From the NCBI GenBank assembly GCA_944386495.1, contig CALXBE010000008.1, positions 18,302 to 82,301 of the forward strand: DNA of 64,000 nucleotides, in the 5' to 3' direction. The notes beneath the pieces were generated by a model. That model had not been told where the DNA came from. It ran no database searches and saw only the letters and a list, made by a program, of their open reading frames with translations. The DNA comes from an uncultured Gemmiger sp. Its GTDB lineage: Bacteria; Bacillota; Clostridia; Oscillospirales; Ruminococcaceae. The stretch's first letter is position 1. The number at the start of each line of letters is the position of its first letter. A program made the position numbers and the translations under genes. This document shows, piece by piece, positions 1 to 64,000 of this stretch.

Positions 1-780
1 AAAGGTGTAGAGCTTGGTGATACGGCCCTTGAAGTTCAGGTCGGGATTGTGCCAATCGCAGATGGACACATCCTGGTTGACCTTGACGGTGCCGTTCTGG
101 ATGCGGCCAATGCCGATACGGCCCACGAAGTCGTTGTAGTCAACGCTGGAGCAGAGCATCTGGAAGGGCTGGTCCTTATCGCACTCGGGGCACTTCACAT
201 ACTGGAGAATGGTCTCAAAGAGGGGAGTCAGGTCGGTGCCGGGCTTCTCCCAGTCATAGCTGGCGGTGCCGTTCCGGCCGCTGCAGAAAATCATGGGGCT
301 GTCCAGCTGCTCATCGGTGGCATCCAGATCCATGAGAAGAAGGAGGATCTCGTCGATGACTTCCTTGATGCGGGCATCAGGACGGTCGATTTTGTTGACG
401 GCAATGACCAGACTCAGGTTCTGCTGCAGAGCCTTCTGAAGCACAAACCGGGTCTGGGGCATGCAGCCTTCGGCAGCATCCACCAGGAGGAGCACACCGT
501 CTACCATCTTGAGCACACGCTCCACCTCACCGCCGAAGTCGGCGTGGCCGGGAGTATCTACGATGTTGATTTTTATATCCTTATAGGTGCAGGAGCAGTT
601 CTTGGCCAGGATGGTGATTCCCCGCTCCCGTTCAATATCGCCGCTGTCCATGACCCGGTCGGCCACCTGCTGATTCTCCCGGAAGGAGCCGGACTGCTTG
701 AGAATCTGGTCTACCAGAGTGGTCTTGCCATGGTCAACATGGGCGATAATGGCAATGTTTCGCAAATTTTTCCGTTCCAT
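1..780 (-). CDS. typA: Translational GTPase TypA/BipA (partial, 3' end outside window)
   Basis: The first 260 codons of a ribosome-binding translational GTPase are read on the minus strand; the C-terminus lies before position 1. The protein starts [20 protein letters not shown]. Its G1 is AHVDHGKT, a switch I region with RERGIT follows, then G3 DTPGH and G4 NKID, which is the TypA/BipA pattern. BipA acts on the 70S ribosome under stress and in 50S assembly. The ATG at 780 is chosen because GAGG lies about 8 bases upstream; in-frame ATGs at 789 and 795 lack a better ribosome site. It is transcribed away from the pyrophosphatase gene. Identification is secure from the GTPase core alone; the C-terminal domain cannot be seen. 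Confidence 0.95.
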
Positions 781-853
781 ACTGTTCATCCTCATCTATC
801 TGTTTCAAGTTCCAGAGAAAATGTGAGGCTACTTCCACACATACATTTTACAG

Positions 854-882
854 TGTAATATAAGGAAGGGTGTTTGTCAAGA
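854..882 (-). promoter_or_regulatory. Sigma-A promoter of typA
   Basis: On the minus strand TTGACA (877-882) and TACACT (854-859) are separated by 17 bases. They lie about 75 bases upstream of the typA start in a non-coding gap. The -35 is consensus; the -10 is two bases off. Confidence 0.7.
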
Positions 883-953
883 ATACACAAACATCTTTTG
901 AAAATTTCGTCGGTTTGCATACTTAAAAAGAAAAAGGAAGAAAGGAATTTTTC

Positions 954-982
954 TTGATAGCATTCTTTAAAAAGAATATAAT
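954..982 (+). promoter_or_regulatory. Sigma-A promoter of the pyrophosphatase gene
   Basis: TTGATA (954-959), a 17-base spacer and a consensus TATAAT (977-982) lie 55 bases before the ATG at 1037. This near-consensus pair suggests strong constitutive expression. Confidence 0.8.
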
Positions 983-1036
983 AGACACATCCAAAGAAGA
1001 GACGAAGGTCGCCAAGACAGAACAGGAGAGGTTATT

Positions 1037-2692
1037 ATGGAACCCGGAAATAAAAAAGTTTATGTTATAGGCCACCGAAACCCGGATACCGACTCTATTT
1101 GTGCTGCCATCAGCTATGCATACCTGAAAAGCGCGGCCAGTGAAATGGAGTGTGTAGCCTGCCGGGCGGGTGAAATCAACCGGGAGACAGAGTACGCCCT
1201 GAATTACTTTGGGGTGCAGCCTCCCCGGCTGATTACAGATGTAAGCCCCCAGGTGGGGGATATTGATATCCGGAAGGAGGAGCCCATTGATCAGGAAACC
1301 AGCCTGAAGGATGCCTGGAGCATGATGAGGGACCGGGTCATTGATACCCTGGTCATTACCGACCAGGACCGGGAACTCCAGGGAGTCATCACCATCAAGG
1401 ATATTGCCACCGCCAATATGGGCAACTTTGACCGTTCCACCCTGGCCAAAGCCAAAACCAGCTATAAGAACCTGGTATCCACCCTGGACGGGACCCTGGT
1501 AGTGGGGGATGAGAACGGACGGGTGGAGAAGGGACGGCTCCATGTAAACGGAGGAACCACCGAAAGCATGGAGGAAGTGGTGGAACCGGGAGACATTGTC
1601 CTGCTCTCCAACCGGTACGAGAGCCAGTTCTGCGCCATTGAGCTGGGAGCTTCCATTCTCATTATCTGCATGGATGCTCAGGTGCCCAAAACCATTCTCC
1701 GGCTGGCGGAGGAACGGAATGTTGCCATCATCCGCACTCCCTATGACACCTACGAGGCCAGCCGGCTCATCAGCCAGGCCGCTCCGGTCCGGCATTATAT
1801 GACCACCCAGAACCTGCTCACCTTCAGCGTTCATACCCCGGTGGAGAATGCCCGGAAGATCATGGCCCAGGTCCGGCACCGGTATTTCCCCATTCTGGAC
1901 AATGACGGAAAATACTGCGGCGTGATCAGCCGCCGGAACCTGTTGAACCTCCATCCCAAACAGCTGATTCTGGTGGACCATAACGAGCGGACCCAGGCAG
2001 TGGAAGGGTACGAGCGGGCGGATATTCTGGAAATCATTGACCATCACCGCCTGGGCAGTCTGGAAACCAGCGGACCGGTCTTTTTCCGGAATATGCCGGT
2101 GGGCTGCACCTGCACCATTATCTTCCAGATGTTCCTGGAAAACATGGTGGAGATTCCCAAGGATATTGCGGGAGTTATGCTTTCCGCCATTCTCAGCGAT
2201 ACCCTTATGTTCCGCAGCCCCACCTGCACTCCTCAGGACGAGCAGGCGGCCACCGCCCTGGCCAATATTGCCCAGGTGGATATGGAAGCCTATGCGCAGC
2301 AGATGTTTGAGGCGGGCGGAAATCTGGAAGGAAAATCCCCGGAGGAAGTATTTCTCCAGGATTTTAAGATTTTCACCAGTGGTGAGGACCGGTTCGGCGT
2401 GGGCCAGGGCAGCTACATGACCCGGAAAAACCGGGAGGCCGCCCAGGATCTTCTCCGGAGCTATCTTCCCATTGCCATGCAGAAGCAGAATGTTCCGCTT
2501 CTCTTTTATATGTTTACCGATGTGCGGGATACCGTCACCTACCTGATGATTGCAGGCAGCGGTGCCAAGGATGTGGTGGAGGACGCCTTCGGTCAGGTGG
2601 AATGGCAGGATGACCTGGCCATTCTGCCCGGGGTAGTCAGCCGGAAAAAACAGCTGATTCCCGCCATTCTGAAAGTGTTTGAACAAACCTGA
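1037..2692 (+). CDS. ppaC: CBS/DRTGG-domain manganese-dependent family II inorganic pyrophosphatase
   Basis: This cytoplasmic enzyme hydrolyses pyrophosphate to phosphate. The DHH superfamily core is split: the N-terminal metal site GHRNPDTDS (His13, Asp17, Asp19) and the DHH motif near residues 335-337 flank an inserted regulatory block. By length (551 aa) and layout the block should be CBS-DRTGG-CBS, as in clostridial CBS-pyrophosphatases, which bind adenine nucleotides. The C-terminal SRKKQLIP matches the DHHA2 substrate-binding motif. The start has AGGAGAGG seven bases upstream. It is monocistronic, with its own promoter and a strong terminator. The regulatory ligands (AMP/ADP inhibition, diadenosine polyphosphate activation) are known for the family and not tested here. 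Confidence 0.93.
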   Translation: MEPGNKKVYVIGHRNPDTDSICAAISYAYLKSAASEMECVACRAGEINRETEYALNYFGVQPPRLITDVSPQVGDIDIRKEEPIDQETSLKDAWSMMRDRVIDTLVITDQDRELQGVITIKDIATANMGNFDRSTLAKAKTSYKNLVSTLDGTLVVGDENGRVEKGRLHVNGGTTESMEEVVEPGDIVLLSNRYESQFCAIELGASILIICMDAQVPKTILRLAEERNVAIIRTPYDTYEASRLISQAAPVRHYMTTQNLLTFSVHTPVENARKIMAQVRHRYFPILDNDGKYCGVISRRNLLNLHPKQLILVDHNERTQAVEGYERADILEIIDHHRLGSLETSGPVFFRNMPVGCTCTIIFQMFLENMVEIPKDIAGVMLSAILSDTLMFRSPTCTPQDEQAATALANIAQVDMEAYAQQMFEAGGNLEGKSPEEVFLQDFKIFTSGEDRFGVGQGSYMTRKNREAAQDLLRSYLPIAMQKQNVPLLFYMFTDVRDTVTYLMIAGSGAKDVVEDAFGQVEWQDDLAILPGVVSRKKQLIPAILKVFEQT

Positions 2693-2702
2693 GTAAAAAG
2701 AA

Positions 2703-2736
2703 AAGGGTATGGCCCAAAAGGCCATACCCTTTTTTA
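2703..2736 (+). terminator. Rho-independent terminator of ppaC
   Basis: A perfect 12-bp stem (2703-2714 with 2720-2731) around loop CAAAA is followed by a run of T at 2730-2736. It lies 10 bases after the stop codon. Confidence 0.92.
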
Positions 2737-2745
2737 TAATAAGAA

Positions 2746-2777
2746 CAGAAAAATCGGCTGCGGAGGGCAGACTCCGC
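2746..2777 (-). terminator. Weak hairpin terminator of the small membrane protein gene
   Basis: Read on the minus strand, GCGGAG (2772-2777) pairs with CTCCGC (2760-2765), followed shortly by a T-run at about 2746-2753. It lies just past the stop at 2812. The stem is short, so the call is tentative. Confidence 0.45.
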
Positions 2778-2811
2778 TAAAAAAGTGATTCTGTTCCGGG
2801 GGCTGAAAACT

Positions 2812-3057
2812 TTAGGCCGCAGTGGGCTTGGTGGTAGAGACAGCCCGGACCTTCCGGCGGGCCAGAACCTTTGCCCGGCGGATGCTGATTTCCAGATGGA
2901 TGTATTCCAGCCAGCAGATGCGGACCGTAAGAGCAGAGAAGGCAAGGACCAGCAATCCGGCAGGCAGGGAAACAGTGGCATAGGCAGTAGAGACCATGGC
3001 CAACAAAAAGACCAGAGCGCCCAGAACGATTCCCAGTTTATAAAGGACCAGTTTCAT
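2812..3057 (-). CDS. Small two-helix membrane protein, unknown function
   Basis: An 81-residue protein starting MKLVLYKLGIVLGALVFLLA. Two hydrophobic segments (about residues 6-27 and 31-50) are followed by a basic tail, RRAKVLARRKVR, that should stay cytoplasmic. I do not recognise a family. The ATG at 3057 is chosen because GGAGG lies 8 bases upstream; a longer in-frame start is less well placed. It has its own promoter and is divergent from the S24 repressor, with repeated GGTTGT elements in the shared control region, so repression by that regulator is plausible but inferred. Confidence 0.75.
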   Translation of the reverse strand: MKLVLYKLGIVLGALVFLLAMVSTAYATVSLPAGLLVLAFSALTVRICWLEYIHLEISIRRAKVLARRKVRAVSTTKPTAA

Positions 3058-3086
3058 GATACTTACCTCCAAAAGAATAACAACTG

Positions 3087-3108
3087 TTGGTTGTGTTATG
3101 GTTGTATT
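3087..3108. promoter_or_regulatory. Candidate operator: two tandem 11-bp repeats (third copy at 3191-3203)
   Basis: TTGGTTGTGTT (3087-3097) is immediately followed by ATGGTTGTATT (3098-3108). A third ATGGTTGTATAAT (3191-3203) contains the -10 of the divergent repressor promoter. The shared core GGTTGT at both divergent promoters fits a binding site for the adjacent S24-type repressor. This is an inference from position and repetition. Confidence 0.5.
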
Positions 3109-3134
3109 ATAGATGCTGTTTTGCGGAAAGTCAA
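3106..3134 (-). promoter_or_regulatory. Promoter of the small membrane protein gene
   Basis: On the minus strand TTGACT (3129-3134), a 17-base spacer and consensus TATAAT (3106-3111) precede the gene. The -10 overlaps the second of two tandem GGTTGT repeats. Confidence 0.8.
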
Positions 3135-3173
3135 GACAATTGAAAGAAAAAAATGAATTTTTTGAGAAAAACC

Positions 3174-3203
3174 TTTACATTGAACTACTAATGGTTGTAT
3201 AAT
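3174..3203 (+). promoter_or_regulatory. Promoter of the S24 repressor gene
   Basis: TTTACA (3174-3179), an 18-base spacer and TATAAT (3198-3203) lie 30 bases before the repressor ATG. The -10 overlaps a GGTTGT repeat, suggesting autorepression. Confidence 0.75.
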
Positions 3204-3232
3204 GGATTCAAGATAAAAGGAGGTGGCGGCAG

Positions 3233-3865
3233 ATGTTTTCGGAATTTCTGCGAAAGGCCCGGAAGGCGAAGAAAATGAGCCAGGGGGAACTTGCCCGCCA
3301 GTTGGGAGTGACCCAGCAGGCTGTGGGCAAGTGGGAAAAAGAGAAGGCAACCCCTGCGCCGGATATGGTGGCCAGGATTGCAGAAGTCCTGGAGACCACC
3401 ACCGATTACCTGTTGGGATTCAACCAGCCCAGCCCCGAGACCCTTCAGGCGGAGGAACGCTTTTTCGGAGGACGGCAGCAGTGCCTGATTCCGGTGATCG
3501 GCACGGTGAAGGCTGGCTACGGCGGTCTGGCCTTTGAGGAGGACTACGGTACCGAGTATGCCTGTGTCAAAGACCCGGACAATTACTTCTTCCTGGTGGT
3601 AAAGGGAGACAGTATGGAGCCCCGGATTTTCGACGGTGACCTGGCCCTGGTCCATCGCCAGAATACCCTGGACGACGGAGACCTGGGGGTCATGGTCTAC
3701 GGTGATGAAGGGGGAGAGGGCACCCTGAAAAAGTTTATCCGCCGGGGAAATGCCGTGGTGCTGAAAGCCTTCAATCCCCAGTATGAGGATAAGATCCTTC
3801 GGGGAGAGGAACTGTCTCATCTTTACATTGCAGGGAAAGTGGTGGAGACCAAAGCCCGGTGGTGA
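3233..3865 (+). CDS. LexA-like XRE/S24 self-cleaving repressor
   Basis: A 210-residue transcriptional repressor. Residues about 5-60 are an XRE helix-turn-helix (SQGELARQLGVTQQAVGKWE). Residues about 85-210 are an S24/LexA peptidase domain with a candidate cleavage bond Ala94-Gly95 (VKAGYG), nucleophile Ser127 in GDSMEP and general base Lys166 in GTLKKF. All parts needed for damage-triggered autocleavage are present. The organisation is that of phage CI-like and HdiR-type regulators rather than chromosomal LexA. AGGAGGTGG lies ahead of the ATG. It is divergent from a small membrane protein gene and lies upstream of a radical SAM DNA-metabolism pair, which it may control. Confidence 0.93.
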   Translation: MFSEFLRKARKAKKMSQGELARQLGVTQQAVGKWEKEKATPAPDMVARIAEVLETTTDYLLGFNQPSPETLQAEERFFGGRQQCLIPVIGTVKAGYGGLAFEEDYGTEYACVKDPDNYFFLVVKGDSMEPRIFDGDLALVHRQNTLDDGDLGVMVYGDEGGEGTLKKFIRRGNAVVLKAFNPQYEDKILRGEELSHLYIAGKVVETKARW

Positions 3866-3926
3866 AACTTCTTTCCTTTCCGTGATTTCAGTATAGAAGA
3901 ATAAAAGTCCTATAATTTGTACTATA

Positions 3927-3976
3927 AAGGCCTCCTGCCCAGGGAAAAACCGACGGGGGAGGGGGCCTTGTTTTTT
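3927..3976 (+). terminator. Hairpin with T-run between the repressor and the radical SAM gene
   Basis: AAGGCC (3927-3932) pairs with GGCCTT (3964-3969), with additional TCC/GGA pairing inside, followed by TTTTTT at 3971-3976. A TATAAT at 3911-3916 precedes it with only a weak -35. The next gene begins 24 bases after the T-run, so its expression must come from read-through or from that upstream promoter. Confidence 0.6.
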
Positions 3977-3999
3977 GCACCTTTTTTGGAGGAAGAACC

Positions 4000-5367
4000 A
4001 TGGAACTGCTGAGAAAGCTGGAGATTCTGGCGGACAGCGCCAAGTATGATGTGGCCTGCACTTCCAGCGGCTCGGGGAGAAAAGGGCAGCCCGGAAAAAT
4101 CGGGAACACAGTCCAGGCAGGGCTTTGCCATACCTTTACAGCGGATGGCCGGTGTGTCTCTCTTCTCAAGGTGTTGCTCACCAACATCTGCGCCTACGAC
4201 TGCAAATACTGTGTCAACCGCCGCTCCAATGACCTGCCCCGGGCGGCTTTTACACCCCGGGAACTGGCACAGCTTACCATTGAGTTTTATAGGAGAAACT
4301 ATATTGAAGGGCTGTTCCTTTCCAGCGCTGTATTAAAAAATCCCGACTATACCATGGAGCAGATGATTCATACCCTGGAACTGCTCCGGGGAGAGTACGG
4401 CTTCAATGGATATATTCATGCCAAGACCATTCCGGGGGCAGACCCGGTTCTGGTGCGGCGGCTGGGACTTCTGGCCGACCGGCTCTCGGTAAATATTGAG
4501 CTGCCCAGTGAGGCCAGCCTTTCCCTCCTGGCTCCCGATAAGGGAAGAAAAGCCATCTTCCGGCCCATGGGGCAGATTGCTCAGACCGCTCAGGAAAACA
4601 GCCGGGAACTTCAGGTCTACCGGAGCGCCCCCAAGTTTGCTCCTGCGGGACAGTCCACCCAGATGATCGTGGGTGCAACCCCGGAAACGGACTACCAGAT
4701 CCTCAACCTGACCCAGGGGCTGTATAAAAAATACAGCCTGAAACGGGTGTTTTTCTCCGCTTACATCCCGGTGGTGGAGGACTCCCGGCTTCCGGCGCTG
4801 GATGTAAAGCCGCCCCTGCTCCGGGAACACCGGCTTTATCAGGCGGATTGGCTTCTACGGTATTATCAGTTTGATGCCGGGGAAATTTTGGATAAGGAAA
4901 ACCCCAATTTCAATCCCTACCTTGACCCTAAGTGCAACTGGGCGGTGAACCACTACCATCTTTTCCCGGTGGATGTAAACCGGGCACCCTATGAAATGCT
5001 TCTCCGGGTGCCGGGGATAGGCCCCCGCTCTGCAAAGAGGATTCGCACCGCCCGCAGGCAGCAGACCCTGGATTGGGAGGGACTGCGGTGGCTGGGGGTA
5101 GTCCTGAAGCGGGCCCAATACTTTATTACCTGTAAAGGCTATGCGGGACCACACTCTCCACGGCGGGAGATGGTGGTCCGGTCTCTCCTGGACCCTAAGG
5201 CGTTCGGGTACGGAAGCTATCAGACCAGTATGTTTGATAATGACACCCCGCTTTTAGCGGAGGCTGCACCTCAGGTGCAGCAGCTGGCTCAGGAGGGAAT
5301 GGCCCCGGCTCTGGCAGCCAAAACAGTGGAAGAGGAGGCGGTAAAATGGCTGGCGGCAAAACTCTGA
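4000..5367 (+). CDS. Putative DNA modification/repair radical SAM protein (TIGR03916 type)
   Basis: A 455-residue radical SAM enzyme with the cluster motif CAYDCKYC (Cys64, Cys68, Cys71). The C-terminal part has helix-hairpin-helix DNA-binding features around VPGIGPRSAKRI, followed by TLDWEGLRWLGVVLKRA. This is the layout of the radical SAM family that always travels with a DUF4130 partner, here the next gene. The family is thought to act in DNA metabolism, but its substrate is unknown. The start has GGAGG seven bases upstream. The downstream gene overlaps it by 22 bases, which implies translational coupling. Confidence 0.9.
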   Translation: MELLRKLEILADSAKYDVACTSSGSGRKGQPGKIGNTVQAGLCHTFTADGRCVSLLKVLLTNICAYDCKYCVNRRSNDLPRAAFTPRELAQLTIEFYRRNYIEGLFLSSAVLKNPDYTMEQMIHTLELLRGEYGFNGYIHAKTIPGADPVLVRRLGLLADRLSVNIELPSEASLSLLAPDKGRKAIFRPMGQIAQTAQENSRELQVYRSAPKFAPAGQSTQMIVGATPETDYQILNLTQGLYKKYSLKRVFFSAYIPVVEDSRLPALDVKPPLLREHRLYQADWLLRYYQFDAGEILDKENPNFNPYLDPKCNWAVNHYHLFPVDVNRAPYEMLLRVPGIGPRSAKRIRTARRQQTLDWEGLRWLGVVLKRAQYFITCKGYAGPHSPRREMVVRSLLDPKAFGYGSYQTSMFDNDTPLLAEAAPQVQQLAQEGMAPALAAKTVEEEAVKWLAAKL

Positions 5368-6110
5368 CCCCCAAAGATGTTATTTATTGGTATGACGGCA
5401 GCTATGAGGGCTTTCTCTGCTGTGTTTTTCAGTGTTACCAAAACCGGGAGCGGCCCTGTGATATCTGGCAGCTCTGCCGGCCCGAGACCTCCCTTTTCCC
5501 TCAGACCGAGATACTTACGGATCCGGTCCGGGCGGCACGGGTGGAAGCCAGTATCCGGAAGATGGGACAAGGGGTGCGGCGGCTGATGATGTACGGCTTC
5601 CTCAATGACAGCGACGGAAAAGAACTGAAGCTTCTGCGGTTTCTGGAACTGTGCTATCAGGAAGGCCCCCGGGTCATGGGGCAGCTGGCCCACCCGGATG
5701 TGGCTGCCGTCATGGAACTGGAACAGCAGGTTTCTCATGAGGCCTGCAAGTATCGGGAGGTACTCCGGTTTCAGGAACGGGAGGGAATGCTGGGTGCTGT
5801 TATCCGGCCCCACCACTGCGTTCTGCCTTTGCTCCAGAATCATTTCTGTGACCGGCTTCCGGAAGAGGACTTTGTTATCTTTGACAACAGCCATTGTCTG
5901 GCCCTCCTCAAGCGGGGGAAAAGGGTGGAGTACCTGGAGTTTCAGGAACCGGTGATTCTGCCTACCCCGGAGGCCCAGGAAAAACAATACCAGGAAATGT
6001 GGAAAGCCTTTTTCAGGGCGCTCACCATAGAGGAACGGCGGAACTATGCCCTCCAGCGAAGCAACCTGCCCAAGCGGTATTGGGAATATATGGTGGAAAT
6101 GCAGGACTGA
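5346..6110 (+). CDS. DUF4130 DNA-metabolism protein, partner of the radical SAM enzyme (TIGR03915 type)
   Basis: A 254-residue protein beginning MAGGKTLTPKDVIYWYDGSY, characteristic of the DUF4130 family paired with the radical SAM protein encoded just upstream. In some taxa this domain is fused to a uracil-DNA glycosylase; no glycosylase segment is present here, so it is the stand-alone form. The C-terminal NLPKRYWEYMVEM is typical. The ATG has GAGGAGGCGG close upstream inside the preceding gene. Function is unproven; the link to DNA repair rests on the family and on the S24 repressor next door. Confidence 0.88.
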   Translation: MAGGKTLTPKDVIYWYDGSYEGFLCCVFQCYQNRERPCDIWQLCRPETSLFPQTEILTDPVRAARVEASIRKMGQGVRRLMMYGFLNDSDGKELKLLRFLELCYQEGPRVMGQLAHPDVAAVMELEQQVSHEACKYREVLRFQEREGMLGAVIRPHHCVLPLLQNHFCDRLPEEDFVIFDNSHCLALLKRGKRVEYLEFQEPVILPTPEAQEKQYQEMWKAFFRALTIEERRNYALQRSNLPKRYWEYMVEMQD

Positions 6111-6122
6111 TTTTCTTTTTCG

Positions 6123-6151
6123 TTTCCTTTTTAAAAGGAATGTGGTATAAT
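6123..6151 (+). promoter_or_regulatory. Promoter of the M20 dipeptidase gene
   Basis: TATAAT (6146-6151) is preceded by a weak -35 TTTCCT (6123-6128) at 17-base spacing, 88 bases before the start codon. Confidence 0.5.
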
Positions 6152-6238
6152 CGAACCATTGAGGCCGTCTTTTTCAAAAGAAAAGGCTGACCCGAAACTG
6201 CGGAGCCTGCTTTTGGCTTCGGGATGGGAGAGAACAGT

Positions 6239-7615
6239 ATGCAGACTGTAAAAGAATTTATTGCAGAAAACCGGGAAAATATCCTGCGGGATATGGCACG
6301 GCTGGTGGCGGTGCCCAGTGTGAAAGGCCCCGCCCTGCCGGGAGCACCTTATGGGGAAGGCCCCCGGAACGCCCTGAACGAGGGGCTGGCTATGGCCCGG
6401 GAAATGGGTTTTGAAACCTATGACGCCCAGGGATACCTGGGGTGGGCACAGCTGCCCGGCAAAGACCCGGAAAAATATATTGCAACCATCACCCACATGG
6501 ATGTGGTACCGGTGGGAAATGGCTGGGACGCAGACCCCTGGACTCTGCGGGAAAAGGACGGCTGGCTCCTGGGACGGGGCATTGCCGATGATAAAGGCCC
6601 CTCTGTCCTGATCCTCTATGCCCTCAAGTACATCAAGGAAAGCGGAATGGAACTGAAATATCCCATCCGTGCCATTTTCGGCTGTGATGAAGAGTGCGGC
6701 ATGACTGATGTGGAATACTACCAGGCCAACTATCCCGCTCCCGCTTTCCTCTTCACCCCTGATGCTGAGTTCCCTCTCTGCAACGGGGAAAAGGGCCACT
6801 TTGGCGGAAAAATCTGCAGCCCTGTCTGCAACGGGGTGATTCTGGACTTTGAAGGCGGCGTGGCCAACAACGCTGTTCCCGACCGGGCCAAGGCTCTGGT
6901 CAAGGTTCCTGTGGACAAGCTGAAAAAGACTGCCGGCATTACCCTGGAAGCAGTGGACGAGAATACCACCGCCGTTCTGGGCCAGGGCAAGAGCGGCCAT
7001 GCGGCTCTGCCCGAGGGAACGGTCAATGCCATCGGCCTGGTGGTGGACTGCCTGCTGGAAAGCGGCGTCTGCAATGAGGCTGAAAATGCCTATCTGAAAG
7101 TGCTTCAGAACCTGCACAAGGATTACTACGGCAGGGGAGTGGGAATTCAGGCAGACGACGGCAAGTTTACCCCCCTCACCATCATTGGGGGTGTCATCTC
7201 CATGAAGGACGGCGTTATCTGCCAGACTTTCGACTGCCGGTATGTCACCACCACCGATGTGGACACCCTGACCTGCCAGATGGAAGCCGCCTGCGGAACT
7301 GCTGCTCACCTGGAAGAGGTGGAAGGAAACGCCTGCTTCTACATTGAGCCGGACCACCCCGCCATCCAGGCTTTGCTGAACACCTATAATCAGGTCACCG
7401 GCCGGCAGGCCCAGCCTTTCCTGATGGGAGGCGGCACCTATGCACGGCACTTCCCCTGTGCGGTCAGCTATGGCCCCGAGGTGCAGGATCTGGTCCTGCC
7501 CGACTTTGCAGGCCCCATGCACGGAGCCAACGAGGGCGCCCGGTTTGAAGATCTGCTCATGGGTCTGGAAATTTATATCAACGCCCTTCTCCGCCTGGAA
7601 GAGCTGGAACTGTGA
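6239..7615 (+). CDS. pepV: M20 family metallodipeptidase, PepV/Sapep type
   Basis: A 458-residue cytoplasmic metallodipeptidase for general dipeptide breakdown. Metal and catalytic motifs are visible in order: THMDVVPVG (His, Asp), GIADDKGP (bridging Asp), GCDEECG (catalytic Glu pair) and the C-terminal MHGANE (His). A lid domain follows the GEKGHFGGK segment, as in PepV. The ATG at 6239 has GGGAGAG at a good distance; an in-frame ATG at 6224 lacks one. It is monocistronic, with a promoter upstream and a hairpin after. Confidence 0.9.
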   Translation: MQTVKEFIAENRENILRDMARLVAVPSVKGPALPGAPYGEGPRNALNEGLAMAREMGFETYDAQGYLGWAQLPGKDPEKYIATITHMDVVPVGNGWDADPWTLREKDGWLLGRGIADDKGPSVLILYALKYIKESGMELKYPIRAIFGCDEECGMTDVEYYQANYPAPAFLFTPDAEFPLCNGEKGHFGGKICSPVCNGVILDFEGGVANNAVPDRAKALVKVPVDKLKKTAGITLEAVDENTTAVLGQGKSGHAALPEGTVNAIGLVVDCLLESGVCNEAENAYLKVLQNLHKDYYGRGVGIQADDGKFTPLTIIGGVISMKDGVICQTFDCRYVTTTDVDTLTCQMEAACGTAAHLEEVEGNACFYIEPDHPAIQALLNTYNQVTGRQAQPFLMGGGTYARHFPCAVSYGPEVQDLVLPDFAGPMHGANEGARFEDLLMGLEIYINALLRLEELEL

Positions 7616-7634
7616 TCATCAGCTGACTGCTTGA

Positions 7635-7677
7635 AATAAAAGAAAAACAGCCCGGATTCCCAAAGGAATCCGGGCTG
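7635..7677. terminator. Shared hairpin terminator between convergent genes
   Basis: A perfect 13-bp stem (7648-7660 with 7665-7677), loop CAAA. A T-rich run lies on the minus-strand side (7635-7647), so it best serves the 41-codon minus gene but can also end the dipeptidase transcript. Confidence 0.85.
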
Positions 7678-7700
7678 TACTGTTTATGGAGAAAAGGCAA

Positions 7701-7826
7701 TCAATCCTGATCGCAGTCCAGGGTGATATATTGATTCTTATGGTTTTCCTGCAAAGCGTAGGATACGGCAACGGCAGCACCGATCAATGCAAACAAAGCC
7801 ACTAAAATCCGAAACAGAGTCTTCAT
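7701..7826 (-). CDS. 41-residue small membrane or secreted peptide
   Basis: A small gene too short for ordinary gene calling. The product starts MKTLFRILVALFALIGAAVA, a hydrophobic helix preceded by a basic end, and ends in a polar tail QYITLDCDQD. Support is unusually complete. GGGAGG lies 8 bases before the ATG, a TTGCAT-17-TACAAT promoter lies upstream, and a strong terminator follows the stop. No family is recognised. It could be an inner-membrane regulatory peptide or a secreted factor; the single Cys near the C-terminus may matter. Confidence 0.75.
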   Translation of the reverse strand: MKTLFRILVALFALIGAAVAVSYALQENHKNQYITLDCDQD

Positions 7827-7858
7827 CTTAACAGCCTCCCGTGGTGTTGTTTGCCTTT

Positions 7859-7887
7859 ATTGTATCATGGCCTTTGTGTAAATGCAA
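7859..7887 (-). promoter_or_regulatory. Promoter of the 41-codon gene
   Basis: On the minus strand TTGCAT (7882-7887), a 17-base spacer and TACAAT (7859-7864) sit 33 bases before the ATG at 7826. Confidence 0.75.
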
Positions 7888-7963
7888 CCGGAATACTGCA
7901 AAGAATCTTGAAAACTCCTGGAAAAAGTTCCCGGAAAAATCTTGCTTAAAATGCCTCTTTTGG

Positions 7964-7991
7964 TTGACTTAAACAAGAAAAATGATAAAAT
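7964..7991 (+). promoter_or_regulatory. Promoter of the rnf operon
   Basis: TTGACT (7964-7969) and TAAAAT (7986-7991) at 16-base spacing give a transcript start near 7998 and a leader of about 105 bases before rnfC. Confidence 0.7.
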
Positions 7992-8037
7992 GGATGTGTA
8001 TGGTATAAGGGCGGCAGATTGTCTAAAGGCCGTTCCG

Positions 8038-8079
8038 GGCGGATATTTTATGCTTTTGGGTATCCGCCGCCAAGTTTTT
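8038..8079 (+). promoter_or_regulatory. Leader hairpin with short T-run before rnfC
   Basis: GGCGGATA (8038-8045) pairs perfectly with TATCCGCC (8061-8068) around a 15-base loop, followed by five T at 8075-8079. It lies wholly in the untranslated leader. It resembles an intrinsic terminator or attenuator; the T-run is short, so the role is uncertain. Confidence 0.5.
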
Positions 8080-8102
8080 ATGAAATGGGGGATCGTTCTT
8101 TC

Positions 8103-9437
8103 ATGTTTAAAAAGCTGAAGCGTTCTGCCGAAGGTGCAGGCGTACCTCATGAAAAGATCACCGCTACCATGGAAACCGTGCAGATGCCGATTTCCAAGCG
8201 CCTGGTCATTCCCATGAGCATGCACATCGGTGCCCCCGCCAAGCCTGTGGTCAAGAAGGGTGACACCGTTATGGTGGGCACTCTGATTGGTGAGGCCGGC
8301 GGTTTTGTAAGCGCTAACATCTACTCTCCTGCCAGCGGTACGGTGGCGGAAGTGGGCACCATCCGGATGCCCAACGGTGCAGCTGCAGCAACTGTGGTCA
8401 TTGACACCGACGGTGAGCAGAAGGTTGACCCGTCTGTCAAGCCTCCTGTGGTCAACGATCACGACAGCCTGATCCAGGCCGTCAAGGATTGCGGACTGGT
8501 AGGTCTGGGCGGTGCAGGCTTCCCTACCCATGTGAAGCTCTGCCCTGCAACTCCGGTGGATACCCTGGTCATCAACGGCGCCGAGTGCGAGCCTTTCCTG
8601 ACCCCAGATACCCGGGAGTTCCTGGAATGCACCGACACCGTCATCAGCGGTATTGAAGCAGTGATGAAGTATTGCTCCATCCCCAACTGCATCATCGGCA
8701 TCGAGACCAACAAGCCTGAGTGCATCAAGCTGATGGAGGAGCGTACCTCCGGTATGGCCGGGGTCAGCGTCAAGCCCCTGCCCAGCCGGTATCCCCAGGG
8801 CGCCGAGAAGAACTTGGTAGAGACCTGCACTGGACGGGAAGTCCCCAAGACCGTTCCCGGTGAGCGTCCCCGGGCCGGTCTGCCGGCCGATGTGGGCTGC
8901 GTGGTCATGAATGTGACCAGCGTTTCCACTCTGGGCAAGTTCCTGAAAACCGGTATGCCCCTGGTGACCAAGCGGGTCACTGTGGACGGAGATGCCTGTG
9001 CCAAGCCCATGAATGTGGAAGTGGCCATTGGTACTCCCTACCAGGACATCATCGACTTTGCCGGCGGCATCAAGGAAGGCAAGGAACTGGGCAAAGTGAT
9101 TTACGGCGGCCCCATGATGGGCGGCTGTGTCTCCGACACTTCCTTCCCCCTCCTGAAGCAGAACAACGGTCTGCTGCTGTTCAGCCGGGAGGCTGCTGCC
9201 ATTCCCGAGCCTCAGGCATGCATCCGGTGCGGCCGCTGCATTAACGGCTGCCCCATGGGCCTGGCTCCGGTGCAGATCGCAGAAGCATATAAGAACAAAG
9301 ATGTGGAAGCACTGAACAAACTGAATCTGGATCTGTGTGTGCTGTGCGGCACCTGCAGCTTTGTCTGCCCTGCCAAGCGCCCTGTGACCCAGACCATGAG
9401 TCTGGCCAAGGTGCTGCAGAGAACAGGAGGGAAATAA
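8103..9437 (+). CDS. rnfC: Rnf complex subunit C (ferredoxin:NAD+ oxidoreductase)
   Basis: A 444-residue peripheral subunit of the membrane Rnf complex, which couples electron flow from reduced ferredoxin to NAD+ with ion export. It starts MFKKLKRSAEGAGVPHEKIT, typical of RnfC, with a barrel-like N-terminal domain, an NADH-binding Rossmann region around GLVGLGGAGFPTHVK, an SLBB segment and two 4Fe-4S motifs near the C-terminus (CIRCGRCINGCP and CVLCGTCSFVCP). The ATG at 8103 is chosen for the family-typical start and a GGGGGA about 10 bases upstream. It is the first gene of rnfCDGEAB; rnfD follows after 3 bases. Confidence 0.96.
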   Translation: MFKKLKRSAEGAGVPHEKITATMETVQMPISKRLVIPMSMHIGAPAKPVVKKGDTVMVGTLIGEAGGFVSANIYSPASGTVAEVGTIRMPNGAAAATVVIDTDGEQKVDPSVKPPVVNDHDSLIQAVKDCGLVGLGGAGFPTHVKLCPATPVDTLVINGAECEPFLTPDTREFLECTDTVISGIEAVMKYCSIPNCIIGIETNKPECIKLMEERTSGMAGVSVKPLPSRYPQGAEKNLVETCTGREVPKTVPGERPRAGLPADVGCVVMNVTSVSTLGKFLKTGMPLVTKRVTVDGDACAKPMNVEVAIGTPYQDIIDFAGGIKEGKELGKVIYGGPMMGGCVSDTSFPLLKQNNGLLLFSREAAAIPEPQACIRCGRCINGCPMGLAPVQIAEAYKNKDVEALNKLNLDLCVLCGTCSFVCPAKRPVTQTMSLAKVLQRTGGK

Positions 9438-9440
9438 GCA

Positions 9441-10388
9441 ATGGAAAATCGTTTGATCGTAACTGCTTCTCCCCACATTACCGATATGGTGGACACCCAG
9501 CGGCTGATGGGGAATGTAGTCATTTCCCTGATTCCCTGTGTGGTGGCCAGCGCTGTTATCTTCGGCATGCGGGCTTTGGCACTGGAAGCTGTAACTGTAG
9601 CCGCCTGTGTATTCTTTGAGTGGCTCTACACCAAGTTGATGAAGAAGCCCAACCCTGTGGCAGACCTTTCCGCAGTGGTTACCGGCCTGATTCTGGCTCT
9701 CAACTTTCCTGTAAGCCTGCCTTACTGGATCGCTGTGGTAGGCGCTTTCGTCTCCATCGTTCTGGTAAAGCAGCTGTTCGGCGGTATCGGCATGAACTTT
9801 GCCAACCCCGCTCTGGTAGGCCGTCTGGTTCTGTTCAGCGGCTTTGCCACCCGTATGACCACCTGGACCTATCCCGATGCAGCCGTTGACCAGCTGGCCA
9901 GCGCTACTCCTCTTCAGGTTCAGAATGTGTATCGTCTGGATCTGTGGGATCTGTTCCTGGGTATCCACGGCGGTGTTCTGGGCGAAGTCTGCGCCCTGGC
10001 CTGCCTCATGGGCTTTGTCTGGCTGGTATTCACCAAGACCATCAGCCCTGCCATCCCTGTGACCTATGTTCTCACCGTTTTCGTCTGCAGTTGGATTGCT
10101 GAAGGGGACATTGAGTATGGCCTCATCGCCATCCTCAGCGGCGGTCTGCTCTTCGGCGCCATCTTCATGGCTACCGACTATGTGACCAGCCCCTTCACCC
10201 TGAAAGGTAAGCTGGTGTTCGGCCTGTTTATGGGTGTGGTCACCTTTGCCATCCGGTATTGGGGCAGTCTGGCAGAGGGCGTTTCCTACGCTATCCTGCT
10301 GGGCAACCTGATCACCCCCTATATCAACAAGCTGACCATGCAGACTCCCCTGGGCTATGTGAAGCCCGCTAAGAAGGGAGGCAACTAA
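9441..10388 (+). CDS. rnfD: Rnf complex subunit D
   Basis: A 315-residue integral membrane flavoprotein subunit of Rnf, homologous to NqrB. Multiple transmembrane helices run from residue about 23 to the end. The motif SATPLQ carries the Thr expected to hold covalent FMN, and GIGMNFANPALVGR is the conserved family signature. An AGGAGG ribosome site lies just inside the end of the preceding intergenic gap. The FMN would be attached by ApbE; an apbE gene is present at 34.8-35.9 kb. Confidence 0.96.
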   Translation: MENRLIVTASPHITDMVDTQRLMGNVVISLIPCVVASAVIFGMRALALEAVTVAACVFFEWLYTKLMKKPNPVADLSAVVTGLILALNFPVSLPYWIAVVGAFVSIVLVKQLFGGIGMNFANPALVGRLVLFSGFATRMTTWTYPDAAVDQLASATPLQVQNVYRLDLWDLFLGIHGGVLGEVCALACLMGFVWLVFTKTISPAIPVTYVLTVFVCSWIAEGDIEYGLIAILSGGLLFGAIFMATDYVTSPFTLKGKLVFGLFMGVVTFAIRYWGSLAEGVSYAILLGNLITPYINKLTMQTPLGYVKPAKKGGN

Positions 10389-10389
10389 A

Positions 10390-10938
10390 ATGAAAAATGC
10401 AAGCTGGGAAACCATTGTAAAGCCTATTGTGGTTCTGGTAGTGATCTGCGTGATCACCAGTGCTCTGCTGGCAGTGACCAACCAGGTTACCGCTCCCATT
10501 ATTGAGGAGAACGAGCGTCAGACCACTCTGGCTGCCTATGTGGAAGTTCTTCCCGAAGGCACCACCACCGAAGACCTCCAGGATCTGGATGTCACCGGTA
10601 TGGAAGGGGTAGAGTCCGCGGTTATGAAGTCTGACGGATCTGCTTACGCCATCAAGTCCAGCGCTACCGGTTATGACGGCGGTGCCATCACCACCATCAT
10701 CGGTTTCGATGCTGAGGGTACCATCATCGGCATCTGGTCCGACTCTTCTACCCAGACCGCCGGTATGGGCGACCGCTGCGACAACGACGACTTTAAGGGT
10801 CAGTTCCTGGGCATGAGCGGCTCTGCTGAGATCGGCACCAATGTGGATGCCATCGGCGGCAGCACCATCTCCTCCAAGGCTTATGTGGAGGCTGTGAACT
10901 ATGCCTTCGAGTGTTTCAATCAAGTAAAGGGGGCATAA
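10390..10938 (+). CDS. rnfG: Rnf complex subunit G (FMN-binding)
   Basis: A 182-residue subunit with one N-terminal transmembrane helix (IVKPIVVLVVICVITSALLA) and an extracytoplasmic FMN-binding domain. The flavinylation motif is the IGGSTISS segment near the C-terminus, where the Thr aligns with the Thr of the usual SGAT motif. It begins one base after rnfD, with GGGAGG upstream. Its FMN is normally transferred by ApbE. Confidence 0.95.
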   Translation: MKNASWETIVKPIVVLVVICVITSALLAVTNQVTAPIIEENERQTTLAAYVEVLPEGTTTEDLQDLDVTGMEGVESAVMKSDGSAYAIKSSATGYDGGAITTIIGFDAEGTIIGIWSDSSTQTAGMGDRCDNDDFKGQFLGMSGSAEIGTNVDAIGGSTISSKAYVEAVNYAFECFNQVKGA

Positions 10939-10942
10939 GAGA

Positions 10943-11620
10943 ATGGCTGAAAATAAAGTTTCCAAAATGTCCTACCTGACCAACGGCATTATTAAAGAAA
11001 ACCCCACTCTGCGGCTGGTCCTGGGTACCTGTCCCACCCTGGCGGTCACCACTGCGGTGTCCAACGCTCTGGGCATGGGCGCTGCAGCCACCTTCGTGCT
11101 GATCTGCTCCAATGTGGTAATTTCTGCCCTGCGGAAGGTCATTCCCGATAAGGTGCACCTGCCCTGCTATATCACCATCATTGCTACCTTCGTTACCATC
11201 GTTCAGATGCTGGTAAAGGCTTTCTTCCCCGATCTGGACGCTGCTCTGGGCGTATACCTGCCCCTGATCGTAGTTAACTGCATCATCCTGGGCCGTGCAG
11301 AGATGTTCGCCTGCAAGCACACCGTCTTTGAGTCCGCTCTGGACGGCGTGGGCATGGGCATCGGCTTTACCCTGGCTCTGCTGGGCATGGCTTCCATCCG
11401 TGAGATCATCGGTGCCGGCAGCTGGCTGGGAATCACCATCATTCCCGAAAGCATCGACCGGATGACCATCATGACCTCCGCTCCCGGCGGCTTCTTCACC
11501 TTTGGTCTGCTCATGGCTGCCGTGGTGTGGTATGAGACCAAGACCAACAACAAGATCGAGCGGAAACTCTGCGTAGAGAAGGCCGAAGAAGCTAAAGAAC
11601 AGAAAGGGGAGGAGAACTAA
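10943..11620 (+). CDS. rnfE: Rnf complex subunit E
   Basis: A 225-residue integral membrane subunit, NqrD/RnfE family. The signature GIIKENPTLRLVLGTCPTLA is at the N-terminus, followed by six hydrophobic segments. The conserved Cys pairs with those of RnfA around a membrane-embedded iron centre in characterised complexes. The last residues are charged (EKAEEAKEQKGEEN). The stop overlaps the start of rnfA (TAATG). Confidence 0.95.
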   Translation: MAENKVSKMSYLTNGIIKENPTLRLVLGTCPTLAVTTAVSNALGMGAAATFVLICSNVVISALRKVIPDKVHLPCYITIIATFVTIVQMLVKAFFPDLDAALGVYLPLIVVNCIILGRAEMFACKHTVFESALDGVGMGIGFTLALLGMASIREIIGAGSWLGITIIPESIDRMTIMTSAPGGFFTFGLLMAAVVWYETKTNNKIERKLCVEKAEEAKEQKGEEN

Positions 11621-12213
11621 TGGCTAAACTGCTTAGCATTCTGTTCACCATGATTCTGGTGGACAACTATGTGCTGGTCAAGTTTCTGGGTATCTGCCCC
11701 TTCCTGGGCGTTTCCAAAAAGCTGGACAGTGCATTTGGTATGTCCTGCGCCGTTACCTTCGTAATGGTCCTGGCTACTGCTGTTACCTGGCCCCTGATGA
11801 CCTACCTGCTGATTCCCAATGGCCTGGATTACCTGCAGACCATTGTGTTCATCCTGGTCATCGCAGTGCTGGTACAGTTCATTGAGATCGTACTGCATAA
11901 GTATATGCCTCCTCTGTACAACAGCCTGGGTGTGTATCTGCCTCTGATCACCACCAACTGCTGCGTACTGGGTGTTACCATTCTTAACTTCACCAACGGC
12001 TACAACTATGTGGAAAGCCTGTTCTGCGCTGCCGGTTCCGGCCTGGGCTTTATGCTGGCCATGGTTCTGTTCAGCGGTGTTCGTTCCCGCGTGGAGGCTG
12101 CTAACCCTCCCGCCTGCTTTAAGGGCCTGCCCATCACCCTGGTGGCTGCCGCCATTACCGCTCTGTCCTTCACCGGCTTCGGCGGTATCGTGGCCAGCAT
12201 CTTCGGTGTGTAA
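11620..12213 (+). CDS. rnfA: Rnf complex subunit A
   Basis: A 197-residue six-helix membrane subunit paralogous to RnfE and homologous to NqrE. Its signature is DNYVLVKFLGICPFLGVSKK, with the Cys expected in the intramembrane iron centre. It overlaps rnfE by one base, so the two are probably translationally coupled. rnfB follows after 16 bases. Confidence 0.95.
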   Translation: MAKLLSILFTMILVDNYVLVKFLGICPFLGVSKKLDSAFGMSCAVTFVMVLATAVTWPLMTYLLIPNGLDYLQTIVFILVIAVLVQFIEIVLHKYMPPLYNSLGVYLPLITTNCCVLGVTILNFTNGYNYVESLFCAAGSGLGFMLAMVLFSGVRSRVEAANPPACFKGLPITLVAAAITALSFTGFGGIVASIFGV

Positions 12214-12229
12214 TTAGGAGGGAACAAAA

Positions 12230-13027
12230 ATGAACGGTATTGTATTTGCAGTTGTTTTGGTTTCCGTTGTAGGCCTGATCGGTGCAGTGGTCCTGGTACT
12301 GGCTGCCAAGTTCATGGCTGTGTATGAAGATCCCCGTGTGGCTCAGTGCTCTGAGTGCCTGCCCGGCGCCAACTGCGGCGGCTGCGGCTATGCCGGCTGC
12401 TCCGATTACGCCCGTGCCGTGGTTGAGGGTGCTCCTGTCAACAAGTGTGCCGTAGGCGGCCCTGCCTGTGCAGCCAAGCTGGCTGAAATCATGGGTGTGG
12501 AAGCTGGCGACTCTGTGGCCAAGGCCGCAGTGGTTGCCTGCACCGGCGCCAAGAACGGAATCTGCGAGGTCAAGTTCGATTATCAGGGCATCAAGAGCTG
12601 CGCTGCAGCTGCTGCCCTGGCCGGTGGCCCCAGCGCCTGCGCCTTTGGCTGTGTGGGTCTGGGCGACTGTGTAGCTGCCTGTAACTTCGATGCCATCCAT
12701 GTGGTGGACGGGGTCGCTACCGTGGACCGGAGCAAGTGCGTGGGCTGCGGCGCCTGTGTTCAGGCCTGCCCCAAGAAGATCATTATGCTGGGCGATGCTC
12801 CCCAGAAGCCTGTGGTCCAGTGCTCCAACCATGAGATGGGCAAGTTCGTCATGAAGGAATGCAAGAACGGCTGCATCAGCTGCGGTCTCTGCGTTAAGAA
12901 CTGCCCCGAGCAGGCTATCACCCTGGACAACTTCCTGGCCAAGATCGATTACGCCAAGTGCACCGGCTGTGGCACCTGCATTGAAAAGTGCCCCAAGAAG
13001 GTTATCCACTGGCAGAAGGATGCTTGA
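12230..13027 (+). CDS. rnfB: Rnf complex subunit B (ferredoxin-like, electron entry)
   Basis: A 265-residue iron-sulfur subunit that takes electrons from ferredoxin. It has an N-terminal membrane anchor (about residues 5-27), an Fe-S domain with CSECLPGANCGGCGYAGC, then several ferredoxin motifs (CVGCGACVQACP, CISCGLCVKNCP, CTGCGTCIEKCP). This number of clusters is typical of clostridial RnfB. AGGAGG precedes the ATG. It is the last gene of the operon, followed by a strong terminator. Confidence 0.96.
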   Translation: MNGIVFAVVLVSVVGLIGAVVLVLAAKFMAVYEDPRVAQCSECLPGANCGGCGYAGCSDYARAVVEGAPVNKCAVGGPACAAKLAEIMGVEAGDSVAKAAVVACTGAKNGICEVKFDYQGIKSCAAAAALAGGPSACAFGCVGLGDCVAACNFDAIHVVDGVATVDRSKCVGCGACVQACPKKIIMLGDAPQKPVVQCSNHEMGKFVMKECKNGCISCGLCVKNCPEQAITLDNFLAKIDYAKCTGCGTCIEKCPKKVIHWQKDA

Positions 13028-13053
13028 TTCAGGCACCTGTAACAGGTAAAACC

Positions 13054-13088
13054 ACTCCGCTCCGGAAGATTCCGGGGCGGAGTTTTTT
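13054..13088 (+). terminator. Terminator of the rnf operon
   Basis: ACTCCGCTCCGGA pairs with TCCGGGGCGGAGT (one wobble pair), loop AGAT, followed by TTTTTT at 13083-13088. Confidence 0.92.
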
Positions 13089-13110
13089 GCTGGAATTTAA
13101 AAGTAGGGGG

Positions 13111-13140
13111 TTGACTTTTATGGGGGATGGGTGATATAAT
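13111..13140 (+). promoter_or_regulatory. Promoter of tRNA-Val
   Basis: TTGACT (13111-13116) and consensus TATAAT (13135-13140) with an 18-base spacer, 18 bases before the tRNA. Confidence 0.8.
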
Positions 13141-13157
13141 ATCGTCTGTACCCCGAT

Positions 13158-13234
13158 GGAGGATTAGCTCAGCTGGTTAGAGCATTTGCATCACACGCAA
13201 GGGGTCTGGGGTTCGAATCCCTAATTCTCCACCA
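13158..13234 (+). tRNA. tRNA-Val (anticodon CAC)
   Basis: A 77-base cloverleaf. The acceptor stem GGAGGAT pairs with ATTCTCC. The D stem is GCTC/GAGC, the anticodon stem TTTGC/GCAAG encloses loop ATCACAC (anticodon CAC), and the T-arm has TTCGAAT. The terminal CCA is encoded. It reads the Val codon GUG. It has its own promoter and terminator and sits beside an A+T-rich nuclease gene, a common place for inserted DNA. Confidence 0.95.
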
Positions 13235-13240
13235 CAAAAA

Positions 13241-13290
13241 ACAAATCCGGGCCTTTTGCCGATTGGCGATAGGCCCGGATTTGTTGTTTA
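13241..13290 (+). terminator. Terminator after tRNA-Val
   Basis: A perfect 14-bp stem (13241-13254 with 13271-13284) around a 16-base loop, followed by a T-rich stretch. Confidence 0.85.
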
Positions 13291-13435
13291 TTGTCAAGAA
13301 CGATGATGCCTCTGGGATTGAAAAGTCTCAGGGGTATTTTTTGTGCTTGCCTTCTTTTTGTGGAAAAAGTATTAAATGTATGATATTCTGTTAAATACAA
13401 TGCATATAAATATTTTTGACATAGGAAAGAATTTT

Positions 13436-15487
13436 ATGACAGATTTTGGAAGCGGATTCTACAATGCTATGGCCTTCTACCAGAACGGTGAAGAACATCT
13501 TGTAGTAACAAATGACGACAATTTGAGATTTTTGGACTTGGGGAAAACCATTGACATTTTGTCGGATGCTTTAGTGTTTTATGACCAATATAGCCTTAAT
13601 TTGAGACATTGCTTTTTGTGTGAGCGATGGAATCAATGCGGATTTTTGTTTGTTCTTAGAGATTATGGTGTTAGAAATATCTTGGGTGTATATTTCAAAT
13701 TGGAAATTAATGGTAAACCGGTGGATAATATTATTTATTATCAAGATACTTTATATGGTCCGAAAAATGAAATCAAATTATATGTACAACATCAAATTCG
13801 GGATATTCATAGTGTTCACCCAATTATTGAGCAAATTGTATATTACAATAGCTGTTATCCCAATTGCCGGCTTCTTTTTGGAACGCAGCAATTTCCACAA
13901 ATAGCAGGAGAAGAAGAAATTGCTGTGATGAATCGCTTGGATCGTGAGTATAAGCGTATTACAGATAAGAAATCGAACATAGCTGGAGCTTCACACAAAA
14001 ATGCCTTTTGGAGAGAAGGATTATATCCTTCATGGAAGCTTTACCCTGAAGCAGTTCGATTGCTTTGCTGGGTAAAGAGTCAAACTCAAAAAATCGAGAA
14101 AATACTGAGTAAGTTTCATGAAAATTTGAAAGACATAAATCTTCAGCCGCCAAAGGATGAGAACATAATTTATATTCCAATCGACTGTACATGTGACAAG
14201 CAATATAATATAAAAATGTGGCTGCTTCGAAATCATTTTATAGTGACGCGTATTGTTTCAGGGTATGATATGCTCCAATACCAAATTCCAGTCAGCTTCA
14301 ACAACATAGAACTGATAATTTTAGTATATGGACAGCATTATCAGGAACCGATTTATTGGAATTTGAAAGAAGTTGTGGGGCTTGATCACTCAGTTAACAC
14401 TTACAAACAAGTCAAGGATGCCTGCCCTATTTTACAACTCATAAAAAATACGGAAGAAGCGGTTAGTGATTACTACAGAGAAGATACTATTATTAAATCA
14501 GACATTTATCAAAAGTTTTTAGAAACCAAAAAAGAGCTGAGCCAGTGGATTGCTAAAATTTATAATCAAGCATATGAGGAATTTATAAATGCAAAAAGCA
14601 TCTATGTATGGAAATCAGAATATAGACTTTTCAAGTATATAAATCTTTTTTATCCCGGGACAGTTTATCAGTATCATCCAGACTGGCTTGAAGGGCAATC
14701 TTTGGATATTTTTATTCCACAAGAGAATTGTGCTATAGAGTATCAGGGTGAACAGCACTACCAGGCGCTGGATTACTTCGGCGGTAAAAAAGGCTATGAG
14801 TATAGGCAAGAGCTGGATAATGTGAAGAAGGAACGGTGTAAACAGAATGGTATCTTGCTATTAGAATGGATCTATTCGGAACGCATTTGTTTCTCCGCTG
14901 TGGTTGATTTCCTCAACAAAAACTTACATGATGCACAGATAGATAGAAATTTTTTTCTGGAAAGTCTCAAACTTAATAAGCCTGTTTTGGTTGCAGAGGA
15001 GGATAGCCTGTTTGCAACCCAAAAAGTTACAGAGAAGAAAAAGAAAGCTGATGAATTTGAAATAAGAAAATATAATTCACAAGGGGTATTAATAAATTGC
15101 TATGCTTCCGTTGAAATTGCATCGCAGGATACTGCAATTTCGAAAACACAGATACTGAAGGCAATTTACGGGTATAATCATACAGCTGGCGGGTTTCAGT
15201 GGAAAAAGGTTAAGAGGAATGAAGAAAAGTCTAGCATACCTCCATTAGCGAAGCCAAGACAAAACTCCGGTGAAAATGAGAGCAAGGCTGTTTATCAAAT
15301 TGATTTGAATGGTACTATTTGTGCTGAATTTGGTTCAATCAGAACCGCAGTTAGAGCAACAGGAATCAACCGAAAGTCTATATGTGATGCGTTAAGAGGA
15401 CGGCAAAAAACAGCAGGAGGATACATATGGAAATATAAAGAAAATGAAGAAGGACCGGAATCCGAAATAAAGGGAAAGAATATATAA
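13436..15487 (+). CDS. EDxHD/Vsr-like nuclease with tandem NUMOD1-like DNA-binding repeats
   Basis: A 683-residue protein, strongly A+T rich compared with every neighbour. Residues 1 to about 390 are unrecognised, with a Cys pair in CFLCERWNQCG. Residues about 395-475 match the EDxHD homing-nuclease class (Vsr-like fold, as in I-Bth0305I). Glu395 is in KSEYR, Asp424 in SLDIFIP, Glu435 and His441 in AIEYQGEQHY, and Asp461 in ELDNVKKERC. The C-terminus carries two NUMOD1/IENR1-like repeats (about 541-591 and 618-669), each ending AGGF/Y-x-WK. The ATG at 13436 has AGGAAAG seven bases upstream; in-frame ATGs at 13376 and 13400 lack a ribosome site. The product is probably a free-standing selfish or defensive DNA endonuclease. 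The target and the role of the large N-terminal part are unknown. Confidence 0.7.
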   Translation: MTDFGSGFYNAMAFYQNGEEHLVVTNDDNLRFLDLGKTIDILSDALVFYDQYSLNLRHCFLCERWNQCGFLFVLRDYGVRNILGVYFKLEINGKPVDNIIYYQDTLYGPKNEIKLYVQHQIRDIHSVHPIIEQIVYYNSCYPNCRLLFGTQQFPQIAGEEEIAVMNRLDREYKRITDKKSNIAGASHKNAFWREGLYPSWKLYPEAVRLLCWVKSQTQKIEKILSKFHENLKDINLQPPKDENIIYIPIDCTCDKQYNIKMWLLRNHFIVTRIVSGYDMLQYQIPVSFNNIELIILVYGQHYQEPIYWNLKEVVGLDHSVNTYKQVKDACPILQLIKNTEEAVSDYYREDTIIKSDIYQKFLETKKELSQWIAKIYNQAYEEFINAKSIYVWKSEYRLFKYINLFYPGTVYQYHPDWLEGQSLDIFIPQENCAIEYQGEQHYQALDYFGGKKGYEYRQELDNVKKERCKQNGILLLEWIYSERICFSAVVDFLNKNLHDAQIDRNFFLESLKLNKPVLVAEEDSLFATQKVTEKKKKADEFEIRKYNSQGVLINCYASVEIASQDTAISKTQILKAIYGYNHTAGGFQWKKVKRNEEKSSIPPLAKPRQNSGENESKAVYQIDLNGTICAEFGSIRTAVRATGINRKSICDALRGRQKTAGGYIWKYKENEEGPESEIKGKNI

Positions 15488-15790
15488 CTGCTCTCTGTAG
15501 AATTTGTTTTTCACACAATTGCTCGATTACCGCCTCCTGTTCGATCATCCAACCAACAAACTGCCCTGTGGGCAGCTTTTTCTCCTTGACCTGCTGTTTA
15601 TGGAGCAGGACTTCTTTACTGAACTCCTTAAATGCGGCCTGTGCCCGCCCGATCTGTTTGGGTAGGCACAGGCATTTTTGGGCTTGGATGTACTCTTTGC
15701 ATAGGTCTGCTTGTAGTCGTTGTCGTTGTTCAGGCCGTCGAACTGCCTCTTGGCGGCCTTTCGGCTTTTACCCTGTTCGGCAAAGAATAA
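15488..15790 (-). pseudogene. Decayed coding remnant, possibly of a mobile element
   Basis: No intact gene is present in this gap. On the minus strand about 80 codons read as a coherent basic, helical protein (ending near LPTGQFVGWMIEQEAVIEQL). The upstream segment (RKAAKRQFDGLNNDNDYKQ) lies in another frame, so a frameshift separates them, and no start codon with a ribosome site is seen. I cannot name the family. Its position between an A+T-rich nuclease and a tRNA suggests the eroded edge of an insertion. Confidence 0.35.
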
Positions 15791-15829
15791 AAATCAAGTC
15801 TTGATTTTCAAATTTAATCATACTATAAT
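15790..15829 (+). promoter_or_regulatory. Promoter with palindromic operator, marR-exporter operon
   Basis: TTGATT (15801-15806), a 17-base spacer and TATAAT (15824-15829). The -35 lies inside a perfect inverted repeat AAAATCAAG-T-CTTGATTTT (15790-15808). A palindrome over the -35 just ahead of a MarR gene is the standard autoregulation layout. The factor assignment is inferred. Confidence 0.75.
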
Positions 15830-15866
15830 ACACATTGGCAATAAATGTTAGGAGGCGAACAGTTAG

Positions 15867-16373
15867 GTGGGAAACAATTTGGATTCGAACAATCCCTGTG
15901 GAAACCTGAGCTGGAAAATCAAAAGGGCAAACCGGGAAATCAAACGGTACATTGATAACCGGCTCTCTGTTGTGATTGACCGGGAAGCGGGGGGGATCAC
16001 TGCCATGCAGGGAATGATTCTGCATTATCTGTCCTCCCAGCCGGAAGGAACAGATGTATTCCAGAGAGATTTGGAAAAGCAATTCAATACCGGCCGCAGC
16101 ACTGTAACGGGAATTCTCCAGCTGATGGAACAGAATGACCTGATACGCCGGGAAAGTGTGCCTCAGGATGCCCGGCTAAAAAAGCTGGTCCTGACACCCA
16201 AGGCCTACCGCATCCAACAGGAAATCCATAACACCATTATGGAGATGGAGGAGAAACTGCGGAAAGACATTACCCCCGAGGAAATAGAGACTGTAGAACG
16301 GGTGCTGGAAAAAATCCGGAAAAATCTTCGGGAGGAGAGGAAAGAACTCAATGAAACGGAGGAGAAACCATGA
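15867..16373 (+). CDS. MarR family transcriptional regulator
   Basis: A 168-residue winged-helix regulator. The recognition region is FQRDLEKQFNTGRSTVTGIL, followed by a wing with RRESVPQDARLKKLVLT, which matches the MarR DxRxK pattern. Long helices at both ends form the dimer interface. The GTG at 15867 has AGGAGG 11 bases upstream. It overlaps the first exporter gene by 4 bases, so it probably represses its own operon and releases on binding an exported compound. A perfect palindrome covers the promoter -35. Confidence 0.9.
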   Translation: MGNNLDSNNPCGNLSWKIKRANREIKRYIDNRLSVVIDREAGGITAMQGMILHYLSSQPEGTDVFQRDLEKQFNTGRSTVTGILQLMEQNDLIRRESVPQDARLKKLVLTPKAYRIQQEIHNTIMEMEEKLRKDITPEEIETVERVLEKIRKNLREERKELNETEEKP

Positions 16374-18094
16374 TTAAAAAACTGGCAGCGCATATCGGGG
16401 AGTATAAGCTGCCCTCTTTTTTGACTCCGGTATGCATGATACTGGAAGTTATTATGGAAATGATTATCCCCCTGCTGATGGCATCTATCATTGATAAAGG
16501 TGTCAACATGGGGGATATGGGCCATGTGGCCCGGGTGGGAGCGGTCATGCTGGCGGCAACCCTGCTCAGCCTGGCAGCTGGTATCGGCGGCGCTCATTTT
16601 GGTGCAGTGGCCAGCGCAGGCTTTGCCAAGAACCTGCGGCAGGCCATGTTCAGCCGGATTCAGGAGTACAGCTTTTCCAACATTGACAAGTACTCCACTG
16701 CCGGTCTGGTGACCCGTCTTACCACCGATGTGACCAATGTGCAGAATGCATACATGATGATTCTGCGGATGTGCTTCCGGGCTCCGGTCACCATGATCGT
16801 GGCCTTGTTTATGGCTTTCTCCATCAATGCCCGGCTGTCCAGCATCTTCCTGGTGGTTCTGGTGTTCCTGGGGATTTGCCTGGAATTTATTATGAGCCGG
16901 GCGTTCCCTCTGTTCAGCCAGGTATTCAAAAAGTACGATGCCCTGAACAGCAGCGTTCAGGAAAATGTCAATGCTATCCGGGTGGTCAAGGCCTATGTCC
17001 GGGAAGAACATGAAAATGAAAAGTTCCGCATGGCCAGCAGCAACCTGAAAAACCTGTTTGTCAAGGCTGAAAAGATGGTTGTGCTGAACATGCCTCTTAT
17101 GCAGTTCTGCTCCTACGGCTGTATTCTTATTCTCAGCTATATGGGTGCAAAGTTCATTGTGGCAGGGGATATGACCACCGGCAACCTGACCAGCATGCTC
17201 AGCTATGTGATGAACATCCTCATGAGCATGATGATGCTGAGCATGGTTTTTGTTATGATCACCATGTCCAAGGCTGCCGCAGAGCGAATCGTGGAAGTCC
17301 TGGAAGAACAGCCCACCATCGCTGACGGTGCAGAGAATGTCATGGAAGTGAAGGACGGTTCCATTGTCTTTGACCATGTAAACTTTGCCTACAAAAAGGA
17401 CGGCAATATGGTCCTGAAAGATATCTGCCTGAACATTCCGGCCGGAGCCACTGTGGGAATCCTGGGCGGTACCGGCAGTGCCAAGTCCAGTCTGGTCAAC
17501 CTGATTCCCCGGCTTTATGATGTGACCGAGGGCAGTGTCAAGGTAGGCGGCCTGGATGTGCGGAAGTACAATATTGAAGCCCTCCGGGAAAGCGTGGCTG
17601 TGGTGCTGCAGAAGAATGTTCTGTTCAGCGGCACCATCAACGACAACATTCGCTGGGGTAAGGAAGATGCCACCCAGGAGGAAATCCAGGAGGTCTGCAA
17701 GCTGGCCTGTGCCGACGAGTTTATCCAGACCTTCCCTGATAAATACGAGACCCATATTGAACAGGGCGGCACCAATGTGTCCGGCGGCCAGAAGCAGCGG
17801 CTTTGTATTGCCCGCGCTCTTATCAAGCGGCCTAAGGTTCTGATTCTGGACGACTCCACCAGCGCTGTGGATACCGCTACCGATGCCCGCATCCGGGAGG
17901 CATTTGCCAAGAAGATTCCCGGTACCACCAAACTGATTATTGCCCAGCGAATCTCCAGCGTGCAGGATTCCGACATTATTGTGGTTCTGGACGATGGCAA
18001 GATCAACGGTGTGGGCACCCATGAGGAACTCATGGCCAACAATGCCATCTATCGCGATGTATATGAATCTCAGATGAAAGGAAGTGAGGAATAA
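16370..18094 (+). CDS. ABC multidrug exporter half-transporter with degenerate ATP site
   Basis: A 574-residue type IV ABC exporter subunit: six transmembrane helices (about residues 15-300) then an ATPase domain. Its nucleotide site is non-canonical. Walker A is GGTGSAKS, with Ala where Gly is usual. Walker B ends LILDDST, with Asp replacing the catalytic Glu. The switch His is Gln (IIAQRISS). The signature VSGGQ is intact. This is the pattern of the non-catalytic half of heterodimeric exporters such as TM287/288. It overlaps marR by 4 bases and shares one base with the partner gene. The substrate is unknown, likely a drug, peptide or lipid. Confidence 0.92.
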   Translation: MIKKLAAHIGEYKLPSFLTPVCMILEVIMEMIIPLLMASIIDKGVNMGDMGHVARVGAVMLAATLLSLAAGIGGAHFGAVASAGFAKNLRQAMFSRIQEYSFSNIDKYSTAGLVTRLTTDVTNVQNAYMMILRMCFRAPVTMIVALFMAFSINARLSSIFLVVLVFLGICLEFIMSRAFPLFSQVFKKYDALNSSVQENVNAIRVVKAYVREEHENEKFRMASSNLKNLFVKAEKMVVLNMPLMQFCSYGCILILSYMGAKFIVAGDMTTGNLTSMLSYVMNILMSMMMLSMVFVMITMSKAAAERIVEVLEEQPTIADGAENVMEVKDGSIVFDHVNFAYKKDGNMVLKDICLNIPAGATVGILGGTGSAKSSLVNLIPRLYDVTEGSVKVGGLDVRKYNIEALRESVAVVLQKNVLFSGTINDNIRWGKEDATQEEIQEVCKLACADEFIQTFPDKYETHIEQGGTNVSGGQKQRLCIARALIKRPKVLILDDSTSAVDTATDARIREAFAKKIPGTTKLIIAQRISSVQDSDIIVVLDDGKINGVGTHEELMANNAIYRDVYESQMKGSEE

Positions 18095-20013
18095 TGCCGG
18101 GTCCGGGAAACCGAGTTGCCAACCAGGTGGCCGCACGGAAGGTGCAGAACCCTGGAAAAATCTTTAAGCGGCTGCTGGGCATCCTCTTTGAGGATTATGC
18201 GGTCCACTTGATCGTGGTGGTGGCCTGCATTATCATCAGCGCCATCTGCAATGTGCAGGGCACCCTTTTCATGCGGGATTTGATCGACCTGTACATTGTT
18301 CCCTGTATCGGACAGCAGAACCCCGATTTCGGCCCTCTCACCGGCGCTATTGTGCGGGTTGCCTGCTTCTATGTTCTGGGTATTCTGGCCACATACGCCT
18401 ATCAGCGTATCATGATCGTGGTGAGCCAGGGAACCTTGAAGGATATCCGGGACCAGCTTTTCACCCACATGGAAAGCCTGCCCCTGCGGTATTTTGACAC
18501 CCACGCTCACGGCGATATCATGTCGGTGTATACCAACGATACCGATACCCTCCGGCAGCTTATCAGCCAGAGTATGCCCCAGTTTGCCAGCAGTCTGGTC
18601 ACCATCCTGACTGTGGTGGTAAGCATGATTTACCTGAGCCCGGTGCTGACTCTGTTCAGCCTGGCCATGGTAGCCCTTATGACCTTTATCACCGGCAAGG
18701 TGGCCTCCCACTCCGGCCGGTTCTTTGTGGAGCAGCAGCGTAGGCTGGGCGCCATCAACGGCTACATTGAGGAAATGATGGAAGGCCAGAAGGTGGTCAA
18801 GGTGTTCTGCCGGGAGGAAAAATCCAAGGAACAGTTTGACCAGCTCAACGAGGCCCTCTGCGAAAGCTCCACCAAGGCAAACGCCTTCTCCAGTATGCTG
18901 GGCCCTGTCAACATGAACCTGGGCAACGCCGGGTATGTGGTCTGTGCCATGGCCGGGGGCGTGTTGGCTATCTCCGGCTTCGGTGGTTTCACCCTGGGCG
19001 GCCTGGCCAGCTTCCTCAGCCTGGAAAAGAGCTTTACCATGCCCATCAGCCAGGTCAGCCAGCAGCTGAACAGCGTGGTTATGGCCATGGCCGGCGCAGA
19101 CCGTATCTTCAAACTGTTGGATGAACCCAGCGAAGGGGATAACGGTTTTGTGGAACTGGTAAATGTGCGGAAGAGCAATAAGGAAGCCTCTGACGGGGAG
19201 TACGACCTGGAAGTTGTGGATGAGCATACCGGCCAGTGGGCCTGGGTCACCGGAGAAAACAAGACCATCCTGAGCAAGGTGGAAGGGGATGTGGTGTTCG
19301 AGCATGTGGACTTCGGATACACCCCCGAGAAAATCGTGCTCCATGATATCAACCTGTACGCCAAACCGGGCCAGAAGATTGCCTTTGTAGGCTCCACCGG
19401 CGCAGGCAAAACCACCATTACCAACCTGATCAACCGGTTCTATGACATCCAGAAGGGCTCCATCCGGTATGATGGAATCACTATCAGCAAGATAAAGAAG
19501 AGCGATCTTCGCCGGAGTTTGGGCATCGTTCTTCAGGATACCCACCTGTTCACCGGCACCGTAGCCGAGAACATCAAGTACGGAAAGCTGGATGCTACCC
19601 AGGAGGAAGTGGAGGCCGCCGCACGGCTGGCCAATGCCGACGGATTCATCAAGATGCTTCCCCAGGGATATGACACCATGCTCACCGGAGACGGTGCCAA
19701 CCTGAGCCAGGGCCAGCGGCAGCTGCTGGCCATTGCCCGGGCGGCCATTGCCGACCCGCCTGTTCTGATTCTGGACGAGGCAACCTCCTCCATTGATACC
19801 CGCACCGAGAAAATCGTGCAGGACGGCATGGATAAGCTGATGGAGGGGCGGACTGTATTTGTCATTGCCCACCGGCTCAGCACGGTCCGGAACAGCGACT
19901 GCATTATGGTGCTGGAGCAGGGACGGATCATTGAGCGGGGCAGCCATAAGGAGCTGCTGGCCCAGAAGGGCAAGTATTACCAGCTTTATACCGGCGCCTT
20001 TGAATTGGAATAA
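18094..20013 (+). CDS. ABC multidrug exporter half-transporter, catalytic partner
   Basis: A 639-residue exporter subunit with six transmembrane helices and a canonical ATPase: Walker A GSTGAGKTT, Walker B LILDEATSS, switch His in VIAHRLST. Its signature is LSQGQ rather than LSGGQ, which fits the degenerate composite site formed with the partner Walker B. About 60 extra residues (near 345-405) separate membrane and ATPase domains. The start overlaps the preceding stop (TAATG). Together with the previous protein it forms one heterodimeric efflux pump under MarR control. Confidence 0.92.
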   Translation: MPGPGNRVANQVAARKVQNPGKIFKRLLGILFEDYAVHLIVVVACIIISAICNVQGTLFMRDLIDLYIVPCIGQQNPDFGPLTGAIVRVACFYVLGILATYAYQRIMIVVSQGTLKDIRDQLFTHMESLPLRYFDTHAHGDIMSVYTNDTDTLRQLISQSMPQFASSLVTILTVVVSMIYLSPVLTLFSLAMVALMTFITGKVASHSGRFFVEQQRRLGAINGYIEEMMEGQKVVKVFCREEKSKEQFDQLNEALCESSTKANAFSSMLGPVNMNLGNAGYVVCAMAGGVLAISGFGGFTLGGLASFLSLEKSFTMPISQVSQQLNSVVMAMAGADRIFKLLDEPSEGDNGFVELVNVRKSNKEASDGEYDLEVVDEHTGQWAWVTGENKTILSKVEGDVVFEHVDFGYTPEKIVLHDINLYAKPGQKIAFVGSTGAGKTTITNLINRFYDIQKGSIRYDGITISKIKKSDLRRSLGIVLQDTHLFTGTVAENIKYGKLDATQEEVEAAARLANADGFIKMLPQGYDTMLTGDGANLSQGQRQLLAIARAAIADPPVLILDEATSSIDTRTEKIVQDGMDKLMEGRTVFVIAHRLSTVRNSDCIMVLEQGRIIERGSHKELLAQKGKYYQLYTGAFELE

Positions 20014-20040
20014 TACCAAGCCATCAAACACAGGACGGTT

Positions 20041-20084
20041 ATACCGCCGGGGAAGGGAACAGCCTTCCCCGGCGGTATTCTTTT
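20041..20084 (+). terminator. Terminator of the marR-exporter operon
   Basis: A perfect 16-bp stem (20041-20056 with 20063-20078), 6-base loop, followed by TCTTTT. Confidence 0.9.
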
Positions 20085-20125
20085 AAAAAGGGAAAGGCCC
20101 CCGGACCAAAAGGTCCGGGGGCCTT
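20082..20125 (-). terminator. Terminator of clpB
   Basis: A perfect 14-bp stem (20094-20107 with 20112-20125), loop AAAA, 33 bases past the clpB stop. On the minus strand it is followed by a T-rich run. Confidence 0.8.
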
Positions 20126-20157
20126 CTCTGACTTTTGCAACAGAAGGAAGTTGGTAC

Positions 20158-22767
20158 TTAACGGAGCACCAGCTGGTCGTTCTCCGCATCCACGGTCAGG
20201 GTGGAGCCGGGCAGAGGCGGGTCGGCAATCAGCCGGCGGGCCACCATGGTTTCCACATGGCTCTGGAGATACCGCTTGAGAGGACGAGCGCCGTAAATGG
20301 GGTCGTAGCCGCCCTGGATGATGAGGGACTTGGCAGCGGGAGTGACGGTGAGGGTCAGTTCCTTGTCTGCCAGACGGTGCTGCAGGTCTGCAATAAGCAG
20401 GTCCACAATGCCGCCGATTTCCTCCTTGGTCAGGCTCTTGTAGTAGACGATTTCATCCAGACGGTTGAGGAACTCGGGGCGGAACTGCTGTTTCAGCAGG
20501 GCATCCACCTGAGCCCGGGCCTGAGCATCGATCTCGTTGCCGCCCTGGGCACGGCTCCGTTCCAGAGCCTCCAGAATAATGGGGCTGCCCAGGTTGCTGG
20601 TCAGGATGATGATGGTGTTCTTGAAGTCCACGGTCCGGCCCTGGCTGTCGGTAATGTGACCATCGTCCAGAACCTGGAGCAGGATGTTGAATACATCGGG
20701 ATGGGCTTTCTCCACCTCATCAAAGAGGACTACACTGTAGGGCTTCCGCCGGACGGCCTCGGTGAGCTGGCCGCCCTCCTCGTATCCCACATATCCCGGA
20801 GGCGCACCAATAAGCCGGCTGACGCTGAATTTCTCCATGTATTCGGTCATGTCGATTCGAACCATGTTCTTCTCGTCGTCAAACAGGCACTGAGCCAAAG
20901 CTTTGGCCAGCTCGGTCTTGCCTACGCCGGTGGGGCCCAGGAAGAGGAAGCTGCCAATGGGCCGGTTGGGGTTGGCGATGCCGGCACGGCTGCGGAGGAT
21001 AGCCTCGCTTACCTTCTTGACGGCTTCGTCCTGACCGACCACCCGCTGATGGAGGATTTTGTCCAGATTGAGCAGTTTCTCCCGCTCGCCCTCTACCAGC
21101 TTTTCCACCGGGATTCCGGTCCAGCGGGCCACAATACGGGCAATTTCTTCCTCAGTCACCCGGTCCCGGAGCAGGCTGTTCTCCTGCTTCTGGGCGGCGG
21201 CCTTTTCGCTCTCCTCCAGCTGTGCCTGGAGTTTGGGAAGAATGCTGTACTGCAGCTCTCCGGCTTTGGCGTAATCGCCGGTGCGGGTAGCAGTCTCAAT
21301 GTCGGCCTTGGTCTGTTCCAGTTTGGCACGAATCTCCTGAACGCTGCCGATGGAGTTCTTCTCGTTCTCCCACTGAGCCTTCATGGAGTTGAACTGGTCC
21401 CGCAGCTCGGCCATCTCCTTCTGGAGGGCGGCCAGCCGCTGGGCACTGGCATTGTCGGTCTCTTTCTTGAGACTGATTTCCTCAATTTGAAGCTGGGTGA
21501 TTTTGTGCTGCAGGTCATCCAGTTCAGCAGGCATGCTGTCCATCTCGGTCTTGATCATGGCACAGGCTTCGTCCACCAGGTCGATGGCCTTGTCGGGAAG
21601 GAACCGGTCAGTAATGTACCGGTTGGAGAGGGTAGCGGCAGCCACCAGGGCAGTGTCCTGAATCTTGACGCCGTGGAACACCTCGTACCGCTCTTTCAGA
21701 CCACGAAGGATGCTGATGGTGTCCTCCACGGTGGGCTCATCCACCTGGACCGGCTGGAACCGCCGCTCCAGAGCAGGGTCCTTCTCAATATACTGCCGGT
21801 ACTCGTCCAGGGTGGTGGCGCCGATGCAGTGGAGCTCGCCCCGGGCCAGCATGGGTTTCAGCAGATTGCCTGCATCCATGGCACCGTCAGTCTTGCCTGC
21901 GCCCACAATGGTGTGGAGCTCATCAATGAAGAGGATGATTTCGCCCTCGCTCTTTTTCACCTCGTTGAGGACGCTCTTGAGCCGTTCCTCAAACTCGCCC
22001 CGGTACTTGGCACCGGCCACCAGAGCGCCCATGTCCAGACTGAACACCTTCCGGTTTTTCAGGTTCTCAGGCACATCGCCCCGGACAATACGCTGGGCCA
22101 GACCTTCGGCAATGGCGGTTTTACCAACACCGGGCTCGCCGATAAGGCAAGGATTGTTTTTCCGCTTCCGGCTGAGGATACGGATGACATTCCGAATCTC
22201 GCTGTCCCGTCCGATGACCGGGTCCAGCTTGTTCTGACGGGCCATCTCCACCAGTTCCTGGCCGTACTTTTTCAGTACATCGTAGGTGTCCTCGGGATGG
22301 TCGCTGGTCACCCGCTGGTTGCCCCGGACCTTGGCCAGGGCAGCCATAAACTTGTTCTTGTCAATAGAGAACTGGCGGAACACTTCGGCGCAGGCGGAGC
22401 CGGGATGTTCCAGCAGGCCCAGGAAGATGTGTTCCACGCTGATATATTCGTCCTTCATAGCGGAGGCCTGGGCCTCGGCGGCATTCAGGGCTTTGTCCAG
22501 ATCCGGGGTAATGTATACCTTCTCCGGGTCCCTGCCGCTGCCGGTCACATGGGGGAGAAGGGAAACCTTCTCCATGGCCGCCTGGGCAAAGTTCTGGGGC
22601 TGGACCCCCATCTGTTCCAGCAGCTGAGGGATCAGCCCATCCTGCTGGCTGGCCAGAGCTGCCAGCAGATGCTGGGGCTCCAAAGCCTGATTCTGATATT
22701 CCACGGCCAACTGCTGTGCAGCCTGTACCGCTTCCATGGTTTTTTGAGTAAAGCGATTTGCATTCAT
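20158..22767 (-). CDS. clpB: ClpB/Hsp104 protein disaggregase
   Basis: An 869-residue AAA+ chaperone that, with the DnaK system, extracts proteins from aggregates. It has an N-terminal repeat domain (residues 1 to about 145), AAA-1 with Walker [10 protein letters not shown] and Walker [10 protein letters not shown], and a coiled-coil middle domain of about 120 residues that separates ClpB from ClpA/C. AAA-2 follows with Walker [10 protein letters not shown]. Pore loops [10 protein letters not shown] and GYVGYEEGG are present. The ATG has AAAGGGGG about 10 bases upstream. Transcription starts about 125 bases upstream, from a promoter next to a CIRCE operator, so HrcA should control it. Confidence 0.97.
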
Positions 22768-22871
22768 AGGTCAAACCCCCTTTAAAATGTTGTTTTGGCA
22801 AATTGCGCGGTTTAATTGCTAACCGCTGAAAAAAGAAAAATATATTGAATTAAAGAAGAATTTCATATATA

Positions 22872-22898
22872 TTAGCACTCTACCTCCTAGATTGCTAA
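22872..22898 (-). promoter_or_regulatory. CIRCE operator (HrcA site) of clpB
   Basis: TTAGCACTC, a 9-base spacer, then GATTGCTAA. The consensus second arm is GAGTGCTAA, so one base differs. It lies immediately downstream of the -10, where HrcA would block transcription. hrcA itself is not in this window. Confidence 0.88.
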
Positions 22899-22899
22899 T

Positions 22900-22928
22900 A
22901 TTGTACAACGAATTGGATCTGCTGTCAA
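22900..22928 (-). promoter_or_regulatory. Heat-shock promoter of clpB
   Basis: On the minus strand consensus TTGACA (22923-22928), a 17-base spacer and TACAAT (22900-22905), followed directly by CIRCE. Confidence 0.88.
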
Positions 22929-22975
22929 TGAAAAAATTATGAATTTTTTGAAGGGGAAAGGAGCCTCCCTTTACC

Positions 22976-23004
22976 TTGACCGTGACCCCGAGAGAGTGTA
23001 TTAT
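22976..23004 (+). promoter_or_regulatory. Promoter of metY-metA
   Basis: TTGACC (22976-22981), 17-base spacer, TATTAT (22999-23004). The leader is only about 45 bases, too short for a SAM riboswitch or T-box. Confidence 0.75.
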
Positions 23005-23056
23005 TAAAGAATAGTATTTCAGGTCCCCGGATTGGGGTAGGGAAGGATGGAAAAGT

Positions 23057-24337
23057 ATGAGTTTTGATCGTGATACTATCTGCGTGCAGGGAGGCTACAC
23101 TCCCGGAAATGGGGAACCCCGGCAGATTCCCATTATCCAGAGCACTACCTTTAAATATGCCACCAGTGAGGATATGGGCAAGCTGTTTGACCTGGAAGCC
23201 AGCGGTTATTTCTACACCCGGCTCCAGAACCCCACCAACGACTATGTGGCAGCCAAGATCTGCCAGCTGGAGGGAGGCACTGCCGCCATGCTGACCAGCA
23301 GCGGCCAGGCAGCCAACTTCTACGCCATCTTTAATATTGCCAACTGCGGCGACCATGTGGTGGCCAGCAGCACCATCTACGGAGGAACCTTCAACCTGTT
23401 CCATGTGACCATGCGGAAGATGGGAATTGAGTTCACCTTTGTGAATCCCGACTGCACCCCTGAGGAACTGGAGGCTGCTTTCCGGCCCAACACCAAGGCC
23501 GTGTTTGGCGAAACCATTGCCAACCCGGCCCTCACCGTTCTGGACATTGAAAAGTTCGCCAAGGCTGCCCACAGCCATGGAGTTCCCCTGGTCATCGACA
23601 ACACCTTTGCCACCCCTGTCAACTGCCGTCCCTTCGAGTGGGGCGCCGATATTGTCACCCACTCCACCACCAAGTACATGGACGGACACGGCGCCGGGGT
23701 AGGCGGCTGCATTGTGGACAGCGGCAAGTTTGACTGGATGGCTCACGCTGACAAGTTCCCCGGCCTGACCACCCCCGATGACAGCTACCACGGCATTACC
23801 TATGCCGAGAAATTTGGCAAGGAAGGGGCCTTCATCACCAAGTGCACTGCCCAGCTCATGCGGGACTTCGGCTCCATCCAGGCTCCCCAGAATGCCTTTA
23901 TTCTCAACCTGGGACTGGAGAGCCTTCATGTCCGGATGAAGCGCCATTGTGAGAACGGCCTGGCTGTGGCTCAGTTCCTGGCAAACCATCCCAAAATCAG
24001 CTATGTGAACTACTGCGGCCTGCCCGGGGACAAGTACTATGAGCTGGCTCAGAAGTACCTCCCTAATGGCAGCTGCGGCGTGGTCAGCTTTGGGGTCAAG
24101 GGAGGCCGGAAGGCTGCCGAGACCTTTATGAAGCATCTGAAACTGGCTGCCATTGAGACCCATGTGGCAGATGCCCGCACCTGCTGCCTCCATCCCGCCA
24201 GCGCCACCCACCGCCAGATGAACGATGAGGAACTGGCCGCCGCCGGTGTGGCTCCCGACCTGGTCCGGCTCAGCTGCGGCCTGGAAGCTGCCTCCGACCT
24301 GATTGCCGACCTGTCCCAGGCTCTGGACCAAATCTGA
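23057..24337 (+). CDS. metY: O-acetylhomoserine sulfhydrylase (PLP-dependent)
   Basis: A 426-residue Cys/Met-metabolism PLP enzyme. It makes homocysteine from O-acetylhomoserine and sulfide, a step in methionine synthesis. The PLP lysine is Lys206 in HSTTKYMDGHG; the phosphate-binding TSSGQAANFYA and the typical YTRLQNPTND are present. Length and the SFDRDTICVQGGYTP start match MetY rather than MetB/MetC. It is followed after 23 bases by metA, whose product makes its substrate, so the two form a pathway operon. Confidence 0.93.
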   Translation: MSFDRDTICVQGGYTPGNGEPRQIPIIQSTTFKYATSEDMGKLFDLEASGYFYTRLQNPTNDYVAAKICQLEGGTAAMLTSSGQAANFYAIFNIANCGDHVVASSTIYGGTFNLFHVTMRKMGIEFTFVNPDCTPEELEAAFRPNTKAVFGETIANPALTVLDIEKFAKAAHSHGVPLVIDNTFATPVNCRPFEWGADIVTHSTTKYMDGHGAGVGGCIVDSGKFDWMAHADKFPGLTTPDDSYHGITYAEKFGKEGAFITKCTAQLMRDFGSIQAPQNAFILNLGLESLHVRMKRHCENGLAVAQFLANHPKISYVNYCGLPGDKYYELAQKYLPNGSCGVVSFGVKGGRKAAETFMKHLKLAAIETHVADARTCCLHPASATHRQMNDEELAAAGVAPDLVRLSCGLEAASDLIADLSQALDQI

Positions 24338-24360
24338 AACCAAGTTAGGACGATTTAAGT

Positions 24361-25296
24361 ATGCCCCTTATCATACCCCAAACTCTTCCGGCTTATCAGG
24401 CTCTGGGGGAGGAGAATATCTTTGTCATGCATGAGGAACGGGCTCACACCCAGAATATCCGCCCTCTGCGGATCGTGGTCCTCAACCTGATGCCCACCAA
24501 AATTGTGACCGAGACCCAGATTGCCCGGCTGCTGGCCAACAGCCCTCTGCAGGTGGAGTTCACCCTTCTTCAGACTGCCAGCCATACCGCCAGCCATGTG
24601 TCTATGGACCATATGGAGGCTTTTTACAAGACCTTCGATGAAATCAGGGACCAGCGCTTTGACGGAATGATCATTACCGGCGCACCGGTGGAGACCATCC
24701 CCTTTGAAGAGGTGGATTACTGGCCTGAACTCTGCGAGATCATGGAGTTCACCAAAACCAATGTGTATTCCACCCTCCATGTCTGCTGGGGGGCACAGGC
24801 GGGCCTCTATTACCATTTTGGAATCCAGAAAGAACTGCTTCCCCAAAAGATGTTCGGCATTTTCGAGCATCGGGTCACCCGGCCCAACAACCCCCTGGTG
24901 CGCGGGTTTGATGAGGTGTTCTATGCTCCCCACAGCCGCCATACCGGGGTGCGGCGCCGGGATGTGGATGCCTGCACCGAGCTGCGGATTCTGGCCGAAA
25001 GCGATGAGGCAGGGGTTTACCTGATGAGCACCGACAGTGGCCGGCAGATTTTTGTGACCGGTCACCCGGAGTATGATAAATTCACCCTGGACAGTGAATA
25101 CCGCAGGGACATCAACCGGGGACTGGATATTGAAGTTCCAAAGAACTATTATCCGGAGGATAACCCCGCCCGGGAGCCTATCTTCCGGTGGAGGGGCCAT
25201 GCCCATCTTCTCTACACCAACTGGCTGAACTATTATGTTTACCAGAATACTCCCTACGACCTGTCCAAACTGGAAGCCTTAAAGGGAAGAACATAA
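24361..25296 (+). CDS. metA: Homoserine O-acetyltransferase (MetA family)
   Basis: A 311-residue enzyme activating homoserine. The catalytic triad is at the family positions: Cys142 (LHVCWGAQA), His235 and Glu237 (TGHPEYDK). Residue 111 is Glu (TGAPVE); in this family Glu111 goes with acetyl-CoA use, while Gly111, as in E. coli, goes with succinyl-CoA. Acetyl specificity fits the upstream O-acetylhomoserine sulfhydrylase. It lies 23 bases downstream of metY and ends in a strong terminator. Confidence 0.93.
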
Positions 25297-25302
25297 AGAC
25301 AG

Positions 25303-25333
25303 AAAGCCGGAACCCAGAAGGTTCCGGCTTTTT
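25303..25333 (+). terminator. Terminator of metY-metA
   Basis: A perfect 12-bp stem (25303-25314 with 25320-25331), loop CAGAA, ending in TTTTT. Confidence 0.9.
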
Positions 25334-25350
25334 CTTACGGTATTTATAAT

Positions 25351-25386
25351 AAAAGAAGGACAGCCTTTGGGCTGTCCTTCTTTTTT
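25351..25386. terminator. Bidirectional terminator between convergent metA and the PPIase lipoprotein gene
   Basis: A 15-bp stem (25351-25365 with 25370-25384), loop TTTG, with A-rich and T-rich flanks, so it works on both strands. It lies 29 bases past the minus-strand stop. Confidence 0.88.
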
Positions 25387-25414
25387 GATTGATTTTTGAT
25401 TGATTAGATTGGAA

Positions 25415-26539
25415 TCAGACCACCTGAGCACCGTCCAGCAAGAGCTGGTTGGCATGATAGCTCCGGCAGTTGAACATGAGGTACCGGGCATCATAGTTCT
25501 CTTTCAGGGTGGCGGGGTCCTGATCTCCGGCAACCTCGGCCAGATAAGCATCCAGGTCCTCGTCGGTGATTTCCAGGGCGGCATCCTGGCTGATGGCCTG
25601 GTAAATCAGGTACTGCTTGGCGTAGGTGTTCATGGTCTCCTGAGCGGCCTCGTCCTCGAACAGGGCGTTCACATCATCGGTGCCGAAGTAGCTGGACATG
25701 AACTCCTCCAGGGTCATGCCGTAGGAGGTGGCGAAGCTGGCGTAGTAGGCCAGCATGTCGTCCTTCTGATAGTCGGTGAAGACAGCGGGCAGCTCCTCGG
25801 CAAAGGTGGAGTTCTCCAGAACATAATTGTAGATGTAGTCGTCGGTCTTGCTCAGGGTGATAGAATCCTCCAGGTAAGCCTTCAGGTCCTCTACAGTGGA
25901 AACGCTGTAGTAGCTGGCCAGGTTGGTGGCGACAAACTCATCGGTGAGCTCGGGGGTCTTGGACTCCTGGATGTAGTTGATGGTGGTCTCAAAGACGGCA
26001 TCCTTGCCGGCCAGTTCCTCGGTCATGTAATCGTCGGGGAAGGTGACCTCAATGTCGAAGGTCTCGCCGGGCTTGTGGCCGATGAGCTGCTCCAGAAAAT
26101 CGTCAATGTACTGGGTAACGCCGATGGTCACCACGGTGCCGGCACCATTGGTGTTGCCGCCTTCAAACTCTTCTCCGTCAATACGGCCTACATAGTCGAT
26201 GTTGACAGAGTCGCCATCTTCTACGGCACGGTCGGTGATTTCCTCGGTCTCGGGGAACTGGGAGAGCAGGTAATCGATCTGCTCCTGGATCTCTTCCTCG
26301 GTCACAGCCAGCTCATCCGCAGGAATCTGGATGGAAGCGTAATCCTCGGGCAGGGTAATGTAGGCAGAAGCATCAAGGTCCAGCCAGTTGCCTTCCTCGT
26401 CAAAATACTTGGTGTAGTCCACGGCGTACTGGTCGCTTTCGGTGTCGGTGGTCTGAGTGTTGTCGCTCTGAGAGCAGGCGGCCAGGGAAAGGGCCAGAGC
26501 CAGGGCCAACACCAGAGCCATCATTTTTTTGAAATTCAA
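25415..26539 (-). CDS. Exported lipoprotein PPIase, trigger-factor-like (TTG start)
   Basis: A 374-residue lipoprotein. The signal peptide ends in lipobox LAAC with lipidated Cys22, followed by an acidic Ser/Thr-rich linker. An FKBP-type domain lies at about residues 95-180 (VEDGDSVNIDYVGRIDGEEF), followed by a helical trigger-factor-like C-terminal region. There is no ribosome-binding domain. The likely role is a folding catalyst or chaperone at the outer face of the membrane. The start is TTG at 26539, because GGAGG sits 8 bases before it; the next in-frame ATG is too far from it. The open frame runs further upstream only as antisense to the malic enzyme gene. Confidence 0.85.
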   Translation of the reverse strand: MNFKKMMALVLALALALSLAACSQSDNTQTTDTESDQYAVDYTKYFDEEGNWLDLDASAYITLPEDYASIQIPADELAVTEEEIQEQIDYLLSQFPETEEITDRAVEDGDSVNIDYVGRIDGEEFEGGNTNGAGTVVTIGVTQYIDDFLEQLIGHKPGETFDIEVTFPDDYMTEELAGKDAVFETTINYIQESKTPELTDEFVATNLASYYSVSTVEDLKAYLEDSITLSKTDDYIYNYVLENSTFAEELPAVFTDYQKDDMLAYYASFATSYGMTLEEFMSSYFGTDDVNALFEDEAAQETMNTYAKQYLIYQAISQDAALEITDEDLDAYLAEVAGDQDPATLKENYDARYLMFNCRSYHANQLLLDGAQVV

Positions 26540-26794
26540 GGGTGTTTCCTCCTTATGGGTTGTTATGCTTGACATAGCAAAACTCATTATAACCCCTAAT
26601 TGTGAAAAAAGAAAGAAAAACTTCCGGGGAAATCCTGACAATTTGGTTGCAAATCCGGCCCGGCGGGGTGGAAAAGGGAAGAGGGATACGGTATAATAGA
26701 TCCAAATGGGATTGCTCTGATGAGACTGAAAATTGTTCGGGCAGTCCTGACCGGACGGAAAATAACCATTTTGGGGAAGAAAGGGAAATGGAAC

Positions 26795-27970
26795 ATGGAT
26801 TACAATAAAGCAGCCCTGGAACTGCATAAGGAACATAAAGGAAAGCTGGGAACCGTCAGCCTGGTATCCATTCAGGACCGGGATTCCCTCAGCACTGCCT
26901 ATACTCCCGGCGTAGCAGAGCCCTGCCGGAAAATCAAGGAAAACCCTGAGACCGTCTATGATTACACCTGCAAAGGACGCACCGTGGCAGTAGTCACCAA
27001 CGGCACCGCTGTGCTGGGCCTGGGAAATATCGGCCCTGCCGCCGGTCTGCCGGTCATGGAAGGCAAGTGCGCCCTCTTCAAGGAGTTCGGGGGAGTGGAT
27101 GCATTCCCCATCTGCCTGGACACCCAGGACCCGGAAAAGGTGGTGGAGGCTGTCCAGCTCATCGCTCCTGTGTTCGGCGGAATCAACCTGGAAGATATCC
27201 GCAGCCCTGAATGCTTTGAAATCGAGCGGGTATTGGAGGAAAAGCTGGATATCCCGGTTTTCCACGATGACCAGCACGGCACCGCCATTATTGTGACCGC
27301 CGCCCTGCTCAACGCTCTCAAGGTGGTGGGAAAGGACCTGAAGGATGTGAAAATCGTCCACAATGGCCCCGGAGCTGCCGGTACCGCCATTATCAAAATG
27401 CTTCTGGCAGCGGGAGCCACCGACATCACCGCCGTGGACGAGCATGGAATCCTTTACCCCGACCGTCCCGCAGGACTGGAAGGCCAGAAGGAAGAACTGG
27501 CCCAAATCACCAATCCCCGTCACCTGACCGGTGGTCTGGCCCAGGCTGTGGAGGGCGCCGATGTGTTTATCGGCACCAGCGTGGCAGGCTGCCTGACCCA
27601 GGATATGGTCCGGACCATGGCTCCGGGGGCAGTGGTCTTTGCCATGGCCAACCCCAATCCGGAAATTATGCCCGACCTGGCCAAGGAGGCCGGGGCAGCA
27701 GTGGTAGGCACCGGACGGAGCGATTTCCCCAACCAGATCAATAATGTGCTGGCTTTCCCCGGCGTGTTCAAGGGTGCTTTGTCGGTGCGGTCCCGGGACA
27801 TCAACCAGGAAATGAAGCTGGCTGCAGTCAAGGCCCTGGCCGGAATCATCACCCCGGAGGAACTGAACGCCGACTACATTATTCCCGACCCCTTTGACAA
27901 GCGGGTGGTGGAGGCCATCAGCGCCGCTGTGGCCCAGGCTGCCCGGGATACCGGCGTGGCCCGGATTTGA
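26795..27970 (+). CDS. NAD(P)-dependent malic enzyme
   Basis: A 391-residue oxaloacetate-decarboxylating malate dehydrogenase that makes pyruvate from malate. Family motifs are seen in order: AYTPGVAEPC, the metal/substrate region KCALFKEFGG, VFHDDQHGTA, the nucleotide fold NGPGAAGTAI, and ANPNPEI. The short bacterial form lacks a phosphotransacetylase domain. The ATG at 26795 matches the family start (MDYNKAALELH); upstream in-frame ATGs add an atypical extension. A TATAAT lies at 26692-26697. The fumarase genes follow after 10 bases, so the operon runs between fumarate, malate and pyruvate. Confidence 0.93.
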   Translation: MDYNKAALELHKEHKGKLGTVSLVSIQDRDSLSTAYTPGVAEPCRKIKENPETVYDYTCKGRTVAVVTNGTAVLGLGNIGPAAGLPVMEGKCALFKEFGGVDAFPICLDTQDPEKVVEAVQLIAPVFGGINLEDIRSPECFEIERVLEEKLDIPVFHDDQHGTAIIVTAALLNALKVVGKDLKDVKIVHNGPGAAGTAIIKMLLAAGATDITAVDEHGILYPDRPAGLEGQKEELAQITNPRHLTGGLAQAVEGADVFIGTSVAGCLTQDMVRTMAPGAVVFAMANPNPEIMPDLAKEAGAAVVGTGRSDFPNQINNVLAFPGVFKGALSVRSRDINQEMKLAAVKALAGIITPEELNADYIIPDPFDKRVVEAISAAVAQAARDTGVARI

Positions 27971-27980
27971 GGAAACGCCC

Positions 27981-28820
27981 ATGAAAGTGATTACTCAGGA
28001 AGAAATTTCCAGCCTGGTAGCCCGGCTTTGCATCCAGGCAAACACCAGCCTCCCGGCGGATATCCGGGCGGCCCTGGATAAAGCCCGGGAGGAAGAACCC
28101 TGGCCCCTGGCCCGGACCACCCTGGGCCTGCTCCAGGATAACCTGACCCTGGCCGGGGAAAAATGTCTGCCCATCTGCCAGGATACCGGCATGGCCTGCG
28201 TCTTTGTGGAGCTGGGCCAGCAGGTGGCTTTGGACGGCAACCTGGAAGAGGCCATCCATGAAGGGGTCCGCCGGGGCTATGACCAGGGCTATCTCCGGAA
28301 AAGCGTGGTGGGAGATCCCCTTAACCGGGTAAATACCGGGGACAATACCCCCGCTTTCATCACCACCCACCTGGTTCCTGGAGATACTCTCACCATTACA
28401 GTGGCCCCCAAGGGCGCAGGAAGCGAGAACATGAGCCGTCTGGCTATGCTCAAACCTGCCGATGGGGTAGAAGGGGTGAAGGAATTCGTTCTGGACACTG
28501 TCCTGAAAGCGGGAAGCAACCCCTGCCCGCCCATTGTGCTGGGAATTGGTATCGGAGGCAGCTTTGACAAGGTGGCTTACCTGGCCAAGAAAGCGCTGCT
28601 CCGGCCCATTGACCAGCCCAACCCCGACCCTTACTATGCAGCCCTGGAACAGGAACTGCTGGAAAAAATCAACGCTACCGGCATTGGCCCTCAGGGGTTT
28701 GGAGGCCGGACTACCTGTCTGGGCCTGGCCATTGAACAGATGCCCGCCCATGTAGCATGTCTGCCGGTGGCGGTGAATATGAGCTGCCATGTGACCCGGC
28801 GGGCTACCGGCAGCCTGTAA
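27981..28820 (+). CDS. fumA: Class I fumarate hydratase, alpha subunit
   Basis: A 279-residue Fe-S hydro-lyase subunit corresponding to the N-terminal half of class I fumarases. Likely 4Fe-4S Cys residues are in PICQDTGMACVF, GSNPCPPIVLG and TTCLGLA. It would interconvert fumarate and malate with the beta subunit. Relatives include L-tartrate dehydratase alpha (TtdA), which sequence alone cannot exclude, but the malic enzyme neighbour favours fumarase. The ATG at 27981 has GAGGAAA at a good distance; the open frame extends upstream into the malic enzyme gene without a ribosome site. Confidence 0.9.
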   Translation: MKVITQEEISSLVARLCIQANTSLPADIRAALDKAREEEPWPLARTTLGLLQDNLTLAGEKCLPICQDTGMACVFVELGQQVALDGNLEEAIHEGVRRGYDQGYLRKSVVGDPLNRVNTGDNTPAFITTHLVPGDTLTITVAPKGAGSENMSRLAMLKPADGVEGVKEFVLDTVLKAGSNPCPPIVLGIGIGGSFDKVAYLAKKALLRPIDQPNPDPYYAALEQELLEKINATGIGPQGFGGRTTCLGLAIEQMPAHVACLPVAVNMSCHVTRRATGSL

Positions 28821-28834
28821 AGGAGGGAATGGAA

Positions 28835-29398
28835 ATGGAATATCGTATTACCACTCCCCTTACAAAGGAAGCCCTGGCTCCTCTGCGGGCCGGGGACACA
28901 GTGCTTCTCAGCGGCATTGTCTACACCGCACGGGATGCCGCCCATAAGCGGATGACCGAACAGCTGGACCGGGGAGAGGAACTGCCTTTTCCCATTCAGG
29001 GAGCGGCGGTCTATTATGTGGGCCCCACCCCGGAACGGCCGGGCTGCTGCATTGGAGCGGCAGGCCCCACCACCGCCGGACGGATGGACAGCTATACCCC
29101 CCGTCTGCTGGATCTGGGGCTGGCTGCCATGATTGGAAAAGGTGCCCGGAGCCAGGCGGTGAAGGATAGCGTAGTGAAGAACGGAGCCGTCTACCTGGGT
29201 GCCCTGGGGGGCGCCGGAGCCCTCATGGCTGCCAGCGTGGAAGAACTGGAAATCATCGCCTGGCCTGACCTGGGCTGTGAAGCGGTGCGGAAACTGCTGG
29301 TAAAGGATATGCCCCTCACCGTCCTTCTGGACCCGGCAGGGGGAGACCTGTACCAAAGCGGCCCTGCTGCCTACCTGGAAAGCCTGGAAAAGAAATAA
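28835..29398 (+). CDS. fumB: Class I fumarate hydratase, beta subunit
   Basis: A 187-residue partner corresponding to the C-terminal half of class I fumarases. Typical motifs are LLSGIVYTARDAAHKR, GPTTAGRMD, GKGARS and PDLGCEAV. ATG 28835 is preferred over 28829 because AGGAGGG then has a 7-base spacing instead of 1. It is the last gene of the malic enzyme-fumarase cluster. A T-box promoter begins 28 bases after the stop. Confidence 0.9.
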   Translation: MEYRITTPLTKEALAPLRAGDTVLLSGIVYTARDAAHKRMTEQLDRGEELPFPIQGAAVYYVGPTPERPGCCIGAAGPTTAGRMDSYTPRLLDLGLAAMIGKGARSQAVKDSVVKNGAVYLGALGGAGALMAASVEELEIIAWPDLGCEAVRKLLVKDMPLTVLLDPAGGDLYQSGPAAYLESLEKK

Positions 29399-29425
29399 TC
29401 TTTTTGGAAAAATCCAAAAAGGGTC

Positions 29426-29454
29426 TTGACTTTATTGGAATGAAGTGATATAAA
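29426..29454 (+). promoter_or_regulatory. Promoter of the T-box/trpXYZ operon
   Basis: TTGACT (29426-29431), 17-base spacer, TATAAA (29449-29454), with the start expected near 29461 where the T-box structure begins. Confidence 0.85.
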
Positions 29455-29460
29455 CTAGGT

Positions 29461-29732
29461 AAACCGATGAGGCGGAGATAAAACTGCAAGCGCACTCACA
29501 GAGAGCCCCGGCAGCTGGGAAGGGGCAGGAAGCGGAGCAGACAAATGGACCGCCGAGGGCAAGGCTGAACCGTAAGCAGTAAGCCGGGCCGGGAACTCCC
29601 GTTACAGAGTGGGGATGTGTTGGCATTCCGCAGAGTGGTCGGAGGAATAAACCTTCGGCAAACAAGGTGGCACCGCAGTGTAAGTATTTTACCCTGTCCT
29701 TGTACAAGAAATTGTACGAGGGCAGTTTTTTT
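29461..29732 (+). promoter_or_regulatory. T-box riboswitch, tRNA-Trp specific
   Basis: A leader of about 270 bases that senses uncharged tRNA. At the base of stem I, GGCGG/CCGCC and CTGC/GCAG enclose an internal loop whose 3' side is ACAAATGGA. The specifier there is UGG (29546-29548), the Trp codon. The T-box AAGGTGGCACCGCAG lies at 29664-29678. Its bulge UGGC (29668-29671) is complementary to a tRNA end GCCA, so it expects discriminator G73, usual for tRNA-Trp. The terminator is a 14-bp stem with loop GAAA (29694-29725) and T-run 29726-29732. Low charged tRNA-Trp should turn on trpXYZ. Confidence 0.93.
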
Positions 29733-29771
29733 ATTTCCCCCGTACCCGTGGAAAAGGAGGCGGATCCAGTT

Positions 29772-29867
29772 ATGAAACAGCACAAGACCCGATATAATCA
29801 ATCTATGCGATGGCGATGGTGCAGCTTTTTTGTCCGTCCATCCGCTCCATACATTGAAAAGAGGTAA
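29772..29867 (+). CDS. 31-codon ORF with Arg-Trp-Arg-Trp, possible leader peptide
   Basis: It lies between the T-box terminator and trpX. AGGAGG (29755-29760) precedes the ATG by 11 bases. The peptide begins MKQHKTRYNQS and then has Met-Arg-Trp-Arg-Trp-Cys; the two Trp codons are at 29811-29813 and 29817-29819. It stops 6 bases before trpX. Trp codons are rare, so two nearly adjacent ones in a Trp-transport leader suggest a second, translational sensor. No clear terminator hairpin follows, so the mechanism is open, and a chance ORF is possible. Confidence 0.5.
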   Translation: MKQHKTRYNQSMRWRWCSFFVRPSAPYIEKR

Positions 29868-29873
29868 ATTACC

Positions 29874-30914
29874 ATGATGAATAAAATGAAGAAACTGTTG
29901 GCTCTCACCCTGACCCTGGCCCTGGCGCTTTCCCTGGCCGCCTGCGGCGGTTCCGACACCTCCGCTGCGGGAGAGGACACCGCATCTCCCCAGGATGCCC
30001 AGTTTACCGTGGGCATTATCAACTATGTGGATGACCCCAGCCTGAACCAGATCCAGGCCGCCATTGAGGCCGAGCTGGCCGCCAATGACATCGCTTATGT
30101 CAGCCAGAATGCCCAGGCTGACCAGAGCACCATCACCACCATCGCCAACCAGATGATCGAGAGCGGGGTGGACCTGCTTATCCCCATTGCCACCCCCACC
30201 GCCATGGTGGTCCAGAACGCCACCTCCGAGAATCAGCTGCCGGTGGTGTTCGCCGCCGTTTCCGACCCGGTGGGCGCGGGGCTGGTGGCTTCCATGGATG
30301 CTCCCGGAGGGAACATTACCGGCTCCTCCGATGCTCTGGACACCGCCAACATCTTTAACCTGATCACTGCTCTCAACCCTGACCTGACCAAGGTTGGTCT
30401 GCTCTATGATGCTTCCCAGGATTCCAGCACCCTGGCCATTGAACACGCCAAGGAATTCCTGGATGCCAACAATATTGCCTATGTGGAAAAGACCGGCACC
30501 ACCACCGATGACCTGTCCCTGGCGGCCGACGCCCTCATTGCCGAGGGGGTAGAGGTGGTCTTTACTCCCACCGATAACACCGTTCAGGTGGCCGAGCCCG
30601 CCCTTTACCAGAAGTTCATTGATGCCGGGGTCCAGCACTACTGCGGCGCTGACTCCTTCGCCCTGGTAGGCGCCTTCTGTGGCTACGGCGTGGACTACGA
30701 GAACCTGGGCACCATGACCGGAAAGATGGCGGTAAAGATTCTGGTGGGGGGCGCTGACCCTGCCGCTACTCCCATTGAGACCTTCGACAACGGCAAGGCT
30801 TCCATCAACACCGATACCTGCGCCGCCCTGGGCCTGGACTTTGAGGAAGTTTCTTCCACCCTGGAACCTCTCTGCACCATGGTAGAGGGGCTGACCACCA
30901 GCGACTCCTTCTAA
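29874..30914 (+). CDS. trpX: Tryptophan ABC transporter substrate-binding lipoprotein
   Basis: A 346-residue ABC substrate-binding protein (TrpX type). The signal peptide ends in lipobox LAAC with Cys24, then a Ser/Thr/Gly linker. The mature part has two Rossmann-like lobes, starting VGIINYVDDPSLNQI, with VVFAAVSDPVGAGLV in the hinge region. The tryptophan substrate is inferred from the UGG specifier of the upstream T-box and the trpXYZ gene order. GAGG lies 9 bases before the first of two ATGs. Confidence 0.88.
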   Translation: MMNKMKKLLALTLTLALALSLAACGGSDTSAAGEDTASPQDAQFTVGIINYVDDPSLNQIQAAIEAELAANDIAYVSQNAQADQSTITTIANQMIESGVDLLIPIATPTAMVVQNATSENQLPVVFAAVSDPVGAGLVASMDAPGGNITGSSDALDTANIFNLITALNPDLTKVGLLYDASQDSSTLAIEHAKEFLDANNIAYVEKTGTTTDDLSLAADALIAEGVEVVFTPTDNTVQVAEPALYQKFIDAGVQHYCGADSFALVGAFCGYGVDYENLGTMTGKMAVKILVGGADPAATPIETFDNGKASINTDTCAALGLDFEEVSSTLEPLCTMVEGLTTSDSF

Positions 30915-30938
30915 AAATCTTTTCAAATTAAAGGCGAC

Positions 30939-30968
30939 CAGGGGACAGTCCCGCAGGACTGCCCCCTG
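30939..30968 (+). repeat. Intercistronic hairpin between trpX and trpY
   Basis: CAGGGGACAGTCC (30939-30951) pairs with GGACTGCCCCCTG (30956-30968), 12 of 13 pairs, loop CGCA-like, with no T-run. It may stabilise the trpX message so the binding protein is made in excess, or be a REP-like element. Confidence 0.6.
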
Positions 30969-30992
30969 ACCCCTTGTCACCGGGAGGAAACC

Positions 30993-31958
30993 ATGTCTTT
31001 CTTTACTTTGAGTATGCTCCAGACGGCTCTGGAACAGGGATGCATCCTGTCTCTGGTCACTCTGGCCCTCTATATCAGTTTCACCACCCTGAACCTGTGC
31101 GACCTGGCCACCGACGGCACCTTTACCCTGGGGTGCGCCGTCTCTGCCCAGATGGCTCTGACCTTCCTGGGCCATCCCATCCTGGCACTCTTTGCCTCCA
31201 TGGCCATTGGCTGCCTGTCCGGTCTGATCAACGCCACCCTTCAGACCAAACTGAAGGTGGAAAGCATTCTGGCCGGTATTATTGTGAACACCGGTTTATA
31301 CACCATCAACCTGTGGGTGATGGGCCTGGGTTCCAGCGGCGGATTCTCCAGCAATGTGAATATGAATAAGGCGGTCACCATCTTTGACCTGGCCAAGGAC
31401 CTGCTCCAGCCGGTGCTGGGCAGCTGGTACAAACTGGCGGTCCTGGCAGTGTTCGCCCTGGGCGCAGCCCTTCTTATTAAGGTATTTATGGGTACCCGGC
31501 TGGGCCTGTCCATCCGGGCTACCGGAGACAATGCGGACATGGTCCGGGCTTCCAGCATCAACCCCGGATTCACCATTACCGCCGGTCTCTGCCTGGCCAA
31601 CGCCCTGACCGGTCTGGCAGGCGCTCTCCAGAGCCAGTACCAGAAAAGCTGTGACATCAACATCGGCACCGGCATGGTCACCATCGCCCTGGCCAGCCTG
31701 ATCATCGGTCAGACCCTGGTGGGCCGGAAGGGAAGCGTGGCCCGCCGGATTCTGGGGGTTCTGCTGGGCAGCTGCCTTTACAGAATCATCATTGCCGTTG
31801 CCCTGCGGATGAACATGAACGCCAACTGCCTCAAGCTGGTATCCGCCATCATTGTGGCTATTGCCATTGCCAGCCCCACCGTCAAGGGGGCCATTGCCCT
31901 CCAGCGGCAGAAGGCGGCTGCCAAGGCTGCACGGAAGGGGGATAAGACCCATGCTTAA
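30993..31958 (+). CDS. trpY: Tryptophan ABC transporter permease
   Basis: A 321-residue inner-membrane permease of the branched-chain/TrpY type with eight or so hydrophobic segments. The conserved LRATGDNADM-like segment (SIRATGDNADMVRASSIN) is the coupling region for the ATPase. GGGAGG is well placed before the ATG. It overlaps trpZ by 8 bases. Confidence 0.88.
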   Translation: MSFFTLSMLQTALEQGCILSLVTLALYISFTTLNLCDLATDGTFTLGCAVSAQMALTFLGHPILALFASMAIGCLSGLINATLQTKLKVESILAGIIVNTGLYTINLWVMGLGSSGGFSSNVNMNKAVTIFDLAKDLLQPVLGSWYKLAVLAVFALGAALLIKVFMGTRLGLSIRATGDNADMVRASSINPGFTITAGLCLANALTGLAGALQSQYQKSCDINIGTGMVTIALASLIIGQTLVGRKGSVARRILGVLLGSCLYRIIIAVALRMNMNANCLKLVSAIIVAIAIASPTVKGAIALQRQKAAAKAARKGDKTHA

Positions 31959-32754
31959 AATCGAACACATCAGCAAAACCTTCAACCCCGGCACGGTCAA
32001 CGAGAAGAAGGCCATTCAGGACCTTTCCCTGACCATGGAATCCGGGGACTTCGCCACCATTGTGGGCAGCAACGGAGCAGGAAAATCCACCCTCTTCGGA
32101 GCCATTGCCGGCAGCTTTATCACCGACTCCGGCTCCATCACCCTGGAAGGGGAGGACATCACTTTTACTCCTGAGTATAAGCGGAGCAAACGCATCGGAC
32201 GGCTTTTCCAGGACCCTCTCCGGGGAACCGCTCCCAATATGACCATTGAGGAAAACCTGGCCCTGGCCTATCTTCGGGCTTCCACCCATCAGCGGGCCTT
32301 TTTCAGCCGAATCACCCGGAAGGAAAAGGAAAAGTTCCGCCAGCAGCTGGCCCTGCTGGATATGGGGCTGGAAGACCGGATGAGCCAGCCGGTGGGGCTT
32401 CTCTCGGGAGGACAGCGCCAGGCGCTGACCCTCCTCATGGCTACTATGGTCACCCCCAAGATCCTGCTGCTGGATGAACACACCGCAGCCCTGGACCCCG
32501 GCACCGCCCAGAAGGTGCTGGACCTGACCCGGAAAATCGTGGCAGAAAATCATATCACCTGCCTGATGGTCACCCATAACATGCATCAGGCTTTGGAACT
32601 GGGGAACCGCACCCTTATGATGGACCGGGGCAGAATCGTCCTGGACCTGAAGGGGAAAGAACGGGACGGGCTGACGGTGGATGATCTTCTCCAGAAGTTT
32701 GCCCAGGGGGCAGGCCGGGAGATGAACAACGACCGGATTCTGCTCAGCAAATGA
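31951..32754 (+). CDS. trpZ: Tryptophan ABC transporter ATPase
   Basis: A 267-residue ATPase subunit: Walker A GSNGAGKST, Q-loop in RLFQDP, signature LSGGQRQ, Walker B ILLLDEHTAALDP, switch His in VTHNMHQA. The ATG at 31951 starts MLKIEHISKTF as expected; the frame is open further upstream but only inside trpY. It completes the T-box-regulated import system and is followed by a strong terminator. Confidence 0.9.
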   Translation: MLKIEHISKTFNPGTVNEKKAIQDLSLTMESGDFATIVGSNGAGKSTLFGAIAGSFITDSGSITLEGEDITFTPEYKRSKRIGRLFQDPLRGTAPNMTIEENLALAYLRASTHQRAFFSRITRKEKEKFRQQLALLDMGLEDRMSQPVGLLSGGQRQALTLLMATMVTPKILLLDEHTAALDPGTAQKVLDLTRKIVAENHITCLMVTHNMHQALELGNRTLMMDRGRIVLDLKGKERDGLTVDDLLQKFAQGAGREMNNDRILLSK

Positions 32755-32766
32755 TTTTATCAATAA

Positions 32767-32796
32767 AAAAGACAGACCCAATGGGGTCTGTCTTTT
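32767..32796. terminator. Terminator of trpXYZ, bidirectional
   Basis: A 13-bp stem (32767-32779 with 32784-32796), loop AATG, with A- and T-runs on both sides, between convergent genes. Confidence 0.9.
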
Positions 32797-32808
32797 TTGT
32801 TATATGGG

Positions 32809-33623
32809 TTATGCCAGATTCAGCTTCCGGCTTACCAGATAATGCATCAGGAAGTAACTACCCACTCCGACAGCTATGGTCAATAAGGGGGAAAAGTCGA
32901 AGGCCAAAGTAACTCTGTAGGAAGCCGCTTGTGTAATGGAATTGGTGGTAACACCCATTACAACGCCTGTAATGAGAAGTTGTGCCACCTGGATAATATA
33001 GTAGGCGACTACGCCCAGAATGGCTTTGTGCTTTTTTGCCAGCAGGGCCCCCAGGGTGATGGCCAGCATAATGACGGGAATTTCAAATACAGCGCCGAGG
33101 AGCAGCTGAGACAGCATCTGCCAGAACAGGGGAGCGTTCTCCCCGGTGAAAAGCCAGCTGGCGCCCTTGAAAAGAGCTTCCAGATTTCCCAACGGGCTGC
33201 AAAGAACCCGGGCATAGCCGACAGGGTGATCAGTCCCATGAGAAGATAACTGACCAGAAGGGTGCCCAGAGCACAAAGGGCTCCCAGCAGACAGTTTACA
33301 ATGCTGGAAAGAAGAATCTGGTGGGAAGTCACCGGCAGGGTAAAGGTGAGATACCCTTCCTGGGTGAACCGGCTGCGGTAGAACCTCCAAAAGGTAAAAT
33401 AGAGGGTGGCAGCAGCACAGATCAGCAGGGCGACCATGGCAGCCATAAACATCAGGAGAACCAGAACGGTGAGAACAGGCTGCTGGTCCTGGCTCTGGCT
33501 TATTCTGAAAAGATACTGGGTGGTCAATCCCCCCACCACTGCGGCGCTGAGGCTGATGAGAAACATAAGCCACGCGAAACCCTTGGTGGATCTCCATTCG
33601 TATTTCAGCAGTTTGGCAAACAT
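32809..33623 (-). pseudogene. ABC-2 type membrane permease, frameshifted
   Basis: The product would have about 271 residues and begins MFAKLLKYEWRSTKGFAWLM, typical of ABC-2 exporter permeases, with about six hydrophobic segments. The first frame runs well to SAMPGFFA and then becomes non-membrane-like. The second frame takes over at PLGNLEALFKGASWLF and continues to the stop at 32809. One missing base near 33195-33205 explains both. It overlaps the ATPase gene upstream by 19 bases. It could be a real mutation, a programmed shift or an assembly error; no slippery run is obvious. Confidence 0.8.
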
Positions 33624-34318
33624 TTGAATACCTCCCGGAACAGCTCATCCAGAGATTTCCCGGTTTCTTCCCGGACCTGGTCCGCCGTACCCTGGCGAAC
33701 AATCTTTCCCTGGTTCAAAAATATAAATTCGTCCAAAACCCGTTCCACATCCTCAATCAGATGGGTGGAAATCAGCACCGTGGCGGTGGGGTCGTAGTTG
33801 GTGATAATGGTGTTGAGAATATAATCCCGGGCAGCCGGGTCCACTCCGCCAATGGGTTCATCCAGCAGATAGAGCCGGGCCCGGCGGGACATGACCACCA
33901 CCAGCTGCACCTTTTCCTGGTTGCCCTTGGACAGGCTTCCCAGCCGTGCTTCCAGAGAGATGCCAAGAGCACCCAGCATATTCTCTGCCCGCTCCCGGTC
34001 AAAGTCGGCATAAAAATCCTGGAAGGTGTCCAGCAGCTCCCGGATTTTCTGCTTGGCACTGAAATAGGTTTTGTCCGGCAGGTAGGAGACCAGGGCTTTG
34101 GTGGCGGGGCTGATGGGCTGACCGCAAACCTGAATCTCACCCGATGTGGGTGTAAGAAGACCGGCTGTCAGTTTGATGAGGGTGGTTTTGCCGCTGCCGT
34201 TGGGCCCTAAAAGTCCCACGATTTTCCCCGGGGTAAGGGTCAGGTTCAGATTGTCCAGGGCCAGGGTGCGGTGATACCGCATGGACAGCCCTTGGGCATT
34301 GAGTACATATTCTTCCAT
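33605..34318 (-). CDS. ABC transporter ATPase (GntR-linked exporter)
   Basis: A 237-residue ATPase: Walker A GPNGSGKTT, Walker B LYLLDEPIGGVDP, switch His in STHLIEDVERV. The signature is LSKGNQEKV, as in YtrB/BcrA-like ATPases. It pairs with the frameshifted permease downstream and the YtrA-like regulator upstream, the usual trio for exporters of cell-envelope-active compounds. The ATG at 34318 has GGAGG seven bases upstream and overlaps the regulator stop. Confidence 0.9.
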   Translation of the reverse strand: MEEYVLNAQGLSMRYHRTLALDNLNLTLTPGKIVGLLGPNGSGKTTLIKLTAGLLTPTSGEIQVCGQPISPATKALVSYLPDKTYFSAKQKIRELLDTFQDFYADFDRERAENMLGALGISLEARLGSLSKGNQEKVQLVVVMSRRARLYLLDEPIGGVDPAARDYILNTIITNYDPTATVLISTHLIEDVERVLDEFIFLNQGKIVRQGTADQVREETGKSLDELFREVFKCLPNC

Positions 34319-34692
34319 TAAGATTCCTCCTTCGGCGTATCCAGCGCCACGAGCAGCCGGGCGGCCTGGGTGGGGGTAAGGCCGAATACCATGAACTTTT
34401 CGGCACACTCCCGGGCCAGAGCCTGCAGGGCCTGCTCCCGCATAGCGCTGAGAATGGTTTCATCCTGGGTGACGGTGCGGCCGCTGGTGCCGCCTCCCAC
34501 CAATAATCCCTCCCGTTCCAGCTCGGTCAAGGCCCGCTGCATGGTGTTGGGATTGACCTGTGCCTGGGCGGCCAGATCCCGGACGGAGGGAACTTTCCCC
34601 CCGGGGGGAAGCTCCCCCTTGAGAATGGCGCCCCGGAGGGTTTCCATGATTTGCTGATAAACCGGGCGGTCCCCGGTAAACTTCCAGTTCAT
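34318..34692 (-). CDS. GntR family regulator, YtrA subfamily
   Basis: A 124-residue regulator with an N-terminal GntR winged helix (PVYQQIMETLRGAILKGELP, then VPSVRDLAAQAQVNPNTMQR) and a short helical tail (about 45 residues), which defines the YtrA subfamily. The ATG at 34692 is 5 bases after AGGAGG; a GTG two codons earlier lies inside the ribosome site. It heads an operon with an ABC exporter and has a perfect inverted repeat over its own -10. Confidence 0.9.
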   Translation of the reverse strand: MNWKFTGDRPVYQQIMETLRGAILKGELPPGGKVPSVRDLAAQAQVNPNTMQRALTELEREGLLVGGGTSGRTVTQDETILSAMREQALQALARECAEKFMVFGLTPTQAARLLVALDTPKEES

Positions 34693-34710
34693 AGGCACCT
34701 CCTGTATGTC

Positions 34711-34756
34711 TGTATTACTACACTAATACAATAACACAGTCCCCGGGAACTGTCAA
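34711..34756 (-). promoter_or_regulatory. GntR operon promoter with inverted-repeat operator
   Basis: On the minus strand consensus TTGACA (34751-34756), 17-base spacer, TATTGT (34728-34733). A perfect repeat TGTATTA-N6-TAATACA (34711-34730) overlaps the -10 and start site, a natural place for GntR autorepression. Confidence 0.85.
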
Positions 34757-34773
34757 GGGTGAGAAGAAATTTT

Positions 34774-34818
34774 TCCGCAAAAAAAGGAAGGCAGCCTTTC
34801 AAAGACTGCCTTCCTTTT
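34774..34818 (-). terminator. Terminator of the aroF-DUF3783-apbE unit
   Basis: AAAAGGAAGGCAG (34782-34794) pairs with CTGCCTTCCTTTT (34806-34818), with an extra CTTT/AAAG pairing in the loop; T-run on the minus strand. It lies 20 bases after the apbE stop. Confidence 0.88.
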
Positions 34819-34838
34819 ATACTTAATATATAAGGCGG

Positions 34839-35894
34839 TTATGCCTGATAATTCTTCCAGCCGCTGCTTTCCTGGCTGGTCCGGTCGGGGAAGAGCCATT
34901 TGGCCTCCACGCCCTCCAGGCTTTCCACCAATTCCAGCCCTTCCTCCGGGGACATACAGAACAGCCCGGTGGAGAGGCCGTCGGCCAGGCCGCTGTCGGC
35001 GCAAATTACAGCTACCGAGCTGGCGTACTGGGCGGGGTAGAGGGTCTCCAAATCAATGAGGTGGTGGTACTTCTCTCCGTCCACCGTATAATACCGCTGA
35101 TAATCGCCGCTGACCACCAGACTCAGGTCTGAAATGTTCAGGGCATCCAGATAGGCGGGGAGGGATTCGTCTCCCTTCCAGGGAGTCTCCAGACCGGCTG
35201 CCCAGCTGGAACCATCCGGTTTGTAACCCACGGTCCGGCTGTTTCCTCCCACATTGAAGTAGGCGCTGGTCACCCCAGCCTCCACGGCGGCCCGGGCAGC
35301 CATTTCGGTGGCATATCCTTTTCCGATGCTTCCCACATCCAGGCTCATTTCCGGGTCCGCCAACTCCACGGTCCCGGCCTGGGAATCCAGAATAAGGTCA
35401 TCCATGTTGCAGTGGAGGGCTCCCTCTTCCAGGGCTGCCTGGTCGGGGAGCGCCGCCTGGTCCGGGTCCTCCAGCCCCAGGGTCCGGGCATCATGCCAAA
35501 GGCGAAGCACCGCCCCGGCAGCTACATTGGTCCGGCCGCCGGTCAGATCGTAAACCTCTTTGGAAAGGGTGAGGAGGGAGATGATTTTATCGTCCACCTC
35601 CACAGGCCCCTGGCCGGCCATCCGGTTGAGGGTGGCCAGGTTGACCAGATCGGGGTACTCGTTGTAGATGTCGTAAAGCCGGTGATATTCCAACAGGGTG
35701 TCATGGAATACCTCCATGGCCTGGTCCCACACCTCCTGGCTGGGGGCGTACCCCTGCACTGTGGTGACCGTGTCAAATACATCCCAGCAGAGATATTCGT
35801 ACTTGACCGGCTCCTGCTCTTTTTCCTGCTTCTGGGAGCTGCACCCGGTCAGGAGGAAGAGGGCGGCCAGAAAAAGGGCGGCAAGCCGTTTCAT
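34839..35894 (-). CDS. apbE: FAD:protein FMN transferase lipoprotein
   Basis: A 351-residue ApbE-family lipoprotein with lipobox LLTGC (Cys18). It attaches FMN to Thr of extracytoplasmic flavoproteins. Family motifs include FDTVTTVQGY, DVGSIGKGYA, NVGGNSRTVG and, near the end, DGLSTGLF. Probable targets are RnfG and RnfD encoded at 9.4-10.9 kb. The ATG at 35894 overlaps the stop of the DUF3783 gene (ATGA), so the two are translationally coupled. Confidence 0.92.
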   Translation of the reverse strand: MKRLAALFLAALFLLTGCSSQKQEKEQEPVKYEYLCWDVFDTVTTVQGYAPSQEVWDQAMEVFHDTLLEYHRLYDIYNEYPDLVNLATLNRMAGQGPVEVDDKIISLLTLSKEVYDLTGGRTNVAAGAVLRLWHDARTLGLEDPDQAALPDQAALEEGALHCNMDDLILDSQAGTVELADPEMSLDVGSIGKGYATEMAARAAVEAGVTSAYFNVGGNSRTVGYKPDGSSWAAGLETPWKGDESLPAYLDALNISDLSLVVSGDYQRYYTVDGEKYHHLIDLETLYPAQYASSVAVICADSGLADGLSTGLFCMSPEEGLELVESLEGVEAKWLFPDRTSQESSGWKNYQA

Positions 35895-36298
35895 ACCTCT
35901 TTGCCCTCCCATTCCTTCCGTTCCCGGACCAGCTCTGCCAGCAGCTGGGAGAGCATCCAGTCCCGGTTGTGGATGGTGACCATGGCCTTGAGGGGAATTT
36001 GAATCCCGCAGCCGTTTACCTTGTCCACAAATTCGCTGACCTTATCCCGTTCCAGGCCGCAGAGGATCAGGGCCGGGGGATAGGCGTCGTCCTCCAGAGC
36101 CAGAAGGGCTGCCGCCTGGCTGGCGCCCCGGAAGCCGCAGAGAAATCCCACGGTTTTGCCGGCATCCATTCCGCCTACGGCCTTGGGCTCCAGCCCGTAC
36201 CGACGGCAGAGTTCTTCCAACTGAGTATACTGGTCACTGCCGGGAGAGCAGTTCCAGAGCAGAACCCGCTTGGGTTCAGGAATGATTTTTGCTTTCAT
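35891..36298 (-). CDS. DUF3783-containing protein
   Basis: A 135-residue cytoplasmic protein. The N-terminal half (VLLWNCSPGSDQYTQLEELC) looks like a small alpha/beta fold; the C-terminal half has the DUF3783 signature around PLKAMVTIHNRDWMLSQLLAELV. The function is unknown. The ATG at 36298 has AGGAGAAA upstream; a longer frame lacks a site. It is co-transcribed with apbE from a promoter that lies inside the aroF terminator. Confidence 0.85.
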   Translation of the reverse strand: MKAKIIPEPKRVLLWNCSPGSDQYTQLEELCRRYGLEPKAVGGMDAGKTVGFLCGFRGASQAAALLALEDDAYPPALILCGLERDKVSEFVDKVNGCGIQIPLKAMVTIHNRDWMLSQLLAELVRERKEWEGKEV

Positions 36299-36328
36299 TT
36301 TGTTTCTCCTTAATAGAAAACTTCCCTC

Positions 36329-36357
36329 ATTATACACGAAAGACCCGGCTCCGTCAA
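36329..36357 (-). promoter_or_regulatory. Promoter of DUF3783-apbE, overlapping the aroF terminator
   Basis: On the minus strand TTGACG (36352-36357), 17-base spacer, consensus TATAAT (36329-36334). The -35 and spacer are part of the upstream hairpin. Confidence 0.75.
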
Positions 36358-36372
36358 AACGGAAACCGGGTC
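36342..36372 (-). terminator. Hairpin after aroF
   Basis: GACCCGG (36342-36348) pairs with CCGGGTC (36366-36372), with CCGT/ACGG inside. The T-run on the minus strand is weak, so read-through into DUF3783-apbE is possible. Confidence 0.6.
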
Positions 36373-36378
36373 GGAGGA

Positions 36379-37392
36379 TTAGTTCAGGGTTTTCCCGAAG
36401 AATCCCAGCTGGGCTTTCAAATCACCCATGAGATTGTCGAACTGGTCGGGGGTAAGGCTCTGGGCGCCGTCGCAGAGGGCATGGGCCGGGTCATTGTGGA
36501 CTTCGATCATGAGGCCGTCGGCTCCCACCGCCACAGCGGCTTTGGCCAGAGGCTCCACCATCCAGGCAATTCCGGCGGCATGGCTGGGGTCGATGATGAC
36601 CGGGAGATGGGTCATCTTTTTCAGCATGGGAATGGCGGAAATGTCCAGGGTGTTCCGCATGCTGGTCTCAAAGGTTCGGATTCCCCGCTCACAGAGAACC
36701 ACATTCTCGTTTCCTTCCGCCATGATGTATTCGGCGCTCATGACCAGCTCTTCCAGGGTGGAACAGAGCCCCCGCTTGAGCAGGACCGGAGTTTTGGTCC
36801 GGCCTACCGCTTTCAGCAGTTCAAAGTTCTGCATGTTCCGGGCGCCGATTTGAATCATGTCTACCTTCTCAAAGAGGGGGAGATGTTCGGTGTTCATCAG
36901 CTCGGTGACCACAGGCTGACCGGTTTTCCCGGCGGCCTCAAGCAGCAAGTCCAGCCCTTCGCTCCGCAGACCCTGGAAGCTGTAAGGGGAGGTGCGGGGC
37001 TTGAAGGCGCCGCCCCGGAGGATGGAAGCTCCCGCAGCCTTTACTCGCTGGGCTACCAGTTCCATCTGCTGGGGACTCTCAATGCTGCAGGGGCCTGCCA
37101 TGACGGCAAAGTTGCCGCCTCCGATTTTCACATCCCCTACCTGGACTACCGTGTCATCCGGATGGAACTTCCGGTTGGCTTTCTTGTAAGGTTCACTGAT
37201 CCGCCGGCAGGTCTCCACCGCGGGGTGCGCCAGAATCCAACTCTCAGCAATGGCTTTGGTATCACCCACCAGCCCCAGAATATGGGCATCGGTACCGTTG
37301 GAGTCGTGAATCTCCAGTCCGCGGGAGCGCAGTTCTCCGCACAGCTGGTCGATCATGCTCTGGGAAACATTTTTTTTCAAAATTACAATCAT
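36379..37392 (-). CDS. aroF: 3-deoxy-7-phosphoheptulonate synthase (DAHP synthase, type I beta)
   Basis: A 337-residue first enzyme of the shikimate pathway, condensing phosphoenolpyruvate with erythrose 4-phosphate. Residues 1 to about 70 form the ferredoxin-like regulatory domain (MIVILKKNVSQSMIDQLCGE), the rest the catalytic barrel with MAGPCSIES, ILRGGAFKPRTSPYSFQG and DPSHAAG. The ATG at 37392 has GAGG about 10 bases before it; a TTG three codons upstream is less likely. It is preceded by a Phe/Tyr-rich leader peptide and a terminator hairpin, so transcription is probably attenuated by aromatic amino acid supply. Confidence 0.95.
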   Translation of the reverse strand: MIVILKKNVSQSMIDQLCGELRSRGLEIHDSNGTDAHILGLVGDTKAIAESWILAHPAVETCRRISEPYKKANRKFHPDDTVVQVGDVKIGGGNFAVMAGPCSIESPQQMELVAQRVKAAGASILRGGAFKPRTSPYSFQGLRSEGLDLLLEAAGKTGQPVVTELMNTEHLPLFEKVDMIQIGARNMQNFELLKAVGRTKTPVLLKRGLCSTLEELVMSAEYIMAEGNENVVLCERGIRTFETSMRNTLDISAIPMLKKMTHLPVIIDPSHAAGIAWMVEPLAKAAVAVGADGLMIEVHNDPAHALCDGAQSLTPDQFDNLMGDLKAQLGFFGKTLN

Positions 37393-37437
37393 GGCAAGCA
37401 ACCTCTTTCCGTTTTATGGTGTCTGTATAAATAAGAA

Positions 37438-37463
37438 GGGCCTGCGGCAGGTGCCGCAGGCCC
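37438..37463 (-). terminator. Attenuator hairpin upstream of aroF
   Basis: GGGCCTGCGGC (37438-37448) pairs perfectly with GCCGCAGGCCC (37453-37463), loop of four. On the minus strand it is followed by TTCTTATTT. It lies 27 bases after the leader-peptide stop and 46 bases before aroF. Confidence 0.8.
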
Positions 37464-37489
37464 GGAAAAACAATGGAGAAAGGGTCCTG

Positions 37490-37588
37490 TTAACCCAATC
37501 GCTCCGCCCGGTTGCAGCACAAAAAGCTCTTGCCATAAAAATAGCAAAAGCAATAGCCGAAATAGAAAGCTGCAAAGAGAACGGCCAT
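37490..37588 (-). CDS. aroF leader peptide, Phe/Tyr rich (32 aa)
   Basis: A 32-codon ORF with an AAGGAG ribosome site 8 bases before its ATG. The sequence begins MAVLFAAFYFGYCFCYFYGK and contains six Phe and four Tyr, nine of them within residues 5-18. It lies 36 bases downstream of a strong promoter, followed by a terminator hairpin and then aroF. This is the textbook layout of ribosome-mediated attenuation, as for pheA or tyrosine-sensitive aroF in Proteobacteria: slow translation at Phe/Tyr codons would prevent termination. An alternative antiterminator pairing was not established by eye. Confidence 0.85.
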   Translation of the reverse strand: MAVLFAAFYFGYCFCYFYGKSFLCCNRAERLG

Positions 37589-37623
37589 GGTGAAAACTCC
37601 TTCTGGAAATCCTTGATGTGGGT

Positions 37624-37652
37624 AGTATAGCGCTTTAAAGCGACGAAGTCAA
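37624..37652 (-). promoter_or_regulatory. Promoter of the aroF leader transcript
   Basis: On the minus strand TTGACT (37647-37652), 17-base spacer, TATACT (37624-37629). The spacer holds the perfect palindrome CGCTTTAAAGCG (37631-37642), a possible operator. Confidence 0.85.
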
Positions 37653-37713
37653 CCCCTGAAAGGCGGAAAATGAGAAAATTCTGTAAAATTTTCCCAAAGG
37701 AAGAAAATGGGTT

Positions 37714-37742
37714 TTGACCTTTGCCATGGCAGTTGGTATACT
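37714..37742 (+). promoter_or_regulatory. Promoter of ybaK-rsuA
   Basis: TTGACC (37714-37719), 17-base spacer, TATACT (37737-37742), 36 bases before the ATG. Confidence 0.8.
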
Positions 37743-37777
37743 GAGAAGGTGATATTGAAGGAAAAGAAGTGTAAGAA

Positions 37778-38272
37778 ATGGGAAAACAAAACAAGACCAA
37801 TGCCATTCGGCTGTTGGATACTCAGAAAGTGGCATACAAAATTCACGAGTATGACCACGACGACGGAGCCATTGACGGGGTAAGCGTGGCGGCCAAACTG
37901 GGCCAGGACCCCCGGGCTGTCTTCAAGACCCTGGTGACCAAGCCAGCCGGAAAGAACAGCTGCTGTGTCTTTGTCATCCCGGTAGGGGCGGAGCTGGACC
38001 TGAAGAAAGCCGCCCGGGCCGTGAAGGAAAAGAGCGTTTCCATGCTCCATTTGGTGGACCTGACCAAGTATACCGGCTATGTCCGGGGGGGATGCAGCCC
38101 CCTGGGAATGAAGAAACAGTATCCCACCGTTTTTGATGAAAGCTGCCTGGAATGGCCTGCCATCTGTGTATCGGGAGGGAGAATCGGGACCCAGATCGAA
38201 GCGGACCCCCGGGATCTGATCCGTCTTTCCCGGGCTTCCACCGCACCCTTGACGGCGGAGGGCGAAGGATGA
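37778..38272 (+). CDS. ybaK: Cys-tRNA(Pro) deacylase YbaK/EbsC
   Basis: A 164-residue trans-editing enzyme that hydrolyses cysteine mischarged on tRNA-Pro. It starts KTNAIRLLDTQKVAYKIHEY; the conserved Lys lies in FKTLVTK, and GGCSPLGMKKQYPTVFDE is the YbaK loop. Length is standard. The rsuA start overlaps its stop (ATGA), so both RNA-modifying proteins are coupled in one operon. Confidence 0.93.
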   Translation: MGKQNKTNAIRLLDTQKVAYKIHEYDHDDGAIDGVSVAAKLGQDPRAVFKTLVTKPAGKNSCCVFVIPVGAELDLKKAARAVKEKSVSMLHLVDLTKYTGYVRGGCSPLGMKKQYPTVFDESCLEWPAICVSGGRIGTQIEADPRDLIRLSRASTAPLTAEGEG

Positions 38273-38976
38273 GGCTGGACCAATACTTATCCAAAGCCAT
38301 GGGAATCAGCCGGAGCCAGAGCCGGAAGCTGATCGCTTCGGGGCAGGTCACGGTGGACGGACAGCTTTGCAAGGCGGCGGACTTCCAGCTGGGGGAGAAC
38401 CCTCAGGTGACCGCTCAGGGGAAAGCCCTGGTGGTAAAGGAGTTTGTCTACATCATGCTCCATAAGCCCCAGGGAATCGTCAGTGCCAGCCGGGACAAGC
38501 GGGATAAAACCGTGGTGGACCTGGTGGCAAAGGATTTTCCCCGGCGGGAGCTGTTTCCCGCAGGCCGGCTGGACAAGACCAGCACCGGATTTGTGCTGCT
38601 CACCGATGACGGCGCTCTGGCCCATCGGCTGCTGGCTCCCAAACGGCATGTGACCAAGGAATACCTGGTGGAACTGGATACCCCCCTCACTCCCGAGATG
38701 ATACGGGGCTTTGAGGAAGGGGTCACTCTGGCGGACGGACAGACCATGCAGCCTGCCCAGGTGAGCAATCCTGACCCGTCCCGCCCCTGCCTTGTGCGGG
38801 TGCTTCTTCGCCAGGGAGTGTATCACCAAATCAAACGGATGTTCGGGGTCTACGGTGCGGGAGTGAACGCGCTCCACCGCACTGCCATCGGCGGAGTGGC
38901 CCTGGACCCGGCTCTGGAACCCGGACAGTGGCGGGAGCTGACCAGGGAAGAATTGGAAAAGTTACAGCGGGATTGA
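38269..38976 (+). CDS. rsuA: 16S rRNA pseudouridine synthase RsuA family
   Basis: A 235-residue enzyme with an N-terminal S4 RNA-binding domain (MRLDQYLSKAMGISRSQSRK) and a pseudouridine synthase domain. The catalytic Asp is in PAGRLDKTSTG; the later motif VYHQIKRMFG is conserved. RsuA, acting on position 516 of 16S rRNA, is the likeliest member; RluB/RluE-type specificity cannot be excluded. The start overlaps the stop of ybaK, with GGAGGGCGAAGG upstream. Confidence 0.9.
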   Translation: MRLDQYLSKAMGISRSQSRKLIASGQVTVDGQLCKAADFQLGENPQVTAQGKALVVKEFVYIMLHKPQGIVSASRDKRDKTVVDLVAKDFPRRELFPAGRLDKTSTGFVLLTDDGALAHRLLAPKRHVTKEYLVELDTPLTPEMIRGFEEGVTLADGQTMQPAQVSNPDPSRPCLVRVLLRQGVYHQIKRMFGVYGAGVNALHRTAIGGVALDPALEPGQWRELTREELEKLQRD

Positions 38977-39071
38977 ACCTTCTGTTGGAAAATCTGACGG
39001 AGAAAACCATTTGCATTTTGAAAAAACTTGAAATTTCAACAAGAAAAAACCATCTTTTTTGTTCAAATATG

Positions 39072-39100
39072 TTGCAAAAGTAAAAACTATTGTGTAATAT
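39072..39100 (+). promoter_or_regulatory. Promoter of the CdaR-like regulator
   Basis: TTGCAA (39072-39077), 17-base spacer, TAATAT (39095-39100), in a very A+T-rich gap about 100 bases before the gene. Confidence 0.6.
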
Positions 39101-39200
39101 ATACATGATATGGTCTCTTAATTGTTGAAAAATGCCAAAGCAAAATTACCAAATACTCTTTGGAAAGTTTATCAAGGCAGATAAGGGAAGGATTTTCATT

Positions 39201-40286
39201 ATGGCAAATCGTGTTTTTCAGAGTGTTATCTACCAGATGAAGGACGCAGTCAACCGAATCGTGGGCGTTGTGGATGAAACAGGTACCGTCATCGCCTGCT
39301 CGGAACTGAATCTCATCGGGGAGGTACGGGAAAACTTCCTGGCTGAACGGCTGAGTTCCGCAGATCGCTTTGTCCGGGACGGCTATTCCTACCATCAATT
39401 TTCCAACGCCAAGCATAATGATTACGCAGTCTTTGTGGAGGGAACCGATGAGGTGGCCGGCCAGTTTGCCAGCCTGCTTTCCATCAGCCTGCAGAGCATT
39501 AAGCAGTACCACGATGAAAAGTTTGATAAAGCCAACTTTATTAAAAATGTGGTACTGGACAATATCCTTCCCGGGGATATTTATGCCAAGGCACGGGAAC
39601 TCCATTTTGCTACCGATGTGTCCCGGGTGGTGCTGATCATCCGGGTAGCCAACGGAACCGATGTTTCCGCCTATGAGGTGGTAAGCAGCCTGTTCCCCGA
39701 TAAGCAGAAGGACTTCGTTTTCAATATCAGCGAGACGGATACGGTCCTGGTGAAGGAGATCCGCCGCGGAATCGAGACCAGAGATATTGAAAAGCTGGCC
39801 GCCAGCATTGTGGATACCCTGTCCGGGGAGCACTATATCAAGGCCAGCGTGGGTATCGGCACCCCCATCGGGAATGTAAAGGATCTGGCTACCAGCTTCA
39901 AGGAAGCCCAGATCGCCATGGAAGTAGGGAAGATGTTTGATACCGAGCAGCAGATCGTCAGCTATGACCATCTGGGAATTGCCCGGCTCATTTACCAGCT
40001 CCCCACCACCCTGTGCGAGATGTTCCTGAAAGAGGTGTTCCGTCAGGGCAGCATTGAGAGCCTGGACAGCGAGACCCTCTTCACCATCCAGCGGTTCTTT
40101 GAGAATAACCTGAATGTTTCCGAGACCAGCCGCGGGCTGTTTGTCCACCGGAACACCCTGGTCTACCGTCTGGAGAAAATCAAAAAGCTGACCGGTCTGG
40201 ATCTGCGGGAGTTTGACGATGCCATCGTATTCAAGGTGGCACTGATGGTCAAGAAGTACCTCAGCTCCAACCCGGCGCGTTATTAA
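39201..40286 (+). CDS. CdaR/PucR-type transcriptional regulator
   Basis: A 361-residue regulator with an N-terminal putative sensory domain, a central GGDEF-like CdaR domain (HYIKASVGIGTPIGNVKDLA) and a C-terminal PucR helix-turn-helix (FFENNLNVSETSRGLFVHRNT). The ligand is unknown. The ATG at 39201 has GGGAAGGA upstream; the frame is open to 39132 but without a ribosome site. It sits next to the ftsEX cluster, separated by a terminator. Confidence 0.85.
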   Translation: MANRVFQSVIYQMKDAVNRIVGVVDETGTVIACSELNLIGEVRENFLAERLSSADRFVRDGYSYHQFSNAKHNDYAVFVEGTDEVAGQFASLLSISLQSIKQYHDEKFDKANFIKNVVLDNILPGDIYAKARELHFATDVSRVVLIIRVANGTDVSAYEVVSSLFPDKQKDFVFNISETDTVLVKEIRRGIETRDIEKLAASIVDTLSGEHYIKASVGIGTPIGNVKDLATSFKEAQIAMEVGKMFDTEQQIVSYDHLGIARLIYQLPTTLCEMFLKEVFRQGSIESLDSETLFTIQRFFENNLNVSETSRGLFVHRNTLVYRLEKIKKLTGLDLREFDDAIVFKVALMVKKYLSSNPARY

Positions 40287-40313
40287 AGCGGGCGGCCCTC
40301 CGGGGCGGCCGGG

Positions 40314-40369
40314 ACCAAGACCACTGTTCTGGAGCCTGTGATACTCCATTTCAGCGGTCTTGGCTTTTT
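40314..40369 (+). terminator. Terminator of the CdaR-like gene
   Basis: CCAAGACC (40314-40321) pairs with GGTCTTGG (40356-40363), with a nested TGGAG/CTCCA stem inside, followed by TTTTT at 40365-40369. A second G+C-rich hairpin (GGGCGGCC with GGCGGCC) lies just before it. Confidence 0.75.
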
Positions 40370-40486
40370 GTCAGGAAAATTTTGCCTTGTTAAAGGAACG
40401 GAAAACAGCAGGGGCCTGGCTGTGAAACCCGAAAGGGGAGGGCAGTTCCCCGGGACGGCGGAGTGAGCCGTCAAAAGGAGAGAGCA

Positions 40487-41221
40487 ATGATCGTATTTGA
40501 AGATGTGTGTAAAACTTACCAGCCCATGGGGAATGTGGCGCTGGACCATGTGAATCTTCACATTCGTCCCGGTGAGTTTGTCTTTGTTCTGGGACATTCC
40601 GGAGCAGGCAAGTCCACCTTCCTCAAGCTGATTCTCAGAGAGGAAAAAGCAACCTCGGGCCGGGTGCTGGTGAACGGCCAGGACCTGAGTACCCTGAAAG
40701 AACGGAAGATCCCCTACCTTCGCCGCCAGATGGGGGTAGTGTTCCAGGACTTCCGCCTTATTCCTACCATGACCGCCTATGAAAATGTGGCCTTTGCCAT
40801 GCGGGTGACCAACATCCCCGAAAAGCATATCCGGAAGCGGGTACCCTTCGCTCTGGATCTGGTAGGACTGAAAGACAAGATGGACCGGCTCCCCGATGAG
40901 CTGTCCGGCGGTGAGCAGCAGCGTGTGGCGCTGGCCCGCGCTGTGGTACATACTCCTAAACTGATCATTGCAGACGAACCTACCGGTAACATTGACCCCC
41001 AGCTCAGTCTGGAAATGATGGAACTGCTGGGAGCCATCAATGCCATGGGAATCACCGTGGTAGTGGTAACCCACGAACATGAATTGGTGAGCCGTTTCAA
41101 CAAACGGATCATTACCATTGATAAGGGCCGTGTGGTGGCCGACACGGACCAGCCCGGCCTGGGCGCAGCCTTCCGGGATGCAGAGAACGCCAAGCTGGAT
41201 CTGGGGGAGGTGCGCGTATGA
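40487..41221 (+). CDS. ftsE: Cell division ATP-binding protein FtsE
   Basis: A 244-residue ABC ATPase that with FtsX controls septal or lateral peptidoglycan hydrolases. Walker A GHSGAGKST, Q-loop VFQDFRLIP, signature LSGGEQQ, Walker B LIIADEPTGN, switch His in VVTHEHEL. The ATG at 40487 has AAGGAG upstream. Its stop overlaps the ftsX start (ATGA). The downstream genes encode the expected M23 effector. Confidence 0.94.
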   Translation: MIVFEDVCKTYQPMGNVALDHVNLHIRPGEFVFVLGHSGAGKSTFLKLILREEKATSGRVLVNGQDLSTLKERKIPYLRRQMGVVFQDFRLIPTMTAYENVAFAMRVTNIPEKHIRKRVPFALDLVGLKDKMDRLPDELSGGEQQRVALARAVVHTPKLIIADEPTGNIDPQLSLEMMELLGAINAMGITVVVVTHEHELVSRFNKRIITIDKGRVVADTDQPGLGAAFRDAENAKLDLGEVRV

Positions 41222-42126
41222 AGTGGTCGTCTTTCAAATACCTGGTAGGGCAGGGGCTTCACAGCCTGCGGATGAACCGCCTGATGACCCTGGCTTCGGT
41301 AGGTGTGCTTTCGGTCTGTTTGATCCTTACCGGCGTGGCCTACCTGTTCAGCGCCAATGTGGACTCTGTGGTGGAGTACATTGGCCAGCAGAACGAGATG
41401 GTGGTTTACCTGGACCCGGACCTGTCTGAGGAAGAGATCTCTCAGGTGGACAGTGCAGTGCGGAGCGTTTCCGGCGTTACCTCCATCACCTATGTGTCCA
41501 AGGCGGATGTACTTACCACCTACAAGGGATATATGGAAGAATATGCAAGCCTTTGGGATGCCTTTGAGGATGACAACCCCTTCAAGGCAAACTACCGGGT
41601 AGTGGTAGAGGACCTGGAGCAGATGGAAGCTCTCAGCGCCCAGTTTGCTGCCATCCCCGGAGTGGTAAAGGTCAGCGCCCCTCTGGAACTGTCTGACATT
41701 TTCATCAGTGTGCAGCGGGTGGTCACCTATGCCGGGTATGCCCTGGTGGCAGTTCTGGCCCTGGTCAGCGTTGTGGTCATCAGCAACACCATCCGCCTTA
41801 CCCTTTTCGCCCGGCGGAAAGAAATCAACATTATGAAATATGTAGGAGCTACCAACGGCTTTATCCGGCTGCCCTTCTTTGTGGAAGGCGTAGCCAGCGG
41901 CCTGATCAGTGCAGCCATTGCTTCTGTGGTGGTGCTGGGCAGCTACTACGCACTGGAATATTATTCCTCCCAGCTCTTTACCGGAATGTGGGCTACCGTG
42001 GTGGATGCCAGTCTGGTTCCCCTGGCAGATGTGTGGTATTGGCTGGTGGCCGGCTTCTGTGCCTTTGCCTTTGTACTGGGCGGCCTGGGAACCGCAACCT
42101 CTATCCGGAAACATCTCAATGTGTAA
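41218..42126 (+). CDS. ftsX: Cell division protein FtsX
   Basis: A 302-residue membrane protein with four transmembrane helices: one near residues 22-45, a large extracellular loop of about 120 residues, then three at about 170-295. The loop would contact the secreted M23 partner encoded next. It overlaps ftsE by 4 bases and precedes the M23 gene by 9 bases. Confidence 0.93.
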   Translation: MKWSSFKYLVGQGLHSLRMNRLMTLASVGVLSVCLILTGVAYLFSANVDSVVEYIGQQNEMVVYLDPDLSEEEISQVDSAVRSVSGVTSITYVSKADVLTTYKGYMEEYASLWDAFEDDNPFKANYRVVVEDLEQMEALSAQFAAIPGVVKVSAPLELSDIFISVQRVVTYAGYALVAVLALVSVVVISNTIRLTLFARRKEINIMKYVGATNGFIRLPFFVEGVASGLISAAIASVVVLGSYYALEYYSSQLFTGMWATVVDASLVPLADVWYWLVAGFCAFAFVLGGLGTATSIRKHLNV

Positions 42127-42135
42127 GGAGGCTCC

Positions 42136-43338
42136 ATGAAACGAATTACTGCGAAAGGGCTGAGGGCAAAAGCGGCTCTTGCCCTGGCCTTGGTCATGCT
42201 GGGGACTGGTTTGAATTTTTACGCACCTGTTGCTGTAGCTACAGATGAAAAGCAGCAGCAGCTGGAAAATGAAAAGGCTCAGGCTCAGGAAAAGCTGGAC
42301 GAGATCAATGCCCAGATTGAAGCAAACAAGAACAATATCGCCAACGCTCAGGCCCAGCAGTCCGCTTTAAAAACCCAGTCTAATCTGATTGCCCAGCAAA
42401 TCAACATTCTGGTGGATCAGATCGCTGATACCCAGGCACAGATTTCGGAAAAGCAGGACCAGGTTGAACAGAAGCAGGCGGAGATCGACGCCCGCTGGGA
42501 AGATTTCAAGGATCGGATGGCGGCCATGCAGGAAATCAATGACCGGGGAGGAATTGCTATTCTTTCCCAGGCCACCAATCTGTATGAGCTGCTGACCTTC
42601 AACCAGACTCTTCAGGACATCAGCGAAAAGGATAACGAGATCCTGGCCGAGATGGACGCAGCCCGCAAAGCCCTGGAGGAGGAAAAGGCAGCCCTGGAAG
42701 AGCAGCAGGCCCGGCTGGAAGAGCAGCAGGCTCAGTTGGACAGCAAGAAAGGGGAACTGGCTCAGAATATCCAGCAGCTGGATAAGGACATTTCTGCAGA
42801 AGAGGCTGAAAAGGAAGCCAATGAACAGGCTGCCGCTGTGGCCCGGCAGAAGCTGAATGAAGCCGCCGAGGCTCTGGATGCTTATATCCGCAGCCAGAAT
42901 GACGGCTACGATGATGTGATTTTCAATACCAGCATGGGTTTTATCAGCCCCCTGCCCAGCTATAAATATGTCAGCTGCAATTATGGTGACGACGGACATA
43001 AGGGCGTGGACTGGGCTGCCCTGGGCGGCACCCCCATCTATGCCGCTGCTGACGGCGTAGTCACTATTTCTACCTACCATTACAGCTACGGCAACTATGT
43101 ACAGGTCTATCACGGTGCGGATACCGACGGAAACACCTTTGCCACCCTCTACGCTCACATGCAGTCCACTCCCGTGGTGGCGGTGGGCCAGCAGGTAAAG
43201 CAGGGCCAGCTCCTGGGATATGTGGGAAGCACCGGTAACTCTACCGGCAACCACCTCCACCTGGAACTCCGGGTCAACGGAAACCGCACCAATCCCATGA
43301 ACTACATTCCCAAACCCAGCGTGGTCAAATACTCCTGA
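42136..43338 (+). CDS. EnvC/CwlO-like secreted M23 peptidase with long coiled coil
   Basis: A 400-residue secreted protein: signal peptide to about residue 35, then about 215 residues of coiled coil very rich in Gln, Glu and Ala, then an M23/LytM domain. The zinc ligands and catalytic His are present (GHKGVDWAAL, LYAHMQS, NHLHLEL), so it should be an active endopeptidase rather than a degenerate activator like E. coli EnvC. The coiled coil is the expected contact with FtsX. The position directly after ftsEX supports ABC-powered control of wall cleavage. Confidence 0.92.
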   Translation: MKRITAKGLRAKAALALALVMLGTGLNFYAPVAVATDEKQQQLENEKAQAQEKLDEINAQIEANKNNIANAQAQQSALKTQSNLIAQQINILVDQIADTQAQISEKQDQVEQKQAEIDARWEDFKDRMAAMQEINDRGGIAILSQATNLYELLTFNQTLQDISEKDNEILAEMDAARKALEEEKAALEEQQARLEEQQAQLDSKKGELAQNIQQLDKDISAEEAEKEANEQAAAVARQKLNEAAEALDAYIRSQNDGYDDVIFNTSMGFISPLPSYKYVSCNYGDDGHKGVDWAALGGTPIYAAADGVVTISTYHYSYGNYVQVYHGADTDGNTFATLYAHMQSTPVVAVGQQVKQGQLLGYVGSTGNSTGNHLHLELRVNGNRTNPMNYIPKPSVVKYS

Positions 43339-43352
43339 GGAGGAAACCCAGC

Positions 43353-43448
43353 ATGAAAAAGATGACAGTACGGATTATCTGCGGAGCCATCTCCGCTATC
43401 ATGGCCATTACTCTGGTGGGCGGCGTTCTCATCCAGGTAATGGGGTAA
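43353..43448 (+). CDS. 31-residue single-helix membrane peptide in the ftsEX cluster
   Basis: The ORF starts MKKMTVRIICGAISAIMAIT and ends LVGGVLIQVMG: a basic N-terminus followed by one hydrophobic helix. GAGGAGGAAACC stands in front of the ATG. It lies 14 bases after the M23 gene and 16 bases before the S41 gene on the same strand, so it is inside the operon. It resembles DUF4044-type tiny membrane proteins of Firmicutes, but that is only an impression. A role in assembling the hydrolase complex is speculative. Confidence 0.7.
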   Translation: MKKMTVRIICGAISAIMAITLVGGVLIQVMG

Positions 43449-43464
43449 ATAAAGGAAGTACACC

Positions 43465-44760
43465 ATGAATAAAAAAATCTCTGTCAGTCTGGCGGTTACC
43501 CTGATTTTCATCGCCATGACTGTGACCTTCAGTGTGACCATGGTAGTGGCCATGCAGATGTTTGACAACACCATTACCTCTATCAGTGAGCGGGAGGCTA
43601 TGTTCTCCAACCTGTCCGAGATCAACACCTATGTTTCCTCGGCCGGTTACTATGATTATTCCTACGACACCGTTTATGACACGGTGGCTTCCGGTTACAT
43701 TCTTGGCATCTCCGACCGGTATGCCAAGTACTATACTGCCAAGGCATTTACCGAGTATCAGGATGTTCAGAACGGGACCCTGGTCGGCATCGGCCTTGAC
43801 CTGGTAAAGGACGGAGCCACCGGCTATGCCCGGGTCTTGAGGGTGTATCCGGATTCTCCTGCCTATGAGGCAGGTCTGGTGAAGAACTGCTATATTACTG
43901 CCATTACGGCAGCAGACGGCACCCGGTATGAGGTGAAAAATCTGGCAGATATAGATGCTGTTCAGAGCCGCCTGCGGGGTGGTGTGGGCACCACCGTCAC
44001 GGTGGACTACATCGGACCGGACGGCACCCAGACCACCAACCTGACCATTATCCACTACAACTATTCCACTCCCACCGTGGAGAGCCAGGCCATTGGTGTC
44101 TGCGGGTATATCAAGATCTATGAATTCCGGGACACCACCGCATCCGAGCTGGATATGGCCCTGGACAACCTGGAAGCCCAGGGAATCCAGACCCTGGTCA
44201 TTGACCTGCGGGACAACCAGGGAAGCGACCTGGACAGTGCCATGAACGCAGTGGACCGTCTGGTTGGCACCGGAACCCTGGCTGTGGCCGAGAGCAAATC
44301 CGGGGAGCAGACCGTGCTGTATAACAGCGATGACACCAAGTGCAACCTGCCCATGGTCTGCCTGGTCAACGGAAAAACTGCCTCCGGTGCGGAACTCTTT
44401 GCCAGCTGCGTCAAGCAGATGGAAGGCGGCAGCATTGTGGGCACCCGTACCAGCGGACAGGGGACCATCCAGGGCGAGCCTCAGCGTATGAGCAACGGCA
44501 GCGCCGTGGTGGTCACTGTAGCCAAGCTGCTGGTAAACGATGGTGCCGACGGATTTGTTACCTTTGACGGGGAGGGTCTTATGCCCGATACCGAGGCTGT
44601 GCTTTCTGTCACAGAGGAGCAGAGCTATTACGACCTGACGGTGGAGACCGACAGCCAGATCCAGCGGGCCGTTACTACCGCCTGTTCCATGGCTGGCTTG
44701 ACCAATACCACCGTTTCCGACCTGCTGGCGGCTTCCCGTCAGACAGAGGAAGAACAGTAA
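43465..44760 (+). CDS. S41/CtpA-family protease homologue lacking the catalytic lysine
   Basis: A 431-residue secreted or membrane-anchored protein: one N-terminal helix (about residues 7-31), a PDZ domain (about 105-195) and an S41 domain. The nucleophile Ser307 is kept (GKTASGAELFA). The residue 25 positions later, normally the general-base Lys in GKG, is Gln332 (RTSGQGTIQ). The Ser-Lys dyad therefore appears broken, and the protein may be a peptide-binding or regulatory pseudo-protease. Its place after ftsEX and the M23 gene suggests control of the hydrolase. Confidence 0.88.
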   Translation: MNKKISVSLAVTLIFIAMTVTFSVTMVVAMQMFDNTITSISEREAMFSNLSEINTYVSSAGYYDYSYDTVYDTVASGYILGISDRYAKYYTAKAFTEYQDVQNGTLVGIGLDLVKDGATGYARVLRVYPDSPAYEAGLVKNCYITAITAADGTRYEVKNLADIDAVQSRLRGGVGTTVTVDYIGPDGTQTTNLTIIHYNYSTPTVESQAIGVCGYIKIYEFRDTTASELDMALDNLEAQGIQTLVIDLRDNQGSDLDSAMNAVDRLVGTGTLAVAESKSGEQTVLYNSDDTKCNLPMVCLVNGKTASGAELFASCVKQMEGGSIVGTRTSGQGTIQGEPQRMSNGSAVVVTVAKLLVNDGADGFVTFDGEGLMPDTEAVLSVTEEQSYYDLTVETDSQIQRAVTTACSMAGLTNTTVSDLLAASRQTEEEQ

Positions 44761-44769
44761 GGAGGGGCC

Positions 44770-45618
44770 ATGCCCAACTTGACCGATCTTGCCACCCTGC
44801 GGGCGCTTTGCGAGAAATATGATTTTACCCTGTCCAAAGGGTTTGGACAAAATTTCATTGTGAATCCCGGGGTTTGTCCTAAAATTGTGGAAGCCAGCGG
44901 TATTGGCCCTGATATGGGAGCCCTGGAGATCGGCCCTGGTATGGGGGTGCTTACCAAGGAGCTGGCCAAGGCCGCCCGTAAGGTAGTGGCCATCGAAGTG
45001 GACCGGCGGCTGCCTCCTCTTCTTGAAGAGACCCTGGGGGAGTTCTCCAATGTGAAAATCGTGCTGGAGGATGTGCTCAAGCTGGACCTCCACCAGCTCC
45101 TGAAAGAGGAGTTTGGGGATATGCCGGTGGCAGTGGCAGCCAATCTGCCCTATTACATTACCAGCCCTATTCTAATGAAACTGCTGGAGGAACGGCTTCC
45201 CATTGAGAGTATTACGGTAATGGTCCAGAAAGAGGCTGCCCGCCGTATCTGTGCCGCTCCCGGAAGCCGGGAGGCAGGAGCCATCAGCTATGGAGTTGCC
45301 TATTATGCCCAGCCCCGGGTGCTGTTTGATGTTCAGCCCGGCAGCTTTTACCCTCCGCCCAAGGTCACCAGCAGCGTGATCCAGCTGACCCTTCATAAAA
45401 AACCTCCGGTGGAGACGGAGGATGAAGCAGGGCTGTTCCGGTTGATTCGGGCAGCTTTCAGCCAGCGGAGAAAGACCGCGGCCAACAGCATCTCTGCGGG
45501 AGCCGGGATTCCCAAAGCCCAGGTAGCAAAGGCGCTGGAAGAAGCAGCACTTCCTGCCTCGGTGCGTCCGGAGCAGCTTACCCTGGAAGACTTCTGCAGA
45601 CTGCAAAAATGTCTGTGA
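44770..45618 (+). CDS. ksgA: 16S rRNA dimethyladenosine transferase
   Basis: A 282-residue SAM-dependent methylase that dimethylates two adjacent adenosines near the 3' end of 16S rRNA. The SAM site is LEIGPGMGVLTKEL; the adenosine-binding NLPYYITSPI motif IV is intact, as are the start FGQNFIVNPG and the C-terminal helical domain. AGGAGG precedes the ATG, 9 bases after the S41 gene. It is the last gene of the ftsE cluster. Confidence 0.95.
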   Translation: MPNLTDLATLRALCEKYDFTLSKGFGQNFIVNPGVCPKIVEASGIGPDMGALEIGPGMGVLTKELAKAARKVVAIEVDRRLPPLLEETLGEFSNVKIVLEDVLKLDLHQLLKEEFGDMPVAVAANLPYYITSPILMKLLEERLPIESITVMVQKEAARRICAAPGSREAGAISYGVAYYAQPRVLFDVQPGSFYPPPKVTSSVIQLTLHKKPPVETEDEAGLFRLIRAAFSQRRKTAANSISAGAGIPKAQVAKALEEAALPASVRPEQLTLEDFCRLQKCL

Positions 45619-45635
45619 TATGCGATTAAAGAAAA

Positions 45636-45670
45636 TACCGCCCCTGGACCTGCAGGTTCCAGGGGCGGTA
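45636..45670 (+). terminator. Terminator after ksgA
   Basis: A perfect 12-bp stem (45636-45647 with 45659-45670) enclosing a self-complementary ACCTGCAGGT loop; a short T-run follows. Confidence 0.8.
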
Positions 45671-45680
45671 TTTAAGTTTA

Positions 45681-45717
45681 AAAACAAGAGCCGGGGCAGA
45701 AAACCTTCTGTCCCGGC
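45681..45717 (-). terminator. Terminator of tRNA-Thr
   Basis: On the minus strand a GCCGGGACAGAA/TTCTGCCCCGGC-type stem (45690-45717, one mismatch) is followed by a T-run. It starts 3 bases after the CCA end. Confidence 0.8.
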
Positions 45718-45719
45718 GC

Positions 45720-45795
45720 TGGAGCCAGTTGACGGACTCGAACCCCCGACCTGCTGATTACAAATCAGCTGCACTACCAACTGTGCTAAACTGGC
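45720..45795 (-). tRNA. tRNA-Thr (anticodon TGT)
   Basis: A 76-base cloverleaf on the minus strand. The acceptor stem GCCAGTT pairs with AACTGGC; the anticodon stem CTGAT/ATCAG holds loop TTGTA with anticodon TGT; the T-arm has GGTTCGAGTCC; CCA is encoded. It reads ACA. Confidence 0.95.
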
Positions 45796-45810
45796 TTGAT
45801 ACTGGCATTT

Positions 45811-45839
45811 ATCCTACCATACTCGGGGCATTCTGTCAA
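45811..45839 (-). promoter_or_regulatory. Promoter of tRNA-Thr
   Basis: On the minus strand consensus TTGACA (45834-45839), 17-base spacer, TAGGAT (45811-45816), 16 bases before the tRNA. Confidence 0.75.
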
Positions 45840-45955
45840 GGGAAGGAAAAGCGGAAGGGGAGAAGGGGTTCAAAAAAGAGGGTTTTCAGTAAAAACGACA
45901 GATTTTGCCAGAAAGGAAAAAATATTTTTGGCAGCCTAAATTGGCAAAACTATGG

Positions 45956-46122
45956 TATAATACCCTCAAAGTGGCTCAGTTTGCGCTTATTTCCCTGTTT
46001 CCTCTTAAAGGGGCAGGAAAAAGAAAAATTATGCTCCCTCATCTTTCAGATAGGGGGCATAATATCAGGGTGGCCGATGGGACTTTGGCAGACCCCTGAT
46101 TCCCGGGTGACCGGGGGAAAGG
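45956..46122 (+). promoter_or_regulatory. Structured leader of the transketolase operon
   Basis: A TATAAT at 45956-45961 starts a leader of about 170 bases. It has three successive hairpins: ATTATGCTCCCT with AGGGGGCATAAT (46028-46039 with 46052-46063), ATCAGGG with CCCTGAT (46064-46070 with 46094-46100), and CCCGG-GTGA-CCGGG just before the ribosome site. None has a T-run. Upstream, TTTTGCCA (45903-45910) and TGGCAAAA (45942-45949) form an inverted repeat around the -35 region, a possible operator. No known riboswitch is recognised. Confidence 0.5.
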
Positions 46123-46134
46123 AGAGTTATTGCA

Positions 46135-46956
46135 ATGGATATGGCAATGCAGCAACAGAAAGCAGTTCAGCTGCGGGCGGATATTGTCAAAATGTTGTAT
46201 TTGGCAAAGTCCGGCCATCCGGGCGGATCTCTTTCCAGCCTGGAAATGATGATGGCGCTCTATTACAATGTTATGAAGGTGGACCCCAAGAATCCCAAGT
46301 GGGAGGACCGGGACCGCTTTGTCCTGAGCAAAGGACATGCCTGCCCGGCGCTTTATGCGATTCTGGCAGACCTGGGATATTTCCCCCGGGAAGACCTCTG
46401 GCACCTGCGCCAGTATGGGGCTCAGCTCCAGGGTCACCCCGACTGCAAGTATACTCCCGGCATTGATGTGAACAGCGGAAGCCTGGGACAGGGTATCGCT
46501 ATCGCAGGGGGCATGGCTCTGGCTGCCAAGTACCTGAAGAAGGATTACCAGGTCTACACCATCATCGGTGATGGCGAGAGCCAGGAAGGTCTGGTCTGGG
46601 AGGCTGCCATGAGCGCCGCCCATTACAAGCTGGACAATTTCACTGTAATGCTGGATCATAACCACCTCCAGATCGACGGCGACAACGACCAGGTCATCAG
46701 CCTGGGCGATGTGATGAAGAAGTGGGAAGCCTTCGGCTTTACCTGCTACAAGGTGGAAGACGGCAACAACATTGAGGCTGTGGTGGAAGCCCTCCGCAAG
46801 CCTCACAATGGCAAGCCCAAATTTATCTGCTGTGAGACTGTGAAGGGTCACGGCGTATCTTATATGGAAAATCAGGCTGGCTGGCATGGAAAGGCTCCCA
46901 ATGAGGCCGAGTACCTGCAGGCTATGAAGGAACTGGGGGTGGAGATCGATGGCTGA
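46135..46956 (+). CDS. Transketolase, N-terminal subunit
   Basis: A 273-residue half-transketolase carrying the thiamine diphosphate pyrophosphate-binding domain: SGHPGGSLSS, SKGHACPALYA and the GDGESQEG...N metal motif region. Split transketolases are common in Clostridia. With the second subunit it moves two-carbon units in the non-oxidative pentose phosphate pathway, which supplies erythrose 4-phosphate for aroF. An AAGGAG site precedes the ATG. Confidence 0.94.
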   Translation: MDMAMQQQKAVQLRADIVKMLYLAKSGHPGGSLSSLEMMMALYYNVMKVDPKNPKWEDRDRFVLSKGHACPALYAILADLGYFPREDLWHLRQYGAQLQGHPDCKYTPGIDVNSGSLGQGIAIAGGMALAAKYLKKDYQVYTIIGDGESQEGLVWEAAMSAAHYKLDNFTVMLDHNHLQIDGDNDQVISLGDVMKKWEAFGFTCYKVEDGNNIEAVVEALRKPHNGKPKFICCETVKGHGVSYMENQAGWHGKAPNEAEYLQAMKELGVEIDG

Positions 46957-47884
46957 GAAACAGGCATCCCGTGTAGCTTACGGTGAAGAACTGGTGGCCC
47001 AGGGCCGTATCAATGAGAAAATCGTGGTCTGTGATGCAGACCTGTCTCAGTCCACCATGACCTGCAAGTTTGCCAAGGAATTCCCTGACCGGTTTTTCAA
47101 CTTTGGCATTGCAGAGGCCAACATGGTCTGCGCTGCAGCCGGTATGGCTCACAGCGGACTGATTCCCTTTGTATCTACCTTTGCTATCTTTGGTTCTGCC
47201 CGTGCCTACGAGCAGATTCGGAACAGCGTGGCCTATACCGGTATTCCGGTCAAGTTCGTGCTGACCCATGCAGGACTGTCCGTGGGTGAGGATGGCGGAA
47301 GCCACCAGACCATCGAGGACATTGCGCTTTTCCGCACCCTGCCCAATATGACCATCTTTGTGCCTGCCGATGCCATCGAGACCAAGAAGATGGTTCGTGC
47401 AGCCATTGACATTGATGGCCCCGTTTATATCCGTGCATCCCGGCCTGTTATGCCCTGTGTCACCGAAGAGGATACTCCCTTTGACCCCTACAAGGCAGCC
47501 GTGCTCCGTGAGGGCAGCGATATTGCCATCTTTACCTGCGGCCTGATCATTGATGAATCCCTCAAGGCTGCTGAGCGGCTGGCCCAGGAGGGAATCCAGG
47601 CCTGTGTGGTCAACTTCCACACCATCAAGCCTTTTGATAACGAGACTGCCGTGGAGATTGCCAACAAGTGCGGTGCAGTTATCACTGCCGAGGAACACAG
47701 CATCATCGGCGGCCTGGGCAGCGCTACCGCTGAGGCTTTGGCAGGGCATAGTTCCGCCAAGTTTGCCCGTGTAGGCATCCAGGACAAGTTTGGATGCAGC
47801 GGCACTCCCGCCCGGCTCTTCCATGAGTATGGCATTGATGCTGACGGTATTGTGGCCGCCTGCAAGAAACTGCTGGCAGAATAA
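46949..47884 (+). CDS. Transketolase, C-terminal subunit
   Basis: A 311-residue partner with the pyrimidine-binding domain: the catalytic Glu in GIAEANMVCAAAGMA, the FGSARAYEQIRNSVAY segment, the THAGLSVGEDGGSHQ loop and the C-terminal domain with EEHSIIGGLGSA. It overlaps the first subunit by 8 bases, implying coupled synthesis of a two-part enzyme. Confidence 0.94.
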   Translation: MAEKQASRVAYGEELVAQGRINEKIVVCDADLSQSTMTCKFAKEFPDRFFNFGIAEANMVCAAAGMAHSGLIPFVSTFAIFGSARAYEQIRNSVAYTGIPVKFVLTHAGLSVGEDGGSHQTIEDIALFRTLPNMTIFVPADAIETKKMVRAAIDIDGPVYIRASRPVMPCVTEEDTPFDPYKAAVLREGSDIAIFTCGLIIDESLKAAERLAQEGIQACVVNFHTIKPFDNETAVEIANKCGAVITAEEHSIIGGLGSATAEALAGHSSAKFARVGIQDKFGCSGTPARLFHEYGIDADGIVAACKKLLAE

Positions 47885-47898
47885 GCGAAAAATAACGC

Positions 47899-47933
47899 CA
47901 TCCCGCTCTTTCGGGAGCGGGATGAATTTTTTT
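47899..47933 (+). terminator. Terminator of the transketolase operon
   Basis: CATCCCGCTC (47899-47908) pairs perfectly with GAGCGGGATG (47915-47924), 6-base loop, then a T-run to 47933. Confidence 0.92.
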
Positions 47934-47954
47934 GAAGAAATTTTGAAAAAAGGC

Positions 47955-47983
47955 TTGCATTTTATAAGATGTCTTGCTATAAT
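47955..47983 (+). promoter_or_regulatory. Promoter of tRNA-Tyr
   Basis: TTGCAT (47955-47960), 17-base spacer, consensus TATAAT (47978-47983), 32 bases before the tRNA. Confidence 0.8.
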
Positions 47984-48015
47984 AATTAAGCGCTCTTGAG
48001 TGAGCCAAACAGCAT

Positions 48016-48100
48016 GGGGGTGTTCCCGAGTGGCCAATGGGGACAGACTGTAAATCTGCTGCTTTATGCTTCGGTGGTTCGAATCCACCCGCCCCCACCA
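48016..48100 (+). tRNA. tRNA-Tyr (anticodon GTA)
   Basis: An 85-base class II tRNA with long variable arm. The acceptor GGGGGTG pairs with CGCCCCC; the anticodon stem CAGA/TCTG holds CTGTAAA with anticodon GTA; the T-arm is GGTTCGAATCC; CCA is encoded. Confidence 0.95.
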
Positions 48101-48105
48101 AAATG

Positions 48106-48142
48106 AAGACTTCGCCGTATCCCGGCGGAGTCTTTATTTTTT
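48106..48142 (+). terminator. Terminator after tRNA-Tyr
   Basis: AAGACTTCGCCG (48106-48117) pairs with CGGCGGAGTCTT (48123-48134, one wobble), then a T-run. From 48143 to 48343 I see no gene; short frames there lack ribosome sites. Confidence 0.88.
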
Positions 48143-48343
48143 TGTTGAACCGGAAAGAAGAGAACAGCGTGGTCCGTCCCACAGGATGGGCAGAAGAATC
48201 CTGCAGGCGGTTTTTATGAGCACCGTCCCTAAACCATCTATCCTGTCCAAAACCACAATATAGAAAGAGCATAATCCCAGCCGGAGAAAAAGGATTTTCC
48301 CGTAAGTTGTTTTTTCCGTCAGGCAGGAAAAGAACCTTAAAAT

Positions 48344-48383
48344 AAAAACTCCCCAAGTTTCATTCAGAACTTGGGAAGTTTTT
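48344..48383 (-). terminator. Terminator of the PAP2 gene
   Basis: AAAAACTCCCCAAGTT (48344-48359) pairs with AACTTGGGAAGTTTTT (48368-48383), one mismatch, with T-rich flank on the minus strand, 17 bases past the stop. Confidence 0.85.
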
Positions 48384-48399
48384 GTCTTTATGAAAATAG

Positions 48400-49092
48400 T
48401 CAGGAAACCAATTCTTTTTTCTTCTGATAGCTGGGGTAGGGAATGACCCGCCCCTGAAGCCGGGTGGCGACCCGATCCAAAAGAAGGGCCAGGAGAATTC
48501 CCATCACCACATCGATAACGCTGTGCTGTTTCAGGAGCATGGTGGAGCAGACAATGGAGACACAGAGCAGGACCGCTGCGGGCCGCATCCAGCGCCGTTG
48601 AGGAACTTTGAAGCAGTCGCACCGCAGATAGGCCAGGAGCAGGGTCACGGAGTTAAGAACATGGATGGAGGGACAAACATTGGAGGGCGTGTCCGTTCTG
48701 TACAGCGCCTGAACAGCCCGGGCAAAGATGTCGGTCCCGGGTATGTAGACGGGCCGGAGAGCCAGAATGCTGGGGAAGAGCAGGTAAACCAGCAGAGAAA
48801 TGGTCATCCCGGCAAACAGGGGAAGACACAACCTCCAGAAGTCCCGGCGGGTTCCCTTCAAGAGAAGGAAAAAGAGGGTGAAGGGAATCCAGGCAAACCA
48901 GATTGCATACGGGATGATGGCATATTTGCAGAATGGGATCAAATGGTCCAGACGGCACCGTACCAGAATGTAGGAGACAGGGGTGCTCTTTTCCAGCAGG
49001 GAAAAACAGGATAGATAAAAGACCGTATAAAAGGCCATGAACCAAACAGGATGCCTTAAACACCAATTTGGCAGCAAATTTTCTCTTTTCAT
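48400..49092 (-). CDS. PAP2-superfamily membrane phosphatase
   Basis: A 230-residue protein with five or six transmembrane helices. PAP2 motif 2 is PSIHV and motif 3 is KQHSVIDV, with catalytic His residues in both; motif 1 (KxxxxxxRP) is not evident in canonical form. Members dephosphorylate undecaprenyl pyrophosphate, phosphatidic acid or phosphatidylglycerophosphate; the substrate here is unknown. GAGGAG precedes the ATG. It is monocistronic with its own promoter and terminator. Confidence 0.85.
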   Translation of the reverse strand: MKRENLLPNWCLRHPVWFMAFYTVFYLSCFSLLEKSTPVSYILVRCRLDHLIPFCKYAIIPYAIWFAWIPFTLFFLLLKGTRRDFWRLCLPLFAGMTISLLVYLLFPSILALRPVYIPGTDIFARAVQALYRTDTPSNVCPSIHVLNSVTLLLAYLRCDCFKVPQRRWMRPAAVLLCVSIVCSTMLLKQHSVIDVVMGILLALLLDRVATRLQGRVIPYPSYQKKKELVS

Positions 49093-49172
49093 AAAAAACT
49101 CCTCAGCAAGGGTGAAGGGACGGATGGTCCGTTTGGGTGACCGCTATCGACCCGCCAACAAGATTTTACCCT

Positions 49173-49201
49173 AGCATAGCAAGGTCTTTGAGGCCTGTCA
49201 A
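49173..49201 (-). promoter_or_regulatory. Promoter of the PAP2 gene
   Basis: On the minus strand consensus TTGACA (49196-49201), 17-base spacer, TATGCT (49173-49178). Confidence 0.75.
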
Positions 49202-49305
49202 TAAAGGAAACCCAGTATTTAGGAATGATAAGGAATAATTAAGAAAAAGCAAAGATTCCTTTGAAAATATCGCAAACATTTTGTGAATTTTGCAGGGTGG
49301 ACAGA

Positions 49306-49357
49306 TTGACAAAAGTGTACTACAGGCTGTAGAATATAAGTGTACTACAAACTGTAG
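49306..49357 (+). promoter_or_regulatory. blaI-blaR1 promoter with two BlaI operator dyads
   Basis: Consensus TTGACA (49306-49311) and TAGAAT (49330-49335) at 18-base spacing. Two 13-base dyads, CTACAGGCTGTAG (49320-49332) and CTACAAACTGTAG (49345-49357), start 25 bases apart: one in the spacer and one at the start site. They match the TACA/TGTA half-sites of BlaI/MecI/CopY repressors. Confidence 0.88.
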
Positions 49358-49373
49358 AACGGAGGCGGCAGAG

Positions 49374-49733
49374 ATGACGGAATTCAAGGCAGGCTCGGCA
49401 GAAGCCCGGTTTGCAGACCTGATTTGGGCAAATGAACCCATCAGCTCAGGGCAGCTGGCCAAACTGGGAGCCCAGGAATTTGAATGGAAAAAGACTACTT
49501 CCTTTACGGTGCTAAAGCGGCTCTGTGACCGGGGAATCTTTCAGAACCAAAACGGAACTGTGACCTCCCTGATTCCCCGGGAAGAGTACTACGCCCGGCA
49601 GTCCAGACAGTATGTGGAGGAAACCTTCGGAGGTTCCCTGCCGGCTTTCCTGGCTGCTTTCGGGAGCAGGCAGAAGCTGTCCGATGGGGAAGTGGAGGAA
49701 CTGAAACAACTCATTGAGAATATGAGGGGGTGA
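49374..49733 (+). CDS. blaI: BlaI/MecI/CopY family repressor
   Basis: A 119-residue winged-helix repressor. The DNA-binding half runs from AEARFADLIWANEPISSGQL to KKTTSFTVLKRLCDRGIF, with the Thr-Thr segment of the recognition helix; the C-terminal helices dimerise and hold the cleavable region. The ATG at 49374 has GGAGGCGG upstream. It is followed after 5 bases by blaR1, so signal-driven cleavage of this repressor is the expected mode. The two operator dyads fit autorepression. Confidence 0.9.
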   Translation: MTEFKAGSAEARFADLIWANEPISSGQLAKLGAQEFEWKKTTSFTVLKRLCDRGIFQNQNGTVTSLIPREEYYARQSRQYVEETFGGSLPAFLAAFGSRQKLSDGEVEELKQLIENMRG

Positions 49734-49738
49734 GGGAA

Positions 49739-52519
49739 ATGTTAGGGGATACCTTTGTACGGATTCTGGAAATGAGCGGGAAGGGAAGTCTGGTCATTCT
49801 GGGAGTGCTGCTGGCCCGGCTGGCATTGAAACGGGCCCCGAAAATCTTCTCCTACCTTCTCTGGGGAGTGGTGCTCCTCCGGCTTCTCTGTCCTTTCACC
49901 CTGGAAGCGCCGGTGAGCATTCTTCCCCGCACCGATTCCATCGCCCAGGAATACACCCTGGCGGACCAGCCCATCTCCCCGGCAGGGGCGGGAATAGCGG
50001 TATACCGGGCGGTGGGGGACGCAATGAATGGCGGCCTGGGAGTGCAGCATATCCCTACCACCCAGACCACCCCGGAGGGAAATACCCACTATGTCACCTC
50101 CTCCTGGTGGGAGGTTTGGGTCCTGGCGGGCCAGTATCTCTGGGCAGTGGGAGCGGCGGGAATGGCTCTTTACAGCCTGACCGCCCTTTGGCGGCTGAAA
50201 AAACGGCTGCGGGTCTCCATCCCTTTGGAGACAAATGTTTACCTGGCGGATGATATTCCCGGCCCCTTTGTCCTGGGATTGATTAGCCCCCGCATTTATC
50301 TGCCTCCGGGGCTTTCTGCCCGGGAGCAGGAGTATGTCCTTCTCCACGAACGGCACCATATCCGCCGGGGCGACCCGGTCTTCAAGGCGCTGGCCTATCT
50401 GGCCCTTATCCTGCATTGGTTCAATCCACTGGTCTGGCTGGCTTTTCACCTGGCTTCCCAGGATATGGAGATGAGCTGTGACGAGGCGGTGATTCGGAAC
50501 CTGGCTCCCCAGGCCCGAGGAAACTATGCCGCCACCCTGCTCTCCTTTGCCACTGGCCGCCGTACTTTGGTGGGGGTGCCCCTGGCCTTTGGAGAGGGGG
50601 ATCCCAAGGGAAGGATCAAGAACCTGAGCCGGTGGAAGCGGCCGACCACCTGGGTACTGGTGGCAGCGGTGTTGGTCTGCGGCGGGGTGGCAGTGACCCT
50701 CCTCACTGATCCCCAGGGGACAGGAGCTCAAAGAATGGCACTTTTTCCAACTCAAAAGGACAGCCGCTCCCAGATTATTTCCTGGGAGGAAACCCAGAAA
50801 TACCTGGATCAGATCGTCCCTGCCATTGAGGAGGAAGGCCGGGAAGGAATTTATCACCCCCAGTTCCTGCCCCAGGAGCGGCAGTCGGCCCAATATGGCT
50901 TTTACAGTGTGCCCCAGTATCATGGCAACGGATTTACCGTTACCCTGAATCTTATCACGGTCTTTGACGGGGAGGAAGAAGCTCCTCTGCTGGCCTGGGT
51001 GGAGGACACCCCCGGACAGCTGGAAGAGTACATCATTACCCCTTACGCTTATATAGGATTGGACGGGGAACCCTTTACCTTCTCCCAGGATGATCAACAG
51101 CTGGTGATAGGGGTGTCCTATTCGGTCAACATTCCACAAGGCCGGGTGGGGGAGGAGTGGCTTACCGCGGTGGGTTATACCCTCCACGGAGACGGGTATT
51201 ACACCGCCACCGCTCAGATCATCAGCTATCCGGATTCCCTTTTTATTCTTCCGGAGGATTACGATACCCTTACCATCACAGCCGACTTCTCCGGTTACCT
51301 GGAGGAGGGGGTGGAGATACAGAGCGCCCCTGCTCCCTATGTGGCCGTTTCTCCCCAGGGGAAAGTCACCTTCCGGGACAGCACATCCCTGGATAACGGC
51401 AAAATTGCCTACACCTACCGGGTGGAGGGGGATGCCCGGAACTTTACCATGGCGCCTGCGCCTATAATTCTTCAACGGGATACTCAGCCGGGCAGACTGC
51501 CGGCAGAGGAAGGAGGGCAGGCAGAGAGCATTTTCCGGGTGGAAGAAATCATGGTGCAGGAATCTCAGGAGGAAAACAGCCCCTGGGAAATCGCAGTGAA
51601 AATCGTTTCCGAACAGGGAGAATATCCTGCCGCCATGACCCTGGTTACAGAGGAGGGCACCCTCCCCGGCAGCGCTGTATTGAGCACCGCAGGCCCTGCA
51701 AGCTCTGCTCTCTATACCTATCCCGGAGGCAATACCCGGGAGGAAACCCAGGAAATGCTGAAGGATGCAGCCCTGTCTTGGCAGGGACTGTGCTGGAGGG
51801 TCACCCCGGACTGGGGCATCTATACCACCCTGGAAGGAATCCCGCTGGGACAGATGGAGGTGGAAGCCGTCTATAACGGAGTGACCATATGGGGCACCTC
51901 GGTTGGAAATACCATCACCATCCAGGCAGATTACAGCCGCTATTGCGAGGACCCGGAAAATCTGCAATGGGTGGGGGAGCTTTTCCTCACCGGTGGCCAG
52001 GCAGGAGGACAGTCCCTGGAACTGCTGCGGAAGGATACACAGGGCACCACGGTTACCTATTATTACGGAGCAGACCAAGTTTCCGGGCAGCTGTACCTGA
52101 GGCCTCAAATCATATCCGTAGTTCGGGAACAGCAGCCGCAGACGGTCCCCCTGGCGGAGGGACAGCAGGGGCAGGCGCCCTTCCGGTTTGCCCGAATTTC
52201 TCGGGAAGAAAGCGGGAAAGCAGGGGAGGAAAAAATCTGTCTGCTTCGGGTGGAGTGTACTTCTGACGGTTGGAAATATCCTCTCTTTCCCGTCCTGAAC
52301 ATAGGAGAGAATCAAATCCCGGGAGCGGGGTCCTCCTCCGTAAGCAGTCTGGAAGGCCCGCAGAAATATACCTTCGAGTTTAAAATTCCTCTGGATGTGT
52401 GGGAGGATAACCAGGGGAAAAATATCACCATGACCTATTCTCAACTGCTGGAATACATCACAGTAAAGGAGAATGTTTACACCTGTGGGGAGGGAATCCC
52501 CATCACCCTGGCAGGGTAA
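49739..52519 (+). CDS. blaR1: BlaR1-like M56 sensor protease with large duplicated extracellular region
   Basis: A 926-residue membrane metalloprotease sensor. The N-terminal part has several helices and the M56 zinc motif His203-Glu204-Arg-His-His207 (LLHERHHIRRGD), with the further ligand Glu in EMSCDEAVIRN. A last helix lies near 305-325. About 600 residues outside follow. This region shows no penicillin-binding sensor motifs (no SxxK or KTG seen). It contains two related beta-rich modules (about 505-700 and 723-915). The ATG at 49739 is preferred to a GTG three codons earlier. The ligand is probably not a beta-lactam; the family resemblance is in the protease part only. Confidence 0.85.
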   Translation: MLGDTFVRILEMSGKGSLVILGVLLARLALKRAPKIFSYLLWGVVLLRLLCPFTLEAPVSILPRTDSIAQEYTLADQPISPAGAGIAVYRAVGDAMNGGLGVQHIPTTQTTPEGNTHYVTSSWWEVWVLAGQYLWAVGAAGMALYSLTALWRLKKRLRVSIPLETNVYLADDIPGPFVLGLISPRIYLPPGLSAREQEYVLLHERHHIRRGDPVFKALAYLALILHWFNPLVWLAFHLASQDMEMSCDEAVIRNLAPQARGNYAATLLSFATGRRTLVGVPLAFGEGDPKGRIKNLSRWKRPTTWVLVAAVLVCGGVAVTLLTDPQGTGAQRMALFPTQKDSRSQIISWEETQKYLDQIVPAIEEEGREGIYHPQFLPQERQSAQYGFYSVPQYHGNGFTVTLNLITVFDGEEEAPLLAWVEDTPGQLEEYIITPYAYIGLDGEPFTFSQDDQQLVIGVSYSVNIPQGRVGEEWLTAVGYTLHGDGYYTATAQIISYPDSLFILPEDYDTLTITADFSGYLEEGVEIQSAPAPYVAVSPQGKVTFRDSTSLDNGKIAYTYRVEGDARNFTMAPAPIILQRDTQPGRLPAEEGGQAESIFRVEEIMVQESQEENSPWEIAVKIVSEQGEYPAAMTLVTEEGTLPGSAVLSTAGPASSALYTYPGGNTREETQEMLKDAALSWQGLCWRVTPDWGIYTTLEGIPLGQMEVEAVYNGVTIWGTSVGNTITIQADYSRYCEDPENLQWVGELFLTGGQAGGQSLELLRKDTQGTTVTYYYGADQVSGQLYLRPQIISVVREQQPQTVPLAEGQQGQAPFRFARISREESGKAGEEKICLLRVECTSDGWKYPLFPVLNIGENQIPGAGSSSVSSLEGPQKYTFEFKIPLDVWEDNQGKNITMTYSQLLEYITVKENVYTCGEGIPITLAG

Positions 52520-52531
52520 AAAATAATTTCG

Positions 52532-52558
52532 GCCGCAGCCCGAAGGCTGCGGCTTTTT
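52532..52558 (+). terminator. Terminator of blaI-blaR1
   Basis: A perfect 9-bp G+C-rich stem (52532-52540 with 52545-52553), loop CGAA, followed by TTTTT. Confidence 0.92.
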
Positions 52559-52583
52559 CGCTCTTCAAGAGCCTACTAATTCG

Positions 52584-52612
52584 TTGCTCCTTTCCATAAA
52601 ATGTGCTATACT
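52584..52612 (+). promoter_or_regulatory. Promoter of the CDF transporter gene
   Basis: TTGCTC (52584-52589), 17-base spacer, TATACT (52607-52612) with an extended TGC just before the -10. Confidence 0.75.
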
Positions 52613-52639
52613 TATCAAATACCCGGGAGGAAATGTCAC

Positions 52640-53812
52640 ATGGTAGAATTCTTAGTCAAGCGGTTTATCCCCAACTGGGAAAAAACGGCTGATCCCCAGG
52701 TCCGCACCGCCTACGGGCGGCTGGCAGGAATGGTGGGGATTTTCTGTAACCTGCTTTTGTTTGCCGGAAAGTTTCTGGCCGGCACCATCTTTGGAAGCGT
52801 GGCAGTAACTGCGGATGCTGTCAACAACCTGTCCGATGCTTCCAGCAATATTGTCTCGATTTTAGGCTTCTGGCTGGGCAGCCGCCCGGCGGACCACGAC
52901 CATCCCTTCGGTCACGCCCGGTATGAGTATCTGGCTGGGCTGGCTGTAAGCGTTATGATTCTGGTCATCGGCCTGGAACTGGCACTGGAAAGCCTGAAAA
53001 AACTCATTACCCCCACCCCGGTGGCCTTCAGCTGGCTCACCATCGGTGTCCTGATTGCTTCCATTCTGGTAAAGCTCTGGATGGCGCTTTTCAATAAGCG
53101 GCTGGGCAAGGCCATTCATTCCGATACCCTTATGGCCACTGCGGCGGACAGCCGGAACGATGTCCTCTCCACCGCCGGAGTGCTGGTGGCAGTGATTCTG
53201 ACCCGGCTCACCGGCTTTGACCGAATTGACGGATGCATGGGTCTGGCTGTAGCTGCCTTTATTCTCATCAGCGGCTGGGGCCTGGTACAGGATACCCTGT
53301 CCCCTCTGCTGGGAAAGAAACCGGATCCGGAACTGGTGAACCACATCCGGGATAAGATTCTGGGGTATGACGGGGTGCTGGGAATCCATGACCTGATGGT
53401 CCATGATTACGGCCCCGGCCAGCAGTTTGCCAGCGTACATGTGGAAGTCCCCGCTGACCAGAATGTGCTGGACTGCCATGACATGATCGACAATATTGAA
53501 AAGGACTTCCAGGAGCAGGACCATCTGCTTCTTACCATCCACTACGATCCCATTGTCACCAACGACCCCAAGGTCAACCAGCTGAAGGGAATCCTTCTGA
53601 TGGCGGCTCAGGAGATAGACGGACGCATCACCATCCACGACCTGCGGATCGTGCCGGGAGTCAGCCATACCAATGTGGTGTTTGACTGTGTTCTCCCGGA
53701 CCAGCCCCAGATGGAGGAGGAAGAGATCCGCAGCCGCCTTACCCAGGCGGTGCAGAAGGAATTTCCTACTTACCGGTGTGTCATTACCCTGGAACGGGAT
53801 TTTGCGCAGTGA
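52640..53812 (+). CDS. Cation diffusion facilitator metal exporter
   Basis: A 390-residue CDF transporter exporting divalent metals by proton antiport. Six helices are visible; the metal site is formed by DAVNNLSDAS in helix 2 and AADSRNDVLS in helix 5. HDHPFGHARYE follows helix 2, as in the Fe/Zn/Mn group. The C-terminal dimerisation domain is longer than usual, apparently with a second half (to residue 390). The ATG at 52640 has GGGAGG upstream. Zn, Mn or Fe specificity cannot be fixed by eye. Confidence 0.9.
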   Translation: MVEFLVKRFIPNWEKTADPQVRTAYGRLAGMVGIFCNLLLFAGKFLAGTIFGSVAVTADAVNNLSDASSNIVSILGFWLGSRPADHDHPFGHARYEYLAGLAVSVMILVIGLELALESLKKLITPTPVAFSWLTIGVLIASILVKLWMALFNKRLGKAIHSDTLMATAADSRNDVLSTAGVLVAVILTRLTGFDRIDGCMGLAVAAFILISGWGLVQDTLSPLLGKKPDPELVNHIRDKILGYDGVLGIHDLMVHDYGPGQQFASVHVEVPADQNVLDCHDMIDNIEKDFQEQDHLLLTIHYDPIVTNDPKVNQLKGILLMAAQEIDGRITIHDLRIVPGVSHTNVVFDCVLPDQPQMEEEEIRSRLTQAVQKEFPTYRCVITLERDFAQ

Positions 53813-53836
53813 TGAAAAAAGGACAGTGACTTACCT

Positions 53837-55021
53837 ATGATCAATCAGGAATATAAAGCAATGCTGGGCGCCAAGTCGGTGATCCGGGAAATGTTTATGT
53901 ACGGGAAGGAGCGGGCGGCCCAGATCGGATACGAAAATGTCTTCGATTACAGCCTGGGAAACCCCAGCGTGCCCTGCCCGCCCCAGTTTACCCAGGCCAT
54001 GGTGGACCTGCTCCAGAATTCCGAGCCGGTCGCCCTCCATGGCTACTGTCCCAGTCAGGGAGACCCCACCTTCCGCAGTGCGGTGGCCCAGAGTATCTCC
54101 CACCGGTTTGGTCTGCCCTATGAGCAGAAGCATATTTTCCCCACCACCGGGGCGGCAGGAGCCATTGCCCACGCCATCCGGGCAGTGACCACTCCGGGGG
54201 ATGAGGTGATTACCTTTGCCCCCTTCTTCCCGGAGTATATCCATTATGTGAATAAGACCGGGGCTGACCTTAAGGTGGTTCCCCCCGATACCGAGGACTT
54301 CCAAATCAACTTTGATGCCCTGGAAACCTTCCTGAATCCTTCGGTCAAGGCGGTCCTCATCAATACCCCCAACAACCCCACCGGAGCAGTGTACACCGCC
54401 CGGACCCTGGAACGGCTGGCCGGCCTGCTGACCCAAAAGAGCAGGGAATACGGCCACACCATTTTTCTGGTGTCCGACGAGCCTTACCGGGAAATCGTTT
54501 TTGCAGGGGCCGAGCATCCCTACCCGGCGGCATTCTATCCCAATACCCTGACCTGTTACAGCTTCAGCAAATCCCTCAGCCTGCCGGGAGAGCGGCTGGG
54601 ATATGTGGCGGTGCATCCTCAGTGTGAGGAGGGGGATATCCTGGTGGATGTGATGGCTCAGATCAGCCGGGGGATCGGTCACAACTGCCCTCCCAGCATT
54701 ATCCAGCTGGCCTGCGCCCGCTGCCTGGAAGTGACCAGCGACCTGTCTGTCTACGAGACCAACATGAACCTGCTTTACAATAAGCTGACCGAGCTGGGGT
54801 TTGCGGTGAAGAAGCCGGGCGGAACCTTCTACATCTTCCCCAAAGCCCTGGAGGAGGACAGCATCGCTTTCTGTGAGCGGGCCAAGCAGTTTGACCTGCT
54901 TCTGGTCCCTGCCGACAGCTTCGGATGCCCCGGTTACTTCCGGATGGCTTACTGCATTGATACCGATAAGGTCCGCCGCAGCCTGCCTGCTCTGGAAGCC
55001 CTGGCGGCCAGCTACCGGTAA
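53837..55021 (+). CDS. PLP-dependent class I/II aminotransferase
   Basis: A 394-residue fold-type I aminotransferase. The PLP lysine lies in YSFSKSLSLPGERLGY; NTPNNPTGAVY and SDEPYRE are the Asn and Asp cofactor motifs; the final Arg region FRMAYCIDTD binds the carboxylate. It is closest in look to AspB/AspC-type enzymes of Firmicutes; the substrate is not assigned. AAGGACAG is a modest ribosome site. It begins 24 bases after the CDF gene. Confidence 0.88.
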   Translation: MINQEYKAMLGAKSVIREMFMYGKERAAQIGYENVFDYSLGNPSVPCPPQFTQAMVDLLQNSEPVALHGYCPSQGDPTFRSAVAQSISHRFGLPYEQKHIFPTTGAAGAIAHAIRAVTTPGDEVITFAPFFPEYIHYVNKTGADLKVVPPDTEDFQINFDALETFLNPSVKAVLINTPNNPTGAVYTARTLERLAGLLTQKSREYGHTIFLVSDEPYREIVFAGAEHPYPAAFYPNTLTCYSFSKSLSLPGERLGYVAVHPQCEEGDILVDVMAQISRGIGHNCPPSIIQLACARCLEVTSDLSVYETNMNLLYNKLTELGFAVKKPGGTFYIFPKALEEDSIAFCERAKQFDLLLVPADSFGCPGYFRMAYCIDTDKVRRSLPALEALAASYR

Positions 55022-55035
55022 AGGGGGAGAGTGCC

Positions 55036-55653
55036 ATGGGACATGTACCCCAAAGCCCCACGGCAGGGCTGGAACTGGAATTGTTTGCCCCGGCCCTGGG
55101 GGCGGCTCTCTGCCCCAGTGAGGAATACGATGTAAGCCGGTGGCTCTATGTGCCCAACCATTACGGGGAATACCGGTATATTCTGGGCACCCGGGGAAAA
55201 AATCCCCTCATCTGTATCGGAATCAACCCCAGCACTGCTGCCCCGGACCACCTGGACAACACCCTGAAATCGGTGGAACGGATTGCGCTGGCCAACGGTT
55301 TTGACAGCTTCATTATGTTCAATGTCTATCCTCAGCGGGCCACCCGGCCCCAGGATATGGAGCGGGAGTGCAATGCGGCTCTCCATGCCCAGAACATGGA
55401 AGCCTTCGATTATATCTGCGGCCTGTCTGACCATCCCACTGTCTGGGCAGCCTGGGGGGCCATCATTGAACAGCGGTCCTACCTGAAAGACTGTCTGCGG
55501 GAGATGATTGCCATAGGCCAGACCCACGGGGCAACCTGGGTAAAGGCGGGAGCGGTGAGCAAGAAAGGTCATCCGCACCATCCCCTTTACCTGAAAAAAG
55601 ACACCCCTGTGGAACCATTTGATGTATCAGGGTATCTGGATACCCTGGAATAA
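55036..55653 (+). CDS. DUF1643 protein
   Basis: A 205-residue protein of the DUF1643 family, recognised by [23 protein letters not shown]-like phrasing ([18 protein letters not shown]) and FNVYPQRAT. The function is unknown; family members are often in mobile or accessory loci and resemble nucleotide-binding folds. GGGGGAGAG precedes the ATG, 14 bases after the aminotransferase gene. It is likely co-transcribed with its neighbours. Confidence 0.88.
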
Positions 55654-55675
55654 AAACCGGAAAGGAGAATCACTT

Positions 55676-56458
55676 ATGGGAGCAACTGTCTATTCCAACG
55701 AACTGGAATTCCACCTGAAAATCAAGAAAGGGGATGTAGGCCGGTATGTCATTCTGCCCGGGGACCCGGGCCGGTGCGAGAGAATCGCCGCAACCTGGGA
55801 TGATGCCCATTTTGTGGTCTCCAACCGGGAATATACCATCTACACCGGACACCTGAACGGGGTGGAGGTGAGCGTATGCTCTACTGGTATCGGCGGCCCC
55901 AGCGCCAGCATTGCCATGGAGGAGCTGATCCACTGCGGCGCAGACACCTTTATCCGGGTGGGAACTTCCGGCGGTATGGCGGTGGATGTTATGGGGGGAG
56001 ACATGGTGGTGGCCACCGGAGCCATCCGGATGGAGGGCACCAGCAAGGAATACGCCCCCATTGAGTTCCCCGCCGTGGCGGACTACCAGGTGGTAAACGC
56101 TCTGGTGGAGGCTGCCCGGAAAGGCGGACACCGCTGCCATGTAGGAGTGGTCCAGTGCAAGGATGCTTTCTATGGCCAGCATAACCCTGACGGAATGCCG
56201 GTGGGATATGAGCTGAAAGATAAGTGGGATGCCTGGGTCAAGCTGGGCACCAAGTGCAGCGAGATGGAATCTGCCGCCCTCTTTACGGTGGCAGCCGCCC
56301 GGAATGTACGGGCCGGGGCCATCCTCACCGTCTTTGCCAACCAGACCCGGCGGGCTCTGGGCCTTCCCGATCCTCAGGATTACAACCTGGACGATGTGCT
56401 CCAGGTAACAGCGGCAGCCCTGCGAATCCTCATTGAGCAGGACAAGGCTCAGGCATAA
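55676..56458 (+). CDS. udp: Uridine phosphorylase
   Basis: A 260-residue nucleoside phosphorylase releasing uracil and ribose 1-phosphate. Motifs: phosphate-binding [13 protein letters not shown] and [14 protein letters not shown], substrate region FIRVGTSGG, and [14 protein letters not shown] with the catalytic Glu-Met-Glu. The Udp subfamily fits better than purine phosphorylases because of [14 protein letters not shown] 55676 has AAAGGAGA upstream. It is the last gene of its cluster. Confidence 0.92.
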
Positions 56459-56473
56459 CCCTATAGAAACACC

Positions 56474-56515
56474 AAGCCCCGCAGAGGTTTCTCTGCGGGG
56501 CTTTCTGCTTTTATT
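56474..56515. terminator. Terminator between convergent udp and hemW
   Basis: A perfect 13-bp stem (56474-56486 with 56491-56503), loop GTTT, followed by a T-rich run on the plus strand. It lies 7 bases from the hemW stop. Confidence 0.88.
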
Positions 56516-57581
56516 CCATGAGCTGGGTAAGGATGGTATTCTGGATGATCATTCCCCGGGGAGTGAGAGCCAGCACTCCGTTTTCCAGACGGGCATACCC
56601 CGCCTGAACACACTGCCTTAAAAAGGCCATCTGCCGGGAAGAAAACTCCATCCCGTACCGCTCCTTCAAAAGAGCCAAATCCAGCCCCTGGACCAGCCGG
56701 AGCCGGAGGATGATGTAATCCCATCCGCCGCAGATTCCGTCCTCTGTGGGGCAAACAGAACCCTCTATGAAGCTTTGGGTGGAGGAGGGCCAGTAAAACC
56801 GTTTCCCTCCCATGCAGCTGTGGGCGGCAGGACCAAGGCCCAGATAATCCTCACAGTTCCAGTAAATCAGGTTGTGCTGCCCCTCAAACCCGGGACGGGC
56901 AAAGTTGCTGATTTCATATTGATGGTACCCAAGGGCTTCCAGCTGAACCACCGCTTCCAGGTAGAAGTCGGCAGCCTGGTCCTCATCCGGAAGATGGGCG
57001 GGGGGCTTTCGTCCAAAGGCCGTTCCCGGTTCGATTTTCAGAAGATAGGCGGAAATGTGGGTGGCGCCGCCCTGAACGATCAGGTCCAGGGTCGCCTGGA
57101 ATTCTTCCCGGGTGTAGCCGGGAAGGGCCATCATAATGTCTCCGCTGATATTCTCAAACCCGGCGGCTCTGGCCCAGTCAAAACACTCCCGGGCCTGGGC
57201 GGCGGTGTGGAGCCGGCCCAGAACTTTTAGCTGGGAGTCATAGGCAGTCTGGACCCCGATGCTCAGCCGGTTTACGCCCGCTTCCCGGAAGCCTTTCAGA
57301 AGGGCGGGGGAGAGGGTCTCCGGATTAGCTTCCAGGGTGATTTCACTGCCGGGGAGGGGATTGGCCTTCTCGATCAAATCAGAAACCTGCCGGGGAGAGA
57401 GAAGGCTGGGGGTGCCGCCGCCCAGGTAAAGGGTGTGAGGGCGGGGCAGGTCCTCCATCTCCCGGAGAAGTGCCTGTACATATTCCTGAGGGACCTGCCG
57501 GCTGGCCCCCTGGCTGTAAAAGTCACAGTACCGGCACTTGGCGTGACAATAGGGAATGTGAATATAAAGGCCGAAAGCCAT
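56511..57581 (-). CDS. hemW: HemW-like radical SAM protein (heme chaperone family)
   Basis: A 356-residue radical SAM protein annotated historically as oxygen-independent coproporphyrinogen oxidase. It starts MAFGLYIHIPYCHAKCRYCD with the cluster Cys12, Cys16 and Cys19; GGGTPSLL and GVNRLSIGVQ are further SAM motifs. The HemN-type N-terminal extension is absent, so it belongs with HemW, a heme chaperone. The ATG at 57581 has AGGAG seven bases upstream; the open frame starts six codons earlier without a better site. Confidence 0.92.
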   Translation of the reverse strand: MAFGLYIHIPYCHAKCRYCDFYSQGASRQVPQEYVQALLREMEDLPRPHTLYLGGGTPSLLSPRQVSDLIEKANPLPGSEITLEANPETLSPALLKGFREAGVNRLSIGVQTAYDSQLKVLGRLHTAAQARECFDWARAAGFENISGDIMMALPGYTREEFQATLDLIVQGGATHISAYLLKIEPGTAFGRKPPAHLPDEDQAADFYLEAVVQLEALGYHQYEISNFARPGFEGQHNLIYWNCEDYLGLGPAAHSCMGGKRFYWPSSTQSFIEGSVCPTEDGICGGWDYIILRLRLVQGLDLALLKERYGMEFSSRQMAFLRQCVQAGYARLENGVLALTPRGMIIQNTILTQLME

Positions 57582-57717
57582 AACTGTCTCCTGCAACAAA
57601 AAAGTTTACATTTATTCTATGATTATATAATAGATTTTTGGAAAAAAACAGTGTATACTATTAACATCCGGTGAAAGAAGATTTTGCCGGTAGCCTGAAA
57701 TGATACGAGGTGTCTTT

Positions 57718-58422
57718 ATGAACGATCAATACGGCAATTTTTATTATCAGGAAAACCAGGGAACCGGTGTAAGCCAGTATATGGCCAAAACCTTTGCCTG
57801 GATGTTTTTGGGACTGCTCATTACCTTTGTCACCGCACTGCTCACCGCAGTGACCGGACTGTATGTCCCCCTGTTCTCTACCGGAATCATCTTTGCGCTC
57901 ACCATTCTGGAAGTGGTTCTGGTGGTGGTATTCAGCGCACGGATTCAAAGGATGTCCTTTGGAGGCGCCGCCAGCCTGCTGGCAGGATACTCCTTCATCA
58001 ATGGACTGGTGTTCAGCTGCTACTTCCTGGTGTATGACCTGGGAACCCTGGTCTTCGCCTTCCTGGCAGCGGCCCTCTACTTTGGTGTGATGGCTGTCTA
58101 TGGATATGTGACCCAGAAGGACCTGTCCAGCTGGGGCCCTCGCCTCTTCGGCGGCCTGGTGGCCATGCTTCTTGTAAGTGTGGTCATGCTGTTCATGGGC
58201 GGCGGTATGATGGAGCTGATTTACTGTGCTGTGGGCCTGATTATCTTTATGGCTTACACTGCCTATGATACCCAGAAAATCAAGGCAATGTACTATGCCA
58301 CCGGCGGTCAGGGCGAAATGGCTTCCAAGCTGAGCCTTATGGGCGCTCTGGAACTTTATCTGGACTTCATCAATATCTTCCTGTTCATCCTTCGGCTTCT
58401 GGCTCGGGCTAACAGGGACTAA
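57718..58422 (+). CDS. BAX inhibitor-1 family membrane protein
   Basis: A 234-residue protein with seven hydrophobic helices after a short polar N-terminus (MNDQYGNFYYQENQGTGVSQ). The family includes bacterial YetJ, a pH-sensitive calcium leak channel; the conserved Asp near the C-terminus is in AYDTQKIK. The TATACT at 57654-57659 is the likely -10 with a weak -35. The ATG at 57718 has GAGG seven bases before it; an ATG six codons upstream lacks a site. Confidence 0.88.
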   Translation: MNDQYGNFYYQENQGTGVSQYMAKTFAWMFLGLLITFVTALLTAVTGLYVPLFSTGIIFALTILEVVLVVVFSARIQRMSFGGAASLLAGYSFINGLVFSCYFLVYDLGTLVFAFLAAALYFGVMAVYGYVTQKDLSSWGPRLFGGLVAMLLVSVVMLFMGGGMMELIYCAVGLIIFMAYTAYDTQKIKAMYYATGGQGEMASKLSLMGALELYLDFINIFLFILRLLARANRD

Positions 58423-58436
58423 GTCTGACAAAGAGT

Positions 58437-58476
58437 AAGCCGGCAGAGAACAGTTATGTCCTCTGCCGGCTTTTTT
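58437..58476 (+). terminator. Terminator after the BAX inhibitor-1 gene
   Basis: AAGCCGGCAGAG (58437-58448) pairs perfectly with CTCTGCCGGCTT (58461-58472), 12-base loop, followed by a T-run. Confidence 0.9.
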
Positions 58477-58504
58477 TATATTTGAGGAGAAGGAGATAAA
58501 CAGT

Positions 58505-59029
58505 ATGGAATTTGTGGTACAAACTCACTATGACCAAAAGACTGCGTCCACCCTTGCAAAAGCCTTGAGAAAAACCGTGCGGAAAAAGAGGAGCCGCCGC
58601 TCCCGCTTTTTTGGATTCCTTATGTCAATACTCAGCTTTTTGCTGGCTTTTGTAAGCGAGGAAGGGCTGGGATTTCCTTCAAGCGGCCGTCAGTGGCTCA
58701 ATCTGGGAGTAGCACTGATGCTTCTGGCGGTGCTCCTTTGGGAGGACCAGATCAACGGATATTTTGTCAGGAAAAGAATACTCCCCGGTACCCAGGATGT
58801 GACTGCCACCTTTGAGAAGGAGCAGTTTGTCTCTTCCACTCAGGTAGGGAATTCTGCCTTTTTCTATGACAGGGTTCAGGAACTGGTGGACACAGGGGAA
58901 TATATTGTCTTTGTATTCAGCAAAAACCACGCCCAGGCCTATGATAAAAACGGAATCACCGGGGGAACCCCGGAAGAGTTTGCCGCCTTCCTGGAGGAGA
59001 CCACCGGAAAAAAGGTCATAAAAATCTGA
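58505..59029 (+). CDS. YcxB-like membrane protein
   Basis: A 174-residue protein with a basic N-terminal stretch (KKRSRRSR), two transmembrane helices (about residues 36-53 and 65-82) and a C-terminal YcxB-like domain that includes DRVQELVDTGEYIVFVFSKN. The function is unknown. GGAGAAGGAG lies before the ATG. It begins only about 30 bases after a strong terminator, so read-through or an unseen promoter must supply transcription. Confidence 0.82.
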   Translation: MEFVVQTHYDQKTASTLAKALRKTVRKKRSRRSRFFGFLMSILSFLLAFVSEEGLGFPSSGRQWLNLGVALMLLAVLLWEDQINGYFVRKRILPGTQDVTATFEKEQFVSSTQVGNSAFFYDRVQELVDTGEYIVFVFSKNHAQAYDKNGITGGTPEEFAAFLEETTGKKVIKI

Positions 59030-59042
59030 CATACATAAAAAG

Positions 59043-59074
59043 GAGCCGCCTCCCTTGGGAGACGGCTCTTTTTT
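59043..59074. terminator. Terminator between convergent ycxB-like and lepA genes
   Basis: GAGCCGCCTCCC (59043-59054) pairs with GGGAGACGGCTC (59057-59068), one mismatch, with T-run on the plus strand and T-rich flank on the minus strand. Confidence 0.85.
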
Positions 59075-59082
59075 GGTTGGTA

Positions 59083-60891
59083 TCAGTCGTCGCTGTCCAG
59101 CTTGAGGACGGCGGTAAAGGCTTCGCTGGGAAGCTGTACGGTGCCCAGCTGGCGCATCTTCTTTTTGCCTTCCTTCTGCTTTTCCAGCAGCTTCTTCTTA
59201 CGGGTAATGTCGCCACCATAGCACTTGGCAAGCACATCCTTCCGGAGAGCCTTGACGGTCTCCCGGGCAATGATTTTGCCGCCCACGGCGCCCTGAATGG
59301 GAACCTCGAACATCTGACGGGGAATATTCTCCTTCAGCCGCTCGCAGAGCTTCCGGGCCTTGGCGTAGGCACTGTCGGTAAATACGATCATGCTCAGGGC
59401 ATCCACCATCTCTCCGTTGAGGAGGATGTCCAGCTTGACCAGCTTGCTCTCCTGGAATCCCTTCATCTCATAGTCGTAGCTGGCGTAACCCCGGCTCCGG
59501 CTCTTGATGGCATCAAAGAAATCGTAGACGATTTCGCCCAAAGGCAGTTCATAGTGCAAGTCCACCCGCACATCGTCCAGGTATTTCATGTTGATCAGCT
59601 TGCCCCGGCGCATCTGACAGAGATCCATCAGACTTCCCACATATTCGTTGGGAGTGTAGATGTGGGCATCCACATAGGGCTCTTCCTGCTTGGCAATCCG
59701 GCTGGGGTCGGGATAGTTGGTGGGGTTGGAAATGGTGATGACCTCGCCGGTGGTCAGGGTGATCCGGTACTCTACGCTGGGAGCGGTGGTGATAAGGTCA
59801 AGGTCAAATTCCCGCTCCAGCCGCTCGGTGATGATTTCCATGTGGAGCAGCCCCAAGAATCCGCACCGGAATCCAAAGCCCAGGGCCACACTGGTTTCCG
59901 GTTCGTAGCTGAGGCTGGCATCATTGAGCTGCAGCTTTTCCAGGGCATCTTTCAGGTCGGGGTACTTGGCGCCGTCAGCAGGGTAGATGCCGCAGAACAC
60001 CATAGGCTTTACGGCGCGGTACCCGGGCAGGGGCTGGGCAGTGGGATTGGAGGCCAGGGTGACGGTGTCGCCCACCTGGGTGTCCCGGACTGTCTTGATG
60101 CTGGCGGTCAGGTAGCCTACCTGACCTGCCTGGAGTTCTCCGGTGGAAATCAGCTCGGTGGCTCCCATGTGGCCTACCTCTACCAGCTGGAAGGTGGCAC
60201 CGGTGCTCATCATCTTGATGGTGTCCCCGGCCCGTACAGTGCCCTCCATCACCCGGATGTAGACGATAACCCCTTTGTAGCTGTCGTAGACACTGTCGAA
60301 AATCAGGGCTTTCAGAGGGGCGTTGGGGTTACCCTTGGGGGCGGGAACTTCGGCTACCACCCGTTCCAGCACATCCTCGATTCCGATTCCCAGTTTGGCG
60401 GAAACCCGGGGGGCATCCAGACAGGGAAGACCAATTACATCCTCCACTTCATGAGCCACCCGGTCAGGGTCGGCGCTGGGAAGGTCGATTTTGTTGAGAA
60501 TGGGCACCAGCTCCAGGTCGTGCTCCAGAGCCAGGTAGGTGTTGGCCAGGGTCTGGGCTTCCACACCCTGGCTGGCATCCACCACCAGAACAGCACCCTC
60601 GCAGGCGGCCAGGCTCCGGCTCACTTCGTAGCTGAAGTCTACATGGCCGGGGGTGTCGATGAGGTTGAGCTGGTAGGTCTGGCCGTCCTTGGCAGTATAA
60701 TCCATGGTTACTGCCCGGGCCTTGATGGTAATGCCCCGCTCCCGCTCCAGCTCCATATCGTCCAGAAGCTGGTCTTCCATCCGCCGCTGGTCTACGCTGT
60801 GGGTCTTTTCCAGAATCCGGTCAGACAGGGTAGACTTTCCGTGGTCAATATGGGCAATGATACAAAAATTCCGAATATTTTCCTGATTCAA
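59083..60891 (-). CDS. lepA: Elongation factor 4 (LepA), TTG start
   Basis: A 602-residue translational GTPase that back-translocates or assists ribosomes under stress. G1 [19 protein letters not shown] and NKIDLP are present, and the LepA-specific C-terminal domain ends [20 protein letters not shown]. The first codon is TTG at 60891, 8 bases after AGGAGG; no ATG is near, and the protein then begins [16 protein letters not shown] as in homologues. It is third in the ttcA-alr-lepA operon, 19 bases after alr. Confidence 0.96.
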
Positions 60892-60910
60892 AGGGGTTTC
60901 CTCCTTGATT

Positions 60911-62092
60911 TTATAGTGTGGGGTCCAGATAGTCCAGAACTTCTGTTACTTTTCCCCCTTCCAGATAGACCCGGGGGACCCGGCGGTTTACCTGGGAGAG
61001 CACTTCATAGGTGATAAGGCCGGTTTTGGCGGCTACAGCCTCCACATCATCGCCGGCCTGGTTGGGACCGAAGAGAACGACTTCGTCTCCCAGTGCGGCA
61101 TCGGGAATGTGGGTCACATCCACCATCAGCTGGTCCATGCAGACCCGGCCCACTACCGGAGCAGCAACGCCCCGGATGGTTACCAGGCCCAGGTTGGAGA
61201 GCAGCCGGGGATAGCCGTCCGCATACCCCGCAGCCAGGGTGGCAATCCGCCCGTGGATGGGGCTTTGATAGGTCCGTCCGTAGCTGATGTACCGGCCGGG
61301 TTCCACAGTCTTAATGTGAGTGATGACAGATTTCAGGGTCATGACCTGCCGAAGCTGGGGCAGGGGAACCTGAGGACTGGGGTTGCAGCCGTACAGAATA
61401 ATGCCTGCCCGTACCATGCTGTACTGCCATTCGGGATGGAGTGCCTGGGCGGCGCTGTTACAGCAGTGGACGGTTTCCAGAGCCAGACCCCGGTCCCGCA
61501 GTTCTTTGACGGCCATGTCAAAGAGCATTTTCTGGGTGTCGGTGTAAGCACGGTCGGAATCCTGGGTGCTGTCCGCAGCGGAGAAATGCTGGAAGGCTCC
61601 GGTGATATGGAGCCCGGGCAGTCTGGCGGATTCCAGAATGGCCTGCCGTTCCCGGGCAAGGTCTCCCCGCAGGCAGAAGCCGATGCGTCCCATTCCGGTG
61701 TCCAGCTTGAGCTGGCAGTCCAGAGTAACCCCGGCTTCCACGGCAGCCTTGCTGGCGGCCTTGGCCCAGTCCAGACTGGGAAGGGCCAGGGTCAGATTAT
61801 AAGAGTGCATCTCAACGGCCAGGGCAGGGTCTGCATAGCCCAGAACCAGGATGGGCTGGGTGATTCCGCCTTTCCGGAGCCGGACCCCCTCCCGCAGGGA
61901 ACTGACGGCAAACCACTGAGCGCCGCAGTCCGACAGGGTACGGGCGACCATTAAATCTCCGTGGCCGTAAGCGTCCGCCTTGACCACTCCGCAGATGGGG
62001 GTGGAACCGGCCATTTTGGCCACCTCTTTGTAATTGTGCCGCAGGGCATCCAGGTCAATTTCGGCCCAGCAGTGTTTCTCAAATAATTTCAT
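60911..62092 (-). CDS. alr: Alanine racemase
   Basis: A 393-residue PLP enzyme making D-alanine for peptidoglycan. The PLP lysine is Lys38 in [11 protein letters not shown]; the second catalytic Tyr is in ISYGRTYQS; the C-terminal domain has [23 protein letters not shown] precedes the ATG. It overlaps ttcA by 14 bases. Confidence 0.95.
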
Positions 62093-62852
62093 AGGACTCC
62101 TCCTGAGAGTGTCTGGATTTCATCCTTCCCTGATGAACGGGAGCCCACCCGTCGATGCCGCTGTCCTGAAGAGCGGTGAGGGTTTTCTGCCGGAAGGCTT
62201 TATCCTTCCGGGCCATCTCCTCCACAAATTGTTTGGTGGATTCCCGGGTGGTACGGCCGTCTACAGGGCAGCGGCTTTTTACCACCGGAATCCCGGTTCG
62301 GGCCACGGCCCGGCGGATGTCGCTTTCCTGAGCCAGCAGGAAGGGACGGATCAGGGTGATCTCTTTTCGGGAAAGATAGGTGGCAGGACTGAAACAGCCT
62401 ATTCGCCCTTCCTTCCAAAGATTCATGTAAAAGGTTTCTATGGCATCGTCCAGGTGATGCCCCAGGGCTACTTTGTTGCATCCCAGTTCCTTGGCTTTGT
62501 TGTGAAGCATTCCTCGGCGGAACTTGGCACAGAGAGCGCAGGGGTTGGGCTCCTTCCGCTCCTCAAAAATGATCCGGCCAATGTCGGTGGGCTGAATGTG
62601 ATATTCCACATCCAGGAAAGCAAAGTATTCCACGAGAGGGGAGTAGTCGGTAGCCTGCCCTCCGAACTGAGGGTCCAGGGTCAGGGCCACCAGGGAAAAC
62701 TCCCGGCCCAGGTACCGCCGCAGGTGGGCCAAGGCTGTGACCAAAGCCACGCTGTCCTTTCCTCCTGATACACCTACACAGATCCTGTCTCCGGACTGTA
62801 TCATTTCATAGTCTTGTATGGCCTTACGGGCCAGCCCTTCCAGACGCTGCAC
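62079..62852 (-). CDS. ttcA: tRNA 2-thiocytidine biosynthesis TtcA-like protein (GTG start)
   Basis: A 257-residue PP-loop ATPase. ATP is bound by SGGKDS (residues 29-34). Fe-S or catalytic Cys are Cys106 and Cys109 (PCALCAKFRRG) and Cys195 (SRCPVDGRT), as in TtcA, which thiolates cytidine 32 of some tRNAs. The start is GTG at 62852, with AGGAGG 8 bases upstream. A TATAAT lies at 62885-62890 on the minus strand with a weak -35. It is first in the operon with alr and lepA. Confidence 0.88.
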   Translation of the reverse strand: MQRLEGLARKAIQDYEMIQSGDRICVGVSGGKDSVALVTALAHLRRYLGREFSLVALTLDPQFGGQATDYSPLVEYFAFLDVEYHIQPTDIGRIIFEERKEPNPCALCAKFRRGMLHNKAKELGCNKVALGHHLDDAIETFYMNLWKEGRIGCFSPATYLSRKEITLIRPFLLAQESDIRRAVARTGIPVVKSRCPVDGRTTRESTKQFVEEMARKDKAFRQKTLTALQDSGIDGWAPVHQGRMKSRHSQEESYEII

Positions 62853-62986
62853 CGCTTGTCCTCCTTCTGGTTGCTTTATAAGGTATTATAACAAATCTTC
62901 CCGGCAAAGTACACAAAAACCGAAACAAAATTTCTGGCAGAATGGCGGAACCGGAAGAACCCCGAATTTTTAAAATTGCCAAATTA

Positions 62987-63026
62987 GAAAACGAGAGATT
63001 AAAAGAGAAAACGAGAGATTAAAAGA
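62987..63026. repeat. Perfect 20-bp tandem duplication upstream of rplM
   Basis: The unit GAAAACGAGAGATTAAAAGA occurs twice in direct succession (62987-63006 and 63007-63026) in an A-rich non-coding stretch about 40 bases before the rplM promoter. Two copies only, so it is not a CRISPR. It may be a recent slippage product or an upstream activating element. Confidence 0.85.
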
Positions 63027-63064
63027 GCGATTTAAAAATAAATTAAAATGAAACGAAAAAAGTA

Positions 63065-63093
63065 TTGACTTTGCCATTCCCGTTGGATATAAT
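63065..63093 (+). promoter_or_regulatory. Promoter of rplM-rpsI
   Basis: TTGACT (63065-63070), 17-base spacer, consensus TATAAT (63088-63093). The A-rich region before it could act as an UP element. The leader of about 65 bases has a small GGC/GCC hairpin near 63111-63123 and could be autoregulated, but I cannot show it. Confidence 0.85.
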
Positions 63094-63164
63094 CAACTTG
63101 CTGTCAAAAAGCGGCGCTATGCCGTCTACCCGATAGAGAAGAAATTAAGTGGAGGAAAACCAAT

Positions 63165-63593
63165 ATGAGCACTACTTTGGTTAAGCCCGCACAGGTCGAG
63201 CGCAAGTGGTTCGTTATTGATGCAGCCGGCAAGCCCCTGGGCCGTACCGCTGCTAAGGCCGCTGTGCTGCTGCGTGGCAAGAACAAGGTCGATTACACCC
63301 CCAATGTCGACTGCGGCAACTTCGTAGTCATCATCAACACCGATAAGGCTGTTCTCACCGGCAAGAAGCTGGAGAAGAAGTACTATCGGACCCACTCCGG
63401 CTGGATCGGCGGTCTGAAGGAGACTCAGTACAAGACTCTCATGGCTGAGAACAGCGACAAGGCAATGTTCATTGCCGTTAAGGGCATGGTCCCCAGCAAC
63501 AGCCTGGGCGCAAAGGCTATGACCCGCCTGCACTGCTACAAGGGCGCTCAGCATAACCATGCTGCTCAGAAGCCCGAAGCAGTTGAAATTTGA
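63165..63593 (+). CDS. rplM: 50S ribosomal protein L13
   Basis: A 142-residue ribosomal protein. Typical features are WFVIDAAGKPLGRTAAKAA, LRGKNKVDYTPNVDCG and the C-terminal LHCYKGAQHNHAAQKPEAV. GGAGG precedes the ATG. It is followed after 18 bases by rpsI, the standard order. It is an early assembly protein of the large subunit. Confidence 0.97.
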   Translation: MSTTLVKPAQVERKWFVIDAAGKPLGRTAAKAAVLLRGKNKVDYTPNVDCGNFVVIINTDKAVLTGKKLEKKYYRTHSGWIGGLKETQYKTLMAENSDKAMFIAVKGMVPSNSLGAKAMTRLHCYKGAQHNHAAQKPEAVEI

Positions 63594-63611
63594 TAAGGGA
63601 GGCAATTGAAT

Positions 63612-64000
63612 ATGTACGAGTCCAAATCTTACTTCTACGGCACCGGCCGTCGTAAGCATTCTGTTGCCCGTGTTCGTGTCTACAACGGTACCGGTAAGAT
63701 CACCATCAACGGCCGTGACATCGACGATTACTTTGGTCTGGAGACCCTGAAGCTCATCGTTCGCAGCCCCATGGAGCTGACCAGCACTTCCGGCAAGTAT
63801 GACCTGGTAGTGCGGGTAGCTGGCGGCGGCGTTTCCGGCCAGGCTGGCGCTATCCGTCATGGCCTGTCCCGGGCTCTGCTCCAGGTTGACCCTGAGATGC
63901 GGCCCATCCTGAAGAAGGCTGGCTTCCTGACCCGCGATCCTCGTATGAAGGAGCGTAAGAAGTACGGCCTCAAGGCTGCCCGTCGCGCTCCGCAGTTCAG
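63612..64000 (+). CDS. rpsI: 30S ribosomal protein S9 (partial, cut by window end)
   Basis: The first 129 codons of S9, starting [20 protein letters not shown]. The [18 protein letters not shown] motif and the basic tail [18 protein letters not shown] are visible; only about the last two residues are missing. GGGAGG lies before the ATG. It is co-transcribed with rplM. Confidence 0.96.

Follow-up and report, generated by a model that had tools for sequence, protein, structure and literature searches.

A Predicted Phe/Tyr Leader-Peptide Attenuator Ahead of the DAHP Synthase Gene aroF in Clostridia

Introduction

Textbooks present leader-peptide attenuation as a device of Proteobacteria, whereas Firmicutes are usually taught as users of T-boxes and TRAP. 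The trp, phe, and his attenuators of E. coli combine a translated leader containing codons for the pathway end product with a pause hairpin situated within those codons, an antiterminator and a terminator. The T-box senses uncharged tRNA, binding the tRNA directly and without a leader ORF.

As a rule, the view that Firmicutes usually rely on T-boxes, which was also taken in the original prediction for the locus described here, is fair; however, leader-peptide attenuators for histidine and leucine have already been published from Firmicutes (PMC2965389; PMC9413887; PMC5794164), and a uORF with at least one Phe codon has been proposed ahead of aroF in Acholeplasma (PMC8632094). According to the relevant parts of these reports, the histidine examples comprise the leader peptides of Bacillus hisS*/hisZ together with candidate attenuators in the B. 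cereus group, Eubacteriales, and Erysipelotrichales (PMC2965389; PMC9413887). The published system nearest to the leader considered here is the uORFC-13-1 motif, as described from 24 representatives in Acholeplasma and environmental sequences (PMC8632094). No Phe/Tyr leader before aroF in Clostridia is described in the titles and abstracts found in the open-access PubMed Central literature.

The sequence analyzed, referred to below as the window, is a stretch of 64,000 nucleotides from an uncultured Gemmiger sp., the source assembly of which amounts to 1.89 Mb and is 81% complete. The nearest named relatives are labeled uncultured Clostridia, Oscillospiraceae, Gemmiger, and Faecalibacterium.

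Materials and Methods

The first set of relatives consisted of 115 loci, from which L001 and L002 were dropped (they represent the same place as L003) and identical ones merged, to give 100 upstreams; subtraction of L006–L008, which belong to a second DAHP synthase, left 97 distinct aroF upstreams. The class-level sample drew on 293 genomes of the window's class, 205 of them with a matching protein. From the matches listed, which include rows for a second copy in the same genome among those beyond the sample, 109 were examined (29 newly returned and 80 fetched). A leader ORF was scored by a rule demanding 10–50 codons, an SD-like start, and at least five Phe or Tyr in 12 residues; the rule was fixed after the first leaders had been seen, and the class-level set was collected later. 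Rfam scans of relatives covered 38 distinct first-set loci and 20 of 29 phylum-level loci.

In the permutation test, pairing energies within species were compared with those obtained when the strands were dealt out among species, using one leader per 70%-identity cluster. This was done for 28 clusters of the first set and for 39 from the class-level set, none of which exceeded 70% identity to the first. Pair conservation was counted on alignment A2, a MAFFT alignment of 15 of the 47 first-set leaders, all from close relatives. Ribosome position was modeled with a 13-base footprint beginning at the first base of the A site, and only the RNA ahead of the ribosome was folded; the read-out was the number of pairs between the terminator arm and upstream bases, the mean pairing of the terminator 5′ arm being masked by local pairs.

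Results

Organization of the aroF Leader

Promoter, leader ORF, hairpin, and aroF all lie on the minus strand, as read from the window sequence (Table 1). The original prediction named a TTGACT-17-TATACT promoter and a good ribosome site, which are present base for base, and a 32-codon ORF with Phe or Tyr at nine of residues 5–18 (six Phe and four Tyr overall), which is correct on translation: Phe occupies positions 5, 8, 10, 14, 17, and 22 and Tyr positions 9, 12, 16, and 18, while four codons specify Cys. The perfect 11-bp terminator-like hairpin said to precede aroF is likewise there, as GGGCCTGCGGC-ACCT-GCCGCAGGCCC at 37463-37438 with 11/11 pairs; the U tract behind it, TTCTTATTTAT, is interrupted. 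The leader as a whole (37434-37618) folds at −71.8 kcal/mol, compared with −53.6 ± 3.8 for shuffled sequences, none of 200 of which folded as well.

Table 1. Features of the aroF locus in the window.
Feature	Position	Strand	Details	Basis
sigma-70-type promoter TTGACT-17-TATACT	37624..37652	-	-35 at 37652-37647, 17-base spacer, -10 at 37629-37624	
leader ribosome binding site AAGGAG	37597..37602	-	8 bases ahead of ATG 37588	
leader ORF MAVLFAAFYFGYCFCYFYGKSFLCCNRAERLG	37490..37588	-	32 codons plus stop	recurs in 47 of 97 distinct aroF upstreams
region 1 UUUGCAGC	37569..37576	-	codons Phe5-Ala6-Ala7; partner of region 2	full-length folds, pair counts, cross-species permutation
hairpin P1	37526..37551	-	11 bp, then UUUUUG; candidate pause hairpin	folds, permutations, pair counts
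region 2 GUGCUGCA	37513..37520	-	last part of codon 23 through codon 26; 5′ strand of the antiterminator	fold, pair counts, permutations
region 3 UGCGGCAC	37451..37458	-	terminator 5′ arm end plus two loop bases; antiterminator 3′ strand	fold, pair counts
intrinsic terminator	37427..37463	-	11-bp stem, ACCT loop, U-rich tail	sequence, fold
aroF	36379..37392	-	3-deoxy-7-phosphoheptulonate (DAHP) synthase, 337 aa	NCBIfam and Pfam
ybaK-like gene	37778-38272	+	YbaK-type Cys-tRNA(Pro) deacylase; divergent from aroF	NCBIfam

The aroF product contains the Pfam domains PF00793 and PF18152, corresponds to PRK08673/TIGR01361 in NCBIfam, and has a ferredoxin-like N-terminal part. Because the ybaK-like neighbor runs divergently, the hairpin is ruled out as the terminator of an upstream gene, and aroF is the sole owner of promoter, leader, and terminator. 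The genus also has another DAHP synthase (L006, L007, and L008), which shows 58% identity and has no Phe/Tyr leader by the ORF rule; in L007 it adjoins genes of the shikimate pathway, as judged by eye.

Alternative Pairings and Their Conservation

Folding had been proposed as a way to look for a mutually exclusive antiterminator, and such an alternative pairing is predicted in the window. When the RNA is truncated before the terminator 3′ arm, GUGCUGCA (codons 23–26) pairs with UGCGGCAC, and the pairing continues from region 2 into CCGGG at 37511-37507, which pairs with CCGG. In full-length RNA, UUGCAGC (codons 5–7) pairs with GCUGCAA of region 2, and the terminator forms. The 5′ arm of P1 sits within the Phe/Tyr cluster itself, at codons 13–16 (Cys-Phe-Cys-Tyr).

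Taken alone, the complementarity in the window is unexceptional relative to within-species shuffles, 46 of 200 being as good for regions 2 and 3 and 20 of 200 for regions 1 and 2. Ten or fewer of 200 shuffles did as well in 23 of the 47 leaders for the former pairing and in 16 for the latter. The evidence from comparison between species is strong. With the reservation that the z values may be inflated by differences in G+C between species, region 2 × region 3 energies were species-matched at z −6.5 in the 28 clusters and −11.3 in the 39, those of P1 at −8.6 and −8.8, and those of region 1 × region 2 at −6.3 and −11.7, with none of 5000 permutations as good in any of these tests. A species' own region 2/3 partner fell within the best tenth in 12 of 28 and 22 of 39 clusters. 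A control restricted to the terminator 5′ arm yielded z −0.7 for the first set and z −3.9 for the second, which indicates that much of the pairing signal involves the terminator loop, where the constraint of the terminator stem does not apply. The original prediction had regarded the lack of an alternative pairing in any homolog as fatal to it; the pairing is found in the window and is species-matched among relatives.

On alignment A2, standard pairs occupied 88.1% of the cells of P1 plus antiterminator, and slid versions reached at most 51.2%. Both sides had changed in 13 cells, a number equaled in none of 500 shuffles; pairs with a double change (4; 273/500 shuffles) and further pair types (15; 197/500 shuffles) were no higher than in shuffled alignments. 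The region 1:2 pairing was kept in 81.9% of cells (at most 65.7% when slid), and its double changes (4 cells) were matched by 87 of 500 shuffles. The terminator stem appeared as only 53.3% paired, its stems being out of register in the MAFFT alignment.

Modeled Ribosome Position

In the window, the model gave 9.8–9.9 expected antiterminator pairs for stalls up to codon 19, then 7.9 at codon 20, 3.8 at 21, 2.0 at 22, and 0.4 at 23, reaching 0.1 at the stop codon. Two features count against an attenuator: the modeled pairing climbs again to 6.3–8.8 at codons 27–29, through another local pairing, and a ribosome stalled at Phe22 would cover region 2. Over 68 clusters, the modeled median was 12.4 antiterminator pairs for a stall on the last Phe/Tyr codon versus 4.3 for a ribosome at the stop codon; the drop was at least 3 in 57 of the 68, while 10 stayed within 3 and one was reversed.

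Distribution of the Leader

A Phe/Tyr-rich leader ORF accompanied by a terminator-like hairpin was found in 47 of the 97 distinct aroF upstreams of the first set. The hairpin alone occurred in 9/97 and neither element in 41/97, results that count against an attenuator; none of the 97 had the ORF without the hairpin. One of the nine hairpin-only upstreams contains a T-box (L095) and two (L096 and L101) have a Phe/Tyr-rich frame by eye that misses the SD rule, as does that of L106, which has neither element by rule; the other six are explained in neither way. Co-variation of Phe/Tyr codons and hairpin among aroF leaders had been proposed as a check: 47 upstreams have both and none the ORF alone, nine have the hairpin alone, and in the class-level set 8 of 68 ORFs come without a detected hairpin. 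Retention of the hairpin after loss of the ORF, named at the outset as evidence against attenuation, could apply to the six unexplained cases; of the 50 upstreams without a leader, 41 have neither element.

The background of the ORF rule is low, with 35 of 1940 dinucleotide-shuffled upstreams passing, as did one of 344 upstreams of other long frames, the latter being mechanically called ORFs of at least 150 aa in named loci rather than verified genes. That one is a pheA leader in a relative, L079, where MIRRELTTAYFGFTFQGFYYSAGDLC and a terminator (L079:1402-1483) head a prephenate dehydratase gene (PF00800, 3.4e-60) followed by aroF in a pheA-aroF operon. When other residue pairs were put through the same rule, Phe plus Tyr gave the most ORFs (47); Ala plus Tyr gave 45, a count that agrees with the Ala codons of region 1.

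At class level, 68 of the 109 aroF loci examined have the Phe/Tyr ORF, 60 of these with the hairpin and 8 with none detected; 19 have the hairpin only and 22 neither. In the phylum-level sample, ORF and hairpin were found together in 8 of 29 loci (one positive, L230, being the same place as class-level L150, and another, L256, doubtful by eye), the hairpin only in 8, and neither in 13, so that the ORF was missing from 21. Phe/Tyr-rich ORFs turn up again and again, in 28 + 40 leader clusters with no more than 70% identity between any two, and outside close relatives the leaders are too unlike one another for a covariance model. Several class-level leaders (L138, L142, L177, L205, L207, and others) carry a Trp codon in or beside the Phe/Tyr run, as in FSWGYYY of L177, and some versions may therefore sense all three aromatic amino acids.

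T-Boxes and Other RNA Families

Rfam returned three weak hits at E ≤ 1 for 37380-37700, of which the best scores 23.3 bits (E 0.016) where 58.8 would be required. Neither a T-box (RF00230) nor another known riboswitch is among them, which rules these out at the locus, and the amino acid leader families of Rfam, which are of proteobacterial types, are likewise not among the three. In the leader-bearing loci scanned, no Rfam leader family matches the Phe/Tyr leader. The 38 distinct first-set loci include one, L095, with a T-box directly before aroF.

T-boxes were also seen on the same strand about 0.9 kb (L239:347-590) and about 0.5 kb (L245:749-1020) upstream of aroF in two phylum-level loci that lack the Phe/Tyr leader by rule. 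Elsewhere in the window, at 29425-29760 on the plus strand, a promoter contains ACTTTATTGGAATGAAGT (29429-29446), a palindrome of the HisR/TrpR type without mismatches. Downstream come a T-box at 29458-29704 (77.2 bits with E 4e-17, short of Rfam's gathering score of 93) and a gene for a TrpX-like ABC transporter at 29874-30914 (NF041285, 218 bits, under the cut-off of 390). This leader would appear to combine a repressor-type operator with a tRNA sensor.

Probable Leader Loss and a TrpR/HisR-Like Palindrome

In an AroF tree of 100 rows, the leader-less members in the part of the tree that holds the window's AroF form three groups, each with 100/100 support and with leader-bearing neighbors: a Gemmiger-like group of 17 rows, a Faecalibacterium-like group of 9, and the L012 group of 4. 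Some forks between these groups are weaker (84/80, 91/89, and 93/87), and three separate losses of the leader are likely, not proven, on this tree. The ORF is missing from all 30, and by rule so is a hairpin from 27; the three hairpins seen are in L022 at −152, L044 at −144, and L021 at −123, those of L021 and L022 sitting upstream of the promoter box. Gemmiger formicilis (L041) is one relative without the leader, and Gemmiger sp. An50 (L059) is one that carries it.

The palindrome ACTTYA-N6-TRAAGT, with at most one mismatch, is present upstream of aroF in 28 of the 30 leader-less relatives versus 0.2% of mononucleotide shuffles, and by eye 28 of the 30 have TTGACTTYA, in which the first half-site is fused to the −35 box. 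It agrees with the consensus cacTTTAnnnnnnTAAAgtg given for HisR, a member of the TrpR family, in PMC9413887. The promoter in the window holds a degenerate copy with two mismatches (37649-37632). Copies with two mismatches also occur in the leader-bearing neighbors L036, L037, L010, and L038, and one with a single mismatch in leader-bearing L009, while the nine leader-bearing relatives of the Fournierella/An50 type have no copy as close as one mismatch. The remaining 52 upstreams include 6 that have the palindrome with at most one mismatch (0.8% of shuffles), several of them leader-bearing. Since some leader-bearing relatives have both, palindrome and leader are not strictly exclusive.

The source genome contains one TrpR-family gene in its 81% complete assembly, at G000 C9:11519-11767. 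A search of this genome found two perfect palindromes versus one place for a reversed control pattern, a count not above chance. Besides the copy at 29429-29446, the perfect one found (L227:1501-1518, equivalent to G000 C14:7947-7964) sits immediately ahead of a gene resembling hisZ by eye, which is what would be expected of HisR.

Discussion

The leader ahead of aroF has the make-up of a trp-type attenuator, namely a short translatable ORF with clustered codons for the end products of the pathway, an intrinsic terminator between this ORF and the structural gene, and, computationally, an antiterminator mutually exclusive with the terminator. These parts, the mutually exclusive pairings, and their conservation rest on sequence and computation, and the comparative tests argue for a real, conserved leader-peptide attenuator. 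With high confidence, we regard the element as a ribosome-mediated transcription attenuator that ties expression of aroF to the charging of tRNA-Phe and tRNA-Tyr.

The course of stalling, pausing, and termination, and with it the sense in which aroF responds, is our inference and would be as follows. A ribosome would begin the leader ORF while RNA polymerase moves on, P1 possibly acting as the pause hairpin. If Phe- or Tyr-tRNA were scarce, the ribosome would stall on codons 8–18; early stalls would mask region 1 and later ones open P1, and in all of them region 2 would be left free to pair with region 3 (the terminator 5′ arm and loop), allowing read-through into aroF. With Phe and Tyr plentiful, the ribosome would translate through region 2 as far as the stop codon; that region, either covered or paired with region 1, would be unavailable, so that the 3:4 terminator could form and transcription would stop. 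The four Cys codons might add a response to cysteine.

Among other explanations, the one that fares best is a variant of the same device in which the region 1:2 pairing is unneeded; here the 2:3 pairing would block the terminator unless a translating ribosome covered region 2, and untranslated RNA would be read through. Consistent with such occlusion, ribosome-free RNA truncated before the terminator 3′ arm folds P1 and the antiterminator together (−55.2) and not region 1:2, and in 43 of 67 clusters, versus 36% in shuffles, region 2 starts 10–32 bases after the first base of the codon that ends the Phe/Tyr run. Nevertheless, region 1:2 is kept at 81.9% in the 15 close relatives, is species-matched in both permutation sets, and is present in the full-length fold. 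Several leaders with a stop close behind the Phe/Tyr run, moreover, have a region 2 that begins 0–14 bases past the stop, and coverage by a terminating ribosome would be only partial in these. We judge the occlusion variant unlikely, though it deserves to be kept in mind.

The leader ORF could instead encode a functional small membrane-like aromatic peptide, the hairpin being the ordinary terminator of its own mRNA. Its 32 codons, good ribosome site, and many hydrophobic residues would suit such a role, but beyond the Phe/Tyr cluster the peptides vary widely by eye, and both the Cys-Cys that follows this cluster and the Ala that precedes it fall in pairing strands in the 15 close relatives. 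Such an ORF was also found at just 1 of 344 upstreams of other long frames, where it heads pheA-aroF. We consider an independent peptide very improbable. The leader peptide matched no known small-protein family in NCBIfam or PHROGs. Least probable, by a slight further step, is another RNA element (a T-box, metabolite riboswitch, or protein-binding leader) with incidental Phe/Tyr codons, for although L095 has a T-box before aroF and another gene of the window a T-box-like leader below the gathering score, no Rfam family reaches threshold in 37380-37700 and Phe/Tyr-rich ORFs are recurrent in 28 + 40 clusters.

In Clostridia, aromatic amino acid synthesis would appear to be commonly controlled by leader-peptide attenuation, the ORF having been found in 68 of the 109 class-level loci examined. 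The distribution of the palindrome may reflect an exchange of RNA attenuation for repression in the leader-less groups. On a wider view, the Phe/Tyr leader attenuator may be an undescribed ancestral control of DAHP synthase in the class Clostridia, for which single lineages substituted other controls, L095 a T-box and the Gemmiger, Faecalibacterium, and L012 groups an operator of the TrpR/HisR family within the aroF promoter; the genus of the window, having the attenuator and a degenerate operator, would then resemble an intermediate of such a swap. We offer this history tentatively, at somewhat short of even confidence. Attenuator and operator may simply coexist, because the palindrome with at most one mismatch also occurs in L009 and in 6 of the 52 other upstreams, several of them leader-bearing. 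Close relatives that have no leader and carry a repressor-type palindrome represent a natural experiment on the replacement of regulatory logic at a single gene.

Comparison With Known Systems

The uORFC-13-1 motif resembles the window leader in that a candidate uORF, containing one or more Phe codons, precedes aroF and is immediately followed by a terminator stem, and attenuation has been proposed for it; compared by description, it differs in that the published account of the motif gives no Phe/Tyr-rich run, antiterminator, or clostridial members (PMC8632094). As far as their reports describe them, the histidine leaders of Firmicutes are, like the window leader, leader-peptide attenuators predicted by comparison, but they concern histidine, other genes, and few lineages (PMC2965389; PMC9413887). 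The leucine-rich attenuator peptide of S. aureus ilv-leu is described as a Firmicute leader attenuator with experimental support and differs in its amino acid, leucine, and in serving a branched-chain operon (PMC5794164). The T-box (RF00230), which stands before aroF in L095, was not detected by Rfam at the window locus.

With the trp, phe, and his attenuators of E. coli, the window leader appears to share end-product codons, a pause hairpin within the codons, an antiterminator, and a terminator. Unlike them, it belongs to another phylum, places a predicted mixed Phe and Tyr sensor before an enzyme of the common pathway, includes part of the terminator loop in region 3, and matches no Rfam leader family. 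The mechanism is apparently of a known kind, and by taxon and gene the leader would be an undescribed, widespread clostridial member of it.
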